A stretch of DNA of 64,000 nucleotides from Prochlorococcus marinus str. MIT 9211 (GTDB lineage: Bacteria > Cyanobacteriota > Cyanobacteriia > PCC-6307 > Cyanobiaceae): contig NC_009976.1 of NCBI RefSeq assembly GCF_000018585.1, positions 491,982 to 555,981 of the forward strand. The letters run 5' to 3'. How positions within the stretch are numbered: position 1 is the stretch's first letter; each line of letters begins with the position of its first letter. Positions 1-64,000 of the stretch are shown here, piece after piece. A program made the position numbers and the translations under genes. The notes under the pieces are model-generated. The model saw only the letters and a program-made list of their open reading frames with translations. It was not told where the DNA came from and made no database searches.

Positions 1-330
1 GGGTTCGGCTATTTGTTGCATTTCAATAGCGGTTTGAACTCTTGTTTCTACTCCCGCTCTCTCTAGACCATCTTGAAGTGTTATTGCATTCATAACTGTT
101 GCAAGCATGCCAACATAATCAGCAGTGGCTCTGTCCATTCCAGCCGCTGAACCTTTAAGCCCTCTAAAGATATTCCCTCCTCCTACAACAATGGCCAATT
201 GAGTTCCACTTTCAACTACTTTGGAGACGTCTTTTGCTATGGAAGTAACTATTTCTGGGTCAATTCCATATGGTTTTTCACCCATAAGTGCCTCCCCACT
301 GATTTTTATAAGAGCGCGTGAGTAAGCCAT
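1..330 (-). CDS. pyrH: UMP kinase (3' end outside window)
   Basis: UMP kinase of the amino-acid-kinase fold phosphorylates UMP to UDP in pyrimidine nucleotide synthesis, in the cytoplasm. The visible 110 residues start [18 protein letters not shown] and contain the glycine-rich GGGNIFRG phosphate-binding loop followed by the [18 protein letters not shown] helix, both typical of bacterial PyrH. The C-terminal half is cut off by the window edge. The ATG is the only sensible start because the KISGEAL strand lies immediately after it. cobO lies upstream on the same strand, separated by about 300 bases. Confidence 0.95.
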
Positions 331-635
331 TCTTGGTGAATATATAGATGACAGTAGCAAGGTTCCTTGAACATCTTTACCTCTGTATGGGTTTGCTGGT
401 CAGATCTTTAACCCTACGTTTTAATTAGGTAAACATTTTTTGTTTTGGAAGCTTCAGCTTGTGATAGCACAATAATGGCAAGACTTACTATCTCTGCCAT
501 TGAAAGGAGTACTAAGGATCATGCTTGCTGGAAAGAGCCTTCTATTCACAAGGCAATACTTGTAAGCGGATTGTCAGTGTTGATAGCTTCTATAAAACTT
601 CTAGAAAAAGATTTAACTGCTCTTGATGACTCTGT
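331..635. other. spacer between pyrH and cobO, no gene seen
   Basis: About 300 bases separate the pyrH start from the cobO stop, both on the minus strand. A 64-codon plus-strand frame exists here, but it shows no recognisable domain and no ribosome binding site. The pyrH promoter is expected in this spacer, but I cannot point to convincing boxes. Confidence 0.5.
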
Positions 636-1328
636 TTAGAACTCAATGCCTTTCTGAGCTTTAATTCCTTGTTCTTTGAAGGGATGATGCAATAGACTCA
701 TCTCGGTAACTAAGTCTGCATTGCTAATTAATTCTTGGTGTGCATTCCTGCCAGTCAAAACAACGTGAGTTAACAATGGCCTTTCTTTTAGTCCATCTAA
801 AACTCTATTCAAAGATATATATCCCAATTTTATTGCGATATTGATTTCATCAAGAATTACAAGTTTATATTCTTTATTCTTTAAATATATTAGTGCTGTT
901 TCCCAAGCTTTTGAGACAAGTTCTTTATCTCTACTTCTATCTTGAGTCTCCCAGGTGAAACCTTCCCCAAGAGCATGCCATTTTAATAAGTCTCCAAAAA
1001 TTCTTAATGCTTTTGCTTCTCCAGGTTCCCAACCACCTTTGATGAATTGAACAATAGCTACTCGCTCATTATGACCTAGTGTTCTGATCGCCATCCCTAA
1101 AGCAGCAGTGGTCTTTCCTTTCCCATGACCTGTAAAAACAATAACCAAACCTTTTTCTAAACTCCTTTTCTGAACTCTTTTGCCTTGTACTTCTTTTCGC
1201 TTCTTCATTTTATTCTTGTATAGATCTTCTTTAATATCGGGCTCAAGAAAACCTCCCATACCTATCTCAATGGACTTTTTATCAAGATCCTTCAGTATAT
1301 TTTCTTTGTTATTTTGATTGCTAATCAT
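636..1328 (-). CDS. cobO: cob(I)yrinic acid a,c-diamide adenosyltransferase
   Basis: Corrinoid adenosyltransferase attaches the 5'-deoxyadenosyl ligand of ATP to the reduced cobalt of the corrin ring in cobalamin synthesis. Residues 67-74 form the P-loop GHGKGKTT, followed by AALGMAIRTLGHNERVA and later VILDEINIAIKLG, all characteristic of CobO/BtuR. At 230 residues it is longer than the usual 190-200 because of a charged N-terminal extension of about 55 residues. Cobalamin synthesis is retained across Prochlorococcus, which makes pseudocobalamin (family knowledge). Confidence 0.93.
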   Translation of the reverse strand: MISNQNNKENILKDLDKKSIEIGMGGFLEPDIKEDLYKNKMKKRKEVQGKRVQKRSLEKGLVIVFTGHGKGKTTAALGMAIRTLGHNERVAIVQFIKGGWEPGEAKALRIFGDLLKWHALGEGFTWETQDRSRDKELVSKAWETALIYLKNKEYKLVILDEINIAIKLGYISLNRVLDGLKERPLLTHVVLTGRNAHQELISNADLVTEMSLLHHPFKEQGIKAQKGIEF

Positions 1329-1400
1329 AAAAAGATGAATTGCGACTAGATTAGATTATTTCAGTCTAGAAGGTTTGAATTTGAGTTTCTCTATATATAT

Positions 1401-2570
1401 TTAATTAGTTATGCTTGCCAGTGCAGCATCTACAGCCTTTTGTTGGTCTCTTCGAGTAATCCAATGATGATAAGTACGCGTATGAATTGCTACTGAATGT
1501 CCCATCATTCTGGCTGAAACTGTGTCAGGAAGACCAAGATGTATTGTGCGAATTGCCCAGGCATGTCTTAAATCATATGGAGTAAGAGGGAGGTTATATC
1601 TGCGAAATTGTTCAGAGACTCTTTTCCCTACTTGTTGTAGGGTTGTTTGGGAGAGGTCTGTTTCAATTTTGGGAAGAGTATTTGAATTTTCTCCTAGTTG
1701 ATTTAAATCAAATAGGTTTATCCATTGAGGCGGAAATGGCCAAACCTGATGTTCTCCAGTCTTTGTATTAGGAAATACTCTTAATATTTTATCGCCATCA
1801 TTTTTGAGGCAAGAAATATCACAAAAAAACACTTCATGATTTCTTAGGCCATATGTGGCCATTAACCCAAAAACTAATTTCCACTCAGGGTTGGGAATTA
1901 ATTGATAAGCTTCCTCAATTTGTGCATCACTTGGTAATTTCCTAAATTGTGCTTTATGCAATCCATATCCATATGATTTCTTTCTCCAATTGTCTGGGAG
2001 TTTGATTTTTAAGTAATTGGCGAGAGCATTAAGTGCTGTCCCGCACTGCTGCCTGCTACGACTGTTGGCTGAATAACTTGTAAGAGTTTCAAGGAAAAGC
2101 TCTTTATTTAGACTGCAATTGTTGCTAATAGCTTTTTCTTGGAGCCTTCTCAGGTATGGCTTATAAGCTGCATTCCAATTGCTTCTTTTACTTGCCTTTG
2201 AAGCGATAGTTTCATTGATATCAAAGAATTCTAATTTAAACTGTTCAATTATTTCTTCTATAGCAACTTTGTTTTTGGGTTGGAATTTTCGAGGGCTTTT
2301 CTTAGACCATCTCTCCCAATTAAATTGCTCATGTTCTATTTGTAAGTTAATTAGTTGAAGTAACTTCTCGGCTTGTTGCAAACCTTTTTGGTTGGATGGT
2401 AGACCTAGGCTAATCCTTTGGACTTTAAATTCTTTTGGAGATTCTTGACATGGTAGGGGGCCTCTAAGTGAGAGCCGACTTCCTCTTTGCTCAATCCTTA
2501 GCTTTGTCCCCGAAGAGGCTAGGTTTTGGTTTATTTTGACTAGATCTTTATTTAAGTTCATTAGTTTCAT
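1401..2570 (-). CDS. tyrosine recombinase (phage integrase family)
   Basis: Site-specific recombinase of the lambda-integrase family. The C-terminal half carries the catalytic pattern: the first Arg in TYGLRNHE, the H-x-x-R box in DLRHAWAIR, and the His plus tyrosine nucleophile region in GHSVAIHTRTYHHW. The N-terminal 200 residues are a basic, probably DNA-binding, SAM-like region. It stands alone between cobO and hemH, with no attachment repeats or phage genes visible around it. From general knowledge, a recombinase beside hemH is conserved in marine picocyanobacteria, so it may be a domesticated core gene. Its target is unknown. Confidence 0.85.
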   Translation of the reverse strand: MKLMNLNKDLVKINQNLASSGTKLRIEQRGSRLSLRGPLPCQESPKEFKVQRISLGLPSNQKGLQQAEKLLQLINLQIEHEQFNWERWSKKSPRKFQPKNKVAIEEIIEQFKLEFFDINETIASKASKRSNWNAAYKPYLRRLQEKAISNNCSLNKELFLETLTSYSANSRSRQQCGTALNALANYLKIKLPDNWRKKSYGYGLHKAQFRKLPSDAQIEEAYQLIPNPEWKLVFGLMATYGLRNHEVFFCDISCLKNDGDKILRVFPNTKTGEHQVWPFPPQWINLFDLNQLGENSNTLPKIETDLSQTTLQQVGKRVSEQFRRYNLPLTPYDLRHAWAIRTIHLGLPDTVSARMMGHSVAIHTRTYHHWITRRDQQKAVDAALASITN

Positions 2571-2631
2571 TGTTTACACTTACCTTGACGTCATAAAGGG
2601 CTAGGCTCAAGGCCTTACTAGAAGTTTTTTA

Positions 2632-3807
2632 ATGACTCGAGTAGGCATTCTTTTGATGAACCTAGGTGGACCTGAGCGCATTAAAGATGTCGGCCCTTTT
2701 TTGTACAATCTTTTTTCTGATCCTGAGATAATTAGGATCCCAATTCCTTTTTTTCAAAAACCCTTAGCTTGGTTAATAAGTACTCTTAGAAGTTCTAGAT
2801 CTCAACAGGCCTATCAATCAATTGGAGGTGGATCTCCTTTAAGAAGAATTACCGAACAGCAAGCAAGAGAATTGCAGAGTGAGCTAAGGCAAAGAGGTGT
2901 CAATGCTACAAGCTATGTGGCTATGAGGTATTGGCACCCTTTTACTGAATCAGCAGTATCAGATATAAAGGCAGATGGAATAAATCAAGTTGTAGTACTT
3001 CCTCTTTACCCTCAGTTCTCTATAAGTACAAGTGGCTCAAGCTTTAGAGAGCTTCGCCGATTAAGAGAAGCAGACCCTCAGTTCAGGAAATTACCTATTA
3101 GGTGTATTCGTAGTTGGTTTAACAATGAAGGTTATATAGCTTCTATGGCGAAGTTAATCGAAGATGAGATTTTGTTATGTAATGACCCAGAGAATGCACA
3201 TATATTTTTCACAGCTCATGGAGTCCCCAAGAGTTATGTAGAAGAGGCAGGAGATCCCTATAAAGATGAAATTGAGGATTGTTCAATTTTAATAATCGAT
3301 CAATTAGAAAAAGCTTTAGGCTATATCAACCCTTATACGCTTTCTTATCAGAGTCGAGTTGGTCCAGAAGAATGGCTACAGCCTTATACGGAGGATGTCT
3401 TAGCAGAACTTGGGGAGTCTGGAACTAAGGAATTAGTAGTAGTTCCAATAAGCTTTGTTAGTGAACATATTGAGACTTTGCAGGAAATTGATATTGAGTA
3501 CAAAGAGATTGCTAAGGAACATGGTATAGATAATTTCCGGAGGGTTCGTGCATTAGATACTTACCCAATGTTTATTAAGGGACTCGCTGATTTGGTTACT
3601 TCGTGTTTGGAAGGCCCAGAAATAAGTCTTGATGAAGCCTCTAAATTACCTGATCGAGTAAAGCTATATCCACAAGAAAAATGGCAATGGGGTTGGAATA
3701 ATAGTGCTGAAGTATGGAATGGCAGAGTCGCAATGTTTGTTTTTATTATATGTTTGTTGGAATTAGTTATTGGTAATGGTCCACTCCACTATCTAGGCTT
3801 GCTCTAG
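2632..3807 (+). CDS. hemH: ferrochelatase with C-terminal Hlip-like segment
   Basis: Ferrochelatase inserts Fe2+ into protoporphyrin IX in the last step of heme synthesis. The sequence opens with the family signature [12 protein letters not shown] and contains FTAHGVP (metal-binding His) and the [11 protein letters not shown] motif. At 391 residues it exceeds the roughly 320-residue bacterial enzymes by a C-terminal linker and one membrane helix. Within that tail, [20 protein letters not shown] is a chlorophyll-a/b-binding (Hlip) type segment, a tail known from cyanobacterial and plastid ferrochelatases. It therefore probably sits at the thylakoid membrane. Confidence 0.97.
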
Positions 3808-3825
3808 CAAGGGGTCTTTTTTTAT
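3798..3825 (+). terminator. candidate terminator after hemH
   Basis: A short hairpin (cttgc-tcta-gcaag) overlaps the end of hemH and is followed by gggtc and a run of seven T. The stem is only five pairs, so this is a weak factor-independent terminator candidate. Confidence 0.45.
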
Positions 3826-3962
3826 TGAATATTATTAATGCCTGAACATAAAGAGCAAACTGATATAAGCGTTGGGTTTTGCATTTTATCTTTATACTCT
3901 CTAGGCACTAGGCAAAGAATGCATTAGCCGTATAACATTTATCTAAATAACTAGCATTTACC

Positions 3963-5816
3963 GTGACCCTGACTTCTTCACCTGTCAATCTGGGTGATTC
4001 AGAAAATCAGGAAAATTCTCAGATTTTAGGGGCCGATGCCCTTATGGACTCTCTTCGCCTTCATGGAGTAAGTACTATTTTTGGGTATCCAGGTGGGGCG
4101 ATACTTCCTATATATGACTCCGTGTACAAGGCTGAGAAGCAAGGTTGGTTAAAACATATTCTTGTTAGGCATGAACAAGGTGCAGCACATGCGGCTGATG
4201 GCTATGCGCGTTCAACAGGCAGTGTTGGGGTTTGTTTCGGGACTTCTGGACCAGGCGCGACCAATTTAGTTACTGGTATAGCTACTGCACAGATGGACTC
4301 CGTTCCAATAGTTGTGATTACTGGTCAAGTCCCAAGACCTGCTATAGGAACTGATGCTTTTCAAGAGACAGATATTTTCGGGATTACCCTTCCAATTGTT
4401 AAACATTCTTGGGTTGTTAGAGATCCTTCAGAGATTGCATCGGTTGTAGCGCAGGCTTTTTTTATTGCTGCTTCAGGAAGGCCAGGACCTGTTCTTATAG
4501 ATATTCCCAAAGATGTTGGGCAAGAGCTTTTTAATTATCAACCTGTTCAGCCTGGTTCTCTCATCCCACCAGGTTTCCAACTTCCCAAGGAACCTGATTC
4601 ATTGTCTATTGCGAAAGCTTTAAAACTAATTGAAGACTCTCAGCGCCCTCTTGTTTATGCAGGGGGAGGGGTTATCTCTGCAGGGGCCCATAATAGTTTG
4701 TCTGAATTAGCCAAGCGACACCATTTACCTGTTACTACAACGTTAATGGGAAAAGGTGCCTTTGATGAGCGTGACTCTCTTTCGGTAGGGATGCTTGGAA
4801 TGCATGGTACGGCATATGCAAATTTTGCAGTAACCGAATGTGATTTGTTAATAGCGATAGGAGCACGTTTTGATGACAGAGTGACTGGAAAGCTTGATAC
4901 TTTTGCGCCAAGAGCAAAAATAATTCACTTTGAAGTTGACCCTGCAGAAGTTAATAAAAATAGGACTGCAGATGTTGCTCTAATAGGAGATCTTGGGATA
5001 AGTCTTAAGCAGTTATTAGAGCTTAGTTTGCGAAAGAAAGTACAGCCGAATACCTCCCAATGGCTTGGTTTAATAGATAAATGGAAGAAGCAATACCCTC
5101 TTGTTGTCCCTCCTGCTGAGGGAATGATATACCCTCAAGAAGTTTTACTAGCAGTAAGAGATATAGTTCCCGAGGCTTATATAACAACTGATGTTGGCCA
5201 GCATCAAATGTGGGCAGCACAGTATTTAAGAAATGGACCTCGTCAATGGATTAGTAGTGCTGGTTTGGGCACTATGGGTTTTGGGGTGCCTGCTGCTGTT
5301 GGAGTGCAGACAGCTCTGCCAAATGAAAAAGTTGTTTGCATAGCTGGGGATGCAAGCATACTCATGAATATTCAGGAATTGGGAACTATCTCTCAATACA
5401 AGCTCAATACGAAAATCATCATTATTAATAATCATTGGCAAGGAATGGTTAGGCAATGGCAGCAAAGTTTTTATGAAGAGCGTTATTCTGCAACGAATAT
5501 GCTCAATGGCGAGCCAGATTTTGTTGGACTGGCAAATGCTTTTGGGATCAAGGGAATCCTTATTAAAAATAGAAATGAATTTGTTGACCAGCTTAAAGAG
5601 GCCTTATTAGAACCTGGTCCAATACTCATAGATGTAAATGTTCGTCGAGATGAGAATTGTTATCCTATGGTCCCTCCAGGGAAAAGCAATGCTCAGATGG
5701 TAGGGTTGCCTGCCCATCCAGAGTTAGCTATTAATCCAAATCGAAAATGTCCATCTTGTGGTTTTACCTCATCGAGTAAAAACAAATTTTGCCCTGAATG
5801 TGGTTCTTCAATTTAA
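3963..5816 (+). CDS. ilvB: acetolactate synthase large subunit with C-terminal zinc ribbon
   Basis: The thiamine-diphosphate enzyme condenses pyruvate (or pyruvate plus 2-oxobutyrate) at the start of valine, leucine and isoleucine synthesis. The N-terminal TPP domain shows [12 protein letters not shown], the catalytic Glu in [16 protein letters not shown], and [13 protein letters not shown]. The central FAD domain and the C-terminal TPP-binding [14 protein letters not shown] follow. The start is GTG. An unusual addition lies at the extreme C-terminus, where CPSCG and CPECG are separated by 12 residues, forming a four-cysteine zinc-ribbon-like tail. The regulatory small subunit is not in the window. 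Confidence 0.96.
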
Positions 5817-6169
5817 ACAAAAGCTTTGTTGCATTTATAAGTTCAACCTTGTTAATATTTTTTGGTTTTTCTTTGCAGGGGGTATCAGCAGAAGTATTCC
5901 AGATTAGCAACTCTTCCACGCTTCAAATAGGAGATCAGAATCGTATTTATAAGGTAGAGATCGCATGTTTAGATGTTGATCGTGAAAATGAAGATTTGGC
6001 TGTAAGTTGGTTGAAATCACAACTCCCAAGACATTCAAGAGTTAATCTGAAACCAATGGGTTATAAAGATGGTTCTTTATTAGCTAAAGTTATAAAATTA
6101 AATTCTAATAATGATATAGGAACTTTAATGCAAGATGAAGGAATTGCAAAAGTTAGATGTCCTAAATAA
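5798..6169 (+). CDS. secreted SNase-like protein
   Basis: A 123-residue protein overlaps the last 19 bases of ilvB in another frame. Residues 1-31 form a signal peptide (hydrophobic [17 protein letters not shown], then GVSA-E). The rest resembles a shortened staphylococcal-nuclease/OB fold ([31 protein letters not shown]), with positions where SNase enzymes carry catalytic Arg and Glu not clearly conserved. Function is uncertain, and a periplasmic non-catalytic binding role is possible. The overlapping start is needed to provide the positively charged n-region of the signal peptide. Confidence 0.7.
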
Positions 6170-6210
6170 CTTTTACCGATAAGTTAGTAATTGTTCTATT
6201 GGCTTCTTTC

Positions 6211-6993
6211 CTAAGATGAAATTGAGCTCCATTGGTTTGATCTTAGATTATCTCTTCTCCAAGAGTTGAATAGATTAGGCTCAGAGAATGTACAGTTTTT
6301 ATTTAGGCTGATATGATTTTCTATTAAGCCAGATAGTAGCAGTTGGTGCTTGGCTAGTAAGCGAATATCCAGAAAGAATTTATTGGTTAAAACATCAGGT
6401 TTAATAATCCCTAGTGAATGCATTTTCCCTATATCAATAGTATAGCCTTTATTGATTTTTTTAAAGCTTTCAATAATTAGTCTTATTACTTTTAAGTCAA
6501 CTTGATAATTGATTCCTGATATTGCTGGTCCTAATGCAGCTAATAATCTCTCAGGAGTGCATCCTACAGACTCTAACTTTAAGACAGTATTTTTGATAAT
6601 GTTTTTAGAGAGACCTTTCCATCCTGCATGTGTTGCTGCTACATGACCTGTCTTTATATCAGCAAAAAGTAATGGGATACAATCTGCTGTAGATACCCAT
6701 AAAGCTTGATTTTGAGAATCGCTGATAATGCTGTCAGCAAATACAATGTTAGATTTCGATGTTTCTGATGCACTTATAACTTTGTTTCCATGAACTTGCT
6801 TGATAAAGTGCACACTAGAGGATTTATTTATGAACTTGGATAACGAATTAGGGGTACAATCTTTAGATTCCTTTGTAAAAAAACCATGTTGAAAGCCATA
6901 ATTATTTAGTAGGCTAGCTTGTATTAAACTTCCATTATTTATATATACCTGAATCCAATCTTTTGAATAGCTTGCTTCTTCTTTGATTTTCAA
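6211..6993 (-). CDS. pgeF: PgeF/YfiH-family laccase-domain protein (purine nucleoside phosphorylase-type)
   Basis: Member of the Cu-oxidase_4 / YfiH family, described both as a peptidoglycan-editing factor and as a purine nucleoside phosphorylase/adenosine deaminase. The metal-ligand signatures are present: VHGNKV, STADCIPLLFAD, THAGWKG and LGPAISG. The length (260 aa) is normal. It lies downstream of the Tab2 and S1-like genes on the same strand with a 34-base gap, so it may be the last gene of that operon. Confidence 0.88.
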   Translation of the reverse strand: MKIKEEASYSKDWIQVYINNGSLIQASLLNNYGFQHGFFTKESKDCTPNSLSKFINKSSSVHFIKQVHGNKVISASETSKSNIVFADSIISDSQNQALWVSTADCIPLLFADIKTGHVAATHAGWKGLSKNIIKNTVLKLESVGCTPERLLAALGPAISGINYQVDLKVIRLIIESFKKINKGYTIDIGKMHSLGIIKPDVLTNKFFLDIRLLAKHQLLLSGLIENHISLNKNCTFSEPNLFNSWRRDNLRSNQWSSISS

Positions 6994-7027
6994 GAATTGG
7001 TTTTAAAAAGTTATATAAATGCTAGCT

Positions 7028-7915
7028 TTAATTCTCGCCCAAATCTCTCAGCATCCAGAAGCCTGAAAATTTTTGCTCATTAGGTGAGGTTTGAATAGAA
7101 ATAAATTGCAATCCATTAGCATTCTCTCTGGAATTTGAAAGCTCTTTTTTTGCATTATCTGCAGAAGCTTGTGGCATGTCCGTAACAAGCCATCTGTCTT
7201 CCTGGCCTGCTTCTAGGATTAGTTGGTTTTTTTCTACAATAAGTTTTACTGGTTCAAGCCCGCTAAGCCAAGCAGAAAGAGCGAATGCTCTGTTTTTGCT
7301 AAATAGTCTTAGGCCTGGTATCGAAATATTTTCTTCAATAGAGGGCGCTATGGGTAAAAGTCCTTGAAATTCAATTGGCCATTCTCTTGCTTCTCTCAAG
7401 CTACGAACTTCAAGAGAGGCAAAGCTTAAAGCATCTCCTCTTATTGCTTCAGGCAATGGAGTTGGTTGATTCAGTATTCGTGCTGGGGGAGGAGCAATAG
7501 GACCATTTAGGTAGCCGGATTGAAGTGGATAAACTTCTTTTTCTCTGTGGGCTAACCAATCTAAAAGTGAGTATGTTCGTCTGCTTTCTTTTACTTCTAG
7601 CCCTAAACTTTCTGCTGCTTTTTTAATCATGGTTTTCATAGGTGCGCGCCAGCAGCGAACAATTTTGGGTTTTCCCCAGCCTTGGGATTGAGCATCTTTC
7701 AAAGCCTCTTTTAATGCTTTTGAAAGCCAAATCGAATTGACTTCATTCGCGGGACATTTTTTCTCCCAGCGAAATGGTTCTTTTCCTGAAAGATTTTCAG
7801 TGCTGGATATTAATAACTCCCATCTTTTTTTTCCATCTGCCTCAATTACAGGGCGAGAGTAAAAATCAAGCTCCCAATCGGCTTGATTGGTTTGTTCAGC
7901 ATTTTTGACGGTCAT
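7028..7915 (-). CDS. Tab2/Atab2-family RNA-binding protein
   Basis: Tab2_like (DUF1092) family, 295 aa. It opens with WELDFYSRPVIEADGKKRWELL and contains the family's conserved C-terminal glycine- and tryptophan-rich end (KFSGFWMLRDLGEN). In Chlamydomonas and Arabidopsis the homologues bind RNA and promote translation of photosystem I (psaB) and other chloroplast mRNAs. Its start overlaps the stop of the upstream S1-domain gene by four bases, which suggests translational coupling and a shared role in translating photosynthetic mRNAs (inference). Confidence 0.85.
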   Translation of the reverse strand: MTVKNAEQTNQADWELDFYSRPVIEADGKKRWELLISSTENLSGKEPFRWEKKCPANEVNSIWLSKALKEALKDAQSQGWGKPKIVRCWRAPMKTMIKKAAESLGLEVKESRRTYSLLDWLAHREKEVYPLQSGYLNGPIAPPPARILNQPTPLPEAIRGDALSFASLEVRSLREAREWPIEFQGLLPIAPSIEENISIPGLRLFSKNRAFALSAWLSGLEPVKLIVEKNQLILEAGQEDRWLVTDMPQASADNAKKELSNSRENANGLQFISIQTSPNEQKFSGFWMLRDLGEN

Positions 7916-9162
7916 TCTTCAGTACTCTCTTCTTTCTTCTTAAGTATTCCTCTAACTTTTTTGGCACGGTCTTCTGCTTCTAATAAAACTTTTGCTTTCT
8001 CTACGAGTATTTCTCCTGGGGGACCTTCGAGAAGAGCTGTATTTAGTCCAATTCTTCCTCTTTTAGGATCAAGATCAGTAATCAAAGCTTTTATTGATTC
8101 TCCTTGGCTAAAAACTTCTCTTAGTGATCTAATGCTTCCATTTGTAATCATTGATTGATGTAAAAGACCACTGACCCCACCCAAATCGACAAAAAAGCCA
8201 TAAGGCTTAATGGCTAGAATTTCACCTGCAACTATTTGACCTATCTCTAACTCCGCAAACCTTGCAGCAGTAGCTGCTTTTTTTTCTGACAAAATTAGTT
8301 TTCGACTGTCTGGGTTTACCTCTATAAATGCTACGCAAAGTTTTTTACCAACAAGTGACTCGTGATTTTCAGTTTGTTCAAGTTGAGAACGGGGAATAAA
8401 GCCTCGTAGGCCCTCTAGATCACATGTGACCCCGCCTCTATTGAAACCATTTATTGTTACTTCTACTGTTTTTCCATCCTTCTCTAATTGCATTACTGTT
8501 TCCCAACTTTTCCTCAATACGAGGGCTCTACAGCTGATCGTTACCATGCCATCAGCATTTTGTTCTCTAGTAACAAGTACTTCTACTTCAAGGCCTTTAG
8601 GGAAGCGCTCTTTAAGATTAGTAATAACGCCTAGACCACATTCATTTTTTGGCATAAAGCCTGGAGCTTTGCCGCCTATATCGACATAAACCCCATCACT
8701 TTCAATACCTATTACGCATCCCTTGGCTATTTCTCCGGTAGATCCGATAGGTTCGTTTTCGTTAAGCGCTTCTAGGAATGCTTCTTCATCAAAATCAAAA
8801 TCGTCAAGGATTCTTTCCATCGAATCTGCTTGATTAAAACCTGGCGATTTAATTGTTTCTTCTTTTAGAAGGTCTTCCATGGAGACCCCCTCTTGAACAT
8901 CAAGGTTTAAGTCATTTGTATAAGTTTTGTTATCAGATTTTGGTGGTCTACTTGGGGGGTAAGCATTCTCTATGCTTTCTTTTGCATCGTTTTTTTGGTC
9001 GGCTGACTTTTTTTCTTTAAGAGCATTTTTTTCTTCTTTACGTAGACGCTCTTGCTCTTTTTTACGGCTGATATGCATTACCTGCAGTGGCTTGCGCGGC
9101 AGATCGCTTGCCTTCCCGAATGGGTTGGGTCTATTGGGTTGAGTGCTTTCTGATCCAGCCAT
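7912..9162 (-). CDS. rps1b: S1-domain RNA-binding protein (second ribosomal protein S1-like, Nbp1 type)
   Basis: A 416-residue protein with three S1/OB repeats in the C-terminal two thirds (about residues 142-210, 225-290 and 305-375). Examples are GCVIGIESDGVYVDIGGKAP and GEILAIKPYGFFVDLGGVSG. The first 130 residues form a highly charged low-complexity extension (KKEQERLRKEEKNALKEKK, then DDFDFDEEAF). Cyanobacteria have a classical three-domain S1 and this second paralogue, annotated as rps1b/nbp1. Coupling to the Tab2 gene supports a role in mRNA binding or translation initiation. Confidence 0.88.
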   Translation of the reverse strand: MAGSESTQPNRPNPFGKASDLPRKPLQVMHISRKKEQERLRKEEKNALKEKKSADQKNDAKESIENAYPPSRPPKSDNKTYTNDLNLDVQEGVSMEDLLKEETIKSPGFNQADSMERILDDFDFDEEAFLEALNENEPIGSTGEIAKGCVIGIESDGVYVDIGGKAPGFMPKNECGLGVITNLKERFPKGLEVEVLVTREQNADGMVTISCRALVLRKSWETVMQLEKDGKTVEVTINGFNRGGVTCDLEGLRGFIPRSQLEQTENHESLVGKKLCVAFIEVNPDSRKLILSEKKAATAARFAELEIGQIVAGEILAIKPYGFFVDLGGVSGLLHQSMITNGSIRSLREVFSQGESIKALITDLDPKRGRIGLNTALLEGPPGEILVEKAKVLLEAEDRAKKVRGILKKKEESTEE

Positions 9163-9229
9163 AGGACCCTGGGGGGGTTGTCAATTAGTCATTCTTGCAG
9201 GCAACGTTAAGTTATTTCTTCGCATTGAG

Positions 9230-10048
9230 GTGATTTCAATTAATTCTGATTCCCGACATTTTGATTATTTAAGCTCTCCGGAGGCTTCTGAAGCGGCCGC
9301 AAAGGACGGCTCTACTTTGGTTTGGCCATTTGGTGCATGTGAGCAACATGGACCGCATTTGCCGCTTGTTACAGATGCACTGTTTGCTGAAGAAATTTTG
9401 ACTGAAGTGTTAGATCAAATGCCTAAGGAAACTCCTATTTGGATGCTCCCAGTCCAAAAAATTGGATTTTCACCTGAGCATCTAGGGTTTCCTGGAACTT
9501 TATCTATTTCAGCTGATTTGATGCTTCAACTTGTTAGTGAGATAGGTAGGCAGTTGGCAGATTTAGGGATTAAAAGACTAGTTTTGTTTAATGCGCATGG
9601 TGGACAGATAGGACTATTGCAGGCAGTCGCCAGGCAATTAAGGGCTGAATGCCCTTCTATGGCTGTTTTGCCATGCTTTTTGTGGAGTGGCATTGAATCT
9701 TTGAAAGATTTAATCCCTCATAGAGAAGTTGAAGAGGGCCTTCATGCTGCTTTAGCTGAAACAAGTCTCATGCTTTCTATAAAGCCAGAATTGGTTGGGA
9801 TTCAAAGACCTTTTGATGGGGATGAAAATTTTCCCAAAAATAATATTTCTATTCCAGAGGGATGGAGCTTGGAAGGTGCTGCACCATGTGCCTGGCTGAC
9901 AAAAGATCTAAGTATTACAGGAGTAATAGGGGATAGTAGAGGGGCTAATCCTGACCTTGGAGATAGATTGAAAAATGCTTTAGTGGAGCACTGGACTAGT
10001 CTTTTTATCAACTTGATGAATAGTAATTGGCCTTCGCTAGGTGCCTAA
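9230..10048 (+). CDS. creatininase-family amidohydrolase
   Basis: Creatininase/FAPy-deformylase family metal hydrolase. Visible metal and active-site motifs are WPFGACEQHGPHLPLVTDA (Glu and His ligands), LGFPGTLSIS, NAHGGQIGLLQAVARQLR and HAALAETSLML. The open frame extends upstream to an ATG at 9143, but that would overlap the divergent S1-like gene start. The GTG at 9230 is preferred, with modest certainty. In riboflavin/F420 or deazaflavin pathways relatives open formamido rings, and the substrate here is unknown. Confidence 0.82.
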   Translation: MISINSDSRHFDYLSSPEASEAAAKDGSTLVWPFGACEQHGPHLPLVTDALFAEEILTEVLDQMPKETPIWMLPVQKIGFSPEHLGFPGTLSISADLMLQLVSEIGRQLADLGIKRLVLFNAHGGQIGLLQAVARQLRAECPSMAVLPCFLWSGIESLKDLIPHREVEEGLHAALAETSLMLSIKPELVGIQRPFDGDENFPKNNISIPEGWSLEGAAPCAWLTKDLSITGVIGDSRGANPDLGDRLKNALVEHWTSLFINLMNSNWPSLGA

Positions 10049-10144
10049 AAAAATTCAAATACCAATAAGGACTGAAAATATGCTGCCCATTTTTTGATTA
10101 GTTATGTAAAGTTCCTCATATTGACAAATTCATTAGTAGAAATT

Positions 10145-10873
10145 ATGCCAACCCTTGAATCTTCTGAGGTTGCAGTAATTAGTGATTTAGAGGGTAGAGA
10201 CGGCTCCCTTCCTGATTTCACTACAGAGCAATATAAAGATGCCTATAGCAGGATCAATGCAATTGTTATTGAAGGGGAGAAGGAAGCCCACGATAACTAT
10301 GTTGCTATAGGGACCGTTATTCCTGAGAAGGCAGATGAATTAAAGAAACTCGCAATTATGGAATTGCGCCATATGAAAGGTTTTACTGCATGTGGCAAAA
10401 ATCTTGGGGTGGTAGCTGATATGGAATTCGCCCAGAGGTTTTTTGCACCTTTGCATGGAAACTTCCAGAAGGCTTTAGAAAATGGGAAGATTACAACTTG
10501 CTTCCTTATCCAGGCGATCCTAATAGAGGCTTTCGCTATATCTGCTTACCACGTTTATATTCGTGTGGCAGATCCATTCGCTAAGAAAATTACTGAAGGT
10601 GTCGTAAAAGATGAATACTTGCATTTGAATTATGGACAAGAATGGCTTAAGGCCAATCTTGCTACATGCAAGGACGAATTGATTGCCGCAAATAAGGAAA
10701 ATCTGCCTCTCATCAATTCCATGCTTGATCAGGTTGCCAATGATGCTCAGGTTCTTTATATGGAGAAAGAAGAGTTGATGGAGGAATTCATGATTGCTTA
10801 TCAGGATTCTCTTATGGAAATTGGTTTAGATGCTAGAGAAATAGCAAGAATGGCACTAGCGGCTATTGCTTGA
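10145..10873 (+). CDS. ado: aldehyde deformylating oxygenase (alkane synthesis)
   Basis: The ferritin-like di-iron enzyme converts C16-C18 fatty aldehydes to odd-chain alkanes plus formate. The protein (242 aa from the ATG at 10145) begins MPTLESSEVAVISD. It has the di-iron ligands in INAIVIEGEKEAHDNY, MELRHMKGFTACGKNLGV, LIEAFAISAYHVY and VVKDEYLHLNYG, and it closely resembles the well-studied MIT9313 enzyme. An upstream start at 10094 is possible but lacks family support. The aldehyde-producing reductase gene follows directly downstream. Confidence 0.97.
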   Translation: MPTLESSEVAVISDLEGRDGSLPDFTTEQYKDAYSRINAIVIEGEKEAHDNYVAIGTVIPEKADELKKLAIMELRHMKGFTACGKNLGVVADMEFAQRFFAPLHGNFQKALENGKITTCFLIQAILIEAFAISAYHVYIRVADPFAKKITEGVVKDEYLHLNYGQEWLKANLATCKDELIAANKENLPLINSMLDQVANDAQVLYMEKEELMEEFMIAYQDSLMEIGLDAREIARMALAAIA

Positions 10874-10883
10874 AATTTTCTTT

Positions 10884-10910
10884 CATCTCTTAGGAGATGT
10901 TCCTTTTAGC
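10884..10910 (+). terminator. hairpin after ado
   Basis: A perfect six-pair stem (catctc-ttag-gagatg) followed by ttcctttt lies 10 bases after the ado stop. It is a weak terminator or processing hairpin between ado and aar and would allow unequal expression of the two enzymes. Confidence 0.5.
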
Positions 10911-11028
10911 ATTTATATAAGCTTTAATTAATTAATTAATTTCTAAAGGCTACTTTAATTTGGTCAACGATGGGTTAATGTCCCTACCTTTACTAGTGGA
11001 TTAATTCCCAGTCGATTTTTGTTAGGCA

Positions 11029-12069
11029 ATGTTTGGACTGATCGGACACTCTACAAGTTTTGATGATGCCAAAAAGAAGGCAATGGACTTGGGATATGAC
11101 CATATTGCACAAGGGGACTTGGACGTATGGTGTAGTGCCCCTCCTCAACTCGTTGAGCATGTAAATATTGTTAGTGCCATTGGTAAAAATATTGAAGGTG
11201 CATATATAGATTCTTGCTTTGTTCCAGAAATGCTTGGTCGCTTTAAGACTGCCAGGAGAAAAGTTCTAAATGCAATGGAACTTGCTCAGAAAAAAGGAAT
11301 AAATATCACTGCTTTAGGAGGCTTTACGTCCATAATTTTTGAAAACTTCAATCTTCTGCAAAACAAGCAAGTAAGGAATACAACCCTTGAGTGGGAACGC
11401 TTTACAACTGGGAATACACATACTGCATGGGTTATCTGTAGACAATTAGAACTTAATGCTCCTCTTTTAGGAATAGATCTTAAGAAAGCTCGTGTAGCAG
11501 TTGTTGGGGCAACAGGAGATATTGGAAGTGCTGTTTGTCGCTGGCTTAGTGAGCGAACTGGTGTTCAAGAACTTTTACTAGTTGCAAGGCAACAACAGCC
11601 CTTAATAGAACTTCAGAAAAGTTTGGGAGGAGGGAAAATACTTGGCTTAGAAGACGCTCTGCCTGAAGCTGATGTAGTAATTTGGGTTGCAAGTTTACCT
11701 AAAACTTTAGAGATTGATAAAGCAAAACTTCGTAAGCCTTGCTTGATGATTGACGGTGGCTATCCAAAGAATCTTGATGAGAAGTTCAATGGATCAGGTG
11801 TTCATGTTTTAAAGGGTGGAATAGTTGAGTTTTTTACAGATATCGGATGGTCAATGATGGAACTTGCTGCAATGGAAAAACCTAGAAGAGAAATGTTCGC
11901 ATGCTTTGCTGAGGCAATGCTTTTGGAGTTTGAAGGATGTCATACCAATTTCAGTTGGGGAAGGAATAACATTACTCTCGAGAAGATGGATTTCATTGGA
12001 CAGGCATCAGAGAAACATGGTTTTTCTGTGATCGGTCTAAACCCTAAACTCCAGGCAGCTATTGCCTGA
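11029..12069 (+). CDS. aar: long-chain fatty acyl-ACP reductase
   Basis: NADPH-dependent reductase that makes fatty aldehyde from acyl-ACP for the alkane pathway. The 346-residue length is typical. It starts [18 protein letters not shown], contains the Rossmann loop [18 protein letters not shown], and has the conserved cysteine of the acyl-enzyme intermediate in the AAR-specific C-terminal region ([19 protein letters not shown]). It forms a gene group with ado upstream and accA downstream, linking alkane formation with fatty acid supply. Confidence 0.96.
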
Positions 12070-12092
12070 TTTCTTTATTTGTATTTTCTCTT

Positions 12093-13082
12093 ATGGCACG
12101 TCGCTATTTGCTGGAATTTGAGAAGCCATTAGTTGAACTTGAAAAGCAGATAGAGCAAATAAGGGAGCTTGCTCGTGATTCTGAGGTGGATGTCAGTCAG
12201 CAATTACTTCAGCTTGAAACTCTTGCTGCGCGAAGAAGAGAGGAGATTTTCAATGCTCTAACACCTGCCCAAAAAATACAGGTTGCTCGGCATCCCCAGA
12301 GGCCAAGCACATTAGACTTTATTCAGATGTTTTGTGATGATTGGGTTGAATTACATGGAGATAGAAACTGTAGTGATGACAAGGCTTTAATAGGAGGTAT
12401 AGCTCGGATAGAAGAGAAATCTGTTCTTGTAATAGGTCAGCAAAAAGGACGTGATACTAAGGAAAATGTTGCAAGGAATTTTGGAATGGCTAAGCCCGGA
12501 GGATATCGAAAAGCCCTTCGATTAATGAATCACGCTGATCGATTTAAGCTTCCAATTATTTCGTTTATAGATACACCGGGTGCTTATGCAGGACTTCTTG
12601 CTGAAGAACAGGGCCAAGGAGAAGCTATAGCAGTTAATCTTCGTGAAATGTTTCGATTAAGAGTGCCGATAATATCAACTGTTATAGGAGAAGGGGGCTC
12701 TGGTGGGGCGTTGGGTATTGGTGTAGCAGATCGATTGCTTATGTTTGAACATAGTGTTTATACAGTGGCGAGTCCTGAGGCTTGTGCGTCGATTCTTTGG
12801 CGTGATGCAGGGAAGGCTCCAGATGCCGCTGCAGCTCTAAAGATTACCGGTTCAGACTTAATGGCACTTGGTATAGTGGATGAAGTGCTAAGCGAGCCTT
12901 CTGGGGGCAATAACTGGGCTCCTCTTAAGGCAGGCGAGGTGCTGAAAGAATCATTGATTAGAAATCTTCGTGAACTTGATTCATTGTCAATCAGGCAATT
13001 AAGAGATAAGAGATATGAGAAATTTAGGCAAATGGGTCGTTTCTTAGAGCCAAGTTCTTTAGATGAAGAGTTGATTACGTAG
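12093..13082 (+). CDS. accA: acetyl-CoA carboxylase carboxyltransferase subunit alpha
   Basis: The alpha subunit of carboxyltransferase transfers CO2 from biotin carboxyl carrier protein to acetyl-CoA, forming malonyl-CoA. The 329-residue protein has the expected N-terminal helical part ([18 protein letters not shown]) and the crotonase-like core with [20 protein letters not shown] and [16 protein letters not shown]. It begins 23 bases after aar. The order aar-accA is common in cyanobacteria, which fits coordinated fatty acid and alkane metabolism. Confidence 0.97.
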
Positions 13083-13109
13083 AGTCTTTGATATTTATCG
13101 AAAAATTAA

Positions 13110-13817
13110 TTGCCAACAGTTCTTATTACAGGGGCTTCCAAAGGAATTGGTGAGTCAACCGCAAGGTTGTTTGCAAAAGCAGGCTGGGACCTCCTTTTGG
13201 TTGCTCGAAGTGAAAGCACTCTTCAGTCTTTGTCTGAGGAATTGTCTTTAGGAGGCTCAAAAACATTTTTCGAAGCCTTGGACTTATCTAATCCTGCTGA
13301 TGTAGTTCCTGGTATTTCTAAATTGCTAGAGAATGGTCTTGTTCCATCTGTATTAATTAATAATGCTGGGGCAGCATGGACGGGGGAATTGATCACTATG
13401 CCCCTACAAGAATGGGATTGGTTGTTGCAAGTAAACCTTACAAGTGTTTTTCAGGTCTGTTCAGCAATAGTGCCTTCAATGAGGGCAAAAGGTGGCTTAA
13501 TTATTAATGTCAGTAGCCATGCTTCAAGAAATGCTTTCCCTCAATGGGGCGCTTATTGCGTAAGTAAGGCTGCATTAGCTAGTTTCACAAAATGTCTTGC
13601 AGAGGAAGAGAGAATACATGGGATACGAGCATGTACTCTTACTCTTGGAGCGGTTAATACAACTCTTTGGGATTCCGAGACTGTTCAAAGTGATTTTGAC
13701 AGGGAGTCCATGCTTAAGGTTGATCAAGTAGCTGCTGAACTTTTACATCTATCTGAGCAACCTTCTACTCAGATAATTGAAGACATAACATTAATGCCAT
13801 CAGCTGGGGTTCTTTGA
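13110..13817 (+). CDS. short-chain dehydrogenase/reductase
   Basis: Classical SDR of 235 residues with the cofactor motif TGASKGIGES, the structural NNAGAAW motif, the catalytic Ser in NVSSHASR and the YCVSK active site. The start codon is TTG, 27 bases after accA. A Ser/Arg after the cofactor loop suggests NADP(H) preference, but this is only an inference. Position behind accA makes a 3-ketoacyl reductase-like or related lipid role plausible. The true substrate is unknown. Confidence 0.85.
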   Translation: MPTVLITGASKGIGESTARLFAKAGWDLLLVARSESTLQSLSEELSLGGSKTFFEALDLSNPADVVPGISKLLENGLVPSVLINNAGAAWTGELITMPLQEWDWLLQVNLTSVFQVCSAIVPSMRAKGGLIINVSSHASRNAFPQWGAYCVSKAALASFTKCLAEEERIHGIRACTLTLGAVNTTLWDSETVQSDFDRESMLKVDQVAAELLHLSEQPSTQIIEDITLMPSAGVL

Positions 13818-13853
13818 AATTTAAAGTCAAAATAGATTGCAATTTATAGATAT

Positions 13854-14522
13854 CTAATTCATTGTTTGTCCTTTTATAGCTTGTAAAAGAGATTTCACTT
13901 TTTTAATATCTTTTATTCCTGGTGAATCTTCCAACTTGCTAGACGCATCCAATCCAAAAGGTTGAACTTTTGAAAGAAGTTCTGGTATCCATTCAGCGGA
14001 AACTCCTCCAGCGATCCAGCATGGTTTCTGGTAATTGATTTTTGTTAGCCATTCAAGTGGCAATCTATCCCCTGTGCCTCCAAGAACCTTGCTGCTCCAT
14101 GTATCAAGAAGTATTGAATCAGCGTGATCTTGATATTTCTGGGCAATAAGAAGATCTTCTTGTTGGCGAATTCTTAAAGCCTTCCACCACTGAAAAAAAG
14201 GATATTTATTCTTTAGCTGTCTACAGACTTCCATGGATTCTTTGCCGTGAAGCTGAATAATTGATGGACGACCATCTCCACTTAAAACTTCTGAAATCTC
14301 TTTTTCGCTTGGATCTGCGACAACCCAAACTCTTTCTGTCTTCGGATAATTCTCTTCTAGAGCCCTAAACAATTCTCGCCTTTGTTTGTTTGGGATATAA
14401 CGTTGAGAAGCTTTAACTCCTACGATGCCAATAGCATTTACTCCTAAAGAAGCTATCTCTAAAGCTTGATTGATTTTTGTGATGCCACAGATTTTTACAG
14501 CTACAGTTGGTTGATGCCTCAT
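13854..14522 (-). CDS. trpF: phosphoribosylanthranilate isomerase
   Basis: TIM-barrel enzyme converting phosphoribosylanthranilate to CdRP in tryptophan synthesis. Diagnostic motifs are VKICGITKINQALEI (catalytic Cys), IQLHGKES, LLDTWSSKVLGGTGDRLPLEW (catalytic Asp) and WIAGGVSAEWIPEL, ending with GLDASSKLEDSPGIKD. The 222-residue length is normal. It is isolated from the other trp genes, and trpA lies about 32 kb away in this window. Confidence 0.96.
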   Translation of the reverse strand: MRHQPTVAVKICGITKINQALEIASLGVNAIGIVGVKASQRYIPNKQRRELFRALEENYPKTERVWVVADPSEKEISEVLSGDGRPSIIQLHGKESMEVCRQLKNKYPFFQWWKALRIRQQEDLLIAQKYQDHADSILLDTWSSKVLGGTGDRLPLEWLTKINYQKPCWIAGGVSAEWIPELLSKVQPFGLDASSKLEDSPGIKDIKKVKSLLQAIKGQTMN

Positions 14523-14599
14523 TGTTATGGAAGATAGAAGATGATCTTTATAAGTTTGAGAAAGCTTTAGACCATTTTTAGGTTATATGGAGGAGACAA

Positions 14600-15859
14600 T
14601 TGGAGTATTTAGAGTTCATGAGGATACGTGGAATACCTATTAGGGTCCATCCCAGTTGGTTTCTAATCCTTTTTGTTTTTACATGTGCCTCTCAAGGTCA
14701 GATATCGAACCTGTTTGATTCTGAATTGCCTGTCCTATTGAGTTGGGGGATCGGTTTTCTAACTTCTTTGCTTGTTTTTGCATCAGTTGTTTTGCATGAA
14801 CTTGGTCACTCTTTTATGGCAATGCACGAGGGCATAAAAGTGAGAAGCATTACTTTGTTTTTGTTGGGTGGGGTGGCGCGAATTGATAAAGAATGTGTGA
14901 CAGCAATGTCTTGTTTAAGAGTTGCTATAGCGGGCCCTTTAGTAAGTCTTTCTTTAGCAGGTTTGCTTTTGGCCTTTGTTCAAGTTGCATCTAACACAAG
15001 TTTAATTGCCTCGAATTTATTCTCTCAGCTTGGAACTATTAATTTGTTATTGGCTTTCTTTAACTTATTACCAGGTTTACCTTTAGATGGAGGTGTAATA
15101 CTAAAGTCAATTGTTTGGCACTTTTCTGGGAGTCAGCGTAAAGGATTAAAGGTTGCAAACTATTCAGGACGACTATTATCGGTTTTTGCGGTTTTTCTTG
15201 GGACTTTCATTTGGTTAAGAGGTGGAGGTTTCGGAGGTATATGGTTGATAATTCTTGGCTGGTTTGGCCTTGCTTCTTCGCGATCTCAGAATCAGATTTT
15301 CTCATTACAAGAAATTTTATGCACATTGAATGTTAGCCAAGCCTCGAGAAGAAATTTTAGAGTCCTTGAAGTGGATCAGTCTCTAAAAAGTATTAGTGAG
15401 TTGAACTTGGGCTCGGCTGAAAATCAACGGATATCTGAATGGGTGCTTTTGTGCAATGCAGGAAGATGGGTTGGCTATTTAACAGATAAAGTTTTGAAGG
15501 ATGTTCCAGTTCAGGATTGGGATAAATATTTGGTATCGGAATATAGTCAACCACTAAGTGAGTTGCCTTCGATAAGCGACAAAGAACCTCTTTGGCACGC
15601 GGTACTAACCTTAGAAAAGCTTAAGGCATCAAGACTGTTGGTCTTTAATTCGGCAGGCTTGCCTTCTGGAACTTTAGATAAAGTAGATATTGGGAATGCA
15701 GTCCTAAGTAGACTTGGACTTAAACTACCAAAGTCATTTCTCGAAACGGCAAGGCAGAATAACATTTATCCATTGGGCATCTCATTGGTTCAAGTAGTCG
15801 AAGAAATGATTATCACTGGATTAGTTCAAGAACCTAATAGCAATGAGTCGATGAAGTAA
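14600..15859 (+). CDS. site-2 protease-like M50 zinc metalloprotease
   Basis: Membrane zinc protease of the S2P/SpoIVFB family, 419 aa. The zinc motif HELGH sits near residue 66 within a membrane segment, and the third ligand motif LLPGLPLDGG near residue 155. Five to six hydrophobic segments occupy the first 220 residues, and the C-terminal 190 residues look like a degenerate CBS-pair regulatory domain. The start is TTG, preceded by a good ggagga ribosome binding site. It likely cleaves a membrane-bound regulator such as an anti-sigma factor, but the substrate is unknown. Confidence 0.88.
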   Translation: MEYLEFMRIRGIPIRVHPSWFLILFVFTCASQGQISNLFDSELPVLLSWGIGFLTSLLVFASVVLHELGHSFMAMHEGIKVRSITLFLLGGVARIDKECVTAMSCLRVAIAGPLVSLSLAGLLLAFVQVASNTSLIASNLFSQLGTINLLLAFFNLLPGLPLDGGVILKSIVWHFSGSQRKGLKVANYSGRLLSVFAVFLGTFIWLRGGGFGGIWLIILGWFGLASSRSQNQIFSLQEILCTLNVSQASRRNFRVLEVDQSLKSISELNLGSAENQRISEWVLLCNAGRWVGYLTDKVLKDVPVQDWDKYLVSEYSQPLSELPSISDKEPLWHAVLTLEKLKASRLLVFNSAGLPSGTLDKVDIGNAVLSRLGLKLPKSFLETARQNNIYPLGISLVQVVEEMIITGLVQEPNSNESMK

Positions 15860-16572
15860 TTTTTTGAAGCTTTTTCTATATATCTAAATTCAGCATTCCT
15901 TAGGTCTCTTGCTTCCCAATCCAAGTTTGACCAATATGAAATCAATGATTTTGTTAGTAAACTTTCTAAATCATTTTTGCTTATTGAAGGGAGACTAGTT
16001 TTTGGAGGAGGTGTTTCAAAAACATCTTCCCAAAGTCTTTCGCAAGGGTTTAGGAGTACTTCGCCATGTTGAAGTAAATTTCCTTGGCGCCATAATTGTG
16101 CACTACCTATACGCTTGAAGCCATTTGCATCAAGTAGGTCTGCATTGGTTGAAGTTGCAAAACAATTTTGTGAAAGGTTTTTAGGAGTTTGAAGACCAAA
16201 TTTTAATTGCATGCCAAATTGACAAAAGCAATTAATTATCCATTGACTTGCCTCTATATAAGCTTGGTGCTTCTTTTTTGGGGGTGATTTCCACGCAAGT
16301 GCATAAGTAATTCCGCTGGAATGTAATACAGCTTTTCCTCCGCTAGGTCTTCGCACAATATTTAGCCTTTTTTGTTTGGCTAGCTCTATCCATCTTTGAG
16401 GAATCTTTTTTTGATTATGACCAAGAGATAGCCAGGGCCCATCCCATGAATAAAAACGGCTTATTAGACATAATTCCGGGTCTGATGTTAACTTTTCAAG
16501 CATCATTACATCTGCGGCCATTTGAGCAGGCCCGCTTAACGAAACTGGGTTAAGAACAAGTCCTTTTAGCAT
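15826..16572 (-). CDS. lipoate-protein ligase A-like (BPL/LplA/LipB) protein
   Basis: BPL_LplA_LipB domain protein of 248 aa. The ligand-binding motif RRPSGGKAVLH and the lysine region KRIGSAQLWRQGNLLQHGEVL are present, as in lipoate ligases and octanoyltransferases. It overlaps the end of the convergent S2P gene by 34 bases. Whether it is a true lipoate ligase or an LipM-like octanoyltransferase cannot be decided from sequence alone. Confidence 0.8.
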   Translation of the reverse strand: MLKGLVLNPVSLSGPAQMAADVMMLEKLTSDPELCLISRFYSWDGPWLSLGHNQKKIPQRWIELAKQKRLNIVRRPSGGKAVLHSSGITYALAWKSPPKKKHQAYIEASQWIINCFCQFGMQLKFGLQTPKNLSQNCFATSTNADLLDANGFKRIGSAQLWRQGNLLQHGEVLLNPCERLWEDVFETPPPKTSLPSISKNDLESLLTKSLISYWSNLDWEARDLRNAEFRYIEKASKNYFIDSLLLGS

Positions 16573-16729
16573 TAGTGATAAGTAAATACTTTTTTCATGA
16601 GGTATAACTCAAAATGTATTTCAATGATCGAGCTGGCATAGAAGTGCATTAATGCATGACAGCTTTTTTAAATTTGCACATTTATCACGATTTACGATGA
16701 GAATATAGGAAAGTTAAAAGGTTTTTTCG

Positions 16730-16834
16730 ATGGCTCCCTCATCAACTATTGATCTAGCAGGCCTCTGTTTAGTGGTTGTGATGCATGCTGGAATATTGGC
16801 TTTGAGGTTAGGGATAAGTCTTTCTAAAGCTTGA
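16730..16834 (+). CDS. psaM: photosystem I reaction centre subunit XII
   Basis: Tiny 34-residue thylakoid protein with one transmembrane helix. The pattern [20 protein letters not shown] followed by LGISLSKA matches the PsaM signature (AxxxHAxxLALRLGxSLY). PsaM helps PSI trimer stability. It starts at an ATG after gttttttcg and stands alone ahead of a conserved hypothetical gene and por. Confidence 0.9.
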
Positions 16835-16898
16835 TTGACCTTAAAAAATTGGCATTGTTGAGCTATTTGCGATAGAAGCAGATAGATGAGTTTAATTT

Positions 16899-17318
16899 TT
16901 GGCTCAACCTCTTCCTAACCAAAACCCAACACCTTCAAGAAGAAATAAATCCTCTTCAAGGAGAACTGGGAGAGTGTCTAAAAAACTGAAGACTCAAAGG
17001 GTAGATTATGCAACTTTGGCTTCTTCACTTCAGCTTGAAGAAGAAAGTAGAGAGTTCATTTATAGCCTGATAGCAGCTTTAATGAAACTTGGACTATTGT
17101 CTATAGGAATAGCAAGTTTATTGAACTTGGGATTCGCATCACATCAAAGGATCAGGCGCAATATGGAGCTTACTAGCCTTGTTAGATCAGAAACCCTTAA
17201 ATATAAGAAATTGCACTTAAGATTTGATAGCTTATTCACAATTGGTGGAAGAAATCGTTTTATAGAGGAGCAAGGTCAGTGGATTATGCCTAATAGCATC
17301 AGAGTAATTTGGCGTTGA
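16899..17318 (+). CDS. conserved hypothetical membrane-anchored protein
   Basis: A 139-residue protein with TTG start. The first 35 residues are basic and Ser/Pro-rich (NPTPSRRNKSSSRRTGRVSK). One hydrophobic helix lies near residues 62-85 (LIAALMKLGLLSIGIASLLN), followed by a charged, probably coiled region and a WIMPNSIRVIW end. I do not recognise a family. Its position between psaM and por suggests, but does not show, a photosynthesis link. Confidence 0.65.
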   Translation: MAQPLPNQNPTPSRRNKSSSRRTGRVSKKLKTQRVDYATLASSLQLEEESREFIYSLIAALMKLGLLSIGIASLLNLGFASHQRIRRNMELTSLVRSETLKYKKLHLRFDSLFTIGGRNRFIEEQGQWIMPNSIRVIWR

Positions 17319-17390
17319 AAAGTATTCCTAACATTTCTTGGGTTTTAGCTGATCTTCATATTGACTATATAAATAAGGAATTTTTGAGAT

Positions 17391-18407
17391 ATGGCTTCAT
17401 CTCAAGCTGCTCCAGGGACTGTTTTGATTACAGGTACTACTTCTGGCGTTGGTCTATATGCAACCAAGGCCTTGTTGGAACTTGGTTGGCGAGTTGTTAC
17501 CGCTAATAGATCCCCTTTGAGATCTGAAGCGGCAGCTGTCAAGCTAGGTTTGCCATTTGGGAGCCCCCGCCAGCTTCAGCATATTTATATGGATCTTGGT
17601 GACTTAGATAGTGTTCGAAATGGTGTCGAAAACCTTTTGAACACGCTTGAAAAACCTTTAGATGCTTTGGTTTGTAATGCAGCTGTTTATATGCCCCGAC
17701 TTGCTAAACCCAAAAGATCTGCTCAAGGATATGAACTTTCTATGGCAACTAATCATTTCGGACATTTTTTGCTCATACAACTTTTATTGGAACATTTAAG
17801 TGGATCCAAAAGACCTGTTTGGCAAGGTAGATCTTGGGGGTTTGAAGCCCCAAGATTGGTAATGTTGGGCACGGTTACGGCAAATTATAAAGAATTAGGC
17901 GGTAAAATTCCTATACCCGCTCCAGCAGATTTAGGAGATTTATCTGGATTTGAGCAAGGATTTAGAGATCCTATAAGCATGGCAAGTGGAAAACGTTTTA
18001 AGCCTGGCAAAGCATATAAAGACAGCAAGCTTTGCAATATGGTTACTATTCAAGAATTACATAGACGCTATAAAGACTCTCCTATCCTTTTTAGTTCGCT
18101 CTATCCAGGCTGCGTTGCTAATACAAAGCTTTTTAGAAGCACACCCAAGATATTCCAATGGCTTTTCCCCTGGTTCCAGAAGTTGATTACAGGGGGGTTT
18201 GTTAGTGAGGATTTAGCTGGAAAAAGAGTCGCTCAAGTAGTTTCTGACCCTGAATTTGGCGTTTCAGGTGTTCATTGGAGTTGGGGAAATAGGCAACGGA
18301 AAAATCGGCAACAATTCTCCCAGCAATTATCTGATCGAATTACTGACCCCAAAACATCTCAGAATGTTTGGGATTTATCCATGAGACTTGTTGGATTAAG
18401 TTCCTAA
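17391..18407 (+). CDS. por: light-dependent NADPH:protochlorophyllide oxidoreductase
   Basis: LPOR reduces ring D of protochlorophyllide in light using NADPH. It is an SDR of 338 aa with the cofactor loop [15 protein letters not shown], the NAAVYMPR motif and the active site YKDSKLCNM (Tyr and Lys). It lies convergent to chlL, so the organism carries both the light-dependent and the light-independent enzyme, side by side. Confidence 0.97.
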
Positions 18408-18412
18408 ATCTT

Positions 18413-19333
<921 letters not shown>

Positions 19334-19487
19334 CTATATTCAAGCAGGAAGATGAGCCGTTGGTAAATGTTTGAGTAATTCGATACATGTCTCTGAATCT
19401 TTAAAGTTTAAGAAGCCTAATACTTTAAAGAGAATAATAAAGATAAGTCTAAATACTCAGCCATTGCATTCCATATCTAGCGATAAT

Positions 19488-21083
19488 TTACGCATTAAAA
19501 TGAGCCTTGGCATCTAATAAGGTTTCTCCATCAATTTCTTTGCAGCCTATTTGATTGGCGTATTTCTCTGTATTCTTCCTAACTTTCCCTCTCACAAAGA
19601 AGGGAATCTTTGCAAGTTCTGATTCGCCTTCAGGGGTCCAGTGGGGAAAATGTTCTGGTCGAGAGGATTGAACTTTTTCTTGATAAAAGGAAGGTGCTTT
19701 TGTTTCTTTTTCTGTTGAGTGGCCTCCAAGATGTCCTAGATGACTTTGGTGTCCATCAGTAAATTCAAAATCATGCCTAAACATTCCAATCAGATGTTCC
19801 TCCAGACCCATCATTAGAGGGTGAACCCAGTCGTCAAAAATTACATTTGCCCCTTCCCAGCCCATTTGAGGGCTATATCGTGCAGGCACATCTTGAACAT
19901 GCATAGGTGTACTTATGACAGCGCAAGGGATTCCTAGACGTTTTGCGCTATGCCTTTCCATTTGTGTGCCAAGCACTAGTTCTGGTGCAGATTCTTTAAT
20001 TGCCTCTTCTACGGCTAAATAATCATTTGTTATTAGTGCCTCTAGGCCAAGCTCTTTCGCAGCATCTCGAACTTTCCTAGCCATTTCACGACTATATGTT
20101 CCAAGGCCAACCACTTCGAATCCAAGCTCTTTGTGAGCAATCCTTGAAGCGGCAAGAACATGAGTGCCATCACCAAAAATAAAAACTCTTTTTCCTGTTA
20201 GGTAATTAGAATCAACAGACTTTGAGTACCATGTAAGTCTTGATTGACTTCCATCTTCTTCTTCTTGTTTGGGAAGCTCCATCCCCAAGAGTTGATGAAT
20301 TTCGTTTAGAAAATCATTTGTTGCACCAACCCCAATAGGTATTGTTTTTGTGTATGGATGACCAAAATTTCTTTCCAGCCAAATGCATGTAGATTCAGCT
20401 ATCTCAGGATATAAGCAGATGTTAGCGTCTGCTTCATTGATTCTAATTATATCAGCAGGAGCAGCACCAAGCGGTGCAACCACATTGATATCAATTCCAT
20501 GATGGGCAAGTATTTTTTGGACTTCTAAAACGTCATCACGACATCTAAAGCCTAGTAAAGAAGGACCTAATAAATTAACTCTTGGTCTTCTTCCTTCGGT
20601 TTTCCATTTACTTGGATTATGTTCTGATTCACTCTTAGGAGAATCCTTGAGTAAACCACGAACTAATTGGTAGAAAGTTTCAGCTGCTCCCCAATTTTCC
20701 TTTTTGCTATAAGCAGGTAGCTCAAGGCTAATTATAGGTATTTCATATCCCATCCCTTTGGCAAGAGACCCTGGTTGGTCTTGAATTAATTCTGCAGTAC
20801 AACTTTCACCTACTAGAAGGGCCTCTGGCTTGAATCTATCAACAGCTTCTCTAATATGACCTTTTACTAATTCGGCAGTATCGCCACCAAGATCTCTTGC
20901 TTGAAAAGTTGTGTAAGTCACCGGCGGCCTTTGGCCACGCCTTTCAATCATTGTGAAAAGAAGGTCTGCGTATGTGTCCCCTTGAGGTGCATGCAAAACA
21001 TAATGAACTCCTTTCATTGAAGAGGCAATTCTCATTGCACCTATATGAGGTGGGCCTTCATATGTCCAAAGTGTTAGTTCCAT
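19488..21083 (-). CDS. chlB: light-independent protochlorophyllide reductase subunit B
   Basis: Catalytic alpha/beta component homologous to NifK. The 531-aa length and the start [18 protein letters not shown] are standard. [35 protein letters not shown] and [20 protein letters not shown] are conserved in ChlB. The C-terminal domain ([20 protein letters not shown]) closes over protochlorophyllide. It lies eight bases downstream of chlN, so the two are surely co-transcribed. Confidence 0.98.
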
Positions 21084-21091
21084 AAGAATGA

Positions 21092-22357
<1,266 letters not shown>

Positions 22358-22524
22358 TCAGCTCTATATTCAGATTGGGCCTATTAATAGAAAGATGCAA
22401 TTAGAAAAGCAAAAAATTCGGGATTGAATATATGTTTTGTTGCATTTTCTTAGCATTCTTTGGTTCTATTTTTTCTTTAACTCTGAATTAATTTCATACC
22501 GTATTTCGATTATTAGAACTTTCT

Positions 22525-22893
22525 TTAATTCCTCCAGTAAGAAGATTCTTTGTCCACTTGAGAAAGTTTCCAAACATTCCTACTGATTTTCTTGGCGACT
22601 AATCCTCCTCGCTCTGTTTTGGCTGAGCCAGGTTTTGCACCAAGGAGATGGCTTACTTCGCTAGTGCTTAACGGCGCCCCAGTTTGTATTGCTAAGGCAA
22701 TCAACTCAAGACGTTGCCTTAATGCATGGACATCAAATCTTTCTTCATTATCTTCTACTAATCTTAATTTTGAAGTTCCTCCATGAGACATTTTCTGCAT
22801 TAGTCCTAATCCCACTAACCCAAGAGCCTGTTCAGGCTTTAGATCGCTTGGTATGGCTTGTGACGCAGAAGTGCTTTTCTGGGAAGAAGTCAT
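22525..22893 (-). CDS. conserved hypothetical protein between chlN and csoS1D
   Basis: A 122-residue cytoplasmic protein with no recognised family. It begins MTSSQKSTSASQAIP, has the glycine-rich helix EQALGLVGLGLMQKMSHGGT, and a predicted winged-helix-like C-terminal part (IQTGAPLSTSEVSHLLG, then RGGLVAKKISRNVWKL). That arrangement would fit a DNA-binding regulator, which is an inference. A start seven codons upstream is possible. Its neighbours are chlorophyll and carboxysome genes, divergent from csoS1D. Confidence 0.65.
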   Translation of the reverse strand: MTSSQKSTSASQAIPSDLKPEQALGLVGLGLMQKMSHGGTSKLRLVEDNEERFDVHALRQRLELIALAIQTGAPLSTSEVSHLLGAKPGSAKTERGGLVAKKISRNVWKLSQVDKESSYWRN

Positions 22894-22994
22894 CCTTGTA
22901 CCTAGGTTTCTCACCTGAACTTATCGGCTCATTTTCAGTGCGCAAGATTTTTTTAATTAGTTAAAAAGACCAACTTTCCGGTATTATCTGCGCC

Positions 22995-23771
22995 ATGAAC
23001 GGACTCACTAGTTTTGAGAAACGTGACCGACGACTCTCAGGGGGGGCTTTGGTCACTGGATCTGAGGTTGAATCTCAGTCATCAGGAGCTAGTTGTGTAA
23101 TTACTACTGATTCAGAGAAGTCACTAGTTTCTAGGCAGGCAAGTCATGTCCAGCAAATCGAATTGAGGACATATGTTTTTTTAGATTCTTTACAACCTCA
23201 ATTGGCGGCTTATATGGGTACTGTCAGCCAAGGTTTCCTTCCGATTCCAGGAGATGCTTGTCTCTGGATGGAGGTTTCTCCTGGAATGGCAGTGCATAGA
23301 GTTACTGATATCGCACTTAAAGCTAGTAATGTCAGGCTTGGTCAGATGGTGGTTGAGAGAGCGTTTGGATCACTAGCTCTTTATCACCGTGATCAAAGTA
23401 CAGTCTTGCATTCTGGCGATGTTGTATTAGATGCTATTGGTAGCAGTGTTGGTAGACGTACTAAGCCCCAAGTAAGTTGGACTGAGGTAATTAGGGCAAT
23501 AACACCTGATCATGCAGTTTTAATTAATCGACAAAACCGGCGTGGATCAATGATTCAGTCGGGAATGAGTATGTTTATTCTTGAAACTGAACCTGCGGGA
23601 TATGTATTAATGGCAGCAAATGAGGCTGAGAAGGCATCAAATATAACTGTTGTTGATGTAAAGGGCGTAGGAGCTTTTGGTCGGTTAACTCTTGCTGGTA
23701 GAGAAGGTGATGTTGAAGAAGCGGCTGCTGCTGCTATGAGGTCAATTGACCAGATAAATAAGGACTTTTAA
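22995..23771 (+). CDS. csoS1D: carboxysome tandem-BMC shell protein CsoS1D
   Basis: CsoS1D is a tandem bacterial-microcompartment protein whose pseudo-hexamer trimers stack and carry a gated pore. The 258-residue protein has a Ser-rich N-terminal extension of about 50 residues, then two diverged BMC domains (about 53-150 and 153-258). Matching paired segments are [18 protein letters not shown] and [18 protein letters not shown], and the pore-type ERAFGSL lies in the first half. It sits one gene away from the main carboxysome operon, as in other Prochlorococcus (family knowledge). Confidence 0.95.
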
Positions 23772-24355
23772 GAGGTAAGATTGAACTCTTGCAAAAGATG
23801 AGGTGCTAAAGCTCTTGCAGCTTTCCCTCTGCTACCAAGTTTCGTTAATTGCTCTTTACTTAATTCTCCATAAGTACATTTCGCTTCTCTTACCCAAAAG
23901 ATTGATTCAAACTCACCATTAGGGTAGGCGGGGTGTTTAAGTAGTTCTCCCCAGCATATCCCCTCTGAATTACTAATAAGGTTGCCTTCTGGGTTGCATA
24001 GAACCATTGCGCTGCAGAACCTAGCGCTTCGATAAGGGGTGTCCCCTAATTGATTGAGGATTTTCTTAAGCTTCTCTTCATTGGATTGAGCGAATCGAGC
24101 AGAGTAAATACCTGGTGCGCCATTAAGTGCATCAACTTCCAATCCAGAGTCATCTGCAATTGTCCAGCTATTGGTTTCTCTTGCAGTTGCAGTCCCTTTT
24201 AGTAGGGCATTCTCGAAATAAGTTTCTCCTGTTTCCTCTACATTCATATCTTGAGGTTGTTTATGTACTTCTATAGGAAGAGGACCTAGCATTGCTTCTA
24301 TCTCTGCAACCTTCTTGGGGTTGCTGCTTGCAATAGTTAAAATTGGTCTAGTCAA
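23768..24355 (-). CDS. rdgB: non-canonical purine NTP pyrophosphatase (RdgB/HAM1)
   Basis: House-cleaning enzyme that hydrolyses dITP/XTP and similar nucleotides to monophosphates. The 195-aa protein shows [16 protein letters not shown], the metal-binding [23 protein letters not shown] and the purine-binding [11 protein letters not shown] end. It overlaps the csoS1D stop by four bases and is divergent from csoS1, whose leader lies upstream. Confidence 0.95.
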
Positions 24356-24696
24356 AATTAAAATAAGATTTCAATTTGGAAGGTCTTTTGAGATTAGGTT
24401 TTTAAGAAGTTATCGGAGGCAGGTTGGGCTGAACATTCCATCCCTTGGCAATACCTAGGGACCTGCCTCGGATTGAGAAAATAAACACTATGAGCGAATA
24501 AAACAATTAAATGTTTTGGGGTGCTAACTGAAAAACCTATAGCCCTTTAAATCAGTCATGCCAGGGGTCATAAGCTGAGCTTATCAGTGCAAGCAAATAA
24601 GGTAATCATGTTTTCGATGAAATGCTCTTGACTTTAGCGGGTCCCTGCAGTCATTGTCTCTGTTGAACATTCCATCCCTTTATCTCAGTTTAGGCA
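24356..24696 (+). promoter_or_regulatory. leader/promoter region of the carboxysome operon
   Basis: The 341 bases between rdgB and csoS1 lie between divergent genes and should hold the carboxysome promoter. A 17-base motif (tgaacattccatccctt) occurs twice, at 24430-24446 and 24664-24680, the second just before csoS1. Around the first copy, gaggcaggt (24416-24424) can pair with acctgcctc (24461-24469), and an imperfect inner stem cccttgg/cctaggg lies within. This looks like a structured RNA element or processed leader. I do not recognise clear promoter boxes. Confidence 0.6.
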
Positions 24697-25008
24697 ATGG
24701 CTAACGAAACCATGGGCATCGCACTCGGCATGATCGAGACCCGCGGCCTTGTACCAGCTATCGAAGCTGCTGACGCAATGACTAAGGCTGCTGAAGTGCG
24801 CCTTATTGGTCGTGAATTTGTGGGCGGCGGTTATGTAACAGTTTTAGTTCGTGGAGAAACTGGTGCAGTTAATGCTGCTGTTCGTGCAGGAGCTGATGCA
24901 TGTGAACGCGTAGGAGACGGACTTGTTGCTGCGCACATTATTGCTCGCCCTCATAGAGAAGTTGAGCCTGCATTAGGCAATGGCAACTTCCTTGGTCAAA
25001 AAGACTGA
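24697..25008 (+). CDS. csoS1A: major carboxysome shell hexamer protein CsoS1
   Basis: A 103-residue single-domain BMC protein forming the hexamers that tile the alpha-carboxysome facets. The signature GIALGMIETRGLVPAIEAAD starts at residue 6, and the pore loop and the AHIIARPHREVEPAL end are typical. Codons are richer in GC in the first 30 residues than in neighbours, fitting very high expression. It heads the operon csoS1-cbbL-cbbS-csoS2-csoSCA-csoS4AB-csoS1E. Confidence 0.98.
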   Translation: MANETMGIALGMIETRGLVPAIEAADAMTKAAEVRLIGREFVGGGYVTVLVRGETGAVNAAVRAGADACERVGDGLVAAHIIARPHREVEPALGNGNFLGQKD

Positions 25009-25046
25009 AGTTAATTGCGCTTTCTTTTACTAAAAGTGCAACTTCA
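25006..25046 (+). promoter_or_regulatory. intercistronic hairpin csoS1/cbbL
   Basis: tgaagtt at the csoS1 stop pairs with aacttca 27 bases downstream, and inside it gcgcttt pairs with aaagtgc with one G-U. There is no T run, so it is better read as a 3'-end stabilising or processing element than as a terminator. Confidence 0.55.
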
Positions 25047-25078
25047 AACCTTTTATATCGACCTAACGGAGTTTTCTC

Positions 25079-26491
25079 ATGAGTAAGAAGTATGACGCTG
25101 GGGTTAAGGAGTACAGAGACACCTACTGGACTCCGGAATACGTACCCCTAGACACAGACCTTTTGGCTTGCTTTAAATGCACTGGCCAAGAAGGAGTCCC
25201 TAGAGAGGAAGTAGCAGCTGCTGTTGCTGCCGAATCATCAACAGGTACTTGGTCCACTGTGTGGTCTGAGTTGTTGACCGACCTCGAATTTTACAAGGGT
25301 CGTTGTTATCGCATTGAAGATGTACCTGGAGACAAGGAGTCTTTTTATGCGTTTATAGCTTATCCTCTCGATCTTTTTGAAGAAGGATCCATTACAAACG
25401 TTCTAACCTCTTTGGTTGGAAACGTATTTGGTTTTAAAGCTTTACGCCATCTTCGTTTAGAAGATATTCGTTTCCCAATGGCTTTCATTAAGACCTGTGG
25501 TGGTCCTCCTAATGGAATCGTTGTTGAAAGAGACCGTTTAAATAAGTATGGTCGTCCCTTACTTGGTTGCACAATTAAGCCAAAACTTGGTCTTTCTGGA
25601 AAGAATTATGGCCGAGTAGTTTATGAGTGTCTTCGTGGTGGCTTGGACCTTACTAAAGATGATGAGAACATAAACTCACAACCTTTCCAGAGATGGAGAG
25701 AGCGTTTCGAATTTGTAGCTGAAGCTGTCAAGCTGGCTCAACAAGAAACTGGTGAAGTTAAAGGTCATTATCTTAACTGCACAGCGACTACTCCTGAGGA
25801 GATGTATGAGCGTGCTGAGTTTGCAAAAGAACTCGACATGCCCATAATCATGCATGACTACATAACAGGTGGCTTTACTGCTAATACAGGACTAGCCAAC
25901 TGGTGTAGAAAGAATGGCATGCTTCTCCATATCCACAGGGCAATGCATGCGGTGATTGACCGTCATCCAAAGCATGGTATTCACTTCCGTGTATTGGCTA
26001 AGTGCTTGCGACTATCTGGTGGAGATCAGCTTCATACAGGAACTGTTGTTGGAAAACTAGAAGGTGATCGCCAGACCACTCTTGGCTATATAGATAACCT
26101 ACGTGAATCCTTTGTCCCTGAAGATAGGACTCGAGGCAACTTCTTCGATCAGGATTGGGGCTCTATGCCAGGTGTATTTGCCGTTGCTTCAGGCGGTATA
26201 CACGTTTGGCATATGCCAGCGCTGTTAGCTATTTTTGGCGACGACTCTTGTCTCCAGTTTGGTGGTGGTACTCATGGACATCCATGGGGATCTGCTGCTG
26301 GCGCGGCTGCTAACCGAGTTGCTCTTGAGGCTTGTGTTAAAGCACGTAATGCCGGTAGAGAGATTGAGAAAGAAAGCCGTGACATCTTGATGGAAGCAGC
26401 GAAGCATAGCCCTGAGTTGGCTATAGCCCTTGAGACCTGGAAAGAGATCAAGTTTGAGTTCGATACGGTTGACAAGTTAGACGTTCAATAG
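25079..26491 (+). CDS. cbbL: Rubisco large subunit, form IA
   Basis: Ribulose-1,5-bisphosphate carboxylase large chain, 470 aa, housed inside the carboxysome. The active-site lysine loop [17 protein letters not shown], the carbamylated lysine motif [17 protein letters not shown], and loop 6/[13 protein letters not shown] are intact. It begins [20 protein letters not shown], the form IA (proteobacterial type) N-terminus, consistent with the horizontally acquired alpha-carboxysome system of marine picocyanobacteria. Confidence 0.99.
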
Positions 26492-26500
26492 AAAAGAAGA

Positions 26501-26524
26501 GGAGAAGGCTTCTTGGCCTTCTCC
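26501..26524 (+). promoter_or_regulatory. intercistronic hairpin cbbL/cbbS
   Basis: A perfect nine-pair stem, ggagaaggc-ttcttg-gccttctcc, starts nine bases after the cbbL stop. It is not followed by T residues. It likely marks an RNA processing or protection site between the two Rubisco genes. Confidence 0.7.
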
Positions 26525-26590
26525 AATCCTCAAACAGATAAGCAGCCGATGAATTTTCGGCCCCAAAACATTCCCTAATCAACGTTCATC

Positions 26591-26932
26591 ATGCCTTTCC
26601 AGAGCACAGTTGGTGACTATCAGACAGTTGCCACCCTGGAAACATTCGGCTTCTTACCGCCGATGACCCAGGACGAAATTTACGACCAAATTGCTTACAT
26701 CATTGCTCAGGGCTGGAGCCCTGTCATTGAACACGTTCATCCAAGTGGCTCTATGCAGACCTACTGGTCTTATTGGAAGTTACCTTTCTTTGGAGAGAAG
26801 GATTTGAATGTTGTAGTTAGTGAGCTAGAAGCTTGTCATCGCGCATACCCTGACCACCATGTTCGAATGGTTGGTTACGACGCTTATACCCAAAGTCAGG
26901 GCACTTGCTTCGTGGTTTTCGAAGGTCGCTGA
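26591..26932 (+). CDS. cbbS: Rubisco small subunit, form IA
   Basis: Small subunit (113 aa) that completes the L8S8 enzyme. Typical elements are ETFGFLPPMTQDEIYDQIAY, WSYWKLPFFGEKD and VRMVGYDAYTQSQGTCFVVF. It lies 99 bases after cbbL with a hairpin in the gap and another hairpin after it. Confidence 0.98.
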   Translation: MPFQSTVGDYQTVATLETFGFLPPMTQDEIYDQIAYIIAQGWSPVIEHVHPSGSMQTYWSYWKLPFFGEKDLNVVVSELEACHRAYPDHHVRMVGYDAYTQSQGTCFVVFEGR

Positions 26933-26954
26933 TTCTCAGTTACCTATTTTCTTT

Positions 26955-26977
26955 TAGCCTCGATTCTTTCGAGGCTA
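26955..26977 (+). promoter_or_regulatory. intercistronic hairpin cbbS/csoS2
   Basis: A perfect nine-pair stem (tagcctcga-ttctt-tcgaggcta) lies 22 bases after cbbS. It is followed by tctagtttcctt, so partial termination is possible and would lower csoS2 and downstream expression relative to Rubisco. Confidence 0.7.
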
Positions 26978-27037
26978 TCTAGTTTCCTTAGTGGAGATTC
27001 CATTCTTCATTCCTTACGATTTTTCTAAAGGGCGGAC

Positions 27038-29395
27038 ATGGCAAAACAATCAAGTCGAGAATTAGCACTTGAGCGCCGTAAGGCTCTCAGTACAGGAGGT
27101 AAAAAGGCCTCTTCATTAAGTGCATCTAGTCCTAATCGCGTTAGGACAGCTGATGATGTTGGTTCTACAAGGACCGATACATCGGTAAAGAACTCTAATG
27201 CTGTCATTAACAAGGTTCATTCGACTTCCTCTTTCTCTACAGCTCAGTCTGGTAGCCATTCGACAAATCGTAACCTTAAACGTATTGCCAATCCTAGCCG
27301 AGAACTTGTACTCGCTCGTAGAGAAGCGCTTTCTCTTCGAGGTAAGTCTGCAGATAAGAGCAAAGATCGAACAAGAATTGATGTTGAAAAAAACGCCACT
27401 ACACGTTCTCCTGAAGGTGCATCCAATCAGGAAGTAAATGCTTGTTGTGAACCTTGTGCAGCAGAGAAAGCTTTAAGTTCTTCTGCTGAAAGACCCAGAA
27501 ATATAACCATTAGCTCTAAGGCTTCCAGTCGTAAACTATTAACCAAGCGAAAAGCTATTCAAAACTCAAGCAGAGCACTTGTCTTAGCAAGACGTGAAGC
27601 GTTATCTAAACATGGTAAATCTGCTTCCAAACAGCCTACGACTGCGGCTGCTGTTGCTCGCCAAGGGAATCCGGACTTAAGTAGTCGTGATATATCTCAG
27701 CGTGTAAGAGAGTTACGTAGTAAGAGTGGTGCTACTGGTAAGCAGCGATCAAGTGCTACAAGACCATGTGGCCCTAATAAAAATGGTTCCAAGCAAGCTG
27801 CCGCTGCAGATGCTCATTGGAAGGTTGGTTCTAGTCAGACAGTATCTGGACAGGTTGTTACTGGTACGCAAGCCAATAGATCAATAAAGACTACTGGTAA
27901 TGAGGCAAGCACCTGTCGTTCTATAACAGGAACCCAATACCTTGGTGCAGATACAATAAATACCTTTTGTGAGGCTCCACCTTCTTATAATCAGCCTTCT
28001 AAGGTTGCTGTAACTAATACATCTCATGGTAATAGAGTTACTGGTAACGAAGTTGGCAGATCAGAAAAAGTAACAGGTGATGAGCCAGGAACTTGTAAGG
28101 CTTTGACAGGTACTGAATATATTTCTGCTAATCAATCCACTGCTTATTGCGGTGGTGTTGAAGCTTCACCTCGTAAGGTTGGTCAAAGTATTACTCAGGA
28201 TGGTCGAAAAGTTAGCGGTGTAATGGTTGGTCGTTCAGAAAAAGTTACAGGTAATGAGGCTGGTACAGACAAAAACCTAACTGGAGATCAGTACCTTGGA
28301 GCCGATCCTTTGCCTGATGGTAGATCAGCTACAAAAGTAAGCTCTTTAAATACACTTAGCGGCTCTAGTGTTACTGGTACAGCTGTTGGTAGGGCATCAT
28401 CTGTTACTGGGGATGAGCCAGGCAGTTGCAGGCATGTCACTGGAGATGAGTATGTAGGTTCACAGCAGTTTGACTCTTTCTGTAGTTCAAGGCCCCAGCC
28501 AGAAGCAGGGAAAGTTGGTTTAAGTGTTACTAATAAATCTCAGTCTGTTAGTGGAACCATGACAGGACGTTCAGCTCTTGTCACTGGAGATGAGCCTGGA
28601 ACTTGTAAGTCAGTCACAGGTACTCCTTATGCAGGGGTAGAAGATGCAGGACAATTGTGCAGTGCAAGTTCGATAGATGAGATCAAACAGAGAACCCCAA
28701 GGAGATTAGGTACCCCTGGAGCTCCTATGACTGGGATACAACCTGGAGTGGGTGGAGTAATGACTGGAGCGGACAAAGGAGCTTGTGAAGCTTTGACTGG
28801 TACTCCTTATGTTGGTGCTGATCAGCTTGTAGAAGCTTGTGGCCAAAACATCCCTTCAGGTAGCCATGAGTATCACGAAAATTCTGAATCCTCTATAGGT
28901 ACAAAATTTAGTGTTAAGTCACCAGCAAGAGCAGCCCAATTAGCCCGTGAAGATATTTCTGGTGTAACTGGGACTAGTTATGAGAAAGGTGCAAATATTA
29001 CAGGCCCTTTTGATATGGCCTTTAATAAAGTGACTGGCACAGAGCAATTTAGATTTGATAGAAATGAGCGTCAAAAACAATCGATACCTTCAGCAGACAC
29101 TCAAAGTGGTGAAGAAAATGGATCACGTCCTACATCTAGGATTACAGGTGAAGGACAATCTGCCGGTTTGAATATTACTGGAGATGATTGGGCCAGAGGT
29201 GACAGAGTTACAGGGACTGAGGGTGCTTCTGCTAGGCGAAGAAATCCATCTCGACCCGGAGCAATGAATGCCATGCCTGCTTCAGATTTAAAAAGAAATG
29301 AGGAAATATCAAAACCAGACTTTTTAATTACAGGTTCTAGTGGAAACACAAGAGAAGGACAACTTGTTACTTTTTCAGGTGGAGCAAGGGGGTAG
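27038..29395 (+). CDS. csoS2: carboxysome assembly scaffold CsoS2
   Basis: Large, mostly disordered scaffold (785 aa) that binds Rubisco and shell. The N-terminal region has four basic Rubisco-binding repeats near residues 5, 86, 177 and 213, of the type SRELVLARREALS. The middle region (about 265-615) has six repeats built from VTGxxxG, VTGDEPGTCKxLTGTxY, each with paired Cys except degenerate copies. The C-terminal shell-binding region follows (GVTGTSYEKGANITGPFDMA) with the conserved end. It lies between cbbS and csoSCA. Confidence 0.97.
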   Translation: MAKQSSRELALERRKALSTGGKKASSLSASSPNRVRTADDVGSTRTDTSVKNSNAVINKVHSTSSFSTAQSGSHSTNRNLKRIANPSRELVLARREALSLRGKSADKSKDRTRIDVEKNATTRSPEGASNQEVNACCEPCAAEKALSSSAERPRNITISSKASSRKLLTKRKAIQNSSRALVLARREALSKHGKSASKQPTTAAAVARQGNPDLSSRDISQRVRELRSKSGATGKQRSSATRPCGPNKNGSKQAAAADAHWKVGSSQTVSGQVVTGTQANRSIKTTGNEASTCRSITGTQYLGADTINTFCEAPPSYNQPSKVAVTNTSHGNRVTGNEVGRSEKVTGDEPGTCKALTGTEYISANQSTAYCGGVEASPRKVGQSITQDGRKVSGVMVGRSEKVTGNEAGTDKNLTGDQYLGADPLPDGRSATKVSSLNTLSGSSVTGTAVGRASSVTGDEPGSCRHVTGDEYVGSQQFDSFCSSRPQPEAGKVGLSVTNKSQSVSGTMTGRSALVTGDEPGTCKSVTGTPYAGVEDAGQLCSASSIDEIKQRTPRRLGTPGAPMTGIQPGVGGVMTGADKGACEALTGTPYVGADQLVEACGQNIPSGSHEYHENSESSIGTKFSVKSPARAAQLAREDISGVTGTSYEKGANITGPFDMAFNKVTGTEQFRFDRNERQKQSIPSADTQSGEENGSRPTSRITGEGQSAGLNITGDDWARGDRVTGTEGASARRRNPSRPGAMNAMPASDLKRNEEISKPDFLITGSSGNTREGQLVTFSGGARG

Positions 29396-29402
29396 GTAGT
29401 TT

Positions 29403-30932
29403 ATGGCCTATCGAAATTCGGCCAAAAATAAAACACGCTTACTAAGCCCTACGGCTCCTAGTAAGCGTTATATGACTATTGATCAGTCACCATCAGAATC
29501 AAAAACTTTTCAAATAAATAATTCTGAGGTTCATCCGCTTACTAACCTTTCTGCTAACAAAAAACTTCAAGATTATGAAATCCAAGTCAAAGGAAGATTT
29601 GACAAGATTGTTCCATTTCTTCAGAAGGTTTCAGCTCTTCAGCATGAACAAGATTTTGTTGACTGTGCACAACAACTCGCAAGCCAAGAATTAGGCTTTC
29701 AACTTCCAAAGCATATTTTGGACAAGGCTTGGGTTCGCCCTCTCGATATGAGGGCTTTGTTCGCTTGGTGTGTATTTCAATCTCATCAACATCTAAGTAA
29801 TCAGTTTTTTAATTCTGACCCTTTAAATGGCTCAGAAGATAGTAATGAGGCAAAAGCATTTCAAGACTTTCTTTTAGAATGTGGCTTCCATTTATTAGAT
29901 GTCACTCCATGCGCTGATGGCAGACTGGCTCATTCAATTGCTTATGCCTTACGCATTCCTTTTAGTTCAGTTAGGAGAAGGTCCCATGCAGGTGCTTTAT
30001 TTGATATAGAAAACACTGTGAATCGTTGGGTTAAAACAGAACACAAACGTTATAGAGAAGGGGTACCAAATTTTACGAATGAATCCACATGTTACTTAAA
30101 AGTAGTTATTTACCACTTTAGTTCACTTGATCCTTCCCATCAAGGTTGTGCGGCCCATGGTAGTAATGATGAAGAAGCAGCAAAAGCAGGCCTTCAACGT
30201 TTGCTTGACTTTCAAGAGTCAGTTGAAAATAGTTTCTGCTGTGGGGCTTCAGTTGAAATATTGTTGATAGGGCTTGATACAGATACAGATTCAATACGTA
30301 TTCATGTTCCAGATACAACTAAAAAGATTGTTCTTGACCAATGGGTTTCTGTTGCCAATATTTATGAGGAGACAAAGCACCTTTCAATTGATCAAGCTCG
30401 ACTAAAGATTATCGATACAGTTAAGAGAAGTGCTCCTGGAGATATAGCACCTGGCATGGTTAGTTTCATCTCTAGATTAATAGAGAACAATATCTCTCAA
30501 CTTGATTACGTATCTCACCTTCATAACGGACCCTATCCAGATTCAGGTCATGCAGAACGTTTTATTGGTGTAGGTATTGGTTTTAAAGAAGTACATCTTC
30601 GTAACCTTACCTACTTTTCACATCTTGATACTGTTGAAGAGGGGGCACCGGATTTGGATGTAGGCATCAAGATTTTTAAGGGATTAAATGTCTCTAGAGA
30701 TCTTCCTATCCCAGTAGTTATTAGATTTGATTATTCGGGGAAAGTACCTGGAGCCCGAGACAGGGCATTGCAAGATTGTAAAAGGGTAGACAATGCTATA
30801 ACTTTCCGCTATCGAGCTCTAGTAGATGATGGCCTTTTGCATACTTGCCTTACTATTCGTGACCGAGATAAAAAAGGGCCTGCAGAGGTTGTAGGGTCTT
30901 CTCTTAAACCTACACTTCAGGAGGCACATTGA
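29403..30932 (+). CDS. csoSCA: carboxysomal beta-type carbonic anhydrase CsoSCA (CsoS3)
   Basis: The shell-associated carbonic anhydrase makes CO2 from bicarbonate inside the carboxysome. The 509-aa protein has the N-terminal Rubisco-binding segment, the catalytic zinc Cys with Asp/Arg dyad in TPCADGRLAH near residue 170, a zinc His in CAAHGSND near residue 251 and a zinc Cys in FCCGAS near residue 278. A second, inactive domain follows. The spacing of seven bases from csoS2 indicates one transcript. Confidence 0.97.
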   Translation: MAYRNSAKNKTRLLSPTAPSKRYMTIDQSPSESKTFQINNSEVHPLTNLSANKKLQDYEIQVKGRFDKIVPFLQKVSALQHEQDFVDCAQQLASQELGFQLPKHILDKAWVRPLDMRALFAWCVFQSHQHLSNQFFNSDPLNGSEDSNEAKAFQDFLLECGFHLLDVTPCADGRLAHSIAYALRIPFSSVRRRSHAGALFDIENTVNRWVKTEHKRYREGVPNFTNESTCYLKVVIYHFSSLDPSHQGCAAHGSNDEEAAKAGLQRLLDFQESVENSFCCGASVEILLIGLDTDTDSIRIHVPDTTKKIVLDQWVSVANIYEETKHLSIDQARLKIIDTVKRSAPGDIAPGMVSFISRLIENNISQLDYVSHLHNGPYPDSGHAERFIGVGIGFKEVHLRNLTYFSHLDTVEEGAPDLDVGIKIFKGLNVSRDLPIPVVIRFDYSGKVPGARDRALQDCKRVDNAITFRYRALVDDGLLHTCLTIRDRDKKGPAEVVGSSLKPTLQEAH

Positions 30933-30933
30933 C

Positions 30934-31194
30934 ATGTTGATTTGTAAGGTTTTAAAACCACTTGTTTCAACCAATCGCATACCTGGTTTTGAGCATAAGC
31001 ATTTACAGGTTGTTTTAGATGGCACTTCTAGGAAAGTAGCTGTAGATGCTGTTGGGTGTAAGCCAGATGACTGGGTTATTTGCGTCGGGAGTTCTGCAGC
31101 AAGAGAGGCTGCTGGAAGTAAGTCCTATCCAAGTGATTTGACAATTGTCGGGATTATTGATCACTGGGAACCTACCGCTGGGTCTACAAGTTAA
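30934..31194 (+). CDS. csoS4A: carboxysome vertex pentamer protein CsoS4A
   Basis: BMV/EutN-CcmL family pentamer subunit (86 aa) that caps icosahedral vertices. The sequence MLICKVLKPLVSTNRIPGFEHKH spans the family start (quoted to 20: ICKVLKPLVSTNRIPGFEHK), with DAVGCKPDDWVICVGSSAAR the conserved nucleotide-like loop. It follows csoSCA by one base and overlaps csoS4B by one base, giving translational coupling. Confidence 0.96.
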   Translation: MLICKVLKPLVSTNRIPGFEHKHLQVVLDGTSRKVAVDAVGCKPDDWVICVGSSAAREAAGSKSYPSDLTIVGIIDHWEPTAGSTS

Positions 31195-31445
31195 TGGAAA
31201 TCATGCAAGTTATGGGGCGTTTGGTTTGTACTCAACGAGTTGAGGGATTGGGTCATATGAATTTACGAATTCTTCGGAATAATAAAGGCAAGCAGTTTGT
31301 TGCGGTTGATCCGGTTGGTGCTCGTGAAGGTAATTGGGTGTTCACTGCAAGTGGTTCAGCAGCGAGATTTGCTTGCCCAAACCCTGCAACCCAAACAGAT
31401 CTTACGATAGGAGGCATTATTGATTTTTGGAGTCCTGACGGTTAG
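31194..31445 (+). CDS. csoS4B: carboxysome vertex pentamer protein CsoS4B
   Basis: Second BMV pentamer protein (83 aa), paralogous to CsoS4A. Matching segments are VMGRLVCTQRVEGLGHMNLR and DPVGAREGNWVFTASGSAAR. The ATG shares its A with the csoS4A stop codon, so the pair is translated together. Low copy number (12 vertices) fits coupling rather than an independent strong start. Confidence 0.96.
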   Translation: MEIMQVMGRLVCTQRVEGLGHMNLRILRNNKGKQFVAVDPVGAREGNWVFTASGSAARFACPNPATQTDLTIGGIIDFWSPDG

Positions 31446-31494
31446 TCCAAGGGCTATGGAAATTCCTTTTCAAATCACACTTTCTCTTAATTAA

Positions 31495-32067
31495 ATGGCT
31501 AACACTTCTCCACGTCGTAATCCTAGGACAGCAAAAACACAAAGCTCTTTAGATCCAGCGAATCAAATAGTTGACGTTGTACCAGAACCGGCTACTACTA
31601 AGAGTAATTCTTCGAAAAGTGCAGGGTCTAATCCTGGTACACGGCAAGTAACTTCAGCAAGTAGTACAAGTAACAAAACAGCATCGAAGTCTAAGCCTTC
31701 AAAATCTTCAGGAGGACTAAGTGGATCTTCCAAAGATTCTCTAAAATCCTTTCCAGGAAGCTCCTCTTCTATTCAAGGAATTGCTTTGGGAATGATAGAA
31801 ACACGTGGAATGGTCCCTGCTATTGAGGCGGCAGATGCAATGACCAAAGCAGCTGAGGTAAGTTTGGTGGCCAGAGAATATGTGGGAGGAGGTTATGTGA
31901 CAGTGATGGTTCGAGGTGAAACAGGAGCTGTAAATGCTTCAGTACGTGCAGGTGCTGACGCTTGTGAAAGAGTAGGTGATGGACTTGTTGCTGCTCACAT
32001 TATTGCTAGGCCTCACATAGAAGTTGAGCCGGCACTTAAATCAAGCGGAGCTTCTCGTCGCTCATAA
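31495..32067 (+). CDS. csoS1E: carboxysome shell protein CsoS1E (extended BMC)
   Basis: A 190-residue shell protein. From about residue 95 it is a single BMC domain nearly matching CsoS1 (GIALGMIETRGMVPAIEAAD). The first 94 residues are a Ser/Lys/Thr-rich, low-complexity, positively charged extension. This form is known from some low-light Prochlorococcus and marine Synechococcus and is probably a minor shell component. The extension may reach into the lumen or cytoplasm (inference). Confidence 0.93.
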   Translation: MANTSPRRNPRTAKTQSSLDPANQIVDVVPEPATTKSNSSKSAGSNPGTRQVTSASSTSNKTASKSKPSKSSGGLSGSSKDSLKSFPGSSSSIQGIALGMIETRGMVPAIEAADAMTKAAEVSLVAREYVGGGYVTVMVRGETGAVNASVRAGADACERVGDGLVAAHIIARPHIEVEPALKSSGASRRS

Positions 32068-32068
32068 C

Positions 32069-32090
32069 AAAAGCTTGCTATAGCTTTTTC
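32069..32090 (+). terminator. candidate terminator after csoS1E
   Basis: aaaagct-tgctat-agctttt followed by tc lies directly after the csoS1E stop. The seven-pair stem is AT-rich and weak, but its position fits partial termination before the acRAF gene. Confidence 0.45.
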
Positions 32091-32146
32091 GATAAAACGA
32101 CTTTTTTGTTCAATATAGGCAGATTGTTATAGCTTCATATAAGTAA

Positions 32147-32413
32147 ATGCTTGGTCCACTTATGCATCAATGGAAAGAAAGGACTCGCCCTGTTCGATTA
32201 GAAAGGCGATTTGAGTTTGAAAGTTATGAGGCAACTAGGAATTTCTTAGATGAGTTAGGTAAGCTTTGCGAATCTCTAAAACGTTATCCTGACATTAGTT
32301 TTGGAAAAACCTATGTAAATTTGACTTTGGCTTCTGGTAATGAAGGTGAAACAGATGAAATTAGTAATGATGACAAGAAACTTGCCTCAAAAATAGATCA
32401 AATCTGCCAATAA
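32147..32413 (+). CDS. acRAF: pterin-carbinolamine dehydratase-like Rubisco assembly factor (acRAF)
   Basis: An 88-residue PCD-like protein (RRFEFESYEATRNFLDELGK, then PDISFGKTYVNLTL). In alpha-carboxysome operons this family acts as the Rubisco assembly factor acRAF rather than as pterin dehydratase. Here the catalytic H-H-P motif of true dehydratases is not evident, which agrees with the chaperone role. It closes the carboxysome gene group. An alternative start at MHQWKE is possible. Confidence 0.88.
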   Translation: MLGPLMHQWKERTRPVRLERRFEFESYEATRNFLDELGKLCESLKRYPDISFGKTYVNLTLASGNEGETDEISNDDKKLASKIDQICQ

Positions 32414-32433
32414 AATAGTTGATTCTAAAGACT

Positions 32434-32691
32434 TTAATTTTTTGGTTCCTCAATATCCCTTTTGATCAAGGCCATTAAATAAGCAGGAGCTTTGTAGCGT
32501 CCTGGTAGGCACCGGTTGAGTGTTTCAAGGTGCCCCCAACAGACAGTCCTTTGAATCTCTTGGTCAGTTCTTCCTTGAATTAGAAGGCGCCTTAAGGCCT
32601 TGCAGTAGAGGGGGTACCCTGCTTCAAGTTCACCAATTGTCAGCTTTGCTGCGGACATAACTTGTCGCAGTTCAAGATTTAATTTAGACAA
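32434..32691 (-). CDS. DUF3136-like conserved picocyanobacterial protein
   Basis: An 85-residue protein, opposite in strand to the carboxysome genes. I recall this sequence type (LTIGELEAGYPLYCKALRRL, then VCWGHLETLNRCLPGRYKAP) as a DUF3136-like family restricted to marine picocyanobacteria. It is helical, with two Cys and one His spaced as a possible metal site, but no function is known. Its regular position beside the cso operon makes a carboxysome-related role worth testing. Confidence 0.75.
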   Translation of the reverse strand: MSKLNLELRQVMSAAKLTIGELEAGYPLYCKALRRLLIQGRTDQEIQRTVCWGHLETLNRCLPGRYKAPAYLMALIKRDIEEPKN

Positions 32692-32747
32692 TCGAGTGGC
32701 CGACTTGCAAACTTAACCTCTCATAATTATTGGTTTTTCATTGGATT

Positions 32748-33146
32748 TCAACCTAACCACGCAACGCAATCGATTTCCACTAATGCCCCTTTCGGGAGTC
32801 CTGATACCTCAACACAAGCCCTTGCAGGGCTAATTTCTTGACTAAATACCTCTGCGTAAATTTTGTTTACTAACTCAAAGTCTTTTAAGTTAATTAGATA
32901 AATATTGGTCTTTATTACTTGGGATGCCTTGGCATTTGATGCGTGAAGAACAGCCAATAGATTTTTTATAACCTGGCGGGTTTCTGCTTCGATATCCCCT
33001 TCTCCAACTATTAACCCAGTAGAAGCGTCTAATCCAATTTGTCCAGAGCAAAAAAGCCATCCTCCCGCAATGACTGCTTGGCTATAGGGACCTACAGGAG
33101 AAGGGGCAAATTTTGTCTCGACTGCTCTTTTTGAAGGAAGTGTCAT
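32748..33146 (-). CDS. ridA: RidA-family enamine/imine deaminase
   Basis: RidA (YjgF/UK114) hydrolyses reactive 2-aminoacrylate imines that leak from PLP enzymes. The 132-aa protein shows PVGPYSQAVIAGGWLFCSGQ, QVIKNLLAVLHASNA and PARACVEVSGLPKGALVEID, which includes the Arg that binds the substrate carboxylate. It is 35 bases from the gloB-like gene on the same strand. Confidence 0.95.
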   Translation of the reverse strand: MTLPSKRAVETKFAPSPVGPYSQAVIAGGWLFCSGQIGLDASTGLIVGEGDIEAETRQVIKNLLAVLHASNAKASQVIKTNIYLINLKDFELVNKIYAEVFSQEISPARACVEVSGLPKGALVEIDCVAWLG

Positions 33147-33181
33147 AGGAAATTACTGATTTAAATCATTAAAGCTATCTT

Positions 33182-33943
33182 TCAACTCATCCAATTATCT
33201 TTATGCTTTCGAAATTGAGAGAACTGCTCAAGAGTCCTTGCGCGAAAAAATAAGTTTGTTTTTCTTTCTTCAGCAATGGTGCTAGGGAGGCTTAAGAGTC
33301 CATTGGCTCTTTGGGATGAAACGTATTCCAGGCGTTTTTTTATTAACAAATCTTCAGGGTATAGATGATTCGCCCAGTGAAGATTTGATTCTGTATATTC
33401 GTGAGCACAATAAATCTTTGTATTTGATGGCAATGAATTCAGCAGCTTGAGTGACTTAAACATTTCATGGGGAGTGCCTTCAAATAATCTCCCGCAACCC
33501 CCAGCAAATAATGTATCGCCACAGAAGAGAGCTGGGTTTCTGTTGTCTGCGTTGGTATCAGATAGATAATAAGCAACATGTCCTCTTGTATGTCCAGGCA
33601 CTTCCAATACTTTGACTGAATACCCAAATAGAGTAAAAACTTCTTGATCAGTTACTGAATGAGTTTGAAAAGGTATTCGTTCTAAATCAGTTTTGCAGGC
33701 AATGATTGAGGCTGATGGCCAATTACTTATAAGATCTCTTGTTCCACCAATGTGATCATCATGATGATGGGTTTGTAATACTGAATTGAGGGCTAGATTA
33801 TTTTGGCTAAGGAATTCTTTTACTGGTTCCGACACTGCTGGATCAACTACGACAGCTTGACCGCTTGCTTCCCAAATCCAGATAATGTTGTCCTTCAGCA
33901 CAGGAAGAGCATGGATTGTGAAATCTTTTTTTTCTTGTGTCAT
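33182..33943 (-). CDS. gloB: hydroxyacylglutathione hydrolase (glyoxalase II)
   Basis: Metallo-beta-lactamase fold enzyme that hydrolyses S-lactoylglutathione in methylglyoxal detoxification. The binuclear metal motif is THHHDDHIGG (THxHxDH type), followed by VLEVPGHTRGHVAYY, FCGDTLFAGGCGRLFEGTP and YCAHEYTESNL. The ATG at 33943 is preferred because GGAAG precedes it, and a TTG nine bases upstream is the alternative. It is divergent from hisG. Confidence 0.95.
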   Translation of the reverse strand: MTQEKKDFTIHALPVLKDNIIWIWEASGQAVVVDPAVSEPVKEFLSQNNLALNSVLQTHHHDDHIGGTRDLISNWPSASIIACKTDLERIPFQTHSVTDQEVFTLFGYSVKVLEVPGHTRGHVAYYLSDTNADNRNPALFCGDTLFAGGCGRLFEGTPHEMFKSLKLLNSLPSNTKIYCAHEYTESNLHWANHLYPEDLLIKKRLEYVSSQRANGLLSLPSTIAEERKTNLFFRARTLEQFSQFRKHKDNWMS

Positions 33944-33978
33944 ATCTTCCAAAGGACATTTAAGTTCGACTTGAGTTC

Positions 33979-34629
33979 ATGATTACTGTTGCTTTGGCCA
34001 AAGGAGCATTGCTCAAAGATTCTGTGACAAGATTCGCTAAGGCGGGTTTAGATTTTTCTGCTGTATTAGATCCAAGTAACCGTCAATTGATGGTGCCATC
34101 AGAATGTGGCCGTGCGAAAGCATTGTTGGTTCGAAATGGGGATGTTCCTGTTTATGTTGCTTACGGTCAAGCACAATTAGGTGTTGTTGGATTTGATGTG
34201 TTGAGTGAGCATCAGATGCCAGTCGCTAATTTAGTTGACCTTAGCTTTGGGGAGTGTCATATGGCTGTAGCAGTCAAGGAAACCAGTCATTACAGATCAG
34301 CCGCTGATTTGCCTGCCCATTGCCGAGTTGCTAGTAAATTTACAAATTGTGCTAGACGCTTCTTTGAAGATATTGATTTACCAGTCGAGTTGGTCCATTT
34401 GACTGGGTCAGTGGAACTAGGGCCATTAACTGGAATGGCAGAGGCGATTGTTGATTTGGTCGCTACTGGAAGGACATTGCGTGAAAATGGCTTAATTGAA
34501 ATTGATCATCTTTTTGACTCAACTGCTCGGTTAATTGGGCATCCACTCTCGCTACGTTTAGATTCTGGTGACCTTCGTTCTGTTGTCGAGGCGATGAACA
34601 CTAATGACAAATCAATTCCCTTTAAATAA
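33979..34629 (+). CDS. hisG: ATP phosphoribosyltransferase, short form
   Basis: First enzyme of histidine synthesis. It is the 216-residue short form lacking the regulatory ACT domain, so it must work with HisZ, which is not in the window. Family motifs include [38 protein letters not shown] and the PRPP loop [19 protein letters not shown]. Its stop codon overlaps the ATG of the ABC transporter gene. Confidence 0.95.
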
Positions 34630-36428
34630 TGTTTTTTAAGGATTTCCAGAGACTTAAGCGACTTGGTACATATCTTCGGAAGGACAGAAGAAGTCTTTCA
34701 ATAATCCTTCTGATCATGATCCCTGTGGCACTTGCAGGAGCGATTCAGCCTCTTTTGGTTGGTCAAGCAATAAGTGTCTTGAAAGGTGAGCCCACTCTCT
34801 CATTGCTCAATGGTTTATCAATCAAAGCTTCTATAAGGTTTTTAGTTGGTTCTCTATTGATATCTGTTCTTTTGCGCTTAGCTCTTCAGGGCTATCAGTC
34901 ATACAACATTCAGAGGGTTGGTCAAAGATTAACTGCCCGTATCAGAGCTGACTTGTTTTCTCATGCGATGGCCTTGTCGTTGAGATATCACGATTCAATG
35001 CCTGTGGGTAAATTACTAACACGACTTACAAGCGATGTTGATGCTTTATCAGAGGTCTTTGGAAGTGGCGCTGTAGGTGTAATTGCTGACGTTGTCAGTC
35101 TTTTGGTTATTGCAATAACGATGCTTTTAATTGATTTAAAGCTTGGGCTTTTGTTATTACTTACTCAAGTACCAGTGATCTGGCTGATTCTATGGCTCCA
35201 AAAAAGATACAGAAGGGCAAACTATCAAGTTCGTGAAGAGCTCTCACAATTAAATGCAGATTTTCAAGAAAATTTGCAAGGTATTGAAGTTGTGCAGATG
35301 TTTCGACGGGAATTGTTGAATGGGAAATCATTCAACAAAACTGGAATGGCTTATAGAAAAGCGGTGAATGGCACTATTTTTTATGACAGCAGTATTTCTG
35401 CATTCGTTGAATGGGTTTCTTTAGTTGTAGTGGCACTTGTTATTGTTCTAGGAGGCTGGTTGGTCACACTTGGATCAATGGGCTTAGGTACACTTACAAC
35501 CTTTATTCTTTATTCTCAACGACTTTTTGAACCTTTACGTCAATTAGCCGAAAGGTTTACTCAGATTCAGGGAGGTTTAACAGCTGTAGAAAGGATTGGG
35601 GAGTTATTAGAAGAACAGGTAGAGATTGTCGACTATGGAGCCAGAAATGTCTCTCCCTTGGTAGACGATAACTCTTTAGAACCTCTAGCAAAGGGGGAAG
35701 TTGTTTTTGATAACGTAAGCTTTGCATATAGGTCAGATGAGCAAATCATTAGTGACCTGAGCTTTACAATTGCTCAAGGAGAGCACGTTGCTTTGGTTGG
35801 TCCAACTGGATCAGGTAAAACAACAGTAATTAGATTGCTTTGTCGTTTATATGAGCCACAGAAAGGACGAATACTTATAGACGGTATTGATATCAGAGAA
35901 ATTCCTTTGCAAACACTTCGTAGAAAGCTTGGAGTGGTTCTTCAAGATACTTTTTTATTTAGTGGGAATGTTTCGGATAATCTTCGCTTAGACTCTTCTA
36001 TAGATGATGAAAGACTAAAGGCAATATGTGGTGAGCTCGGTCTGAACTCTTTGTTAAAGCGATTGCCTAATGGATTAAATACCTTGTTAAGAGAACGAGG
36101 TGGGAATCTCTCTTCTGGGGAAAGGCAACTATTGTCTGTTGCTAGGGTCGCTATTCGCAATCCAGATGTCTTGATTATGGATGAAGCCACTGCATTTATG
36201 GACCCTTCTACCGAAGCAACTTTGCAAACGGATTTAGAACGGTTACTTGATAGAAGAACAGCATTGGTAATTGCTCATCGCCTTGCGACTGTGGAATCAG
36301 CTGACCGTATTCTTGTGATGCGAAAAGGGAAATTGATAGAAGAAGGCACTCATGTCCAATTGCGCTCTCAAGGAGGTCTTTATGCACAGTTGGCCGAATT
36401 ACAGGAAAGGGGCCTCGCGAGACTTTGA
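34629..36428 (+). CDS. ABC exporter, fused membrane and ATPase domains
   Basis: Half-transporter of 599 aa with an N-terminal six-helix ABC1 membrane domain (about 20-310) and a C-terminal ATPase. Seen are Walker A GPTGSGKTTVIRLL, Q-loop VVLQDTFLF, signature LSSGERQLLSVAR, Walker B VLIMDEATAF and the H-loop IAHRLATVESADRI. It resembles MdlB/MsbA-type lipid or drug exporters. It overlaps hisG by one base, but the link is probably only transcriptional. Confidence 0.94.
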   Translation: MFFKDFQRLKRLGTYLRKDRRSLSIILLIMIPVALAGAIQPLLVGQAISVLKGEPTLSLLNGLSIKASIRFLVGSLLISVLLRLALQGYQSYNIQRVGQRLTARIRADLFSHAMALSLRYHDSMPVGKLLTRLTSDVDALSEVFGSGAVGVIADVVSLLVIAITMLLIDLKLGLLLLLTQVPVIWLILWLQKRYRRANYQVREELSQLNADFQENLQGIEVVQMFRRELLNGKSFNKTGMAYRKAVNGTIFYDSSISAFVEWVSLVVVALVIVLGGWLVTLGSMGLGTLTTFILYSQRLFEPLRQLAERFTQIQGGLTAVERIGELLEEQVEIVDYGARNVSPLVDDNSLEPLAKGEVVFDNVSFAYRSDEQIISDLSFTIAQGEHVALVGPTGSGKTTVIRLLCRLYEPQKGRILIDGIDIREIPLQTLRRKLGVVLQDTFLFSGNVSDNLRLDSSIDDERLKAICGELGLNSLLKRLPNGLNTLLRERGGNLSSGERQLLSVARVAIRNPDVLIMDEATAFMDPSTEATLQTDLERLLDRRTALVIAHRLATVESADRILVMRKGKLIEEGTHVQLRSQGGLYAQLAELQERGLARL

Positions 36429-36452
36429 ACCAGTCAATATGTTTTTTACCTA

Positions 36453-37001
36453 ATGATTATTAGAAATAGTTCCTGGAGAAAACTACTTGGCTCGTCGGAG
36501 GGTAATAACAGTTTATTTGAAGATGTTGAAATGGAAAAGATATATGGATCAGATTTTTGTGAATGTAAGTCATCGGATAAGGAGACTGCTTTTATTTTTA
36601 GCCAGTCAAGAGCTTTTGATTTAATTGAGCTTGAACAATTGCTGCAATCGGTTGGTTGGAGTCGGAGGCCAATTAGGAGAGTTAAGAAAGCCTTGGACAA
36701 TAGTTTGCTGAAAGTAGGTCTGTGGCGGCATGACTCAAGATTTCCTCGACTAGTTGGCTTTGCTCGATGCACAGGTGATGGTTTCGTTGATGCAACTGTT
36801 TGGGATGTAGCGATACACCCTATATACCAAGGTGCTGGCTTAGGTAAAGAATTGATGAGCTATATACTAAAAAATCTGAAGAAAATGGGTGTTGGTAGAG
36901 TTACTTTATTTGCAGACCCTGGTGTTGTTAGCTTCTACAAAAGTCAGGGATGGTTGCTGGAATACAAAGGAAAACGATGTGCATTCTGGTACTCAAATTA
37001 G
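36453..37001 (+). CDS. GNAT-family N-acetyltransferase
   Basis: A 182-residue GNAT enzyme. The acetyl-CoA loop is VAIHPIYQGAGLGKELMSYI (Q/R-x-x-G-x-G/A type), preceded by VGFARCTGDGFVDATVWD and followed by VTLFADPGVVSFYKSQGW. About 60 extra N-terminal residues precede the domain. The substrate is unknown. It lies behind the ABC exporter on the same strand. Confidence 0.88.
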   Translation: MIIRNSSWRKLLGSSEGNNSLFEDVEMEKIYGSDFCECKSSDKETAFIFSQSRAFDLIELEQLLQSVGWSRRPIRRVKKALDNSLLKVGLWRHDSRFPRLVGFARCTGDGFVDATVWDVAIHPIYQGAGLGKELMSYILKNLKKMGVGRVTLFADPGVVSFYKSQGWLLEYKGKRCAFWYSN

Positions 37002-37039
37002 TAAAACGATTGGCACTATTTTTAGGCAATATTTAAGAT

Positions 37040-37750
37040 CTATTTAATAGAATAGTATTCATTAAATAGCTTTTCAGGGTCTTCTCCTTTTGACCATCGA
37101 TATCTAAGCAATGCATTTCTAATTGTGTTTTTAATTATGCTAACTTTTTCCCATCTACGAGCATCAGTTATGAGATTTGCTTTTAACCCTTTAAGTTTGT
37201 TCAGTCTAGAAATACGCTGAATTAAATCGATATCTTCCATAATATGTATTTCTTTATAACCACCTAGTTTGAAATAAAGTTCTTTGCTTAGGAGTAGTCC
37301 TTGGTCGCCATAAGGCTCTTTAAATATATTGCTCCTTAGCAGAACAGCGAGCTCTAATATTTTGAATATTGGGGATTTTTTATTGACTCTAAACTGAAAG
37401 AACCATGCATAATTTTTGGAAGATGTTTTTTCTATTACTTTGGCCATTTTCTTTGACCAATCTTTTTCCATTCTGCTATCTGCATGAAGAAAAAGTAGCC
37501 ATTCGCCTTTTGCAAATAAAGCTCCTTGATGTAATTGAGCACCTCGATTAGGCTTTCCCATGCGGAAGACTTTTGCTCCAAATAGCTGAGCTATTGAAAT
37601 GGTTTGATCTGAACTGCCACCATCAACAATATTTAATTCGCATTCATAATCACATATAGACAGATCTGCTAGAAGTATGGCTAACCTTTCAGATTCGTTG
37701 ACGGTGGGTATAACAATAGAGAGTCTTGGGAATCTTTTAATTTCAGCCAT
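37040..37750 (-). CDS. family 2 glycosyltransferase (TIGR04283 type)
   Basis: GT-A fold glycosyltransferase, 236 aa, with SIVIPTVNESERLAILL, the donor-binding IVDGGSSDQTISIA, and LLFLHADSRM (DxD-like). It belongs to the TIGR04283 group, often adjacent to the TIGR04282 partner and linked to arsenosugar synthesis. Its start overlaps the end of that partner gene by 70 bases. The overlap cannot be avoided because the IVIPTVNE strand begins within it. Confidence 0.88.
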   Translation of the reverse strand: MAEIKRFPRLSIVIPTVNESERLAILLADLSICDYECELNIVDGGSSDQTISIAQLFGAKVFRMGKPNRGAQLHQGALFAKGEWLLFLHADSRMEKDWSKKMAKVIEKTSSKNYAWFFQFRVNKKSPIFKILELAVLLRSNIFKEPYGDQGLLLSKELYFKLGGYKEIHIMEDIDLIQRISRLNKLKGLKANLITDARRWEKVSIIKNTIRNALLRYRWSKGEDPEKLFNEYYSIK

Positions 37751-38382
37751 GGTTCAAGATCTTCAATTTGATCAAGATCATTTTTATAATTAACTAACTC
37801 ATAACATATCCCTTTCTTTTTCGCTTTGGTTATTGTTTGCTTTAGCACTGAACTTGTACCCCATTTAATACCATCAAATGGGGTGGTTGTTAAAGGGTTA
37901 ATTGATTTGCCGGCCAAGCCTAATAACCAATATCCACCATCTTGAGCAGGTCCTAGAACCATGTCTGCCTTGTCTAATTTCTTTAAAGCTTGTATTAGAT
38001 CTAGTTCACAAAGACTAGGTAAATCTGTACCTATAATTATTGTTGCCAATCCATTCCTATTGTTGCGCACATTTCTTTTTTGTATTTTTTGGACTTGCCG
38101 CTTCATTTTTACTCCCAAATTCCCTTCTCCTTGTGGTAATGCGTCCTTTATGCCAAAGGCTTTACTTACTTGTTTGATTTTGTTGAATCCAATTCCTTCA
38201 ATGGCCAATCTTAAATCTATAAACCCTTTTTTCTGCATTGTCTTGGCTACAGAGATTGTGTGAATGGTTAATTTTTTTTGTATCAATGCAGCTTGTTCGG
38301 CGCCTATTTCTTGCGCAAGCCTTCTCTTACAGCGATATGGAGCATGCCATCTGGTCATTATTACAAGAACTGGTTTTGGCAT
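37681..38382 (-). CDS. TIGR04282/DUF2064 glycosyltransferase-like protein
   Basis: Nucleotidyltransferase/GT-A-like protein of 233 aa, with the start VLVIMTRWHAPYRCKRRLAQ, then TIIIGTDLPSLCELDLIQAL and VLGPAQDGGYWLLGL. This family (DUF2064) is annotated as arsenosugar biosynthesis glycosyltransferase when paired with TIGR04283, as here. The two genes are translated from overlapping frames. An arsenic-methylating partner gene is not visible in the window. Confidence 0.88.
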   Translation of the reverse strand: MPKPVLVIMTRWHAPYRCKRRLAQEIGAEQAALIQKKLTIHTISVAKTMQKKGFIDLRLAIEGIGFNKIKQVSKAFGIKDALPQGEGNLGVKMKRQVQKIQKRNVRNNRNGLATIIIGTDLPSLCELDLIQALKKLDKADMVLGPAQDGGYWLLGLAGKSINPLTTTPFDGIKWGTSSVLKQTITKAKKKGICYELVNYKNDLDQIEDLEPWLKLKDSQDSLLLYPPSTNLKG

Positions 38383-38667
38383 CGCTAAAGGGCCTTACGT
38401 GGGTCGAATGAATTAAAAAATCATCCATGCAATCGATTTGTACTACTTGGGGTGATTCTCTGGGTGGTCTGCACTAATTCTTAATTGCAGATTCAGCCTA
38501 ATCTGTCAGTCTATTCATTGGTACATCACCTTCTATTTTTCAGTGGGGAAGCAGCTTTATAAGAAGTCTTGTGCCTTTGAGAACATCTTTTTAAATCTCA
38601 TCTTCTGAACAAAGAATCCCTTTTAACAAATAAATGCTTAAATTCATCGTCTAATCAGAGGGTAAAA

Positions 38668-40032
38668 GTGCTAACGGGGAATGAGGTCTGGGTCAAAGTT
38701 CAGCAGTCTCTTAGGGGCAATTTAAGTAAGCCTTCTTACGAGACTTGGATCAGCCCAACTACATTTTGTAATTTTGAGAGAGGAGAACTAACTCTTCTCG
38801 CTGCAAATGACTTTTCTAGTGCATGGTTGACAAATAACTATTCGAGAGCAATTGAAGAGGCAGCTGAAGCTGTTATTGGCGAATCAGTAAAAGTCATCGT
38901 TAAGGTAAAAGATGATATTCAGAAATCCGAAGCCTCTTTACCACCAAGAATATCCATCCCAGCTTTTCATCCTCCTGGTGATTCAAAAAAGACAGATTCA
39001 AAGCCTGCCTTAAATCTTCGATATGTTTTTAATAGGTTTGTAGTTGGGCCTAATAGTCGTATAGCACATGCTGCTGCAATGTCTGTAGCTGAAGCACCAG
39101 CGAAGGAGTTTAATCCTCTTTTTATTTGTGGTGGTGTTGGTTTAGGTAAAACACATTTGATGCAGGCAATAGGTCACTACCGGCTTGAAATAGACCCTGG
39201 CGCTAAAGTCTCATATGTTTCGACTGAAACTTTTACTAATGATTTGATTGTTGCAATTAGGCAAGATGGAATGCAGTCATTTAGGGATAAATATAGAGCT
39301 GCTGATTTGATACTTGTTGATGATATTCAGTTTCTTGAGGGTAAAGAGTATACGCAAGAGGAGTTTTTCCATACTTTTAATGCTCTGCATGAATCTGGCA
39401 CTCAGATTGTTTTAGCTAGTGATAGACCTCCAAATCAGATCCCTAGGTTGCAAGAGCGTTTAATTTCGAGATTCTCAATGGGTTTGATTGCTGATGTTCA
39501 GGCTCCAGACTTAGAGACAAGGATGGCAATTCTGCAGAAGAAAGCAGAACAGGACAGAGTTAGATTGCCTCGAGACTTAATTCAGTTTATTGCCGGCAGA
39601 TTTACTTTAAACATTCGGGAGCTTGAGGGTGCTCTTACTAGGGCTGTCGCTTTTGCTTCTATTACTGGCTTGCCAATGACCGTTGAGTCAATAGCTCCAA
39701 TGTTAGACCCTAATGGTCAAGGCGTTGAAGTTACTCCTAAGCAAGTAATGGAAAAAGTTTCTGAAGTCTTTGCTGTTACCTCAGATGAAATGTGCAGTTC
39801 CAGTAGACGTCGACCAGTCAGTCAAGCGAGGCAAGTAGGTATGTATTTAATGCGACATGGTACAGACCTCAGTCTTCCGAGGATTGGAGAAGTGTTTGGG
39901 GGGAAGGACCATACAACAGTTATGTATGCGATTGAACAGATTGAAAAGAAGTTATCTACTGATCCGCAACTTGCTAGTCAAGTTCAAAAGGTAAAAGATT
40001 TATTGCAAATCGATTCTAGACGTAAACGCTAA
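38668..40032 (+). CDS. dnaA: chromosomal replication initiator DnaA
   Basis: AAA+ initiator, 454 aa, GTG start with a gaggg ribosome binding site. Domain I is near residues 1-85 ([20 protein letters not shown]), a short linker follows, and domain III has Walker [16 protein letters not shown] and Walker [13 protein letters not shown]. The C-terminal DnaA-box binding domain carries [20 protein letters not shown] and [11 protein letters not shown]. No cluster of TTATNCACA boxes lies in the 280 bases upstream, so this does not look like the origin. Confidence 0.98.
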
Positions 40033-40700
40033 ATTTTATCTCCTGTCCACCCAGCTAAGCTTGAGGCTGCTTGAGAAGTTGTAAATTTGCGAGCTTTTGT
40101 TAGTGCGGGAGTTAGATTTCTTGAATTAAAAGGAGGCAGAGGCCGTTTCCTTAGCCAGGCAGCCCATCTGAATTCATGATAAGGGATTAAAGGCTTTGCT
40201 TTTATTATTCCTTCTTGTTTAAGCTTCCACACAAGGCTCCTGTAAGGGTCATCCTCTAGCTCGAGAAGATTTTCCTTAAGGTATTTCGTAGGGTGAGGCC
40301 CTAAACCCCTACTGTTATAAAGATATAGCCAGCCTTGCTCATCAAGAAAATCAAGCATATGAGATACTTGGTTCGTTTTGACCTCTGTGACTATGTATCC
40401 ATAAGCTTCTGCATGCTCGTCTGCTTCCAGTAGTGCTCTTAGTCGATGGTGTCGATCTAGCATCCAAAAATTGCCATTACCATTGCTTACTAAAGGAACA
40501 GGCTTTGTTTTAAGGTATTCAAGTATTTCCCTTTTGTTATCAATCAAAAAGTCTTTTTTCCTGTTGATCACCTCTGCGAGGCCTATACACATTTGAGTAG
40601 GCAAAAGAGTCTTGACTTGGACCTTGAAGAGATCGCTTTCTGAACTCGGAGTTGAGATCTGCTTGTATTCAGATCTAGTAAATTGGAATTTTTTGAACAT
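40029..40700 (-). CDS. ParB-like nuclease-fold protein
   Basis: A 223-aa protein resembling the ParBc_2 family (predicted ParB-like nuclease). The core has [20 protein letters not shown], analogous to the GERRxRA region of ParB, followed by a long alpha-helical tail. The ATG at 40700 avoids overlap with the GST gene upstream. It overlaps the dnaA stop by four bases on the opposite strand. A chromosome-partitioning role is unproven. Confidence 0.75.
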
Positions 40701-40722
40701 AAATATTCTGAACAGATTCTTA

Positions 40723-41961
40723 TTATTTAAGGAAGGGTGAAGGGTCTTGGTCGAAACGATTTCGTATAGGTATGGCTGGACCTTGCTCTGGACCATCTAG
40801 AATAGCGGTTGCCTCTAGGGCTTGTCGAAGCTTTCTAGCCGAAAGTAATGGCATGTCTCTAGGTACAGAGATCCTATCTCTTAGGTAGCGTAACCCTAAG
40901 GCAGTTCCTTTATTGGGGACGTATTGCTGACCTGTAATCATTGTGCTTAGAGCTGCTCGTAACGGCTGATCTAATAATGAAGGACCGATCGGATTCGCTT
41001 TCATTATAGGTACGCGATGCTTAAGAACTCTTCCAAGAGCAATTTCTTCTGGAGAAATAGATTGTGAATTTTGGAAGGACGTCTCATAATCTCCGAGTCC
41101 GTGGCCAAGATCTATGTCTTTAGAGAACTTTTCTTGTTTTGGGTTCTTATTGGTCCAACATCCTCCCATTTGAGGAGGAAGATCATGAGCGTGTGTATGA
41201 AAATCTCCTTGAGTCCCTCTATATGTATCAAGCTTTTCTAGAGCTCTGAACCATTGATTGATATGTGGAAATTCCTTACGTAGATTTAGACCTTTGTAGT
41301 AAGCAAGTGATGCATTCATTCTCTCTAAGTAAGGAATAAAAATTACGTCAACACTCCCTGGTAGGGATTCTTCTGAGCCGGTTTTTATAGGATTTAGCCA
41401 AGGACTATTATTTTTAGAGAGGTACACATCCACTTCTTTTGCTAGAAGTATGAATTGCTTTTCTCTTTTAGACTCTTGATAGTTGTTAAAAGAGGGATTA
41501 CAAAGCCACTTACACCAAGATTGAAAGAGTCTTCGCTCTAGCCTTCTAAGACCCATTATCTCGGGATGCTCCATTTGCATGCCTAAAGGGCCAAAAATAC
41601 TTTCCAGTAATAGGAGTATTCGATCACTTTCGGTGACAACCTTTTGATTTATTTCGATTGCTGGAAATATCCCCGATGGGACTTTTTTTAAATACCATTC
41701 CTCCTTTTGCCCATAGCATCGCATGGATGCTTTCTTGACCAAGTAAGGAATTTTTTTCCACTCAAGCCATAACCAAATTTTTTGGCAATAGGGACACCAA
41801 GCATGATAATCCCTGAAAAGAGTTACTTTGATATCTTCATCATTATGACCAAAAAGCCTTTTTGAGGCATAAGGAGTGTTTGGGCCATTCGTAAGATCAG
41901 ATTCGTTGGTTGAGAATTTTGAAAGTTCTTCCCAAGTGAGGGCATTTATGTTTTCTTTCAT
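40723..41961 (-). CDS. glutathione S-transferase-like protein, extended
   Basis: A 412-residue GST-like protein. The thioredoxin-fold N-domain carries FRDYHAWCPYCQKIWLWLEW with a CPYC redox motif, more typical of omega-class or glutaredoxin-like GSTs, and VTESDRILLLLE for glutathione binding. The helical C-domain is followed by about 150 extra residues (VLKHRVPIMKANPIGPSLLD). Glutathione reductase is divergently encoded 36 bases away, suggesting a shared redox function. Confidence 0.85.
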   Translation of the reverse strand: MKENINALTWEELSKFSTNESDLTNGPNTPYASKRLFGHNDEDIKVTLFRDYHAWCPYCQKIWLWLEWKKIPYLVKKASMRCYGQKEEWYLKKVPSGIFPAIEINQKVVTESDRILLLLESIFGPLGMQMEHPEIMGLRRLERRLFQSWCKWLCNPSFNNYQESKREKQFILLAKEVDVYLSKNNSPWLNPIKTGSEESLPGSVDVIFIPYLERMNASLAYYKGLNLRKEFPHINQWFRALEKLDTYRGTQGDFHTHAHDLPPQMGGCWTNKNPKQEKFSKDIDLGHGLGDYETSFQNSQSISPEEIALGRVLKHRVPIMKANPIGPSLLDQPLRAALSTMITGQQYVPNKGTALGLRYLRDRISVPRDMPLLSARKLRQALEATAILDGPEQGPAIPIRNRFDQDPSPFLK

Positions 41962-41997
41962 GAATCAGTAGGAGAATTGAGGAAGTGAGTAATTGGA

Positions 41998-43368
41998 TTG
42001 AATCTTTTGAAAGATACTTTTGATTTAATTGTTTTAGGTGCAGGATCGGGAGGCCTGGCGGCTGCAAAGAGGGCAGCTAGTCATGGTGCTCGAGTTGCAA
42101 TTGTTGAAGGAGATCGAGTAGGTGGCACATGTGTAATAAGAGGCTGCGTTCCCAAAAAATTGCTGGTATATGGATCTCAATATGATGAATACCTAAAAGA
42201 TTCTCATTATTTTGGTATTGAGATCTCAAGATCAAGCATAGATTCAAGTGTCTTGTTGAATAATGTCAGAAGAGAGGTGGATCGTTTAAATAGACTCCAT
42301 GTAGAATTGCTTGAAAAGTCTGGCGTAGAAATCATTTCCGGATGGGGGAGCATAACTAGCCCAACATCTATCTCGGTAATAAGTTCTGATAAATCGAAAA
42401 AAAATAAAGAAATTCATGCAAGAAATATTTTAATTGCTGTTGGTGGAAGGCCTGTGCGACCAGACATCCCAGGGGCTGCATTGGGATGGGTAAGTGACGA
42501 TATGTTTTTACAGAAAAATTGGCCTGAAAAAGTTGTAATCGTCGGAGCAGGTTTTATTGCATGCGAATTTTCATGCATTATGAACGGTTTAGGGGTTGAG
42601 GTGGTCCAATTGGTTAGAGGAAATACTTTATTAAAGGGGTTTGATCAAGAGCTTTCGTTGTTTTTAGAAGAGAATATGCGAAAAGAAGGAATAGATTTAC
42701 AGTTTCAGAAAACTTTGTCTGCTTTGGAAGGATGCCAAGGAGATTTGAAAGTGTTGCTCCAATGTAATGAAGCTATTGATTGTGGAGGGGTACTTTTTGC
42801 TACTGGCAGAAAACCATTTTTAGATGGTTTGAACTTAGATAAGATAGGGATAGTTCAAGAGGCTGAAAGAATTAAAGTTGATTCAGGAAATGCTACAAAT
42901 ATTGCGAATATATTTGCTATTGGAGATGTCGCAGGTCATGTACAACTAACTCCTGTAGCTGTTGAAGAAGGTAGAGTATTGGCAGATAATTTATTCTCTG
43001 GTACACATCGAAAAGTCAAATATAACTTGATTCCTAAGGCAGTTTTTAGTAAGCCGGAGATTGCTTCTATTGGCCTTTCTGAAAATGAGGCTTTAGATAA
43101 GTTTGGGGGAGGAAATGTACAGGTATACCGCTCGAAATTCAGACCAATGTCACAGTCACTTCAGAAAAGTGAGAGGAGATGCTTACTAAAATTAGTTGTT
43201 GATGTTAAAACTGATAAAATTCTAGGCTGCCAAATGGCTGGGGAACATTCTGCAGAGATTATTCAGATGGCTTCAATAGCTATCTCTATGGGCGCTACAA
43301 AACTTGATTTTGATCAAACAATGGCTCTTCACCCAACTATTGCAGAAGAATTTGTAACTATGCGTTAG
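41998..43368 (+). CDS. gor: glutathione reductase
   Basis: FAD- and NADPH-dependent disulfide oxidoreductase, 456 aa. It has the FAD loop VLGAGSGGLAAAKRAASHGA, the redox pair CVIRGC, the NAD(P) loop VGAGFIACEFSCIMNGLG, the FAD contact ATNIANIFAIGDVAGHVQLT, and the C-terminal catalytic HPTIAEE. The TTG-type or nearby ATG start yields MNLLKDTFDLIVLGAG. It is paired divergently with the GST-like gene. Confidence 0.95.
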   Translation: MNLLKDTFDLIVLGAGSGGLAAAKRAASHGARVAIVEGDRVGGTCVIRGCVPKKLLVYGSQYDEYLKDSHYFGIEISRSSIDSSVLLNNVRREVDRLNRLHVELLEKSGVEIISGWGSITSPTSISVISSDKSKKNKEIHARNILIAVGGRPVRPDIPGAALGWVSDDMFLQKNWPEKVVIVGAGFIACEFSCIMNGLGVEVVQLVRGNTLLKGFDQELSLFLEENMRKEGIDLQFQKTLSALEGCQGDLKVLLQCNEAIDCGGVLFATGRKPFLDGLNLDKIGIVQEAERIKVDSGNATNIANIFAIGDVAGHVQLTPVAVEEGRVLADNLFSGTHRKVKYNLIPKAVFSKPEIASIGLSENEALDKFGGGNVQVYRSKFRPMSQSLQKSERRCLLKLVVDVKTDKILGCQMAGEHSAEIIQMASIAISMGATKLDFDQTMALHPTIAEEFVTMR

Positions 43369-43427
43369 TAATTACCAAATACAAATTATATCTAAATTAA
43401 GATAGGCGGCTAAAACCTGCATAAAAA

Positions 43428-44510
43428 TTATCTAAACCTTAACCAGTACTTTACTGTTTTAAAAGTAATTACAATTAAGGTTATTGGAAGTATAAAGAAT
43501 ATTACGACAAAACGGAATTCATTATGCATTGTTGGAAGAGTATGAGGAAGAACTTGATCAGCTAAATATACAATATAAAGAGCCAATAAGATCCCACCTT
43601 CTCGCCTGCTTATTTTCCCTTTTGTCCAGAATATTGGCATGCAAGCTAACGCAGTAAGCACCATTATTGGGAAATCTCTGTTTATTAATATTGCCTCAAC
43701 ATTTAGCCCTTTCGATCCTGAGAATAGGGCACAACTTCCAAGTACAAGCAGTTGATTCAGTAAACTACTTCCAACTACATTTCCAATTGCCAGATCAGTT
43801 TGCCCACGAATAGATGCTACTAATGATGTTATCAATTCAGGCATTGAAGTGCCTGCAGAAACTATCGTTAACCCAATAATTGCTTCACTCCAGCCATAGG
43901 AACTTGCTAAAAACTTTGCACCTGAAACCAATAGATTAGACCCCAATGCCAGCAAAACTATCCCACTTATTATGTTAATAATTGCTTTTGACCAACCAAT
44001 TGAGACATGATTAATGTTTATTTCTGGCTCTGCTTCTTTGATGCCTAGAGGTTCTTCTCTAGCAGTGCGAATCTCCCATATTGTGTTAATAACTAATGCG
44101 ACTAATAAAGCTAATCCTGCTTGCCAGGTTATTTGACCTGAAGATGCCATGCCCCAGACTGCTGTTGATATCGCAAGAAGCAGAGGAACATCCCTTTTTA
44201 CAAGACGACTTTCGACTTTTAATGGCATGATTAGCGCACTGCTGCCAAGTACTACTAAGACGTTAAAAATATTGCTTCCAACAACATTGCTTACAGCAAT
44301 TGCATCTGAATTCTTCAAAATTGATCCCATGCTTACGAATAGCTCGGGTGCGCTAGTGCCCAGTGAGACAACTGTGAGCCCTATGACCAATTGAGGTACC
44401 CCAAGTAGCAATGCAAGTGCAGTAGCACCTTGAACAAAGAGCTCACCGCCGCCAAAAAGTAAGATTATCCCTGTAATTATCTCTAGAGATGATTGCATGA
44501 ATGTGGACAT
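43428..44510 (-). CDS. calcium/sodium antiporter (CaCA superfamily)
   Basis: Inner-membrane cation antiporter of 360 aa with ten or eleven hydrophobic segments. The two inverted alpha repeats are visible: GLTVVSLGTSAPELFVSMGS and GLTIVSAGTSMPELITSLVA, each with the acidic ion-binding residue, followed by VVGSNIFNVL and VVGSSLLNQL. It is YrbG-like. Ca2+ or Na+ export across the membrane is likely, but the exact ion is not decided. Confidence 0.93.
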   Translation of the reverse strand: MSTFMQSSLEIITGIILLFGGGELFVQGATALALLLGVPQLVIGLTVVSLGTSAPELFVSMGSILKNSDAIAVSNVVGSNIFNVLVVLGSSALIMPLKVESRLVKRDVPLLLAISTAVWGMASSGQITWQAGLALLVALVINTIWEIRTAREEPLGIKEAEPEININHVSIGWSKAIINIISGIVLLALGSNLLVSGAKFLASSYGWSEAIIGLTIVSAGTSMPELITSLVASIRGQTDLAIGNVVGSSLLNQLLVLGSCALFSGSKGLNVEAILINRDFPIMVLTALACMPIFWTKGKISRREGGILLALYIVYLADQVLPHTLPTMHNEFRFVVIFFILPITLIVITFKTVKYWLRFR

Positions 44511-44638
44511 TGCGATTAAAAGTTGATAGTTGTTTTTTGCGTTTCAGCTCTACTTTCAAAAGGATTTAACTTAGCTGTTCGCTTTAGTAAATATTCAAGT
44601 TATTTTTAGAGTAATGCTATTTAATCTACAGATCCCAT

Positions 44639-45727
44639 TTGGGACTGACTGATTTGAATTTGTCCCAACATCAAATTACTTTCCGCCAACCGGATGATTG
44701 GCACTTGCATCTTAGAGATGATGAGCTTTTAAATGCTGTTGTTGTTCCTAGTGCAAGAGTTTTCAAGAGAGCTGTTGTGATGCCAAATCTCTCCCCACCG
44801 ATTACAAGTATTAAGAGTGCGATTGAGTACAAATCAAGGATTCTTAAAGCATTACCAAAGGATTATGCTTTTACCCCTCTTATGACGGCATATCTTACGG
44901 ATGAAACTTCTCCAGATGTTCTAAGAGAAGGTTTCCAAGAAGGAGTATTCTTTGCAGCAAAATTATATCCAGCAAATTCCACAACGAATGCTGCTCATGG
45001 CGTTAGTGATATAAGCAAGATTAATTCGACGTTAGAGATGATGGAGAGGGTTGGAATCCCTCTACTTATTCATGGGGAGGTGACTGATTCAGATATAGAT
45101 ATTTTTGACAGAGAAGCTGTTTTTATAGAACGTTGTTTAGACCCTTTACTTAGGCGTTTCCCCAGGTTGACTGTTGTCTTGGAACACATCACAACGGAAG
45201 ACGCTGTTGAATATGTAAAAACAAGTAGCGCAAAGTTGGGGGCAACAATAACTCCTCACCATTTACATATAAACCGAAATGCAATGTTTCAAGGTGGTAT
45301 TCGATCTGACTTTTATTGCTTGCCAATAGTAAAAAGGGAGCGGCATCGCCTTGCCTTACGTCGTGCAGTAACAAGTGGAGAGCCTTGTTTTTTCTTGGGA
45401 ACAGACTCTGCCCCCCACTTGAGGTCTTCAAAGGAGAGCTCTTGTGGTTGTGCAGGCATCTTTAATGCTTTAAATGCGATAGAAAGTTATGCGGAGGTAT
45501 TTGAGCAAGAAGGTGCTATTGAGAAGTTAGAAGCTTTTGCCAGTGAATTTGGACCTGCTTTTTATGGATTGCCTCTCAATCAAACTTCAATAACTTTAAA
45601 AAAGAATGCTCATATAGTGCCAATTCGATTCAACTTGAACTCGTCATTTTCAAAAAATGAATACTTAGTCCCATTTCATGCTGGTGAATCCTTAAGTTGG
45701 TCCATAAGCTCTCCAAAAGAGAACTAG
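44639..45727 (+). CDS. pyrC: dihydroorotase
   Basis: Zinc amidohydrolase that closes carbamoyl-aspartate to dihydroorotate in pyrimidine synthesis. Class II PyrC hallmarks are RQPDDWHLHLRDDELLNAVV (HxH metal ligands), AAKLYPANSTTNAAHGV (carbamylated Lys), LIHGEVTDSDIDIFDREA, LEHITTEDAVEY and FLGTDSAPHLRSSKESSCG. The start is probably TTG. It is followed by tRNA-Leu on the opposite strand. Confidence 0.96.
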   Translation: MGLTDLNLSQHQITFRQPDDWHLHLRDDELLNAVVVPSARVFKRAVVMPNLSPPITSIKSAIEYKSRILKALPKDYAFTPLMTAYLTDETSPDVLREGFQEGVFFAAKLYPANSTTNAAHGVSDISKINSTLEMMERVGIPLLIHGEVTDSDIDIFDREAVFIERCLDPLLRRFPRLTVVLEHITTEDAVEYVKTSSAKLGATITPHHLHINRNAMFQGGIRSDFYCLPIVKRERHRLALRRAVTSGEPCFFLGTDSAPHLRSSKESSCGCAGIFNALNAIESYAEVFEQEGAIEKLEAFASEFGPAFYGLPLNQTSITLKKNAHIVPIRFNLNSSFSKNEYLVPFHAGESLSWSISSPKEN

Positions 45728-45763
45728 GAATCCAAGAACGGTACTTTTCTTCTTTACTTGAGA

Positions 45764-45849
45764 TGGGAGCAGGGGGACTTGAACCCCCACAGCCTTTTAC
45801 GACCTGCGGATTTTAAGTCCGCTGCGTCTACCAATTCCGCCATGCTCCC
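45764..45849 (-). tRNA. tRNA-Leu(UAA)
   Basis: A class II tRNA of 86 bases with acceptor stem GGGAGCA/TGCTCCC, the D-loop GGCGGAATTGGTAGACG, the anticodon loop CTTAAAA (anticodon TAA), a long variable arm and the T arm GGGGGTTCAAGTCCCCC. No intron is present and CCA is not encoded. It is convergent to pyrC. Confidence 0.96.
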
Positions 45850-45926
45850 TTGAGAAGGTTGGGTGACAACCTCTAACTTGATATTAGATTTATAGAGTAG
45901 ATCTTCTCATAGTGTCTTTATTTGTT

Positions 45927-46181
45927 ATGGCCAGCCAATTTGCCAGCAACTCCTTGCTTGTATTGGGAGCATACGGAATTATTGGCTTTTTATACTTGGT
46001 GGTAATCCCATTATTTCTTTACTTTTGGATGAATATACGATGGAACTTTATGAATAAATTTGAAAGATTGTGCCTATATGGGTTGGTTTTCCTTTTTTTT
46101 CCTTGGTTTGATTTTATTTGCTCCTTTTTTAAACCTAAGAATTCGTGGGCAAGGAGAGATTTAGCAATTGACTCGCACTAA
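45927..46181 (+). CDS. ndhL: NDH-1 subunit L, reading frame disrupted near its C-terminus
   Basis: NdhL is a small membrane subunit of the cyanobacterial NDH-1 complex for respiration, cyclic electron flow and CO2 uptake. Two hydrophobic helices are visible ([19 protein letters not shown] and [11 protein letters not shown]). After FLFFP the frame departs from the family. In the +1 frame, reached by removing one T from the T8 run at 46093-46100, the expected tail [18 protein letters not shown] is read, ending at TAG 46162-46164, just before the next gene. So the annotated end is an artefact of a frameshift, a sequencing error or slippage. An upstream GTG (45912) is a less likely start. Confidence 0.85.
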
Positions 46182-46491
46182 TGTTATTCAGATTGGGTTA
46201 ATTGCATTCTTTATAGGTGCAGTTGGCTATGGAATATTTCTTGCTTTAGGGCTGGATGGATCAAAGGCAGGAATTGCCTCGGAAGCAGTTCTTGTTTGTT
46301 TGATTATAGCTTGGATAGGTTCATATTTCTACCGAGTGGTTAGCGGTAAAATGACTTTTATGGAACAACGGAAACGTTATAGAAAGGCATACGAACAGTT
46401 AACCAAAACTTCTCTTGAAGAGAAATTTGATTCAATGTCTGAAGAAGAGAAGATTCGCTTAATCAATGAGCTTGAAATTGATAAAAAATGA
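46168..46491 (+). CDS. DUF3007 membrane protein
   Basis: A 107-aa protein with two N-terminal transmembrane helices ([20 protein letters not shown] and [16 protein letters not shown]) and a charged C-terminal tail ([20 protein letters not shown]). It matches the DUF3007 family commonly found between ndhL and trpA in cyanobacteria. The start is TTG, four bases after the restored ndhL stop. A role with NDH-1 is plausible by location only. Confidence 0.85.
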
Positions 46492-46565
46492 TTTAGCAGA
46501 TGCTTTTTCAAAGTTTTCTGCTTTTCTTATAGAAATCTTCATTAATCACTGGGCAGGAAAATCTT

Positions 46566-47381
46566 TTGAGTAATCAATCTGTAAAAAACTCAAGCATTAG
46601 CCAATGCTTTGCAAAGTTAAAGAAAGAAGGACGTATTGCATTAATGCCTTTTGTTATGGCTGGTGACCCAGACTTACAAACATCGGCAGAAATTTTGTTA
46701 AAGCTACAGGAAAAAGGAGCTGACATTATTGAATTGGGCATTCCATATAGTGATCCACTTGCAGACGGTCCAATAATTCAGTTAGCAGCATCGCGTGCAC
46801 TTTCTTCGGGTACTTCGCCAGGACGAGTTTTAGAAATGTTGGATAGTTTGAGGGGAAAACTAACTATTCCTTTAGTGCTTTTTACTTATAGCAATCCTTT
46901 GCTTAATCGCGGTATGGAACGTTTTTGTGATGAGGCTTCTGCTGCAGGAGCTGCAGGTTTGGTTGTACCTGATCTGCCATTGGAAGAAGCCGATAAATTG
47001 TCTCCAATTGCTTCAGAAAAAGGGCTAGATTTGGTTCTTTTAGTTGCACCTACCACACCTCATGAAAGAATGAGGAGGATATTTAGCAAAAGCAATGGTT
47101 TTACTTATCTGGTAAGTGTTACTGGTGTTACTGGAGAGCGTTCTGGATTAGAAAATCGTGTTCAGTCTCTTATTAAACAATTAAAAGAATTTGGCCCAAG
47201 TCCTGTTGCTGTTGGTTTTGGAATTTCCGACTCTAAAGATGTTGCTCAAGTTAAGAATTGGGGGGGCGACGGAGCAATTGTTGGTAGCGCATTAGTAAAA
47301 AGGATTTCAAATTCAGCTCCTGGATGTGCAGTTGATGATGCTGGTAATTTTTGTAGTGAGCTGCGTAAAGCAGCAGGTTAA
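46566..47381 (+). CDS. trpA: tryptophan synthase alpha chain
   Basis: TIM-barrel enzyme releasing indole from indole-3-glycerol phosphate. Diagnostic motifs are [20 protein letters not shown], the catalytic Glu in [20 protein letters not shown], the catalytic Asp in [10 protein letters not shown], and [13 protein letters not shown] plus [13 protein letters not shown] for phosphate binding. The 271-aa length is normal. The start is TTG. It follows ndhL-DUF3007. Confidence 0.96.
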
Positions 47382-47423
47382 TGTTAAAACTTAAAAAAGA
47401 AGAGCAGGTTTTTACTTGGCAAT

Positions 47424-47450
47424 AAAAAAGCCCTAGATACATTCCAGGGC
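47424..47450 (-). terminator. terminator of the cyAbrB gene
   Basis: Read on the minus strand, GCCCT, an 11-base loop and AGGGC are followed by six T. It lies about 60 bases after the stop of the cyAbrB gene and between convergent genes, so it may also stop trpA transcripts from the other side. Confidence 0.65.
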
Positions 47451-47512
47451 CTTAAGCTTTAAAGTTCTAAAATTATGTGGTCTTGCGTAAATTACAAGTC
47501 ACACGAATTTGA

Positions 47513-47881
47513 TTAATCGTCGGAATCTTCTGAACCAGCTGGAACAAGTCTGATCTGCTTACGGCCAAGTTTGATTTCAAATTCATCTCCAGCCTTTAGA
47601 TCTAGTAAAGCTGTATATGCTTTACCAATTAAAAGATTGCCGTTGCCTTGAACAGTTGCAACATAACTAAGCTTTCTACCACCTTTGCCAATACCGGCCA
47701 CACCAGTTGCTCCTAGGCTTACACCTTTAGCTTCTAGTAGAGCTTCGTAAAAAGCAGTGAAGTTTAGTCGCTCGCCACCATCCTTCTTGTTGGATACATA
47801 TCCACATGCACGAACAAGATCTGATTTACTGACATCACCAAGTTCTTTGACTTTAGTGAGTAGGTCGCTACCAGTGAGCAT
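47513..47881 (-). CDS. cyAbrB-type transcriptional regulator
   Basis: Cyanobacterial AbrB-like regulator, 122 aa from the ATG at 47881. It has the N-terminal family region (LTGSDLLTKVKELGDVSKSD, LVRACGYVSNKKDGGERLNF) and the C-terminal swapped-hairpin DNA-binding AbrB region (LLIGKAYTALLDLKAGDEFE, then IKLGRKQIRLV). Such proteins regulate carbon/nitrogen and redox genes. A downstream hairpin with a T run looks like its terminator. Confidence 0.9.
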   Translation of the reverse strand: MLTGSDLLTKVKELGDVSKSDLVRACGYVSNKKDGGERLNFTAFYEALLEAKGVSLGATGVAGIGKGGRKLSYVATVQGNGNLLIGKAYTALLDLKAGDEFEIKLGRKQIRLVPAGSEDSDD

Positions 47882-47982
47882 AATTAAGTAATAAATTGAT
47901 CTACCTAAATAACATAGCAATTAGCCTGCCAATTGTGCAATCATTAATAGTAAGTTTCATTGGATTTTTAATCTTTGAATTG

Positions 47983-48252
47983 ATGGAGCAATTTGTACTT
48001 TTTGGAACATACTGTGAAAATGCTATTGCAAAGCGTGCACCTTTTCGTGATCAGCATCTAGATAGGCTTTCTAAACTCAAGGATCAAGGGATACTCATAA
48101 CCTTAGGTCCCACTAAATGTACTCGTTATGTATTTGGAATCTTTCAAGCTAAGACACTTGAAGAGGTAAAGAAACTTTTAGAAAGTGATATTTACTGGAA
48201 GGAGGGAATATGGACTTCTATAGATGTTTATCCCTGGACCCAAGCTTTCTGA
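47983..48252 (+). CDS. YciI-family protein
   Basis: Small dimeric ferredoxin-like protein (89 aa) of the YCII family. The family His/Asp region appears as RAPFRDQHLDRLSKLKDQG, and SDIYWKEGIWTSIDVYPWTQ closes it. The frame extends upstream with a hydrophobic stretch, but the ATG at 47983 matches the family length. Its function as an enzyme is uncertain. The 3' end overlaps the convergent cytochrome gene by 25 bases. Confidence 0.85.
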   Translation: MEQFVLFGTYCENAIAKRAPFRDQHLDRLSKLKDQGILITLGPTKCTRYVFGIFQAKTLEEVKKLLESDIYWKEGIWTSIDVYPWTQAF

Positions 48253-48614
48253 GATTGTTTCCATATCCAATGTGCCAAAACCTCATCTCTTCCTTCTCCT
48301 AGAACTTCTTCATAACCGCTCATAATTCCAATACCCTCACGTGCAATCTTAGAAATTGCCTCGGGAGTATCTATCCCATTACGTTGTAAGTCTTTTAGCT
48401 TTAAGGTTTTATTCCTACGAATTATATTTCCACCATTTATATGACAGCCTGAACAATGTTTTATGAAGAGATTTTCTCCATCCATTTCACTAAGAGCAAA
48501 ACTCCCACTAGGAAGAAATAGTATTGACAATGAAAACAGTAAAATAAGAACCACGATTTCAAAGGTTTGGAGGGAATTAAGAATAATTTGTTTAAGCAAA
48601 ATTAAGAATTTCAT
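48228..48614 (-). CDS. petJ: cytochrome c6-like protein
   Basis: Class I c-type cytochrome, 128 aa, with an N-terminal membrane/signal segment (about residues 15-40, ending GSFA-L). The heme motif is CSGCH, with C6-family features KTLKLKDLQRNGID and a Met ligand candidate in IGIMSGYEEV, ending IWKQSQKAW. It fits the lumenal electron carrier from cytochrome b6f, but it could be a low-abundance c6-like paralogue. The assignment as petJ is by overall similarity. Confidence 0.8.
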   Translation of the reverse strand: MKFLILLKQIILNSLQTFEIVVLILLFSLSILFLPSGSFALSEMDGENLFIKHCSGCHINGGNIIRRNKTLKLKDLQRNGIDTPEAISKIAREGIGIMSGYEEVLGEGRDEVLAHWIWKQSQKAWVQG

Positions 48615-48615
48615 C

Positions 48616-48930
48616 TTAATTACTACAATCTTCTTTGAGCTCTTCTAATAGAAGGTCTAGCTGCCCAAAAGGATCAGAAGTTGTTGGTTCTTTACCCGAT
48701 ATATCGTTATTGCTTGCCCAATCATTTTCAATAGTACAAAGCCTAGAGACAAGTTTTGGTAATCCGCCTTGTGAGTATTCTTTTTGTAGAATTGCTATTA
48801 AAGCAGGCATCCTTTCTGAACTTGCGTTCAGACTCTTACGAAGATCTTTTTGTGTTTTATTTTGCTGCTTAAGCCAATCTTTGATTAAAAGTGTTAGATC
48901 GTCTTCAATTTTTTTTGTCCATTTAGACAT
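48616..48930 (-). CDS. conserved hypothetical protein
   Basis: A 104-aa cytoplasmic protein with no family I recognise. It is helical and charged (MSKWTKKIEDDLTLLIKDWL, then NASSERMPALIAILQKEY) and ends acidic (LDLLLEELKEDCSN). The ATG at 48930 gives a one-base junction with the cytochrome stop and a two-base gap from the DUF1232 gene, suggesting an operon of three genes. Confidence 0.7.
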   Translation of the reverse strand: MSKWTKKIEDDLTLLIKDWLKQQNKTQKDLRKSLNASSERMPALIAILQKEYSQGGLPKLVSRLCTIENDWASNNDISGKEPTTSDPFGQLDLLLEELKEDCSN

Positions 48931-48932
48931 CT

Positions 48933-49298
48933 TTAAAGTGGGAACCAAGTGTCAAGTTTTCGACGGGCTCTACTCTTTATTTGAGGTGTCATGTGCTTAC
49001 TCCATAGACTTATTACAGCAGTTAGTGCAACCAGATCATCACTAAACCCTGCGATAGGGATGAAATCTGGCATCAAATCGATTGGCATTATTAAATAAGT
49101 GAGGGCTGCGAGTAAGGAAACTCTTGCTTGGGCAGGTGTAGATGTATCCAAAACCATCTCAAAAGCTTCTAAAGCTGGTTTTGCGATAACGCGTCCAGCC
49201 CTCACTAGAACTTTCCTAAAGACACCTTCATCAATAACTGAGCTATCAATTACTTCTGCTTCAAAAATTTCTTGGGGTTGTTCGTTGTCTGGTTGCAT
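48933..49298 (-). CDS. YkvA-family (DUF1232) protein
   Basis: A 121-aa protein with the DUF1232 core ALTYLIMPIDLMPDFIPIAG followed by FSDDLVALTAVISLW. The family is a small membrane-associated domain of unknown function. A charged N-terminal region precedes it. It is upstream of the hypothetical and cytochrome genes on the same strand. Confidence 0.87.
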   Translation of the reverse strand: MQPDNEQPQEIFEAEVIDSSVIDEGVFRKVLVRAGRVIAKPALEAFEMVLDTSTPAQARVSLLAALTYLIMPIDLMPDFIPIAGFSDDLVALTAVISLWSKHMTPQIKSRARRKLDTWFPL

Positions 49299-49405
49299 AT
49301 TTTGTTGAGTTATTTCTGGTAAGGCTTTAGTAGATTGATTCCTAAAAGCTTCACAAGATTAGTAAGGTCATTAAGTAAAAGCTTATTTGGAGTTTTCATA
49401 AACTA

Positions 49406-50344
49406 TTAGTTCACTTGGTTCACTTGGTTTACTTCAACAAGGCCACTTTGGATACCTGTTTTTCGAAGTTTCCTTAGTGCTCTTTGAACAACTTGTCTGC
49501 AATATTCCCTGCTGCAGTTCATGTGCTTGGCGACTTCTGCAAGTGTTCTCCATTCATTTGATCCATCAAGGCCAAAACGTAGGCTGACAATTGTTCTCTC
49601 TTTAGGGGTCAGATTGGCTTTGTTAAGTAATGACCATGCCGAATCATTTCGCTCTGCCAACTCTGCTACTTCCATAGGAGGTATTTCCTCGCTAGGCAGC
49701 ACATCTCCTAACTCTGAGGGATCAGATTTCGATTGAACTACTCCTTGCAAACTGACTGTAATACTTCGAAGCTCACATTCCAGAAGTTCTTCCACTTCCT
49801 CTTTAGAAAGATGCATTTTTTTTGCAAGCATCTCTGACGAGGGAGTCAAGCCATTGGCTTGCATTAATTGTGATTTTGCAGCACGAAGCTTAGTAAGTTT
49901 TTCATTGATGTTTACAGGAATCCTTATAGTTCTGCTTTGAGTAGAAAGTGCTCTGTTTAGACCCTGTCTAATCCACCAATAAGCATATGTAGAAAATCTA
50001 TGGCCTCGCTTAGGATCATATTTTTCTACTGCCCTAGTTAGACCAAGGGTACCTTCTTGAATTAGATCAAGTAGATCAAGCCCCTTCCCTTGATATCTTT
50101 TTGCAAGATTTACTACAAGTCTGAGGTTTGATGTGATCATTTGATTCTTTGCCCTTTCTCCCTGCCTGATTGTTCTTCTTTCTAAATCTGTATATTCACA
50201 TGCTTCCCCTTTGCCTTCTGAAAGCTTGCTCTTTTCGAGTAGAGCTACCATTGCTTGGACTTTCCTACCCATCGTGAGTTCTTCTTCTGGGGTTAATAGA
50301 TGATGGCGACCGATCTCTCCAAGAAAGTCACTTAAAGAACTCAC
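49406..50344 (-). CDS. group 2 RNA polymerase sigma factor
   Basis: Sigma-70 family factor, 312 aa. Region 1.2 is SSLSDFLGEIGRHHLLTPEE, region 2 includes LDLIQEGTLGLTRAVEKYDP and FSTYAYWWIRQGLNRALSTQ (-10 recognition), and region 3 and region 4 have SLRFGLDGSNEWRTLAEVAK and MNCSREYCRQVVQRALRKL (-35 recognition). It is a non-essential RpoD-like (SigB/C/D/E type) factor. The C-terminus ends in a tandem VNQVNQVN. Confidence 0.94.
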   Translation of the reverse strand: MSSLSDFLGEIGRHHLLTPEEELTMGRKVQAMVALLEKSKLSEGKGEACEYTDLERRTIRQGERAKNQMITSNLRLVVNLAKRYQGKGLDLLDLIQEGTLGLTRAVEKYDPKRGHRFSTYAYWWIRQGLNRALSTQSRTIRIPVNINEKLTKLRAAKSQLMQANGLTPSSEMLAKKMHLSKEEVEELLECELRSITVSLQGVVQSKSDPSELGDVLPSEEIPPMEVAELAERNDSAWSLLNKANLTPKERTIVSLRFGLDGSNEWRTLAEVAKHMNCSREYCRQVVQRALRKLRKTGIQSGLVEVNQVNQVN

Positions 50345-50589
50345 GATTTGTACCTCCTTGATTCTTAAAATGTAGGTCGAAAATGTTAACTTTTCTAGGT
50401 TGTAATGAATAGTTCCAAATTCATATTTTGGTTTTAACTAATTTCCTGCATTTGGCCAGTTAATTTTTCGGGCATATTACTGTTTTAGTTCCTTTATTTA
50501 GGAACTTCGTTTTAAGTATCTTCCTACCCTGGAACCTATTGAGTTGTAACAGTGGGGCTAAGATTCTCCTTTGAAATCTAGAGCAGTGA

Positions 50590-51258
50590 TTACTTTCTTT
50601 GCTTGTTACTTCTTCTAAGAGCCAGAACCTCTAGTACATCTCTCCAATCAACTTCGTGGTATGCAAGAGCAACTTGTAAATGAAAGATCAGATCTGCGGC
50701 TTCATTGGCGATTGTGTTAGGTGCATTATCTTTGCAGGCCATTACAAATTCAGCGCTTTCTTCTCCGATCTTTTTAAGTATTCCATTGTCACCTGCTTTC
50801 AACAGACTATTGGTATAGCTTCCTTCCTCTGGATTTGAGGTTCTTTTGGTAATTACCTTAAAAACCTCAGTACAAGCATCAGAGGGTGGTGGTAAAGAGA
50901 TCGGACTTTGTTCAGACTTTGTGTTTTCGTTTTGGAAAAAACAGCTTCTTACGCCTGTATGACATGCCCCTGAGCCAACTTGCTCAATAGTTAAGAGTAT
51001 TGCGTCTGCATCACAATCGTATCGAATAGCTTTAAGCCATTGAATATTTCCACTAGTTTCACCTTTTAGCCAAAGTTTTTCCCTCGAGCGACTCCAGTAA
51101 TGTACTTGGCCCGTTTGAATCGTTTTCTCTAAAGAGTCTTTATTCATCCAAGCCAGCATTAAGATTGCACCATCAAGCCAATCTTGAGCAATTGCTGGGA
51201 TCAATCCGTTTTCATTAAAACGAAGTTTTTTTATGAAATCTTGGTTCATTTGCATCAT
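50590..51258 (-). CDS. hisIE: bifunctional phosphoribosyl-AMP cyclohydrolase / phosphoribosyl-ATP pyrophosphatase
   Basis: Fused HisI and HisE for the second and third histidine steps. The N-terminal HisI half (about 1-120) shows [38 protein letters not shown]-type residues, and the zinc ligands in [10 protein letters not shown] and [11 protein letters not shown]. The C-terminal HisE half has [18 protein letters not shown] and [13 protein letters not shown]. The start could be at either of two nearby Met codons. Confidence 0.95.
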
Positions 51259-51318
51259 ATTCTTGTGCAGGATTTTTTTAGCTTGAATCCTCTCTTAGTC
51301 TCCTTAAATATGGATTAG

Positions 51319-51792
51319 ATGTCTAATCAGGTTTCGAACTTCAGTTGCAGCAAGCATTTCGAAGGGTTCCCTTGTTGCCATAGACAGTGGAAGCATCCAG
51401 GTCATTGTCGATTTGTTCATGGATACAGCCGAAGCTTTACTTTTTGGTTTAGCGCAAAGTCGTTGGACGCACATGGGTTTGTAGTTGATTTTTCTAGTTT
51501 GCAATTACTAGAAAAAAAATTAAAACAACAATTTGATCATACATTTCTAGTTAATACTGATGACCCTTTGCTTTCTGTTTGGGAGGATCTTTCCTCTCAG
51601 GAGGCTTTAGATTTACGCGTTATGGAAAATGTTGGCATGGAATATACCTCAAAGTTAATTTGGGAATGGGCCAATTCAATTTTGTTGGATAAAGATGGAG
51701 GCAGGACTTGCTGCTCACGAGCACAAGCAATCGAAAATCATTCTAATTCAGGTTTTTTTGACGCAATTCCAGAATGGTTTAGGTTTGATTAA
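51319..51792 (+). CDS. 6-pyruvoyl-tetrahydropterin synthase/QueD-like protein
   Basis: T-fold enzyme of 157 aa related to QueD and PTPS. It has the catalytic Cys in GHCRFVHGYSRSF, DFSSLQLLEKKLKQQFDHTF and an ENHSNSGFF-type end. The normal zinc motif C-x3-HGH reads C-R-F-V-HGY here, so one of the three zinc His ligands is replaced by Tyr. It may therefore act on a related pterin or deazaguanine or bind metal differently. The assignment to the fold is firm and the exact reaction is not. Confidence 0.8.
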   Translation: MSNQVSNFSCSKHFEGFPCCHRQWKHPGHCRFVHGYSRSFTFWFSAKSLDAHGFVVDFSSLQLLEKKLKQQFDHTFLVNTDDPLLSVWEDLSSQEALDLRVMENVGMEYTSKLIWEWANSILLDKDGGRTCCSRAQAIENHSNSGFFDAIPEWFRFD

Positions 51793-51995
51793 ATTAAGCC
51801 TGCCTAAGTGTTAGGAAGAAACTTTTTAGATGATTCAAGCAAAAAGACTATTACTTTGGAGAACAAAAAATAAATTTTCTATTTCTTAGAATTTTCCTCG
51901 TGTAAGCACTTTTGATCATGAAGAAAGTTATCTGCGTTGTTTCTTAAGTTAGGTTCTATTACCTGAGTGCTAATTTCTAGCGACTTTCCGAATCA

Positions 51996-53546
51996 TTAAT
52001 CTGGAAGAGACCAAGGGTTAATTCCTAGCCTTGCACCTATCTTATGAGCGCAAGCAAACCCACTGAAGGCAACAGCATTTAGTCCTTGCCCTGGAAAGCA
52101 TGAGTCGCCAACGCAATAGAGACCTTTTATCCCAGTTGTGTTGAAAGGCATTGGCAATAGTCCAGGTAGTCGCATTGAGGGTATTGGCCCATAGCTTCCA
52201 TTATGTCTACCTAGAAACCTTCGATGACTTCTGGGCGTACCAACTTCCTTGTGAGAAATTTTACCGGAAATTTCAGGGAAGATGTTTTCGAGCTTTGAAA
52301 TTAGATGATTAGAATCTTCTTCTTTCTTTTTTCTATAGTTCGAGGGAGTTAGTCGTTTCCACTCGTCAATTGAAGAAGGTGAGAATGCGTGAATGATGTG
52401 ATGATCATCAGGTGCAAGAGAGGGGTCTAATAATGTTGGGATTGAAACAAAAACAACGCCTTGTTCGGACTCCATCTTATTCCATTCATTTAAGATCAAG
52501 TGGTGGCAATGGGAATTATTAGGGATGGAATATTTGCTGACCCCAAGGTGAAGCGAGAGGAAAGAAGGTGAAGGCTTATAACGACTCCGCCATCTTTTCT
52601 CTGAACTTGGTTCATGAACTTTGTCTATTAAAGGCTCTTTAACGCCTTCTCCTCCAAAGGTATCCCATCGAGTTGCATTCGAGACAATTGTCTTGGCAAA
52701 GAGTTTCTCTCCTGAAGCGATTTCTACTCCCACAGCTTTTTTGTTCTCTATCAGAATCTTGGTGACACGAGATTTGTAGAGAATCTTGCCACCATTTTTT
52801 TCCAGGCCTTTTACCAGCTTTTGTGCAATAATTCCAACGCCTCCTTTGGGATAGTTAATTCCACCAGCATGTCGATCAGAAAACACCATTCCTGCGTTAA
52901 TCATGGGTGTACGCTCGGCTGGCATAACTGACCAGCAGAAGCATTCGATGTCAATAAAATTAAGGAGCCTTTTATCTTTAATATAACGTTTGGCAACATC
53001 ACCTACATTAAATGGTAGCCATCGTGCCAAGCCTAAGCATGCCAGAGGGGCCTTAAAAAAGACCTTTGTTAAATAGGCAGGGTCCTCTATAGACAGTAGT
53101 GGCATGGCATCAAGACAATTGAATACTTGCCAGCAGACGTTGTAAAACCTTCTTATCCCCTTGGCTTCATGAGGGAAAAGGCTAGTTAAATCAGTTAAAA
53201 ATTTTTCATAATCTCTATCAACTACTACATTGAGCCCTTCAGGAAGATGGTAAGCAAGTTGAGCTGGATCAGGGATCGTATCGCATGTCTCCGATACATC
53301 TGCTAGCGCGCGAGTTAAAAGATTTGTATATCCCTCCTTCCCAAAACCAAAAATCATTGAAGCCCCTACATCAAATGTGTAGCCATTTCTAGAGAACGCG
53401 CCACTACTGCCGCCAGGAATTGTGTAACTCTCTAAAACTAATACTCTTACACCTTTTGCGGCTAGTTGGGTTGCAGTAACGAGTCCTCCTATCCCAGAGC
53501 CAATTACTATTACATCCCAGTGATTGTTTTGGTTATAGGTGGTCAT
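51996..53546 (-). CDS. crtH: carotenoid cis-trans isomerase
   Basis: CRTISO converts poly-cis lycopene to all-trans lycopene in carotenoid synthesis. The 516-aa flavoprotein begins WDVIVIGSGIGGLVTATQLA, with the second FAD motif GLYCVGDSCFPGQGLNAVAF and the family start SSGAFSRNGYTFDVGASMIF. Length and ends match cyanobacterial CrtH. It is on the same strand as trmFO, 46 bases downstream of it. Confidence 0.95.
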   Translation of the reverse strand: MTTYNQNNHWDVIVIGSGIGGLVTATQLAAKGVRVLVLESYTIPGGSSGAFSRNGYTFDVGASMIFGFGKEGYTNLLTRALADVSETCDTIPDPAQLAYHLPEGLNVVVDRDYEKFLTDLTSLFPHEAKGIRRFYNVCWQVFNCLDAMPLLSIEDPAYLTKVFFKAPLACLGLARWLPFNVGDVAKRYIKDKRLLNFIDIECFCWSVMPAERTPMINAGMVFSDRHAGGINYPKGGVGIIAQKLVKGLEKNGGKILYKSRVTKILIENKKAVGVEIASGEKLFAKTIVSNATRWDTFGGEGVKEPLIDKVHEPSSEKRWRSRYKPSPSFLSLHLGVSKYSIPNNSHCHHLILNEWNKMESEQGVVFVSIPTLLDPSLAPDDHHIIHAFSPSSIDEWKRLTPSNYRKKKEEDSNHLISKLENIFPEISGKISHKEVGTPRSHRRFLGRHNGSYGPIPSMRLPGLLPMPFNTTGIKGLYCVGDSCFPGQGLNAVAFSGFACAHKIGARLGINPWSLPD

Positions 53547-53591
53547 GACAAATCAATATTTTTTGTTGAGTTGATTGAACGTAGGCTTTTA

Positions 53592-55016
53592 CTAAGATCT
53601 ATAGATCGGTAGTTTAGATATACCAAGTTCTTGAGCAAGGCAAGTATGATTTCTAATTGAGGCTTTAAGTTCATCCAAGGCTCTATCCCGATATGCAGCA
53701 TATCGTGCACGCTTCTCTTTTATTTGCGTAGTTAGTTTTGGAAGCACCCCAAAATTGGGGGGCATTGGCTGAAAGGAGTTCTTTCTATTTGAATCACTTC
53801 TTAACTCCCAGTCACTTATGAAATGTGTTAGAGCCCCAATCATCGTATTTCTAGGGAAAATTATAGGCTTGTGCCCCATTGCTAATAATGCGGCATTGGT
53901 TCCAGCGAGCCATCCACCTGCCACAGCAGCTACATATCCTTCGGTACCTGTTATTTGCCCAGCGGCTAACAATTTCGCACGCTTTCTAAATTGAAGAGAT
54001 GCGTTTAATAGCTTTGGTGATTCAAGAAAAGTATTGCGATGCATTACTCCAAAACGAACAAAGTCTGCATTTTGAAGGCCAGGGATCATTCTTAGGACTC
54101 GTTTCTGTTCACCCCATTTGAGATTGGTTTGAAAGCCAACGAGATTCCAGAGTTTGCCTTCTCTGTCTTCTTGCCGTAGCTGTACAACAGCGTAAGCTCT
54201 TTTCTCTCTACGGATTTCTCGATTATTTAGGTCACCCCATCTAGGATCCCATAATCCTATTGGCTTCAGAGGTCCATATCGCATTGTGTCCTCCCCTCTT
54301 CGGGCTAGCTCCTCTATGGGAAGACAACCTTCGAAGAAATTTGAAGAACTTTTCTCAAAATCTTTTAGTTCAGCCTGTTCAGCTTTTATTAGCTCATCTC
54401 GAAATGAAAGGTATTGCTTTTTATTCATTGGACAATTGATGTAGTCAGCATCCCCTTTGTCATACCTACTACCTCTAAAAGCAAACCTTAAATCGATACT
54501 CTCTCCTGCAATGATTGGGCTAGCTGCATCAAAAAAATGGCATTCTTGAATTCCAGTAAAGTTTTTTAAATCTTCAGCAAGGTTTTTACTGGTCAGTGGC
54601 CCAGAAGCAATAACCGTTATCTGTTCTTCTGAAGGTAACTTCTGTAGCTCTACTCTTTTGACGGTTATAAGAGGGTGAGAGGTAATCTTTTCAGTGATAT
54701 CTGCGCTAAAACGACTTCTATCAACGGCCAATGCTCCACCAGCAGGAACGGAATGCTTGTCTGCTGAATTGATTACGAAGGAATTTAAGTATCTGAGTTC
54801 TTCTTGCAGCAAGCCTGCTGCACGGTCAGCACTTAATGCCCCGAAACTATTACTGCAAACAAGCTCAGCAAAATCTGCTGTGTGATGGGCAGGTGAGGCT
54901 TTAAGGGGCCTCATCTCATAAAGCTCCACATGAATACCCGCCCTTGCTACTTGCCAGGCAGCTTCAGACCCTGCTAAGCCTGCGCCAACAATAGTTATTG
55001 AATCTGACTGATTCAA
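53592..55016 (-). CDS. trmFO: tRNA uracil-54 methyltransferase, folate/FAD dependent
   Basis: TrmFO makes the T54 of the tRNA T loop using methylene-THF and FADH2. The 474-aa protein has the FAD motif [48 protein letters not shown] with the catalytic Cys, the folate-site [17 protein letters not shown] and [20 protein letters not shown]. Length is normal. It is transcribed with crtH, with psbY upstream in the same direction. Confidence 0.96.
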
Positions 55017-55051
55017 GGGAAAAAGTTTTTAGAAGCTTAAAAATTACTTGC

Positions 55052-55177
55052 CTAGAAAGCTTTGTTGTTCTCATCAAATTGTCTTGCCAGTTGCTCTCTA
55101 GCAGGTTTTTGGATATTGAATACTACCCAGGTAACTGCGGCAAGGATTGGAAGAACTACAACTATTAGATTGAGCAT
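55052..55177 (-). CDS. psbY: photosystem II protein Y
   Basis: A 41-residue thylakoid protein with one transmembrane helix, missed by length-limited gene calls. Its translation, [20 protein letters not shown] followed by [14 protein letters not shown], matches PsbY of cyanobacteria. It lies 35 bases upstream of trmFO on the same strand. PsbY is a peripheral PSII subunit next to cytochrome b559. Confidence 0.88.
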
Positions 55178-55387
55178 GAGTTGGATTGATTTCGAGTGGA
55201 TTTTACATAAGAGATGTAAAAAATTGAACCTTTTAATTAAATTACGCTTTTTAAAAATTTCCTAAAAAGCATCGTGAAAGGTTTTTTATGTGGTCACTCA
55301 AACTTGGTGCCTAAAAAATGAGCACCCTTCCTATCAAATAGGTAACGTGATAATTTCATGCAGGCCCCTAAGGGCATTCATTCATAA

Positions 55388-55459
55388 GGGTCGCTAGCTC
55401 AGTGGTAGAGCATCCGGCTTTTAACCGGCTGGTCCTGAGTTCGAATCTCAGGCGACCCA
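55388..55459 (+). tRNA. tRNA-Lys(UUU)
   Basis: A 72-base cloverleaf with acceptor GGGTCGC/GCGACCC, D arm GCTC-AGTGGTA-GAGC, anticodon stem CCGGC/GCTGG-type with loop CTTTTAA (anticodon TTT) and T arm CTGAG-TTCGAAT-CTCAG. CCA is not encoded. Confidence 0.96.
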
Positions 55460-55479
55460 TATCAAAACCTAACTGTTCT

Positions 55480-55833
55480 ATGCCTTTTAAGAAGGAATCC
55501 ATACAGCTGTTAATGTTTTTTTTATCTCTTCCTTTCTTTGGAGTCCCTTTCTCTAAAGCAGGTCTTAATAGGTTTACAACTCTAGATAAATTCGATGATT
55601 GGTTGATTGAAAGAAAGTTTGATCCCAAATCAAATCAGATTTTTTGTAGAGCATCAATGCCAAAATATGGTTCTTGGTTTGATGCTCGGGTAAGACTTGC
55701 CACTGAAGATAATGAGCTTTTAATGCCTAATGATTTAGGGGTTAGTTACGAGCTAAGTCCTCGACTGAGAGAAAAGCTTAAGGTTGCTTTAGAGAACTGC
55801 CGCGCGGGCTTGATATATACCCTGAAGAACTAA
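55480..55833 (+). CDS. secreted conserved hypothetical protein
   Basis: A 117-aa protein with an N-terminal signal peptide (MPFKKESIQLLMFFLSLPFF, then GVPFSKA). The mature part includes KFDDWLIERKFDPKSNQIFC and ASMPKYGSWFDARVRLATED. The open frame extends upstream into tRNA-Lys, so the ATG at 55480 is chosen. I do not recognise the family. It is likely periplasmic or lumenal. Confidence 0.7.
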   Translation: MPFKKESIQLLMFFLSLPFFGVPFSKAGLNRFTTLDKFDDWLIERKFDPKSNQIFCRASMPKYGSWFDARVRLATEDNELLMPNDLGVSYELSPRLREKLKVALENCRAGLIYTLKN

Positions 55834-55926
55834 TATCGATGACTTTTTTTGTGTGTGTGAGCTGACAAAAGCTCGCCTAATTATATATTCATCTGCTGGA
55901 TTGGAATAGAGATAACAAGTTGCATC

Positions 55927-56010
55927 ATGAAATCTGTTTCAGTTGGTATTGCTATTAGTGCCAATGTCTCTCTATTTTTTTGGGCTTTGGCTGGAAATTC
56001 AGTTTTCTAA
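55927..56010 (+). CDS. possible 27-residue single-helix membrane peptide
   Basis: A short ORF after gagataacaagttgcatc encodes a mostly hydrophobic peptide (SVGIAISANVSLFFWALAGN core). Its size resembles the small photosystem and cytochrome b6f subunits, but I could not match it to any of them. It is the only coding candidate in the 350 bases between the secreted protein gene and the next ORF. Confidence 0.4.
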   Translation: MKSVSVGIAISANVSLFFWALAGNSVF

Positions 56011-56187
56011 CCTAAATCGATAACCCCACAGGAAGCTATCAGGGGTAAATCTCTTGATTTCTTAAACATAGAACCCTATGTTAATTAAAAATTAATATAG
56101 CTGTCATATTTCAAGTGTTTGTATTTTAAGTGTCAAAAGAAAATTTATAGAGTAACTTTTAGGCTTTAGAAAAGTTGATAAATCTCA

Positions 56188-56517
56188 ATGGATAAGAAGT
56201 CCTCAGCAATTTCTCAAGGTAATAAATCTGATACTCCATGGCTATGGAGATGGACAGAGCCTGAAAGCGTCTTGACTGTCATCCCTAAGTCCAAGACTCA
56301 ACGGTTAGCCAAGCAGGCTAAGTTGGCCAATATCGATGCTGAGAGGGCTATAAATCGGGCTTATCAGTCGGAACTGCTTAGGGTCAAAGCAATTGGAGAG
56401 GCAATGTTTAAGTCTGGGAAGGCTGTGAGATTTACCTTTGTTAGCTCAGGACGCGAAATGGCGCTTAGGTTTAACGCTGTAGGTAAAAAAGTGCGCTCAT
56501 GGATATCTAACAGCTAG
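56188..56517 (+). CDS. hypothetical basic protein
   Basis: A 109-aa basic, probably helical, cytoplasmic protein (KTQRLAKQAKLANIDAERAI, then RAYQSELLRVKAIGEAMFKS). No family recognised. The ATG is preceded by weak Shine-Dalgarno sequence. It lies in the AT-rich region where accessory genes begin. Confidence 0.55.
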   Translation: MDKKSSAISQGNKSDTPWLWRWTEPESVLTVIPKSKTQRLAKQAKLANIDAERAINRAYQSELLRVKAIGEAMFKSGKAVRFTFVSSGREMALRFNAVGKKVRSWISNS

Positions 56518-56639
56518 ATGATTAACAGGCTTTCCCTTTTGATTAGTTAATAGTTGATTTTACTTTTGTCATTGCAATGAAATTCCTTTTGAAAGACTTT
56601 TCATTTATCTTTAATTAATAAAAGTTACCCAAGCTTTGA

Positions 56640-56942
56640 ATGCAGCTTTACGTCGTTACTTGGCAGTTTGAGTCTTCTGAAGATCAGACCTTTGCAGAGG
56701 ATTCGCTGATTGATTATGTAGAAAGCGGTAAAGCGGAAGAGCTGCCTGAAGGCTACGAGCGCTTGGCTTGGATACATACCCCTCAGGATGGCTCAGGAGT
56801 AGTTATTTGTAAGGCGTCCAGTGCTTCGACCCTTTACAAGGTTTTCGGGCCTTGGAGAGAGAAATTTGGGATGGTTTGGGACTATAAGCCTGGTCTTTCT
56901 ACGGAGGAATTGGTTTCTTTATTGAAGCAATCAAGAGAATAA
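56640..56942 (+). CDS. DUF3303-like protein
   Basis: A 100-aa ferredoxin-fold protein of the DUF3303 type: MQLYVVTWQFESSEDQTFAE, then GYERLAWIHTPQDGSGVVIC and KASSASTLYKVFGPWREKFG. Members are common in cyanobacteria, function unknown. Standalone gene. Confidence 0.75.
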   Translation: MQLYVVTWQFESSEDQTFAEDSLIDYVESGKAEELPEGYERLAWIHTPQDGSGVVICKASSASTLYKVFGPWREKFGMVWDYKPGLSTEELVSLLKQSRE

Positions 56943-57068
56943 TTCTTAGTTCTTCAACACAATTTTCAGTTCATTTTAAAGGTCTTGAATTTTTTATAAA
57001 GACTATCTCTAGATCGGCTAGTAGATACTGGATGAATTTTAGCTGTAAAAGCTTTGACTAAATTAAGC

Positions 57069-57100
57069 AAAAAAAAGACCCTCGTTCATCGACGGGGGCC
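57069..57100 (-). terminator. candidate minus-strand terminator
   Basis: On the minus strand, CCCCCG, a loop and CGAGGG (one mismatch) are followed by TC and eight T. It could end transcription from the small membrane protein gene at 57501-57746, but it lies over 400 bases away from it. Confidence 0.4.
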
Positions 57101-57106
57101 TGGGTG

Positions 57107-57298
57107 ATGGGGAATCTTCTTTCTAAAGGAAGTAAGCCAGAAAAACAAGCCCCCATAAATAGCGTCATAAGTTCTTTTATACGACCATCTGTAGTGCCTT
57201 TTTATTTTATTCAGACAATGAGATGGTTTTCCCCTTTAAATCAGGTGCCTTTAAGGTATCTGTTGGCAGCCACTAATCTCATGAGAAGAATCTTTTAA
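57107..57298 (+). CDS. small hypothetical protein
   Basis: A 63-aa basic protein (MGNLLSKGSKPEKQAPINSV, then FYFIQTMRWFSPLNQVPLRY). No family recognised and the start is not preceded by a strong ribosome binding site. A copy of the palindromic motif seen before the island pilin-like genes (see repeat entries) lies 98 bases upstream. Confidence 0.4.
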   Translation: MGNLLSKGSKPEKQAPINSVISSFIRPSVVPFYFIQTMRWFSPLNQVPLRYLLAATNLMRRIF

Positions 57299-57500
57299 CT
57301 CATTCCAGAAGTTTTTTAAGCTTTTAGGGTGATTTATTACATGTGCAATACACATTCATATTTGCTTGGAGGTTCCATCAAGCCTAATTGCCTTAAAAAA
57401 GATGAAAAGATTTTTGTAGCCAGCGCTAGTCAAACCTTTTGAGATGTTCATTTCAATTTGAGGAGTTCGGTGTTGAAAATGATCTGCTTTATAATTGAGG

Positions 57501-57746
57501 TTATCCTTTACGAGCGTTGATTTGATTGAATAGAGCTTCAACTAATACTGCAGTAAAGAATAAGCTTATGGCTGGAATGAACAGTGGAAACCATAACTCT
57601 TGAAAAATCTTATAAGGAAGAAGAATGCCGTAAATGCTTGATAAAGCACCAATTAGAAATAAAAAGGAACCGCCAATTATCACGAACAGATTGATGACCA
57701 AGAATTTATCTAGCCATTTTTTTAGAAGTCTGGGCTTATCATCCAT
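57501..57746 (-). CDS. small two-helix membrane protein
   Basis: An 81-aa protein with a basic N-terminus (MDDKPRLLKKWLDKFLVINL) and two transmembrane helices (VIIGGSFLFLIGALSSIYGI and FPLFIPAISLFFTAVLVEAL). No function recognised. It lies just upstream of tRNA-Pro on the opposite strand. Confidence 0.6.
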   Translation of the reverse strand: MDDKPRLLKKWLDKFLVINLFVIIGGSFLFLIGALSSIYGILLPYKIFQELWFPLFIPAISLFFTAVLVEALFNQINARKG

Positions 57747-57848
57747 GCTTTTAATAGAAAAAACTGGGTTTGCGTACTATTTTGTTTTGGGAACTTCTTA
57801 TTAGATTAGTTTCTAAGATAAGGTTTTGGCGATTAAAATTTTCTTAAA

Positions 57849-57922
57849 CGGGGCGTGGCGCAGTTTGGTAGCGCGGGTGCTTTGGGAGCACTAGGTCGCA
57901 GGTTCGAATCCTGTCGCCCCGA
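57849..57922 (+). tRNA. tRNA-Pro(UGG)
   Basis: A 74-base cloverleaf with acceptor CGGGGCG/CGCCCCG, D arm GCGC-AGTTTGGTA-GCGC, anticodon loop TTTGGGA (anticodon TGG) and T arm CGCAG-GTTCGAAT-CCTG-type. The 3' half, from just before the anticodon to 5 bases past the gene, is duplicated exactly about 3.1 kb downstream, so this tRNA is an integration target (attL side). Confidence 0.96.
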
Positions 57923-57927
57923 CTGGG
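57880..57927 (+). repeat. 48-bp direct repeat, left copy (attachment site in tRNA-Pro)
   Basis: Exact 48-base match to 60962-61009. This copy covers the anticodon loop to the 3' end of tRNA-Pro plus five bases (ctggg). This is the usual core for tyrosine-recombinase integration into tRNA genes, where the element rebuilds the tRNA at one end. Confidence 0.9.
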
Positions 57928-57951
57928 TTTAGAAGAATCTCAAGTGAGAAA

Positions 57952-57970
57952 GGGGCGCTGTAGGGGGCGC
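57952..57970 (+). repeat. GC-rich 19-bp direct repeat, left copy
   Basis: GGGGCGCTGTAGGGGGCGC is repeated exactly at 60813-60831. It lies 24 bases after the left tRNA repeat. It can fold weakly (GGCGC with GCGCC when the next base is included) and is strikingly GC-rich for this AT-rich region. Confidence 0.75.
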
Positions 57971-58206
57971 CAGATTATTGCAATAGGCCTTTATGTCTTA
58001 GTTCTTTTGAACTTGGTGATTTAAGGATTAATTTGCTTCAAGCCAATTTCAGTTAAGTATTTCCATGTCGGGTCATAATTAGAAGCTGGCCTTGTATGGT
58101 CAATAGTCAGTGCCAAGAGCAAGGCGCCGTTTTAAAGAAATCAATAAGCTATACAAGTTTTGCTTGTATTACTGGTAAATAAATGAAACGCTTACTGCTT
58201 GCTAAC

Positions 58207-58238
58207 TGCATGAAGAGTTCAGCTAGATCAGCTAGAAA
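58207..58238 (+). promoter_or_regulatory. shared leader motif before the first pilin-like gene
   Basis: A 32-base segment matching 59525-59556 at 27 positions, with the core CTAGATCAGCTAG, itself a near-palindrome (ctag...ctag). The ATG of the pilin-like ORF is seven bases beyond it. Candidate operator or conserved untranslated leader. Confidence 0.55.
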
Positions 58239-58244
58239 GGGGAT

Positions 58245-58427
58245 ATGAACCAAGAGCCAAAAGCTAAAAGGGAATATAACGGTTGTTTGAAAGGTTGTGG
58301 GTGCCTTGGACTTACTGGAGTAGGCCTAGTTGCAGTTGGGATTGCTATTCCTTCATTTATCGGCGAGGGGCTTTGCTCTATTAGTGCTAATTCAGCAAGA
58401 GTGAAAATGTACTTTCAGTATCGATGA
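58245..58427 (+). pseudogene. pilin-like gene, N-terminal part (frame disrupted)
   Basis: 60 residues: EYNGCLKGCGCLGLTGVGLV then AVGIAIPSF, the cysteine-containing N-terminal helix of the picocyanobacterial type-IV-pilin-like family, followed by a stop. The next ORF overlaps by four bases (ATGA) and continues with a typical pilin-like extracellular region. Since pilins need helix and head domain in one chain, a one-base change probably split the gene. Frameshifting or coupling remains possible. Confidence 0.55.
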
Positions 58428-58705
58428 GAGATTGCGCTTTATTAGCAGCAGAGGGTAAGAATAATCCTACATTTGCTGATATTGGTTTACCTGAAATGCC
58501 AGATCACTCAGAGTGGCCAAAAGACATATATTCTTTTTTTAAAGATTCTTCTTTCTCTGAACCAATCGCTAAAAATCATAGTTGTTATTCATTAGCTGCA
58601 AAGCCAATGAGGGATGAATTAACATGGTTCTCAATTACAGGAGATATGATAAAAAAATGCGGAGATTCATCTAAACCACATTGCGAAGAAGGAAATACTT
58701 GGTGA
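58424..58705 (+). pseudogene. pilin-like gene, C-terminal part
   Basis: 93 residues beginning MRDCALLAAEGKNNPTFADI and ending with a Cys pair and CEEGNTW, like the disulfide-bonded C-terminal loop of pilin-like proteins. No signal peptide or helix is present, so alone it would not be exported. It reads in another frame than the helix ORF it overlaps. Together they make a normal-sized pilin (about 150 aa). Confidence 0.55.
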
Positions 58706-58787
58706 AAAACTTTTGCGTTAAGTAGTTCGGCTATGCATCTTCTTAATTATTGTGGGTCCACTTTTCTAGGCTCCACATATAAAATAT

Positions 58788-59246
58788 CTAAAAAAACTTT
58801 AGAAGAAGTGGACTCATTCCAATAATAAAAGTTATACCTAAAGCAAGAAAATACCAAAAGAATATGATTACTTTATAAATAGTAGGAAGTGTTAAGATAG
58901 AGGATGGATCGTTTTCACCCGAATAGGTTAACTCAATGTTTCTTTTCTCTAAAAAACTAGCAATTGATTTTGTCATTTTATCAAAAGGTAATCTATAAAA
59001 GAACCAAATAAATAAACACCAAACCCAACAAAGAACTGTAAGAATAAAGCCTAGCCAATAAATAGTTGGAACAAAGAGAATTATTGAGATTATGTATAAA
59101 GTAGCAGCAAAAAACCAATCTTCCCTTGATCTGAAACCGAAACTCGATTCCATGAGACCTCTGAAAAGTCTTCCTGGAAAATAGATAAAAAAGGAAAGGT
59201 AAGAAAAAATTGATTTGTTCCTAAAAAAATTCCTTCTCGACATCAT
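58788..59246 (-). CDS. hypothetical three-helix membrane protein
   Basis: A 152-aa membrane protein with about three hydrophobic segments (FFAATLYIISIILFVPTIYW, LGFILTVLCWVWCLFIWFFY, and VIIFFWYFLALGITFIIGMS). The basic N-terminus is MMSRRNFFRNKSIFSYLSFF. It is the only minus-strand gene in the island. Function unknown. Confidence 0.6.
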   Translation of the reverse strand: MMSRRNFFRNKSIFSYLSFFIYFPGRLFRGLMESSFGFRSREDWFFAATLYIISIILFVPTIYWLGFILTVLCWVWCLFIWFFYRLPFDKMTKSIASFLEKRNIELTYSGENDPSSILTLPTIYKVIIFFWYFLALGITFIIGMSPLLLKFF

Positions 59247-59428
59247 TAATTAATGAGAAAGTAGCTGATTTAGTATTACAAATACAGATTCAATCGCAAC
59301 TCTTCAAACCTTGGGTCCTTTCGAGTGCAGGGGATGTGGGTTATCGAGAGGCTCAGCAATTCGCTAGCGCAGACTTTCTAAACTAGGGATACAAGCAAGA
59401 ATAGAGTCTTATAAAAGCTTTTTATGCC

Positions 59429-59521
59429 ATGCCTCTCAATAAACCTATTCCTGACTCTGTTATTAGCTTTTGGAAAAAGTTCTTTAAAGACCTTAAGGCG
59501 AGATTTGAAAAATCAGGTTAA
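59429..59521 (+). CDS. possible 30-residue basic peptide
   Basis: Short ORF MPLNKPIPDSVISFWKKFFK, then DLKARFEKSG. Amphipathic and basic. It ends just before the second leader motif. Support is weak, being only an open frame in the same strand as neighbouring genes. Confidence 0.3.
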   Translation: MPLNKPIPDSVISFWKKFFKDLKARFEKSG

Positions 59522-59524
59522 GGC

Positions 59525-59556
59525 TGCATGAAGGCCTGAGCTAGATCGGCTAGAAA
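59525..59556 (+). promoter_or_regulatory. shared leader motif before the second pilin-like gene
   Basis: Copy of the 32-base leader at 58207-58238 (27 of 32 identical), core CTAGATCGGCTAG at 59541-59553. A third copy of that 13-base core is at 57009-57021, outside the tRNA repeats. It lies 20 bases before the next ATG. Confidence 0.55.
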
Positions 59557-59576
59557 AGATGAAATAAAGAAGGTTT

Positions 59577-59960
59577 ATGAAAAGATTTCTAATTTTTGGC
59601 GGAGCTGGCTCTTTTCTTCTCTGGATTCTGCTTTCGATTGCAAAACCAATGGACACAAGAACTGCAAGGGGAGCTGCTGTGAAAACTCTGGATAATCTAG
59701 TCAAGGAATGTCTGTATAAGAAGGTTATTAAAGAACCAAATCCAAAATTTTTGTTGCCAATATTAGCTAATTATAAGTTCACACCAATAAATGGGAATTG
59801 TGATGGCGATGAATACAACTTAATAAGAGCTAATTCTGATGATTTATCTAAATATCCAAGTTTCTCTTACGACGTTATAACTAATGTAAAAACCTGTTTC
59901 CATGATGGACCTATAAAAAAATTATATGGTTGCAGTGCTAGAAGGAATGGAGAATGGTGA
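59577..59960 (+). CDS. pilin-like secreted/anchored protein
   Basis: A 127-aa protein with one N-terminal membrane helix (MKRFLIFGGAGSFLLWILLS) and an extracellular part with KTLDNLVKECLYKK, NGNCDGDEYNLIRANSDDLS, then Cys residues near KTCFHDG and YGCSARRNGEW. The helix-Cys-Cys-GEW plan resembles the split pilin-like gene upstream. It lacks a clear prepilin cleavage site, so the pilin assignment is an inference. Confidence 0.55.
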   Translation: MKRFLIFGGAGSFLLWILLSIAKPMDTRTARGAAVKTLDNLVKECLYKKVIKEPNPKFLLPILANYKFTPINGNCDGDEYNLIRANSDDLSKYPSFSYDVITNVKTCFHDGPIKKLYGCSARRNGEW

Positions 59961-60283
59961 TGATAAAACGCGTTAAAAAGTTTTTCTTTTATCTAGCTGG
60001 ACTCTTCATCCCCTTGTACTTTTATGGATTGTTTAATTATGGTGACCTTGATTGGTGTGAAACGCAAAAGGCTTATGCAACAGAACCAGAAATCTATTCC
60101 TATCTCAGATATTTAATCCCATTGTTTTTTTATTCTCTTCATAGGACAGCTATATTTTTAGTAAAAGATATAATCCCATATCAAAAGCATCGATCCCTTC
60201 TTTTGAATGCAATTATTTGGTGGTCATTAATAATTGTTTTGAGCATGATTGCAATCCCTAACCATACAATGAATTGTCCATGA
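59954..60283 (+). CDS. hypothetical three-helix membrane protein
   Basis: A 109-aa membrane protein starting inside the end of the pilin-like gene (overlap 7 bases, or a start at 59960). Helices are KFFFYLAGLFIPLYFYGLFN, LRYLIPLFFYSLHRTAIFLV and NAIIWWSLIIVLSMIAIPNH. No family recognised. It also overlaps the next start by four bases, so the three form one coupled run. Confidence 0.55.
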   Translation: MVMIKRVKKFFFYLAGLFIPLYFYGLFNYGDLDWCETQKAYATEPEIYSYLRYLIPLFFYSLHRTAIFLVKDIIPYQKHRSLLLNAIIWWSLIIVLSMIAIPNHTMNCP

Positions 60284-60522
60284 ATATGAAACGCTTACTA
60301 CTTCCACTAATCGCTGCGCTTGCACTACCTACAGCCGCTAATGCTGAAAGTCATTGGTTGATTATTCAAGCAACTAATGGTGGAGTTTACAATGCGCTTT
60401 AAAAGATAAAAATGGAAAGTGCGGAAGCATGCGAGAAGGAAGGAAGGCGATGGGAGAACAGTTCTACTCAAGGCCTTAGAAGAGAACAAAGAAGATTTCA
60501 CTGTGTTGTAGGGAAATAAATA
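60280..60522 (+). pseudogene. secreted MKRLLLP-family protein with in-frame stop
   Basis: The start reads MNMKRLLLPLIAALALPTAA, then NAESHWLI, a clean signal peptide cleaved after NA. An in-frame TAA lies at 60400-60402, after 40 codons. The same frame continues KIKMESAEACEKEGRRW to VVGK and a stop, matching the expected end of this small picocyanobacterial secreted family. The stop therefore looks like a point mutation. The start overlaps the preceding stop as ATGA. Confidence 0.65.
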
Positions 60523-60527
60523 ACATG

Positions 60528-60629
60528 AGTGATCAAGAGTCAAACCCCAAGCCTAGATATACCTTCGTAATCCTTTTAGTTATTTCGGGGATAGCTCTCT
60601 CAGTGTTCCCATTCTTCTTTATGAAATAG
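60528..60629 (+). CDS. possible 33-residue single-helix membrane peptide
   Basis: MSDQESNPKPRY is followed by a hydrophobic helix TFVILLVISGIALSVFPFFF and MK. It starts six bases after the interrupted secreted gene on the same strand. No homologue recognised. Small one-helix proteins of this type are common in Prochlorococcus islands. Confidence 0.45.
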   Translation, partial: SDQESNPKPRYTFVILLVISGIALSVFPFFFMK

Positions 60630-60638
60630 TCTAGATCT

Positions 60639-60725
60639 ATGCCTGACAAGAAGAAGAAAAAGAAATGCAAAAAGAAGAAATGCTCAAACTGGAAAGGTGG
60701 CAAATGTATTTGTTATGGCCAATAG
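60639..60725 (+). CDS. possible 28-residue Lys/Cys-rich peptide
   Basis: Begins MPDKKKKKKCKKKKCSNWKG and ends GKCICYGQ. Four cysteines and about 13 lysines make it extremely basic. It is nine bases behind the preceding peptide gene. Could be a nucleic-acid- or metal-binding peptide, or chance. Evidence is only the open frame and position. Confidence 0.4.
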   Translation: MPDKKKKKKCKKKKCSNWKGGKCICYGQ

Positions 60726-60812
60726 GCTAACGGGTCCTTTTTAGAGTCCTGAATGTGGTTCGTCCGAATGCTTAAAAGCAGACCTGTTCTCCCAAAGGAC
60801 TAGGTGGCTAAT

Positions 60813-60831
60813 GGGGCGCTGTAGGGGGCGC
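60813..60831 (+). repeat. GC-rich 19-bp direct repeat, right copy
   Basis: Exact copy of 57952-57970. Unlike the left copy it lies 130 bases away from the tRNA repeat, so the two repeat pairs are not placed symmetrically. Confidence 0.75.
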
Positions 60832-60961
60832 TAGAAAGTTCTAATCTCTTTAAATATGTTCTAATTTCTTGCAATATTGAGTCTCACATCGATTTGCATA
60901 ACTTCTGATATTCCTTTGCCAGCAATGCTTTTTAGCGATTCTCGTCTTCTACGACCACGTC

Positions 60962-61009
60962 CTTTGGGAGCACTAGGTCGCAGGTTCGAATCCTGTCGCC
61001 CCGACTGGG
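60962..61009 (+). repeat. 48-bp direct repeat, right copy (tRNA-Pro fragment)
   Basis: Exact duplicate of the anticodon-loop-to-3'-end part of tRNA-Pro with no 5' half, so it is not a functional tRNA. It marks the far attachment site of the island. Confidence 0.9.
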
Positions 61010-61294
61010 ATCTCAGCAATGCTGAAAAACTAAGGAGGACAAAAAGAGAACAATTCCGCCTAGCGTTATTTGCTGTTCTTTCGCTTAAAAGGTTTCTGAT
61101 GGTTGACTTTTGGCCTAATTAGGACTTACCTCGACAGGCGCAAAATGGTATCAACAGATACATTTTTGTTTCATCTCATTTCTTTTGAATTTCTTCAATC
61201 TGTATCAACCGCTACACTTTGTATACGTTCGTTTTCCTTAGGGAAATGCATATTAGGGCAACAGGGAACGGGGTTGCCTCTATTGAGAACGGCC

Positions 61295-61579
61295 ATGAAT
61301 TATCACCTTGCTTTAATTAGAAAGGCTCTCAGCAAAAGGGAATTGCTTCACCAAGCAGAATTGGTTTTAGCTTCTAAACCAGAAAGATGCTCATCCGCTG
61401 AATTGAATAGTCGTTTAATAGCCCAAAATGCCAAAAAGAAAAAATTACATCAGGTTGAATTATTTTTAGCTTCTAAACCAGAAAGATGCTCATCCGCTGA
61501 ATTGAATAGTCGTTTGGCTGTTAAAAGGGCTCAGGCCAAAAGGCTGCATTCGGCACAAATGATTTCATTGAGGAAATAA
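61295..61579 (+). CDS. small protein with two 33-residue repeats
   Basis: A 94-aa basic helical protein. Two copies of a 33-residue unit contain ELxLASKPERCSSAELNSRL, each with a Cys, and the DNA copies (61365-61416 and 61464-61515) are nearly identical over 52 bases. The ATG at 61295 is preferred over upstream in-frame codons that read unlikely protein. No family recognised. The pattern suggests recent duplication, just outside the island. Confidence 0.55.
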   Translation: MNYHLALIRKALSKRELLHQAELVLASKPERCSSAELNSRLIAQNAKKKKLHQVELFLASKPERCSSAELNSRLAVKRAQAKRLHSAQMISLRK

Positions 61580-61871
61580 GTTTTAAAGAGTGTCTCTCTA
61601 ATCAATCTAGGGATTAATTTCATCGCCTCAATTGGCTTTCAAATCCGTTGCGAATAGAAGTGCTCCAAGAACTGATTTCATGCAGTTAGCAGAATACTTA
61701 GAGGATCACAATTCAATTACTTCAACTAGAGACCTTGATTGAGTGGCTAAAAAGGAGAAGTAAAGAATACGCTGCTTACCACTTCCTCAAAAAAACACAT
61801 TATGCCTATTAGGAAACTCCCTCAAAGTAAAGTTTGAGTGATTTATATTTAATTAAATTTGGGAACAGAGA

Positions 61872-62087
61872 ATGTCAATTCCTACTGATTTGGAGTGTCC
61901 AAAATGTGGTTCTAAGGATTTTGAAATTGGACAAGTCAGGACAGCAGGTGGTTTTTGGTCTTCATTTTTTGATGTAGGTAATAGACGCTTTGAGTACTGC
62001 AGTTGTAAGCAATGCACTTACACCGAGTTTTATAAAGGCAAAGTCACAGGTGTCCAGAAAGTTTTTGACTTCTTGGGAAGCGGTTAG
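61872..62087 (+). CDS. zinc-ribbon protein
   Basis: A 71-aa protein with CPKCGSKDF and CSCKQCTYTEFY, forming a four-cysteine zinc ribbon of the nucleic-acid-binding (COG3478/YpzJ-like) kind. The middle, RTAGGFWSSFFDVGNRRFEY, is conserved in this family. Function unknown. RBS ggaacagag precedes the ATG. Confidence 0.8.
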   Translation: MSIPTDLECPKCGSKDFEIGQVRTAGGFWSSFFDVGNRRFEYCSCKQCTYTEFYKGKVTGVQKVFDFLGSG

Positions 62088-62156
62088 GAATGCTTTGGAA
62101 GTGCTTAGGTTGTAAGTTCCTTTCTATCAATTTATAAGTTTTGGATTGGTAATTAA

Positions 62157-62321
62157 ATGACTTTGAGTTCGCATAGGCAACACAAGATTTATATAGCAGC
62201 GACTATGGGATATGGTCTTGGCTCAGAAGACCCTGAAGAAGTTGCTTATTACGAAAAGATCAAAGAAGAGATGAAAAAAGATAGAGAAATGGGAAACATG
62301 GGGACAACAAGAACCGATTAA
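62157..62321 (+). CDS. small hypothetical charged protein
   Basis: 54 residues: SHRQHKIYIAATMGYGLGSE, then a charged helix EEVAYYEKIKEEMKKDREMG. Ends three bases before the nuclease gene on the same strand, so the two are likely co-expressed. No family recognised. Confidence 0.5.
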   Translation: MTLSSHRQHKIYIAATMGYGLGSEDPEEVAYYEKIKEEMKKDREMGNMGTTRTD

Positions 62322-62324
62322 TAA

Positions 62325-63182
62325 ATGATTGACCTCAAACGCAACGGCAAGAAAGAACCTGTAAAAGCAACTGGAGTGCGTAGTAGAGAATCGTCTTCTT
62401 ATACCCCTAATCAAACCGCAGATTTTAAAATTAGTAGAGGCCGCTTCTCTAACTTCCTTACGTGTAAAAGATGTTTTTATCTCGATCGAGTGAAGGGTCT
62501 AGATCCTCCCGGAACACCTGGCTGGACACTTAATGAAACCACTGACCTACTACTTAAAAAAGAATTTGATGAGTGCCGAGAAACTCAGACACCACATCGT
62601 TTATTTGCTGCTAATGGGTTAGGACATGTTGTTCCTTTTGATCATCCAGAAATTGAAAACTGGAGGAACTCTCTTCATCGTGGATTGATGCTTAGACACA
62701 AAGGCACCAGCATTATTTTGACGGGAGGAGTCGACGATATATGGCAGGACACCAGAACCAAGCAGTTAATCGTGGTGGACTACAAATCTCAAGCAAAGAA
62801 TGGTGTTGTTGATAAGCAAGACTATTTAGATGATCCATATCACGATGGATATAAGATTCAAATGGACTTCTATTCCTATCTGCTTTCAGGTATGGGGTTT
62901 GATGTCCATCCAACGTCTTACTTCTTGGTCTGCAATGCCAAAAGAGATGACGATGGCTTCCATAAGACGATGAACTTTGACGAATATCTCGTTCCTTATA
63001 ACTGGAATAGTGATTGGATCGAAGAAAAAGTTGATGAGATGGTTGCTCTTATGAATCAGCATCAAATCCCTGAACCGAATGAGTGTTGTAAAAACTGTGC
63101 TTATTCTGAACAGTATGCAAAAGCAGTTCATCAAGCTGACAGTAAGCAAGGGGAGAATGTCCAAGGCTCATTCTTTTCTTGA
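62325..63182 (+). CDS. PD-(D/E)XK nuclease with possible 4Fe-4S cluster
   Basis: A 285-aa nuclease of the RecB/AddB/Cas4 kind. The catalytic signs are GGVDDIW (Asp near 136-137) and VVDYKS (Asp 152, Lys 154). Cys 47 (LTCKRCFYLDR) near the N-terminus and Cys 254, 255 and 258 (ECCKNCAY) near the C-terminus match the split four-Cys iron-sulfur pattern of AddB and Cas4. It is not next to cas genes or a CRISPR. It could serve a mobile element or phage. RBS weak. Confidence 0.75.
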   Translation: MIDLKRNGKKEPVKATGVRSRESSSYTPNQTADFKISRGRFSNFLTCKRCFYLDRVKGLDPPGTPGWTLNETTDLLLKKEFDECRETQTPHRLFAANGLGHVVPFDHPEIENWRNSLHRGLMLRHKGTSIILTGGVDDIWQDTRTKQLIVVDYKSQAKNGVVDKQDYLDDPYHDGYKIQMDFYSYLLSGMGFDVHPTSYFLVCNAKRDDDGFHKTMNFDEYLVPYNWNSDWIEEKVDEMVALMNQHQIPEPNECCKNCAYSEQYAKAVHQADSKQGENVQGSFFS

Positions 63183-63202
63183 TTCAAGAGGTAACAGCAA
63201 AT

Positions 63203-63226
63203 AAAAAACCGCCCATTCAAGAGCGG
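63203..63226 (-). terminator. terminator for the small coiled-coil gene
   Basis: On the minus strand CCGCTC-TTGAAT-GGGCGG (one wobble) is followed by six T. It lies downstream of the minus-strand gene ending at 63378 and just after the nuclease stop on the plus strand. Confidence 0.65.
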
Positions 63227-63308
63227 CTTATTTATGCGATCGAGGATCGGCTATCAACCAACATCATTATTGCTTACGGGCCCTTTAAAGAGTTGAACGT
63301 GGGGTAAA

Positions 63309-63335
63309 GACAAGGGGCTACCACAGCCCCTTGTC
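63309..63335. repeat. strong 11-bp inverted repeat
   Basis: gacaaggggct, five bases (accac), then agccccttgtc: an 11-pair hairpin between the nuclease gene and the convergent coiled-coil gene. There is no clear T run on either strand. It may end transcripts or act as a protein site. Confidence 0.6.
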
Positions 63336-63377
63336 ATCTTGTCCTCAGTGATCCCTATCACCCAGAATTAGTAAGAT

Positions 63378-63638
63378 TTATGCTTTAACTGCTTCTTTCT
63401 CCGCTGGAGTCAGTGTTTTGAGTTCTTCTTTTATTTCAGTTTCACGTTCATCAAGGATTTTGATACGTGATTGATAGTTGGCCTCAAGACGCTTGCGTGA
63501 TTCAGTGAGGTTGTCCAGCTCCTCTTGATGCTGTCTTTTCTTAAGTTCCTCTAGTTGACTATCAGAGACGACATAAACAGTTCGATGAGGAGCAAGGAAA
63601 GAATCAGAAAAGAAGCTGTCAAAGAGTGACGTATACAT
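63378..63638 (-). CDS. phage-like small coiled-coil protein
   Basis: An 86-aa protein beginning MYTSLFDSFFSDSFLAPHRT followed by YVVSDSQLEELKKRQHQEEL and a long coiled coil ending KTLTPAEKEAVKA. The start at 63638 is chosen because AAAGG precedes it. I associate this sequence pattern with cyanophage and picocyanobacterial small proteins, but cannot give a function. Confidence 0.55.
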   Translation of the reverse strand: MYTSLFDSFFSDSFLAPHRTVYVVSDSQLEELKKRQHQEELDNLTESRKRLEANYQSRIKILDERETEIKEELKTLTPAEKEAVKA

Positions 63639-63689
63639 GGTGGCCTTTGCGAAGTACATAACTACTTTGCACCGATTTGTTCGAATCAA

Positions 63690-64000
63690 GAAGGATGTAA
63701 ACCGAAGATTCCTATTCGGTCTCTACTACTTAGATCGGTTGCTACTACTATAATGTTGGGTTTGCCGAAAGTAGAAGTGCCAGTTATCTAGACCACCGGC
63801 ATTGCTCTGTATAACCTTGATAGATTTGTGCAAATCCTTTCAAGACGTTTTGAAGTTACTAACAACATCCCTAGCAACTTAAACAAAGGGTCAGGTTCAA
63901 ACTTATCTGCAATCCTTTACGGCAACTTCAATTATCTTTTGATCGGAATGTGAGGTGGACTTGAAATTCTTGTCGATCCTTAAAAGGACTTAATATGCCT
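63690..64000. other. non-coding right end of window
   Basis: No supported gene. A short hairpin (accgaa...ttcggt, 63701-63720) is present. An ATG at 63995, preceded by aaaagga, may start a gene that continues past the window. Confidence 0.4.

Follow-up and report, generated by a model that had tools for sequence, protein, structure and literature searches.

A conserved hairpin RNA element divergent from the carboxysome gene csoS1 in Cyanobiaceae, a candidate antisense regulator of the csoS1 mRNA

In Escherichia coli, IstR-1 and OhsC are divergently encoded antisense small RNAs that do not overlap their toxin targets, tisB and shoB, and act in trans through complementarity to the 5' UTR of the target. 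The element described here, upstream of csoS1 of Prochlorococcus marinus, appears comparable in layout, with a putative RNA gene that is divergent from, adjacent to and non-overlapping with its presumed target and that carries short complementarity to the 5' UTR. It differs from the two E. coli systems in its target, a carboxysome shell gene, in its position ahead of rdgB without a visible terminator, and in the predicted pairing, which would extend to both the first nucleotide and the start codon of the mRNA.

Several small RNAs of Prochlorococcus offer closer taxonomic comparisons. In the available part of its description, Yfr28 of strain MED4 overlaps the ftsZ leader in cis, with its first 46 nt perfectly complementary to it, and belongs to high-light clades (PMC7368042). 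The present element would likewise be an sRNA of this genus with complementarity to a neighbouring gene's 5' UTR; unlike Yfr28 as described there, it does not overlap csoS1 and it occurs across the Cyanobiaceae (PMC7368042). Yfr10 is reported, in the accessible portion of another study, to enrich csoS1 and csoS2 mRNA in MED4 (PMC6778093); both would be RNA regulators of the same csoS1 operon, with different genes and motifs. The element shared by Yfr1 and Yfr10 is given as aCUCCUcACACAC in the excerpt of its report at hand (PMC2518516), and by eye the CUCCUCACAC element of this family is absent from the 61-nt hairpin sequence. Yfr103 was rejected as the identity of the hairpin, being 290–328 nt long with seven paralogues in the text available. 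No entry in the available part of the MED4 ncRNA table could be placed at the csoS1 locus, as judged without MED4 csoS1 coordinates. Within the open-licence literature accessible to us, no description of the hairpin RNA was found; it may be present as an unnamed entry in a Prochlorococcus table of transcription start sites. Rfam 15 gave no match at the gathering threshold over the region, and the best sub-threshold hit on the hairpin was RF02940 (14.9 versus 42.5 bits). Elsewhere in the analysed DNA, a Glutamine-II riboswitch (RF01704) was matched at 61223–61279 on the plus strand with a score barely over gathering.

The locus was studied within a 64,000-nt stretch of the P. marinus MIT 9211 genome, hereafter the window. 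Its features are as follows.

23768–24355, minus strand: rdgB/HAM1 family gene (Pfam Ham1p_like, E 5.1e-47), directly downstream of the predicted minus-strand RNA
24413–24472, minus strand: structured element, putatively antisense (model R1), with outer helix P1, helix P3 and loop GGAAUGUUCA
24430–24446, minus strand: copy 1 of the 17-mer, which on the minus-strand RNA would be the antisense seed 5'-AAGGGAUGGAAUGUUCA-3'
24447–24459, minus strand: putative second antisense segment, the P3 arm 5'-CCUAGGUAUUGCC-3', complementary to csoS1 GGCAAUGgCUA at the start codon
24478–24483, minus strand: predicted -10 element TATTTT
24501–24506, minus strand: predicted -35 element TTGTTT of the same promoter, 17-nt spacer
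24570–24584, plus strand: RbcR-like (LysR-type) palindrome ATAAG-N5-CTTAT, from sequence and conservation, centred at -88
24628–24633, plus strand: predicted csoS1 -35 element TTGACT, from the conservation of TTGAC-N32-GAACAT
24652–24657, plus strand: csoS1 -10-like element CATTGT, 18-nt spacer, conserved as CATTnT or CAATGT and a weak match to TATAAT
24664–24680, plus strand: copy 2 of the 17-mer, whose last 16 nt, starting at 24665, are the predicted beginning of the csoS1 mRNA (GAACAUUCCAUCCCUU); putative antisense target site 1
24693–24703, plus strand: ribosome-binding site and start codon of csoS1 (GGCAATGGCTA); putative antisense target site 2
24697–25008, plus strand: csoS1, the operon's first gene, which encodes a carboxysome shell protein with a BMC domain

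The sequence-only reading had pointed out two copies of a 17-bp motif at a distance of 234 bases, the first of them surrounded by an inverted repeat, and both features were borne out. The 17-mer TGAACATTCCATCCCTT is present at 24430–24446 and 24664–24680 with 17/17 identity, and the two arms at 24412–24424 and 24461–24473, which are 92% complementary, flank copy 1 on both sides. Within the 64-kb window, the two copies are the only matches to the 17-mer at up to three mismatches (0.31 expected). Across the whole genome (1,688,963 bases, one contig), the 15-mer TGAACATTCCATCCC occurs exactly at these two places alone, and the next-best matches are seven places with two mismatches each. The 341 bases between the rdgB reading frame on the minus strand and the csoS1 ATG at 24697 (24356–24696), taken by that reading as the leader of the carboxysome operon, are an intergenic region; the predicted csoS1 leader is far shorter (see below). 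The next gene after csoS1 is rbcL, at 25079. The start codon of rdgB is apparently TTG (24355, minus strand), and in many of the relatives listed the first available start is also not ATG.

Conservation was followed first with a CsoS1 query, which gave 80 named loci, most of them from Prochlorococcus, and a further 30 loci out of 400 family genomes (372 with csoS1); 80 more stretches and freshwater genera were then added. Two genus mates also carry the region. Both copies are conserved across the Cyanobiaceae, with the GAACATTCC core present almost everywhere and a spacing of 230–238 in most leaders. Copy 2 is the better conserved of the two, so that its non-conservation, the outcome that the earlier reading had set against itself, did not occur.

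The arrangement TTGAC-N32-GAACAT is fixed in 85 of 87 distinct leaders, placing copy 2 at a constant distance from the -35 element. In the accessible part of its description, RbcR activates from about -90 and a consensus for its site is given (PMC13249358), and the palindrome centred at -88 is close to that expected position. From its sequence and conservation, this ATAAG-N5-CTTAT palindrome is likely an RbcR site in Prochlorococcus and Synechococcus. The fixed -35 distance, the CATTnT element and the RbcR-like palindrome together make the G of copy 2 the predicted +1, so that the mRNA would start as GAACAUUCC at 24665 and have a leader of ~32 nt. Two more conserved blocks, TGT..GGTGCTnAC and AG..TTTA.A.CAGT, lie between the two promoters at 24515–24556 and are possibly regulator sites.

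The two copies do not represent the same kind of site, and copy 1 lies in a different setting. The covariance model R1, built in the present analysis, matches the window with 71.0 bits (E 9.3e-17), and the 61-nt hairpin sequence folds at -25.2 kcal/mol (z -2.95). The letters of P1 differ between lineages while the pairing holds, as in GAGACAGG/CCUGUCUC, GCAGCGGU/ACCGCUGC, GAACGG/CCGUUC and others. With an unanchored alignment, RNAalifold predicted no structure for the plus strand and P1 alone for the minus strand; because of this weak result, the alignment was cut to P1 and redone. In the resulting covariation alignment A2, comprising 50 of the 123 elements, 85.3% of cells are paired, compared to 74.0% in shuffled and 34–50% in slid controls, 14 of the 16 pairs show two-sided changes, and none of 500 shuffles was as good on any of five measures. 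Loop letters are nearly invariant between elements, and the seed lies mostly inside the loop of this covarying hairpin.

An RNA on the plus strand was considered first and dropped after the wobble strand count and the promoter test. Among the non-Watson-Crick pairs of P1 columns 6–13 and P3, 59 are G.U on the minus strand and 17 are A.C, and both helices favour the minus strand (P1 17:4, P3 42:13); the outermost pair, columns 5–69, counts the opposite way (2:9). A cruder first count over extended P1 helices, with 58 G.U on the plus strand versus 45 A.C, did not discriminate between the strands. Folding energy is likewise no test of strand (means of -20.2 plus and -20.5 minus, with the minus strand better in 36/77).

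Upstream of P1, a minus-strand TAnnnT is found in all 112 elements counted (mean of 45.2 in 200 shuffles), 86 of which also have TTG at a spacing of 16–18 (shuffle mean 3.8) and 80 at exactly 17 (shuffle mean 1.4); 11 of the 123 elements were left out of this count as their P1 ends are unclear. When these stretches are reverse-complemented, the pattern occurs in 0/112, a figure that controls for the pattern and is distinct from a test for a plus-strand promoter, and such a promoter upstream of the hairpin was judged by eye in clade alignments only. The sequence evidence thus indicates that the hairpin RNA is encoded on the minus strand with its own predicted promoter and a predicted 5' end at ~24471. 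On this strand, the loop is the exact antisense of the predicted csoS1 mRNA 5' end.

The complementarity to the csoS1 mRNA is conserved and accessible in the predicted loop, as expected for a member of the antisense class. Among 57 distinct combinations of copy 1 and copy 2 (the count required both copies), the first 9 nt are all paired, by Watson-Crick or G.U pairs, in 54 and the first 13 nt in 34. The comparison of copy cores also kept L033 and L104, which have no copy 1. Differences between the copies at positions 1–13 comprise 21 G.U-compatible changes, 5 A.C and 19 transversions; this asymmetry could in part reflect structural constraint on copy 1. Mismatches are found within the seed in L022, L187, L311 and L312 and within the target in L229.

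Duplexes with the cognate target have a mean energy of -36.9 kcal/mol, compared to -33.9 for targets of other lineages and -18.9 for shuffled targets, and over the whole duplex the cognate pairing is stronger than the between-lineage swap in 63 of 76 cases. At the second site, where GGUAUUGCC faces GGCAAUGgC in the window, the cognate is stronger in 93/113 and the best duplex reaches the AUG in 104/113; compared to shuffled targets this site is only moderately better (39/113 in the best 5%). Parallel changes occur here, such as GACAUGG with CUAUGUC (L029) and GUAGGCA with UGCCUAC (L042), and likewise in the two copies: A at position 12 in high-light type leaders, ATTC in L111 and L112, and GAACATCCC in L016, L125 and relatives. 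On the csoS1 tree, single compensatory sites provide too few supported independent events for significance.

Of 300 family genomes, 193 contain a match to model R1, nearly always a single one; G003 and G232 contain two. In G003 there are two csoS1 loci, each with an antisense element (contig C17, 596–904 and 35957–36265), a duplication or an assembly artefact. Among csoS1 loci, the model matches 77/80 in one set, always on the strand opposite csoS1, and 65/80 in another. There was no match outside the Cyanobiaceae, as all four matching genomes among 146 of the phylum belong to the family of the window, and no relevant match among 50,697 cyanophage records.

The association between element and target was assessed in 153 distinct leaders (L001, L016–L095 without L092, whose contig ends early, and L176–L283). 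L246 was set by hand to present, its element being outside the locus on the same contig, and L280 to absent despite a partial match (E 0.318). Of the 123 leaders with the element, 122 have an intact csoS1 end, GAACATYCC, as do 13 of the 30 without it (Fisher 1.3e-13, a value that ignores descent). The csoS1 tree offers five supported independent pairs, with 2.1 in the same direction and 0.0 in the opposite one, too few for significance. The 13 leaders that keep the target without the element are a genuine weak point of the antisense reading; in them, copy 2 at the csoS1 5' end may serve another function as well, or the RNA may have shifted so far that it is no longer recognised. The hairpin is missing and the target kept in L212, L220 and L233, for example; L204, L205 and L215, which are Synechococcus-like and without the hairpin, have a csoS1 mRNA end that has diverged to GAACATCCT.

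The two copies are 1.6–1.9 kb apart in eight freshwater genomes (G025, G070, G063, G007, G048, G011, G065 and G092), with the hairpin confirmed by model R1 in all of them. In G025, the only one of the eight read along its whole length, the copies are separated by sbtA and a PII-like gene (L343, 3–1409), and the hairpin is still beside rdgB. The PII-like gene there is probably sbtB, and the element is divergent to a bicarbonate transporter. This separation excludes a shared leader and means that the seed-target pair, if functional, acts in trans. A structured element inside the csoS1 transcript, such as a cis leader or a riboswitch, is not what was found: the strand evidence is opposite and the freshwater element lies 1.6–1.9 kb off.

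From the repeat, covarying structure, strand, promoter, complementarity and distribution seen in the sequences, we infer that a divergently encoded antisense RNA, either an sRNA or the 5' leader of the rdgB mRNA, pairs with the csoS1 mRNA (rough probability 0.77). The RNA would be transcribed on the minus strand from the -35 at 24506–24501 and the -10 at 24483–24478, with a 5' end at ~24471; it would lie ahead of rdgB and may be part of the rdgB mRNA. Contact would begin between its loop, GGAAUGUUC, and the opening nucleotides of the csoS1 mRNA, whose 5' end is free; the seed pairing could then grow to 16 bp, and the P3 arm would next pair with the ribosome-binding site and AUG. The simplest and most likely outcome would be that initiation on csoS1 is blocked or reduced and the life span of its mRNA altered; protection or cleavage of the mRNA 5' end is possible instead. 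The antisense RNA would probably repress csoS1 translation. The small-RNA proposal of the sequence-only reading is partly supported: duplication and structure are both conserved, and what they involve is the csoS1 leader together with a small RNA that is structured. The proposed direction was wrong, as the RNA is predicted on the minus strand, with a loop complementing the csoS1 5' end, and is no look-alike competing for a protein.

Whether the predicted RNA is separate from the rdgB mRNA bears on its role. In the 105 of 113 elements in which the rdgB start codon could be recognised, its median distance downstream of P1 is 50 nt, and a T-rich tail follows P1 in only 17 of 113 (10 of the 123 elements were left out of the terminator count); a plain scan of 24300–24760 found no intrinsic terminator (hairpin and U run). 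With few T-rich tails and the rdgB start close by, the hairpin may be the rdgB leader. A bolder and less probable reading is that, throughout the alpha-cyanobacteria, the rdgB 5' leader doubles as an antisense regulator acting on the carboxysome operon, with a seed-target match kept through locus rearrangement, and balances CsoS1 against Rubisco. rdgB is a housekeeping gene of nucleotide-pool sanitation, and this would be, if true, control of one mRNA by another. A rather unlikely variant has the hairpin as a cis element of the rdgB mRNA, with the csoS1 mRNA regulating rdgB or the two regulating each other. Its pairing is that of the favoured reading, but regulator and regulated partner are assigned differently; the nearby rdgB start, the lack of a clear terminator and the persistence of the element with rdgB in G025 agree with it, whereas the seed complements the csoS1 5' end and start codon, the usual site of target repression, and the rdgB ribosome-binding site falls outside the element.

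A paired DNA operator, as suggested in the sequence-only reading, would have one regulator bound to both copies, at the csoS1 +1 and 234 bp upstream, with the DNA looped between them. The identical 9–10 bp core, the constant placement of copy 2 with respect to the csoS1 promoter, the 230–238 spacing in most leaders and the copy 2 retained in 13/30 leaders without the element are all consistent with such a site. We nevertheless consider it very unlikely, as the covarying RNA hairpin and the minus-strand promoter occur at copy 1 alone, the copies are 1.6–1.9 kb apart in the freshwater genomes, the spacing range covers most of a helical turn, and mismatches between the copies favour G.U-compatible changes (21 to 5). 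Most improbable of all is a decoy on the plus strand, in which copy 1, carried by a small RNA or by an extended csoS1 leader, would imitate the csoS1 5' end and sequester an RNA-binding protein: the hairpin does fold about equally on either strand and its loop is nearly invariant, yet the wobble asymmetry (59:17) and the strongly conserved promoter favour the minus strand, and the repeat is explicable without any protein-binding motif.

Prochlorococcus and Synechococcus are major fixers of CO2 in the ocean, and little is known about how carboxysome shell is set against Rubisco. An antisense RNA pairing with csoS1 would probably tune the amount of carboxysome shell protein. RbcR regulation is a transcriptional layer, to which the antisense RNA would add a second, post-transcriptional one. 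It would also represent an RNA family missing from Rfam 15. A conserved antisense RNA directed at csoS1, with which the carboxysome operon begins, would offer a concrete and testable point of post-transcriptional control next to the presumed RbcR site.

Follow-up and report, generated by a model that had tools for sequence, protein, structure and literature searches.

Prochlorococcus is the most abundant photosynthetic cell of the ocean. Much of its flexible gene pool lies in genomic islands, which contain many small tRNA-gene insertions without a visible recombinase.

Several described systems resemble such insertions. According to the passages of PMC10872708 on these elements, the tycheposons of Prochlorococcus are 4–200 kb in size, and additive flexible genomic islands are series of cassettes split by copies of the tRNA-Lys 3' end, for which those passages describe no integrase. 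CIMEs are decay products which are moved in cis together with a neighbor (PMC5704250). The ssrA islands of Dehalococcoides are arranged in tandem and bounded by tmRNA 3'-end repeats, and 15 of them, which lack an integration module, have been proposed as cis-mobilizable (PMC3146451). Here we analyzed a 64,000-nucleotide window of Prochlorococcus marinus MIT 9211 (positions below refer to this window). With a probability of about 0.74, we consider 57880–61009 to be an integrated non-autonomous cassette, related to tycheposons and mobilized in trans by a tyrosine recombinase whose arm-binding domain matches.

Boundaries, end modules and cargo

The features of the unit and its right flank are as follows.

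57849–57923, plus strand: intact tRNA-Pro(TGG), chromosomal target and left att (ARAGORN)
57877–57927, plus: att repeat, left copy, exact over the 48 nt starting at 57880 (repeat search)
57924–57986, plus: left end (LE), ~63 bp, conserved in relatives with other cargo (blast map, alignment)
57952–57971, plus: putative left arm-type pair GGGGCGCT-GTAG-GGGGCGCC (repeat search, arm-pattern comparison)
58245–58705, plus: gene pilin-like by eye, apparently frameshifted, ORFs 58245–58427 and 58424–58705 (three-frame translation; no Pfam match)
58788–59246, minus: 152-aa predicted membrane protein (ORF list, family searches)
59429–59521, plus: 30-aa peptide ORF MPLNKPIPDSVISFWKKFFKDLKARFEKSG, whose DNA recurs in many relatives (translation, blast map)
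59577–59960, plus: 127-aa ORF, hydrophobic stretch at the N-terminus (ORF list, Pfam search)
59954–60283, plus: 109-aa predicted membrane protein (ORF list, Pfam search)
60286–60519, plus: secreted-peptide frame (MKRLLLPLIAALALPTAANA...), stop at 60400–60402, frame running on to 60519 (three-frame translation)
60525–60629, plus: 34-aa ORF, one membrane helix (translation)
60639–60725, plus: 28-aa Lys/Cys-rich peptide ORF MPDKKKKKKCKKKKCSNWKGGKCICYGQ (translation, blast map)
60782–60807, plus: site 2, core-like ACCTGTTC-TCCCAAA-GGACTAGGTGG, in which the anticodon-loop heptamer has the opposite orientation to its flanks (comparison with relatives)
60786–60958, plus: right end (RE), ~173 bp, attP-arm-like, conserved in relatives, with weaker conservation upstream of recombinase genes (alignment, model R1)
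60813–60832, plus: putative right arm-type pair GGGGCGCT-GTAG-GGGGCGCT (repeat search, arm-pattern comparison)
60959–61009, plus: right att, a truncated tRNA-Pro 3' part with an element-borne C at 60961 (repeat search, comparison with relatives)
61872–62087, plus: outside the element, Zn-ribbon ORF (family search)
62325–63182, plus: outside the element, PD-(D/E)XK nuclease (family search, comparison with genome G039)

The direct repeat 57877–57927/60959–61009 spans 51 nt with a single mismatch (G to C at 60961) and contains an exact 48-mer (57880–57927 = 60962–61009). A sequence-only reading had described an exact 48-base repeat of the tRNA-Pro 3' part as bounding an island, which ARAGORN and repeat search reproduced. 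This 48-nt repeat has just two copies in the whole genome (1,688,963 bp) and its reversed control pattern has none, and a chance origin was dropped on these grounds. As in tycheposons, an intact tRNA-Pro stands at one end and a partial copy at the other, the two enclosing 3.1 kb.

Local duplication of a tRNA gene could also yield a truncated copy, but here both a base within the duplicate and the flanks beside it are element-specific. Nor does the locus fit an ancestral island whose gene order has been conserved: the cargo was not found here in 300 relative genomes (one genome per species; blast map), and relatives hold different DNA between the same ends. We regard either origin as extremely improbable. 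If the insertion proposed by the sequence-only reading is real, the relatives should not all carry these genes at this position, and across the 300 compared they do not. Site-specific integration of 57880–61009 into tRNA-Pro, likewise proposed there, is supported by the target duplication with its element-side core allele, the attP-like ends and the differing cargo in relatives. The unit entered at the anticodon loop, with the intact tRNA on the left and the element's copy of the 3' part on the right.

Both ends carry a paired direct repeat of the form GGGGCGCT-N4-GGGGCGCT, in which 8-nt repeats lie one helical turn apart. Model R1 of the RE retrieved 14 strong homologues, and weaker ones immediately upstream of recombinase genes. 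The geometry of the ends is that of recombinase-bearing elements at tRNA-Pro, with weak sequence homology. Each end is thus a conserved attP-like half-module. Site 2 probably serves as another core to which the recombinase binds within attP.

None of the cargo ORFs matched a Pfam family or a PHROGs family of weight. The gene labels given earlier are supported in part: the pilin-like frame looks shifted at 58424, and the signal-peptide ORF is stopped at 60400. The pilin-like and secreted-peptide genes thus look broken. Three micro-ORFs had been overlooked (59429–59521, 60525–60629 and 60639–60725).

The earlier suggestion of a phage satellite fared poorly. Cyanophages do carry tRNA-Pro genes, and integration at tRNAs is typical, but the cargo shows no packaging, packaging-interference, capsid, replication or integrase gene of the PICI or P4 type (Pfam, PHROGs). 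Searches of viral contigs with the right-end 32-mer, the arm pattern and a recombinase query gave no matches. A phage satellite or integrated phage fragment is therefore very improbable. The phage matches listed for the region were matches to tRNA-Pro.

Units without a recombinase across lineages

Between the repeats, no recombinase was detected by ORF size or family match (Pfam, PHROGs), and tblastn with recombinases of the type found at this locus detected no relic, in agreement with the earlier remark that an integrase is missing. No tycheposon-type recombinase was found in the whole MIT 9211 genome, nor beside its two att copies.

Such a unit could be a decayed autonomous tycheposon, that is, a CIME by decay whose recombinase next to the right att was deleted. 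The RE sits where autonomous elements have their recombinase-proximal end, two cargo genes look broken, and the genome yielded no matching recombinase, all of which would suit a relic. On the other hand, tblastn found no recombinase relic in the MIT 9211 unit or in 84 of 86 recombinase-less units, unrelated cargo adjoins the same intact RE in many lineages, and recombinase-less units have recently moved as whole units. We consider decay, which through a clean deletion might have left no relic, unlikely as the explanation, though the strongest of the alternatives.

The same LE and RE occur with different cargo at tRNA-Pro in other Prochlorococcus lineages, and the G177 unit, with 174 bp between its att copies, consists of the ends without cargo. 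A single cassette is present in MIT 9211; relatives contain arrays with up to nine att copies, whose cassettes are separated by tRNA 3'-end repeats in the manner of additive islands. In the nearest genome, G039, the same tRNA-Pro is occupied by a different, recombinase-bearing element, and no exact empty site was found.

Movement was seen in a recombinase-less porin unit with ends of the window type, which is 98.3–98.5% identical from att to att in G058, G053 and G055, against 80% identity of rpoB between G053 and G058, the sole pair measured among these three lineages. Similarity drops to random beyond att, except in G053, where it extends over ~100 bp of the right flank. For G244/G067 the values were 99% against 94%. 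By these comparisons, recombinase-less units with such ends have moved att-to-att between lineages. Therefore, of the two options offered by the sequence-only reading, a decayed remnant or an enzyme from elsewhere, the second probably holds for the family; the MIT 9211 copy is likely immobile now.

To compare repeats, 88 att-bounded units were collected around right-end matches. The repeats agree across both ends of one unit and vary from unit to unit, at fixed placement distances: the left/right match averaged 0.84 within units versus 0.61 between units, a value reached by none of 20,000 permutations, overall or within arrays, and by no letter shuffle. A recombinase was present in 2 of the 88 units and a relic in 2 more, although collection around right-end matches means that 2/88 is not an unbiased frequency. 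The units here are mostly 0.9–3.5 kb.

Homologous recombination could mimic part of this pattern. Imported or transduced DNA might recombine through the 47-bp tRNA repeats without any recombinase acting today, the att copies supplying homology on both sides, and in a G055 unit the DNA between 12-bp repeats in site 2 and in the core is deleted, an outcome that slippage or homologous recombination might produce. However, such a process leaves unexplained why the paired repeats persist, agree at the two ends, sit at fixed distances and differ from unit to unit, and why repeats correlate with a recombinase domain (see below). It appears quite unlikely, less probable than decay.

Recombinase N-domains and proposed movement in trans

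Recombinase-bearing elements at tRNA-Pro carry repeats of their own between the gene and att, 84–155 bp from the core, and these repeats follow the enzyme's N-terminal ~75–100 residues better than its catalytic part. Among 27 recombinases, repeat similarity was related to N-domain similarity with the rest of the protein controlled (partial r = 0.49, 0 of 5,000 permutations). Repeat similarity was also highly correlated with the rest of the protein (r = 0.76), and the relationship is partly phylogenetic. For several recombinases the arm finder gave no pair in range or a dubious pick (e.g., G172a), which adds noise. Outside the N-terminal part, the enzymes of G121 and G052 share about 88–100% identity, against about 48% within it, and their repeats differ (pairs considered, GGGCCCTC and GGGGAGCT). 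Such an N-domain exchange between nearly identical recombinases amounts to a natural experiment on arm-site specificity.

In Prochlorococcus, the GGGGCGCT pair pattern is confined to recombinase-less units. The arm pattern revealed no GGGGCGCT repeats beside any recombinase gene examined in the 300 genomes, so the exact helper has not been seen; the nearest recombinase repeats are those of G237, GGGGTAGCT.

Under the favored reading of a trans-mobilized cassette, two attP-like half-modules would flank the cargo and be recognized by a tyrosine recombinase made elsewhere. The paired repeats would be arm-type sites for the N-terminal domain of a tycheposon-type enzyme, so that another element's recombinase, if its N-domain matches, could excise the unit and insert it in trans next to the tRNA. 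Arrays beside the tRNA would grow through such insertions. Since its genome yielded no recombinase of this kind and two of its cargo genes look broken, the MIT 9211 copy is probably stranded; the cargo decay argues that it has long been resident.

The name tycheposon, used earlier, fits by half: the ends match those of recombinase-bearing elements at this tRNA-Pro, but the defining recombinase is missing. Integration into a tRNA gene, tRNA duplication and cargo are shared with tycheposons as portrayed in those parts of PMC10872708, and this tRNA-Pro also hosts recombinase-bearing relatives of that type whose ends share the geometry. The MIT 9211 unit differs in having no recombinase and in its 3.1 kb against the size range given there, and those descriptions do not mention paired repeats of private sequence at both ends or site 2. 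Like CIMEs, it keeps attL and attR without integration and transfer genes, and units of this kind form tandem accretions (PMC5704250). Unlike CIMEs, units here are complete at both ends, relics are rare, neighbors' repeats differ and recombinase-less units moved alone; in MIT 9211, moreover, there are two att copies and no tycheposon-type recombinase was found beside them, rather than a tandem with a related element acting in cis. In the Dehalococcoides islands the recombinase is a serine enzyme and a single end motif is shared (PMC3146451), whereas here the recombinases are of the tyrosine type and the paired repeats are numerous and varied. Cassettes separated by tRNA 3'-end copies are common to additive islands, for which the relevant part of PMC10872708 reports neither end modules nor recombinase pairing. 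Integron gene cassettes share arrays of one- to few-gene units and a tyrosine recombinase in trans, but here no IntI or attC hairpin was noticed, the site is a tRNA att, and it is the double-stranded paired repeats that seem to confer specificity.

The unit belongs to a large class of small enzyme-less cassettes whose matched end repeats appear to specify the moving enzyme. We lean slightly toward a broader picture, an integron-like cassette economy at a tRNA gene, with private two-repeat addresses, swappable recombinase N-domains as readers, in-trans movement between lineages and an enzyme–cassette pairing predictable from sequence. Should the recombinase N-domain read the paired end repeats as an address, island traffic would become predictable from sequence, cassettes could be delimited to the base and assigned to helpers, and one enzyme with two mini-elements would serve to test this assignment.

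Cargo functions in other units were read from translations alone, except for psbA; one such cassette, in G244, holds a psbA copy, which suggests that genes of central metabolism travel in this way. Outside the MIT 9211 element, the nuclease and the DNA upstream of it are ~95–97% identical to G039, where they lie inside a recombinase-bearing tRNA-Pro element. The Zn-ribbon/nuclease segment (61872–63182) is probably an older remnant here.

Boundaries and cargo of the tRNA-Pro unit

The window unit, that is, the DNA between two copies (att) of the tRNA-Pro 3' part, is delimited by the following features:

57849-57923: tRNA-Pro(TGG)
57877-57927 and 60959-61009: direct repeat of 51 nt with one mismatch (exact core, 48 nt)

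A repeat search and a genome-wide count confirmed the sequence-only reading of an island bounded by an exact 48-nt repeat of the tRNA-Pro 3' part: in the 1,688,963-bp genome, the tRNA 3' sequence occurs at two sites only, both bounding this unit, and a reversed control pattern gave zero matches. The proposed lack of a recombinase was borne out as well, with only small ORFs between the repeats and no convincing Pfam or PHROGs family among them. The pilin-like and secreted-peptide labels of these ORFs did not gain such family support; on translation, the pilin-like reading shows an apparent frameshift at 58424, and the signal-peptide ORF has a stop at 60400. Comparison of the tRNA-Pro locus across relatives, proposed with the same reading, did not reveal the same genes in every relative; when the interior was searched against 300 Cyanobiaceae genomes, none had the window cargo at this locus.

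To its right, the unit is followed by a nuclease region that shares ~95% identity with a segment of a recombinase-bearing tRNA-Pro element of another genome (G039), suggesting that the unit was probably inserted between the tRNA and the remnant of an older element. An 84-nt tandem-like duplication (61333-61515; 85% identical, spacing 99) lies just right of the unit.

Several short sequences of the unit were also observed elsewhere. The signal-peptide-coding stretch at 60286-60366 (MKRLLLPLIAALALP...) recurs ahead of different small ORFs across islands, and DNA similar to that of a 28-aa Lys/Cys-rich peptide (MPDKKKKKKCKKKKCSNWKGGKCICYGQ, 60639-60725) is present in dozens of Cyanobiaceae genomes. 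The DNA of a 30-aa peptide ORF (59429-59521) turns up in many islands; in G010 and G039, it is conserved at ~92% identity together with the next 40 bp. A dispersed repeat of ~33-40 bp (CTGCATGAAG..CTAGATC.GCTAGAAA; 58206-58238 and 59524-59556), located just ahead of small ORFs and also present in islands of many relatives, is possibly a shared promoter or leader.

Conserved ends and paired repeats

Both ends of the window unit (the ~63 bp that follow the tRNA and the ~170 bp that precede the second repeat) recur in other genomes, 1.9-4 kb apart and with other DNA between them. These end pairs sit between tRNA-Pro 3' copies, often in tandem (loci of G016, G058, G003, G036, and G053). In G177, only 174 bp separate the att copies; the left and right ends are fused at the repeat and cargo is absent. 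Right att copies of the window-type family have C in place of the tRNA's G (GTCCTTTGGG vs. GTGCTTTGGG); the crossover thus lies at the anticodon loop or beyond it, and this base is element-borne. When 400 genomes were searched with a model of the right-end sequence, 14 strong homologues were detected. About 100 weaker ones matched over all or part of its length, with several per HL-like Prochlorococcus genome.

HL-like Prochlorococcus genomes (L149, L150, L152, L153, L156, L160, and L167) contain arrays in which the tRNA-Pro 3' part is present six to nine times; the units are 0.4-6 kb long, many having one main ORF. One att-bounded unit of 2.2 kb (L156:9440-11675; G244:C1:1057939-1060174) with matched GGGCGATC arms contains an ORF of 360 aa, read as photosystem II D1 (psbA); G244 has three Photo_RC matches, compared with two in G000 (the window genome) and G219.

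The ends were compared in 88 units bounded by att, drawn from about 30 loci; since these units were gathered around right-end matches, their numbers are no unbiased census. In most of them, an 8-nt direct repeat occurs as a pair (period, 11 or 12), lying about 30, 52, or 74 bp into the unit from its left end and about 107 or 145 bp from its right end. The pairs at the two ends of a unit match, and they vary from one unit to the next, including array neighbours: the mean left/right match was 0.84 within units versus 0.61 between them (79 units), and the observed match sum was reached in 0 of 20,000 permutations, both overall and when shuffling was confined to members of one array (66 units in 17 arrays). 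A matched pair never arose in a letter-shuffled control. The window unit has GGGGCGCT-GTAG-GGGGCGC(C/T) at 57952 and 60813; among named genome contigs, this exact pair was found in Prochlorococcus single-cell genomes without exception.

Just inside the right pair lies a second core-like site (site 2, 60782-60807; ACCTGTTC-TCCCAAA-GGACTAGGTGG), in which the anticodon-loop heptamer is inverted. Among units with a long right end, 28 of 34 have a GCACTAGGTCG-like half-site at this position; among those whose right end is short, 1 of 21 does. In G055 (L112:2818-2860), site 2 forms the direct junction between a unit and the tRNA part, and the right end is missing; this end is retained in the 98% identical units of G058 and G053. 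Recombination or slippage could have produced this junction.

Recombinases and their repeats

Among the 88 units, two encode a tyrosine recombinase of the tycheposon type and two others retain a short relic. Such recombinases, which have the R-K-H-R-H-Y set, are common in the family, and many adjoin a tRNA-Pro att and have, between gene start and core, a repeat pair of their own, in the geometry of the window unit's right end. Among 27 recombinases, repeat similarity tracked similarity of the first ~75 aligned residues (r = 0.81; partial, 0.49) beyond that of the rest of the protein (r = 0.76; partial, 0.24; 0 of 5,000 permutations). The recombinases of G121 (L282) and G052 (L283) are about 88-100% identical past the N-terminal part (~100 residues) and about 48% identical inside it, an apparent exchange of the N-terminal domain; their arm repeats are GGGCCCTC and GGGGAGCT, respectively. 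In lambda-type integrases, the N-terminal domain binds arm-type sites. By analogy, the paired repeats fit a role as putative arm-type sites for this domain.

In 300 genomes, GGGGCGCT repeats were not found beside any recombinase gene. The nearest recombinase, in G237, has GGGGTAGCT repeats, which several recombinase-less units match.

Transfer of recombinase-less units

Tycheposons are described as tRNA elements of 4-200 kb with a tyrosine recombinase (PMC10872708); the window unit has neither this size nor this enzyme. It is not classed here as a tycheposon, although it seems to operate through ends of the same type. CIMEs likewise retain attL and attR and lack integration genes (PMC5704250), and some ssrA islands of Dehalococcoides are without integration modules (PMC3146451). 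We found no description of a matched private repeat at both ends, or of its link to the recombinase N-terminal domain, in the literature compared, which did not extend to the 2023 tycheposon paper.

A unit with window-type ends and porin-like cargo is shared by G058, G053 (98.3% identical to G058 over 2,045 bp), and G055 (98.5% identical to G058), which belong to different genera by the taxonomy used. The rpoB region is 80% identical between G053 and G058; no rpoB match was obtained for G055. Beyond att, similarity is no higher than for shuffled DNA, except in G053, where the right flank remains similar for about 100 bp. In a second case, the units of G244 and G067 are 99% identical, compared with 94% for rpoB, and their flanks are unrelated. 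Since both units lack a recombinase, the enzyme, if they moved by site-specific recombination, would have acted in trans or come from a co-resident element.

No tycheposon-type recombinase was found in the window genome; the sole match was weak (E 1e-13), at a level common to many genomes, and is probably the ~390-aa gene that Pfam detected at 493445. The same genome has two tRNA-Thr(GGT) copies 3.3 kb apart (G000:C1:358355-361794; L118:6356-9795) that enclose a 327-aa integrase and a 374-aa ORF; this locus is an integrase-bearing tRNA island.
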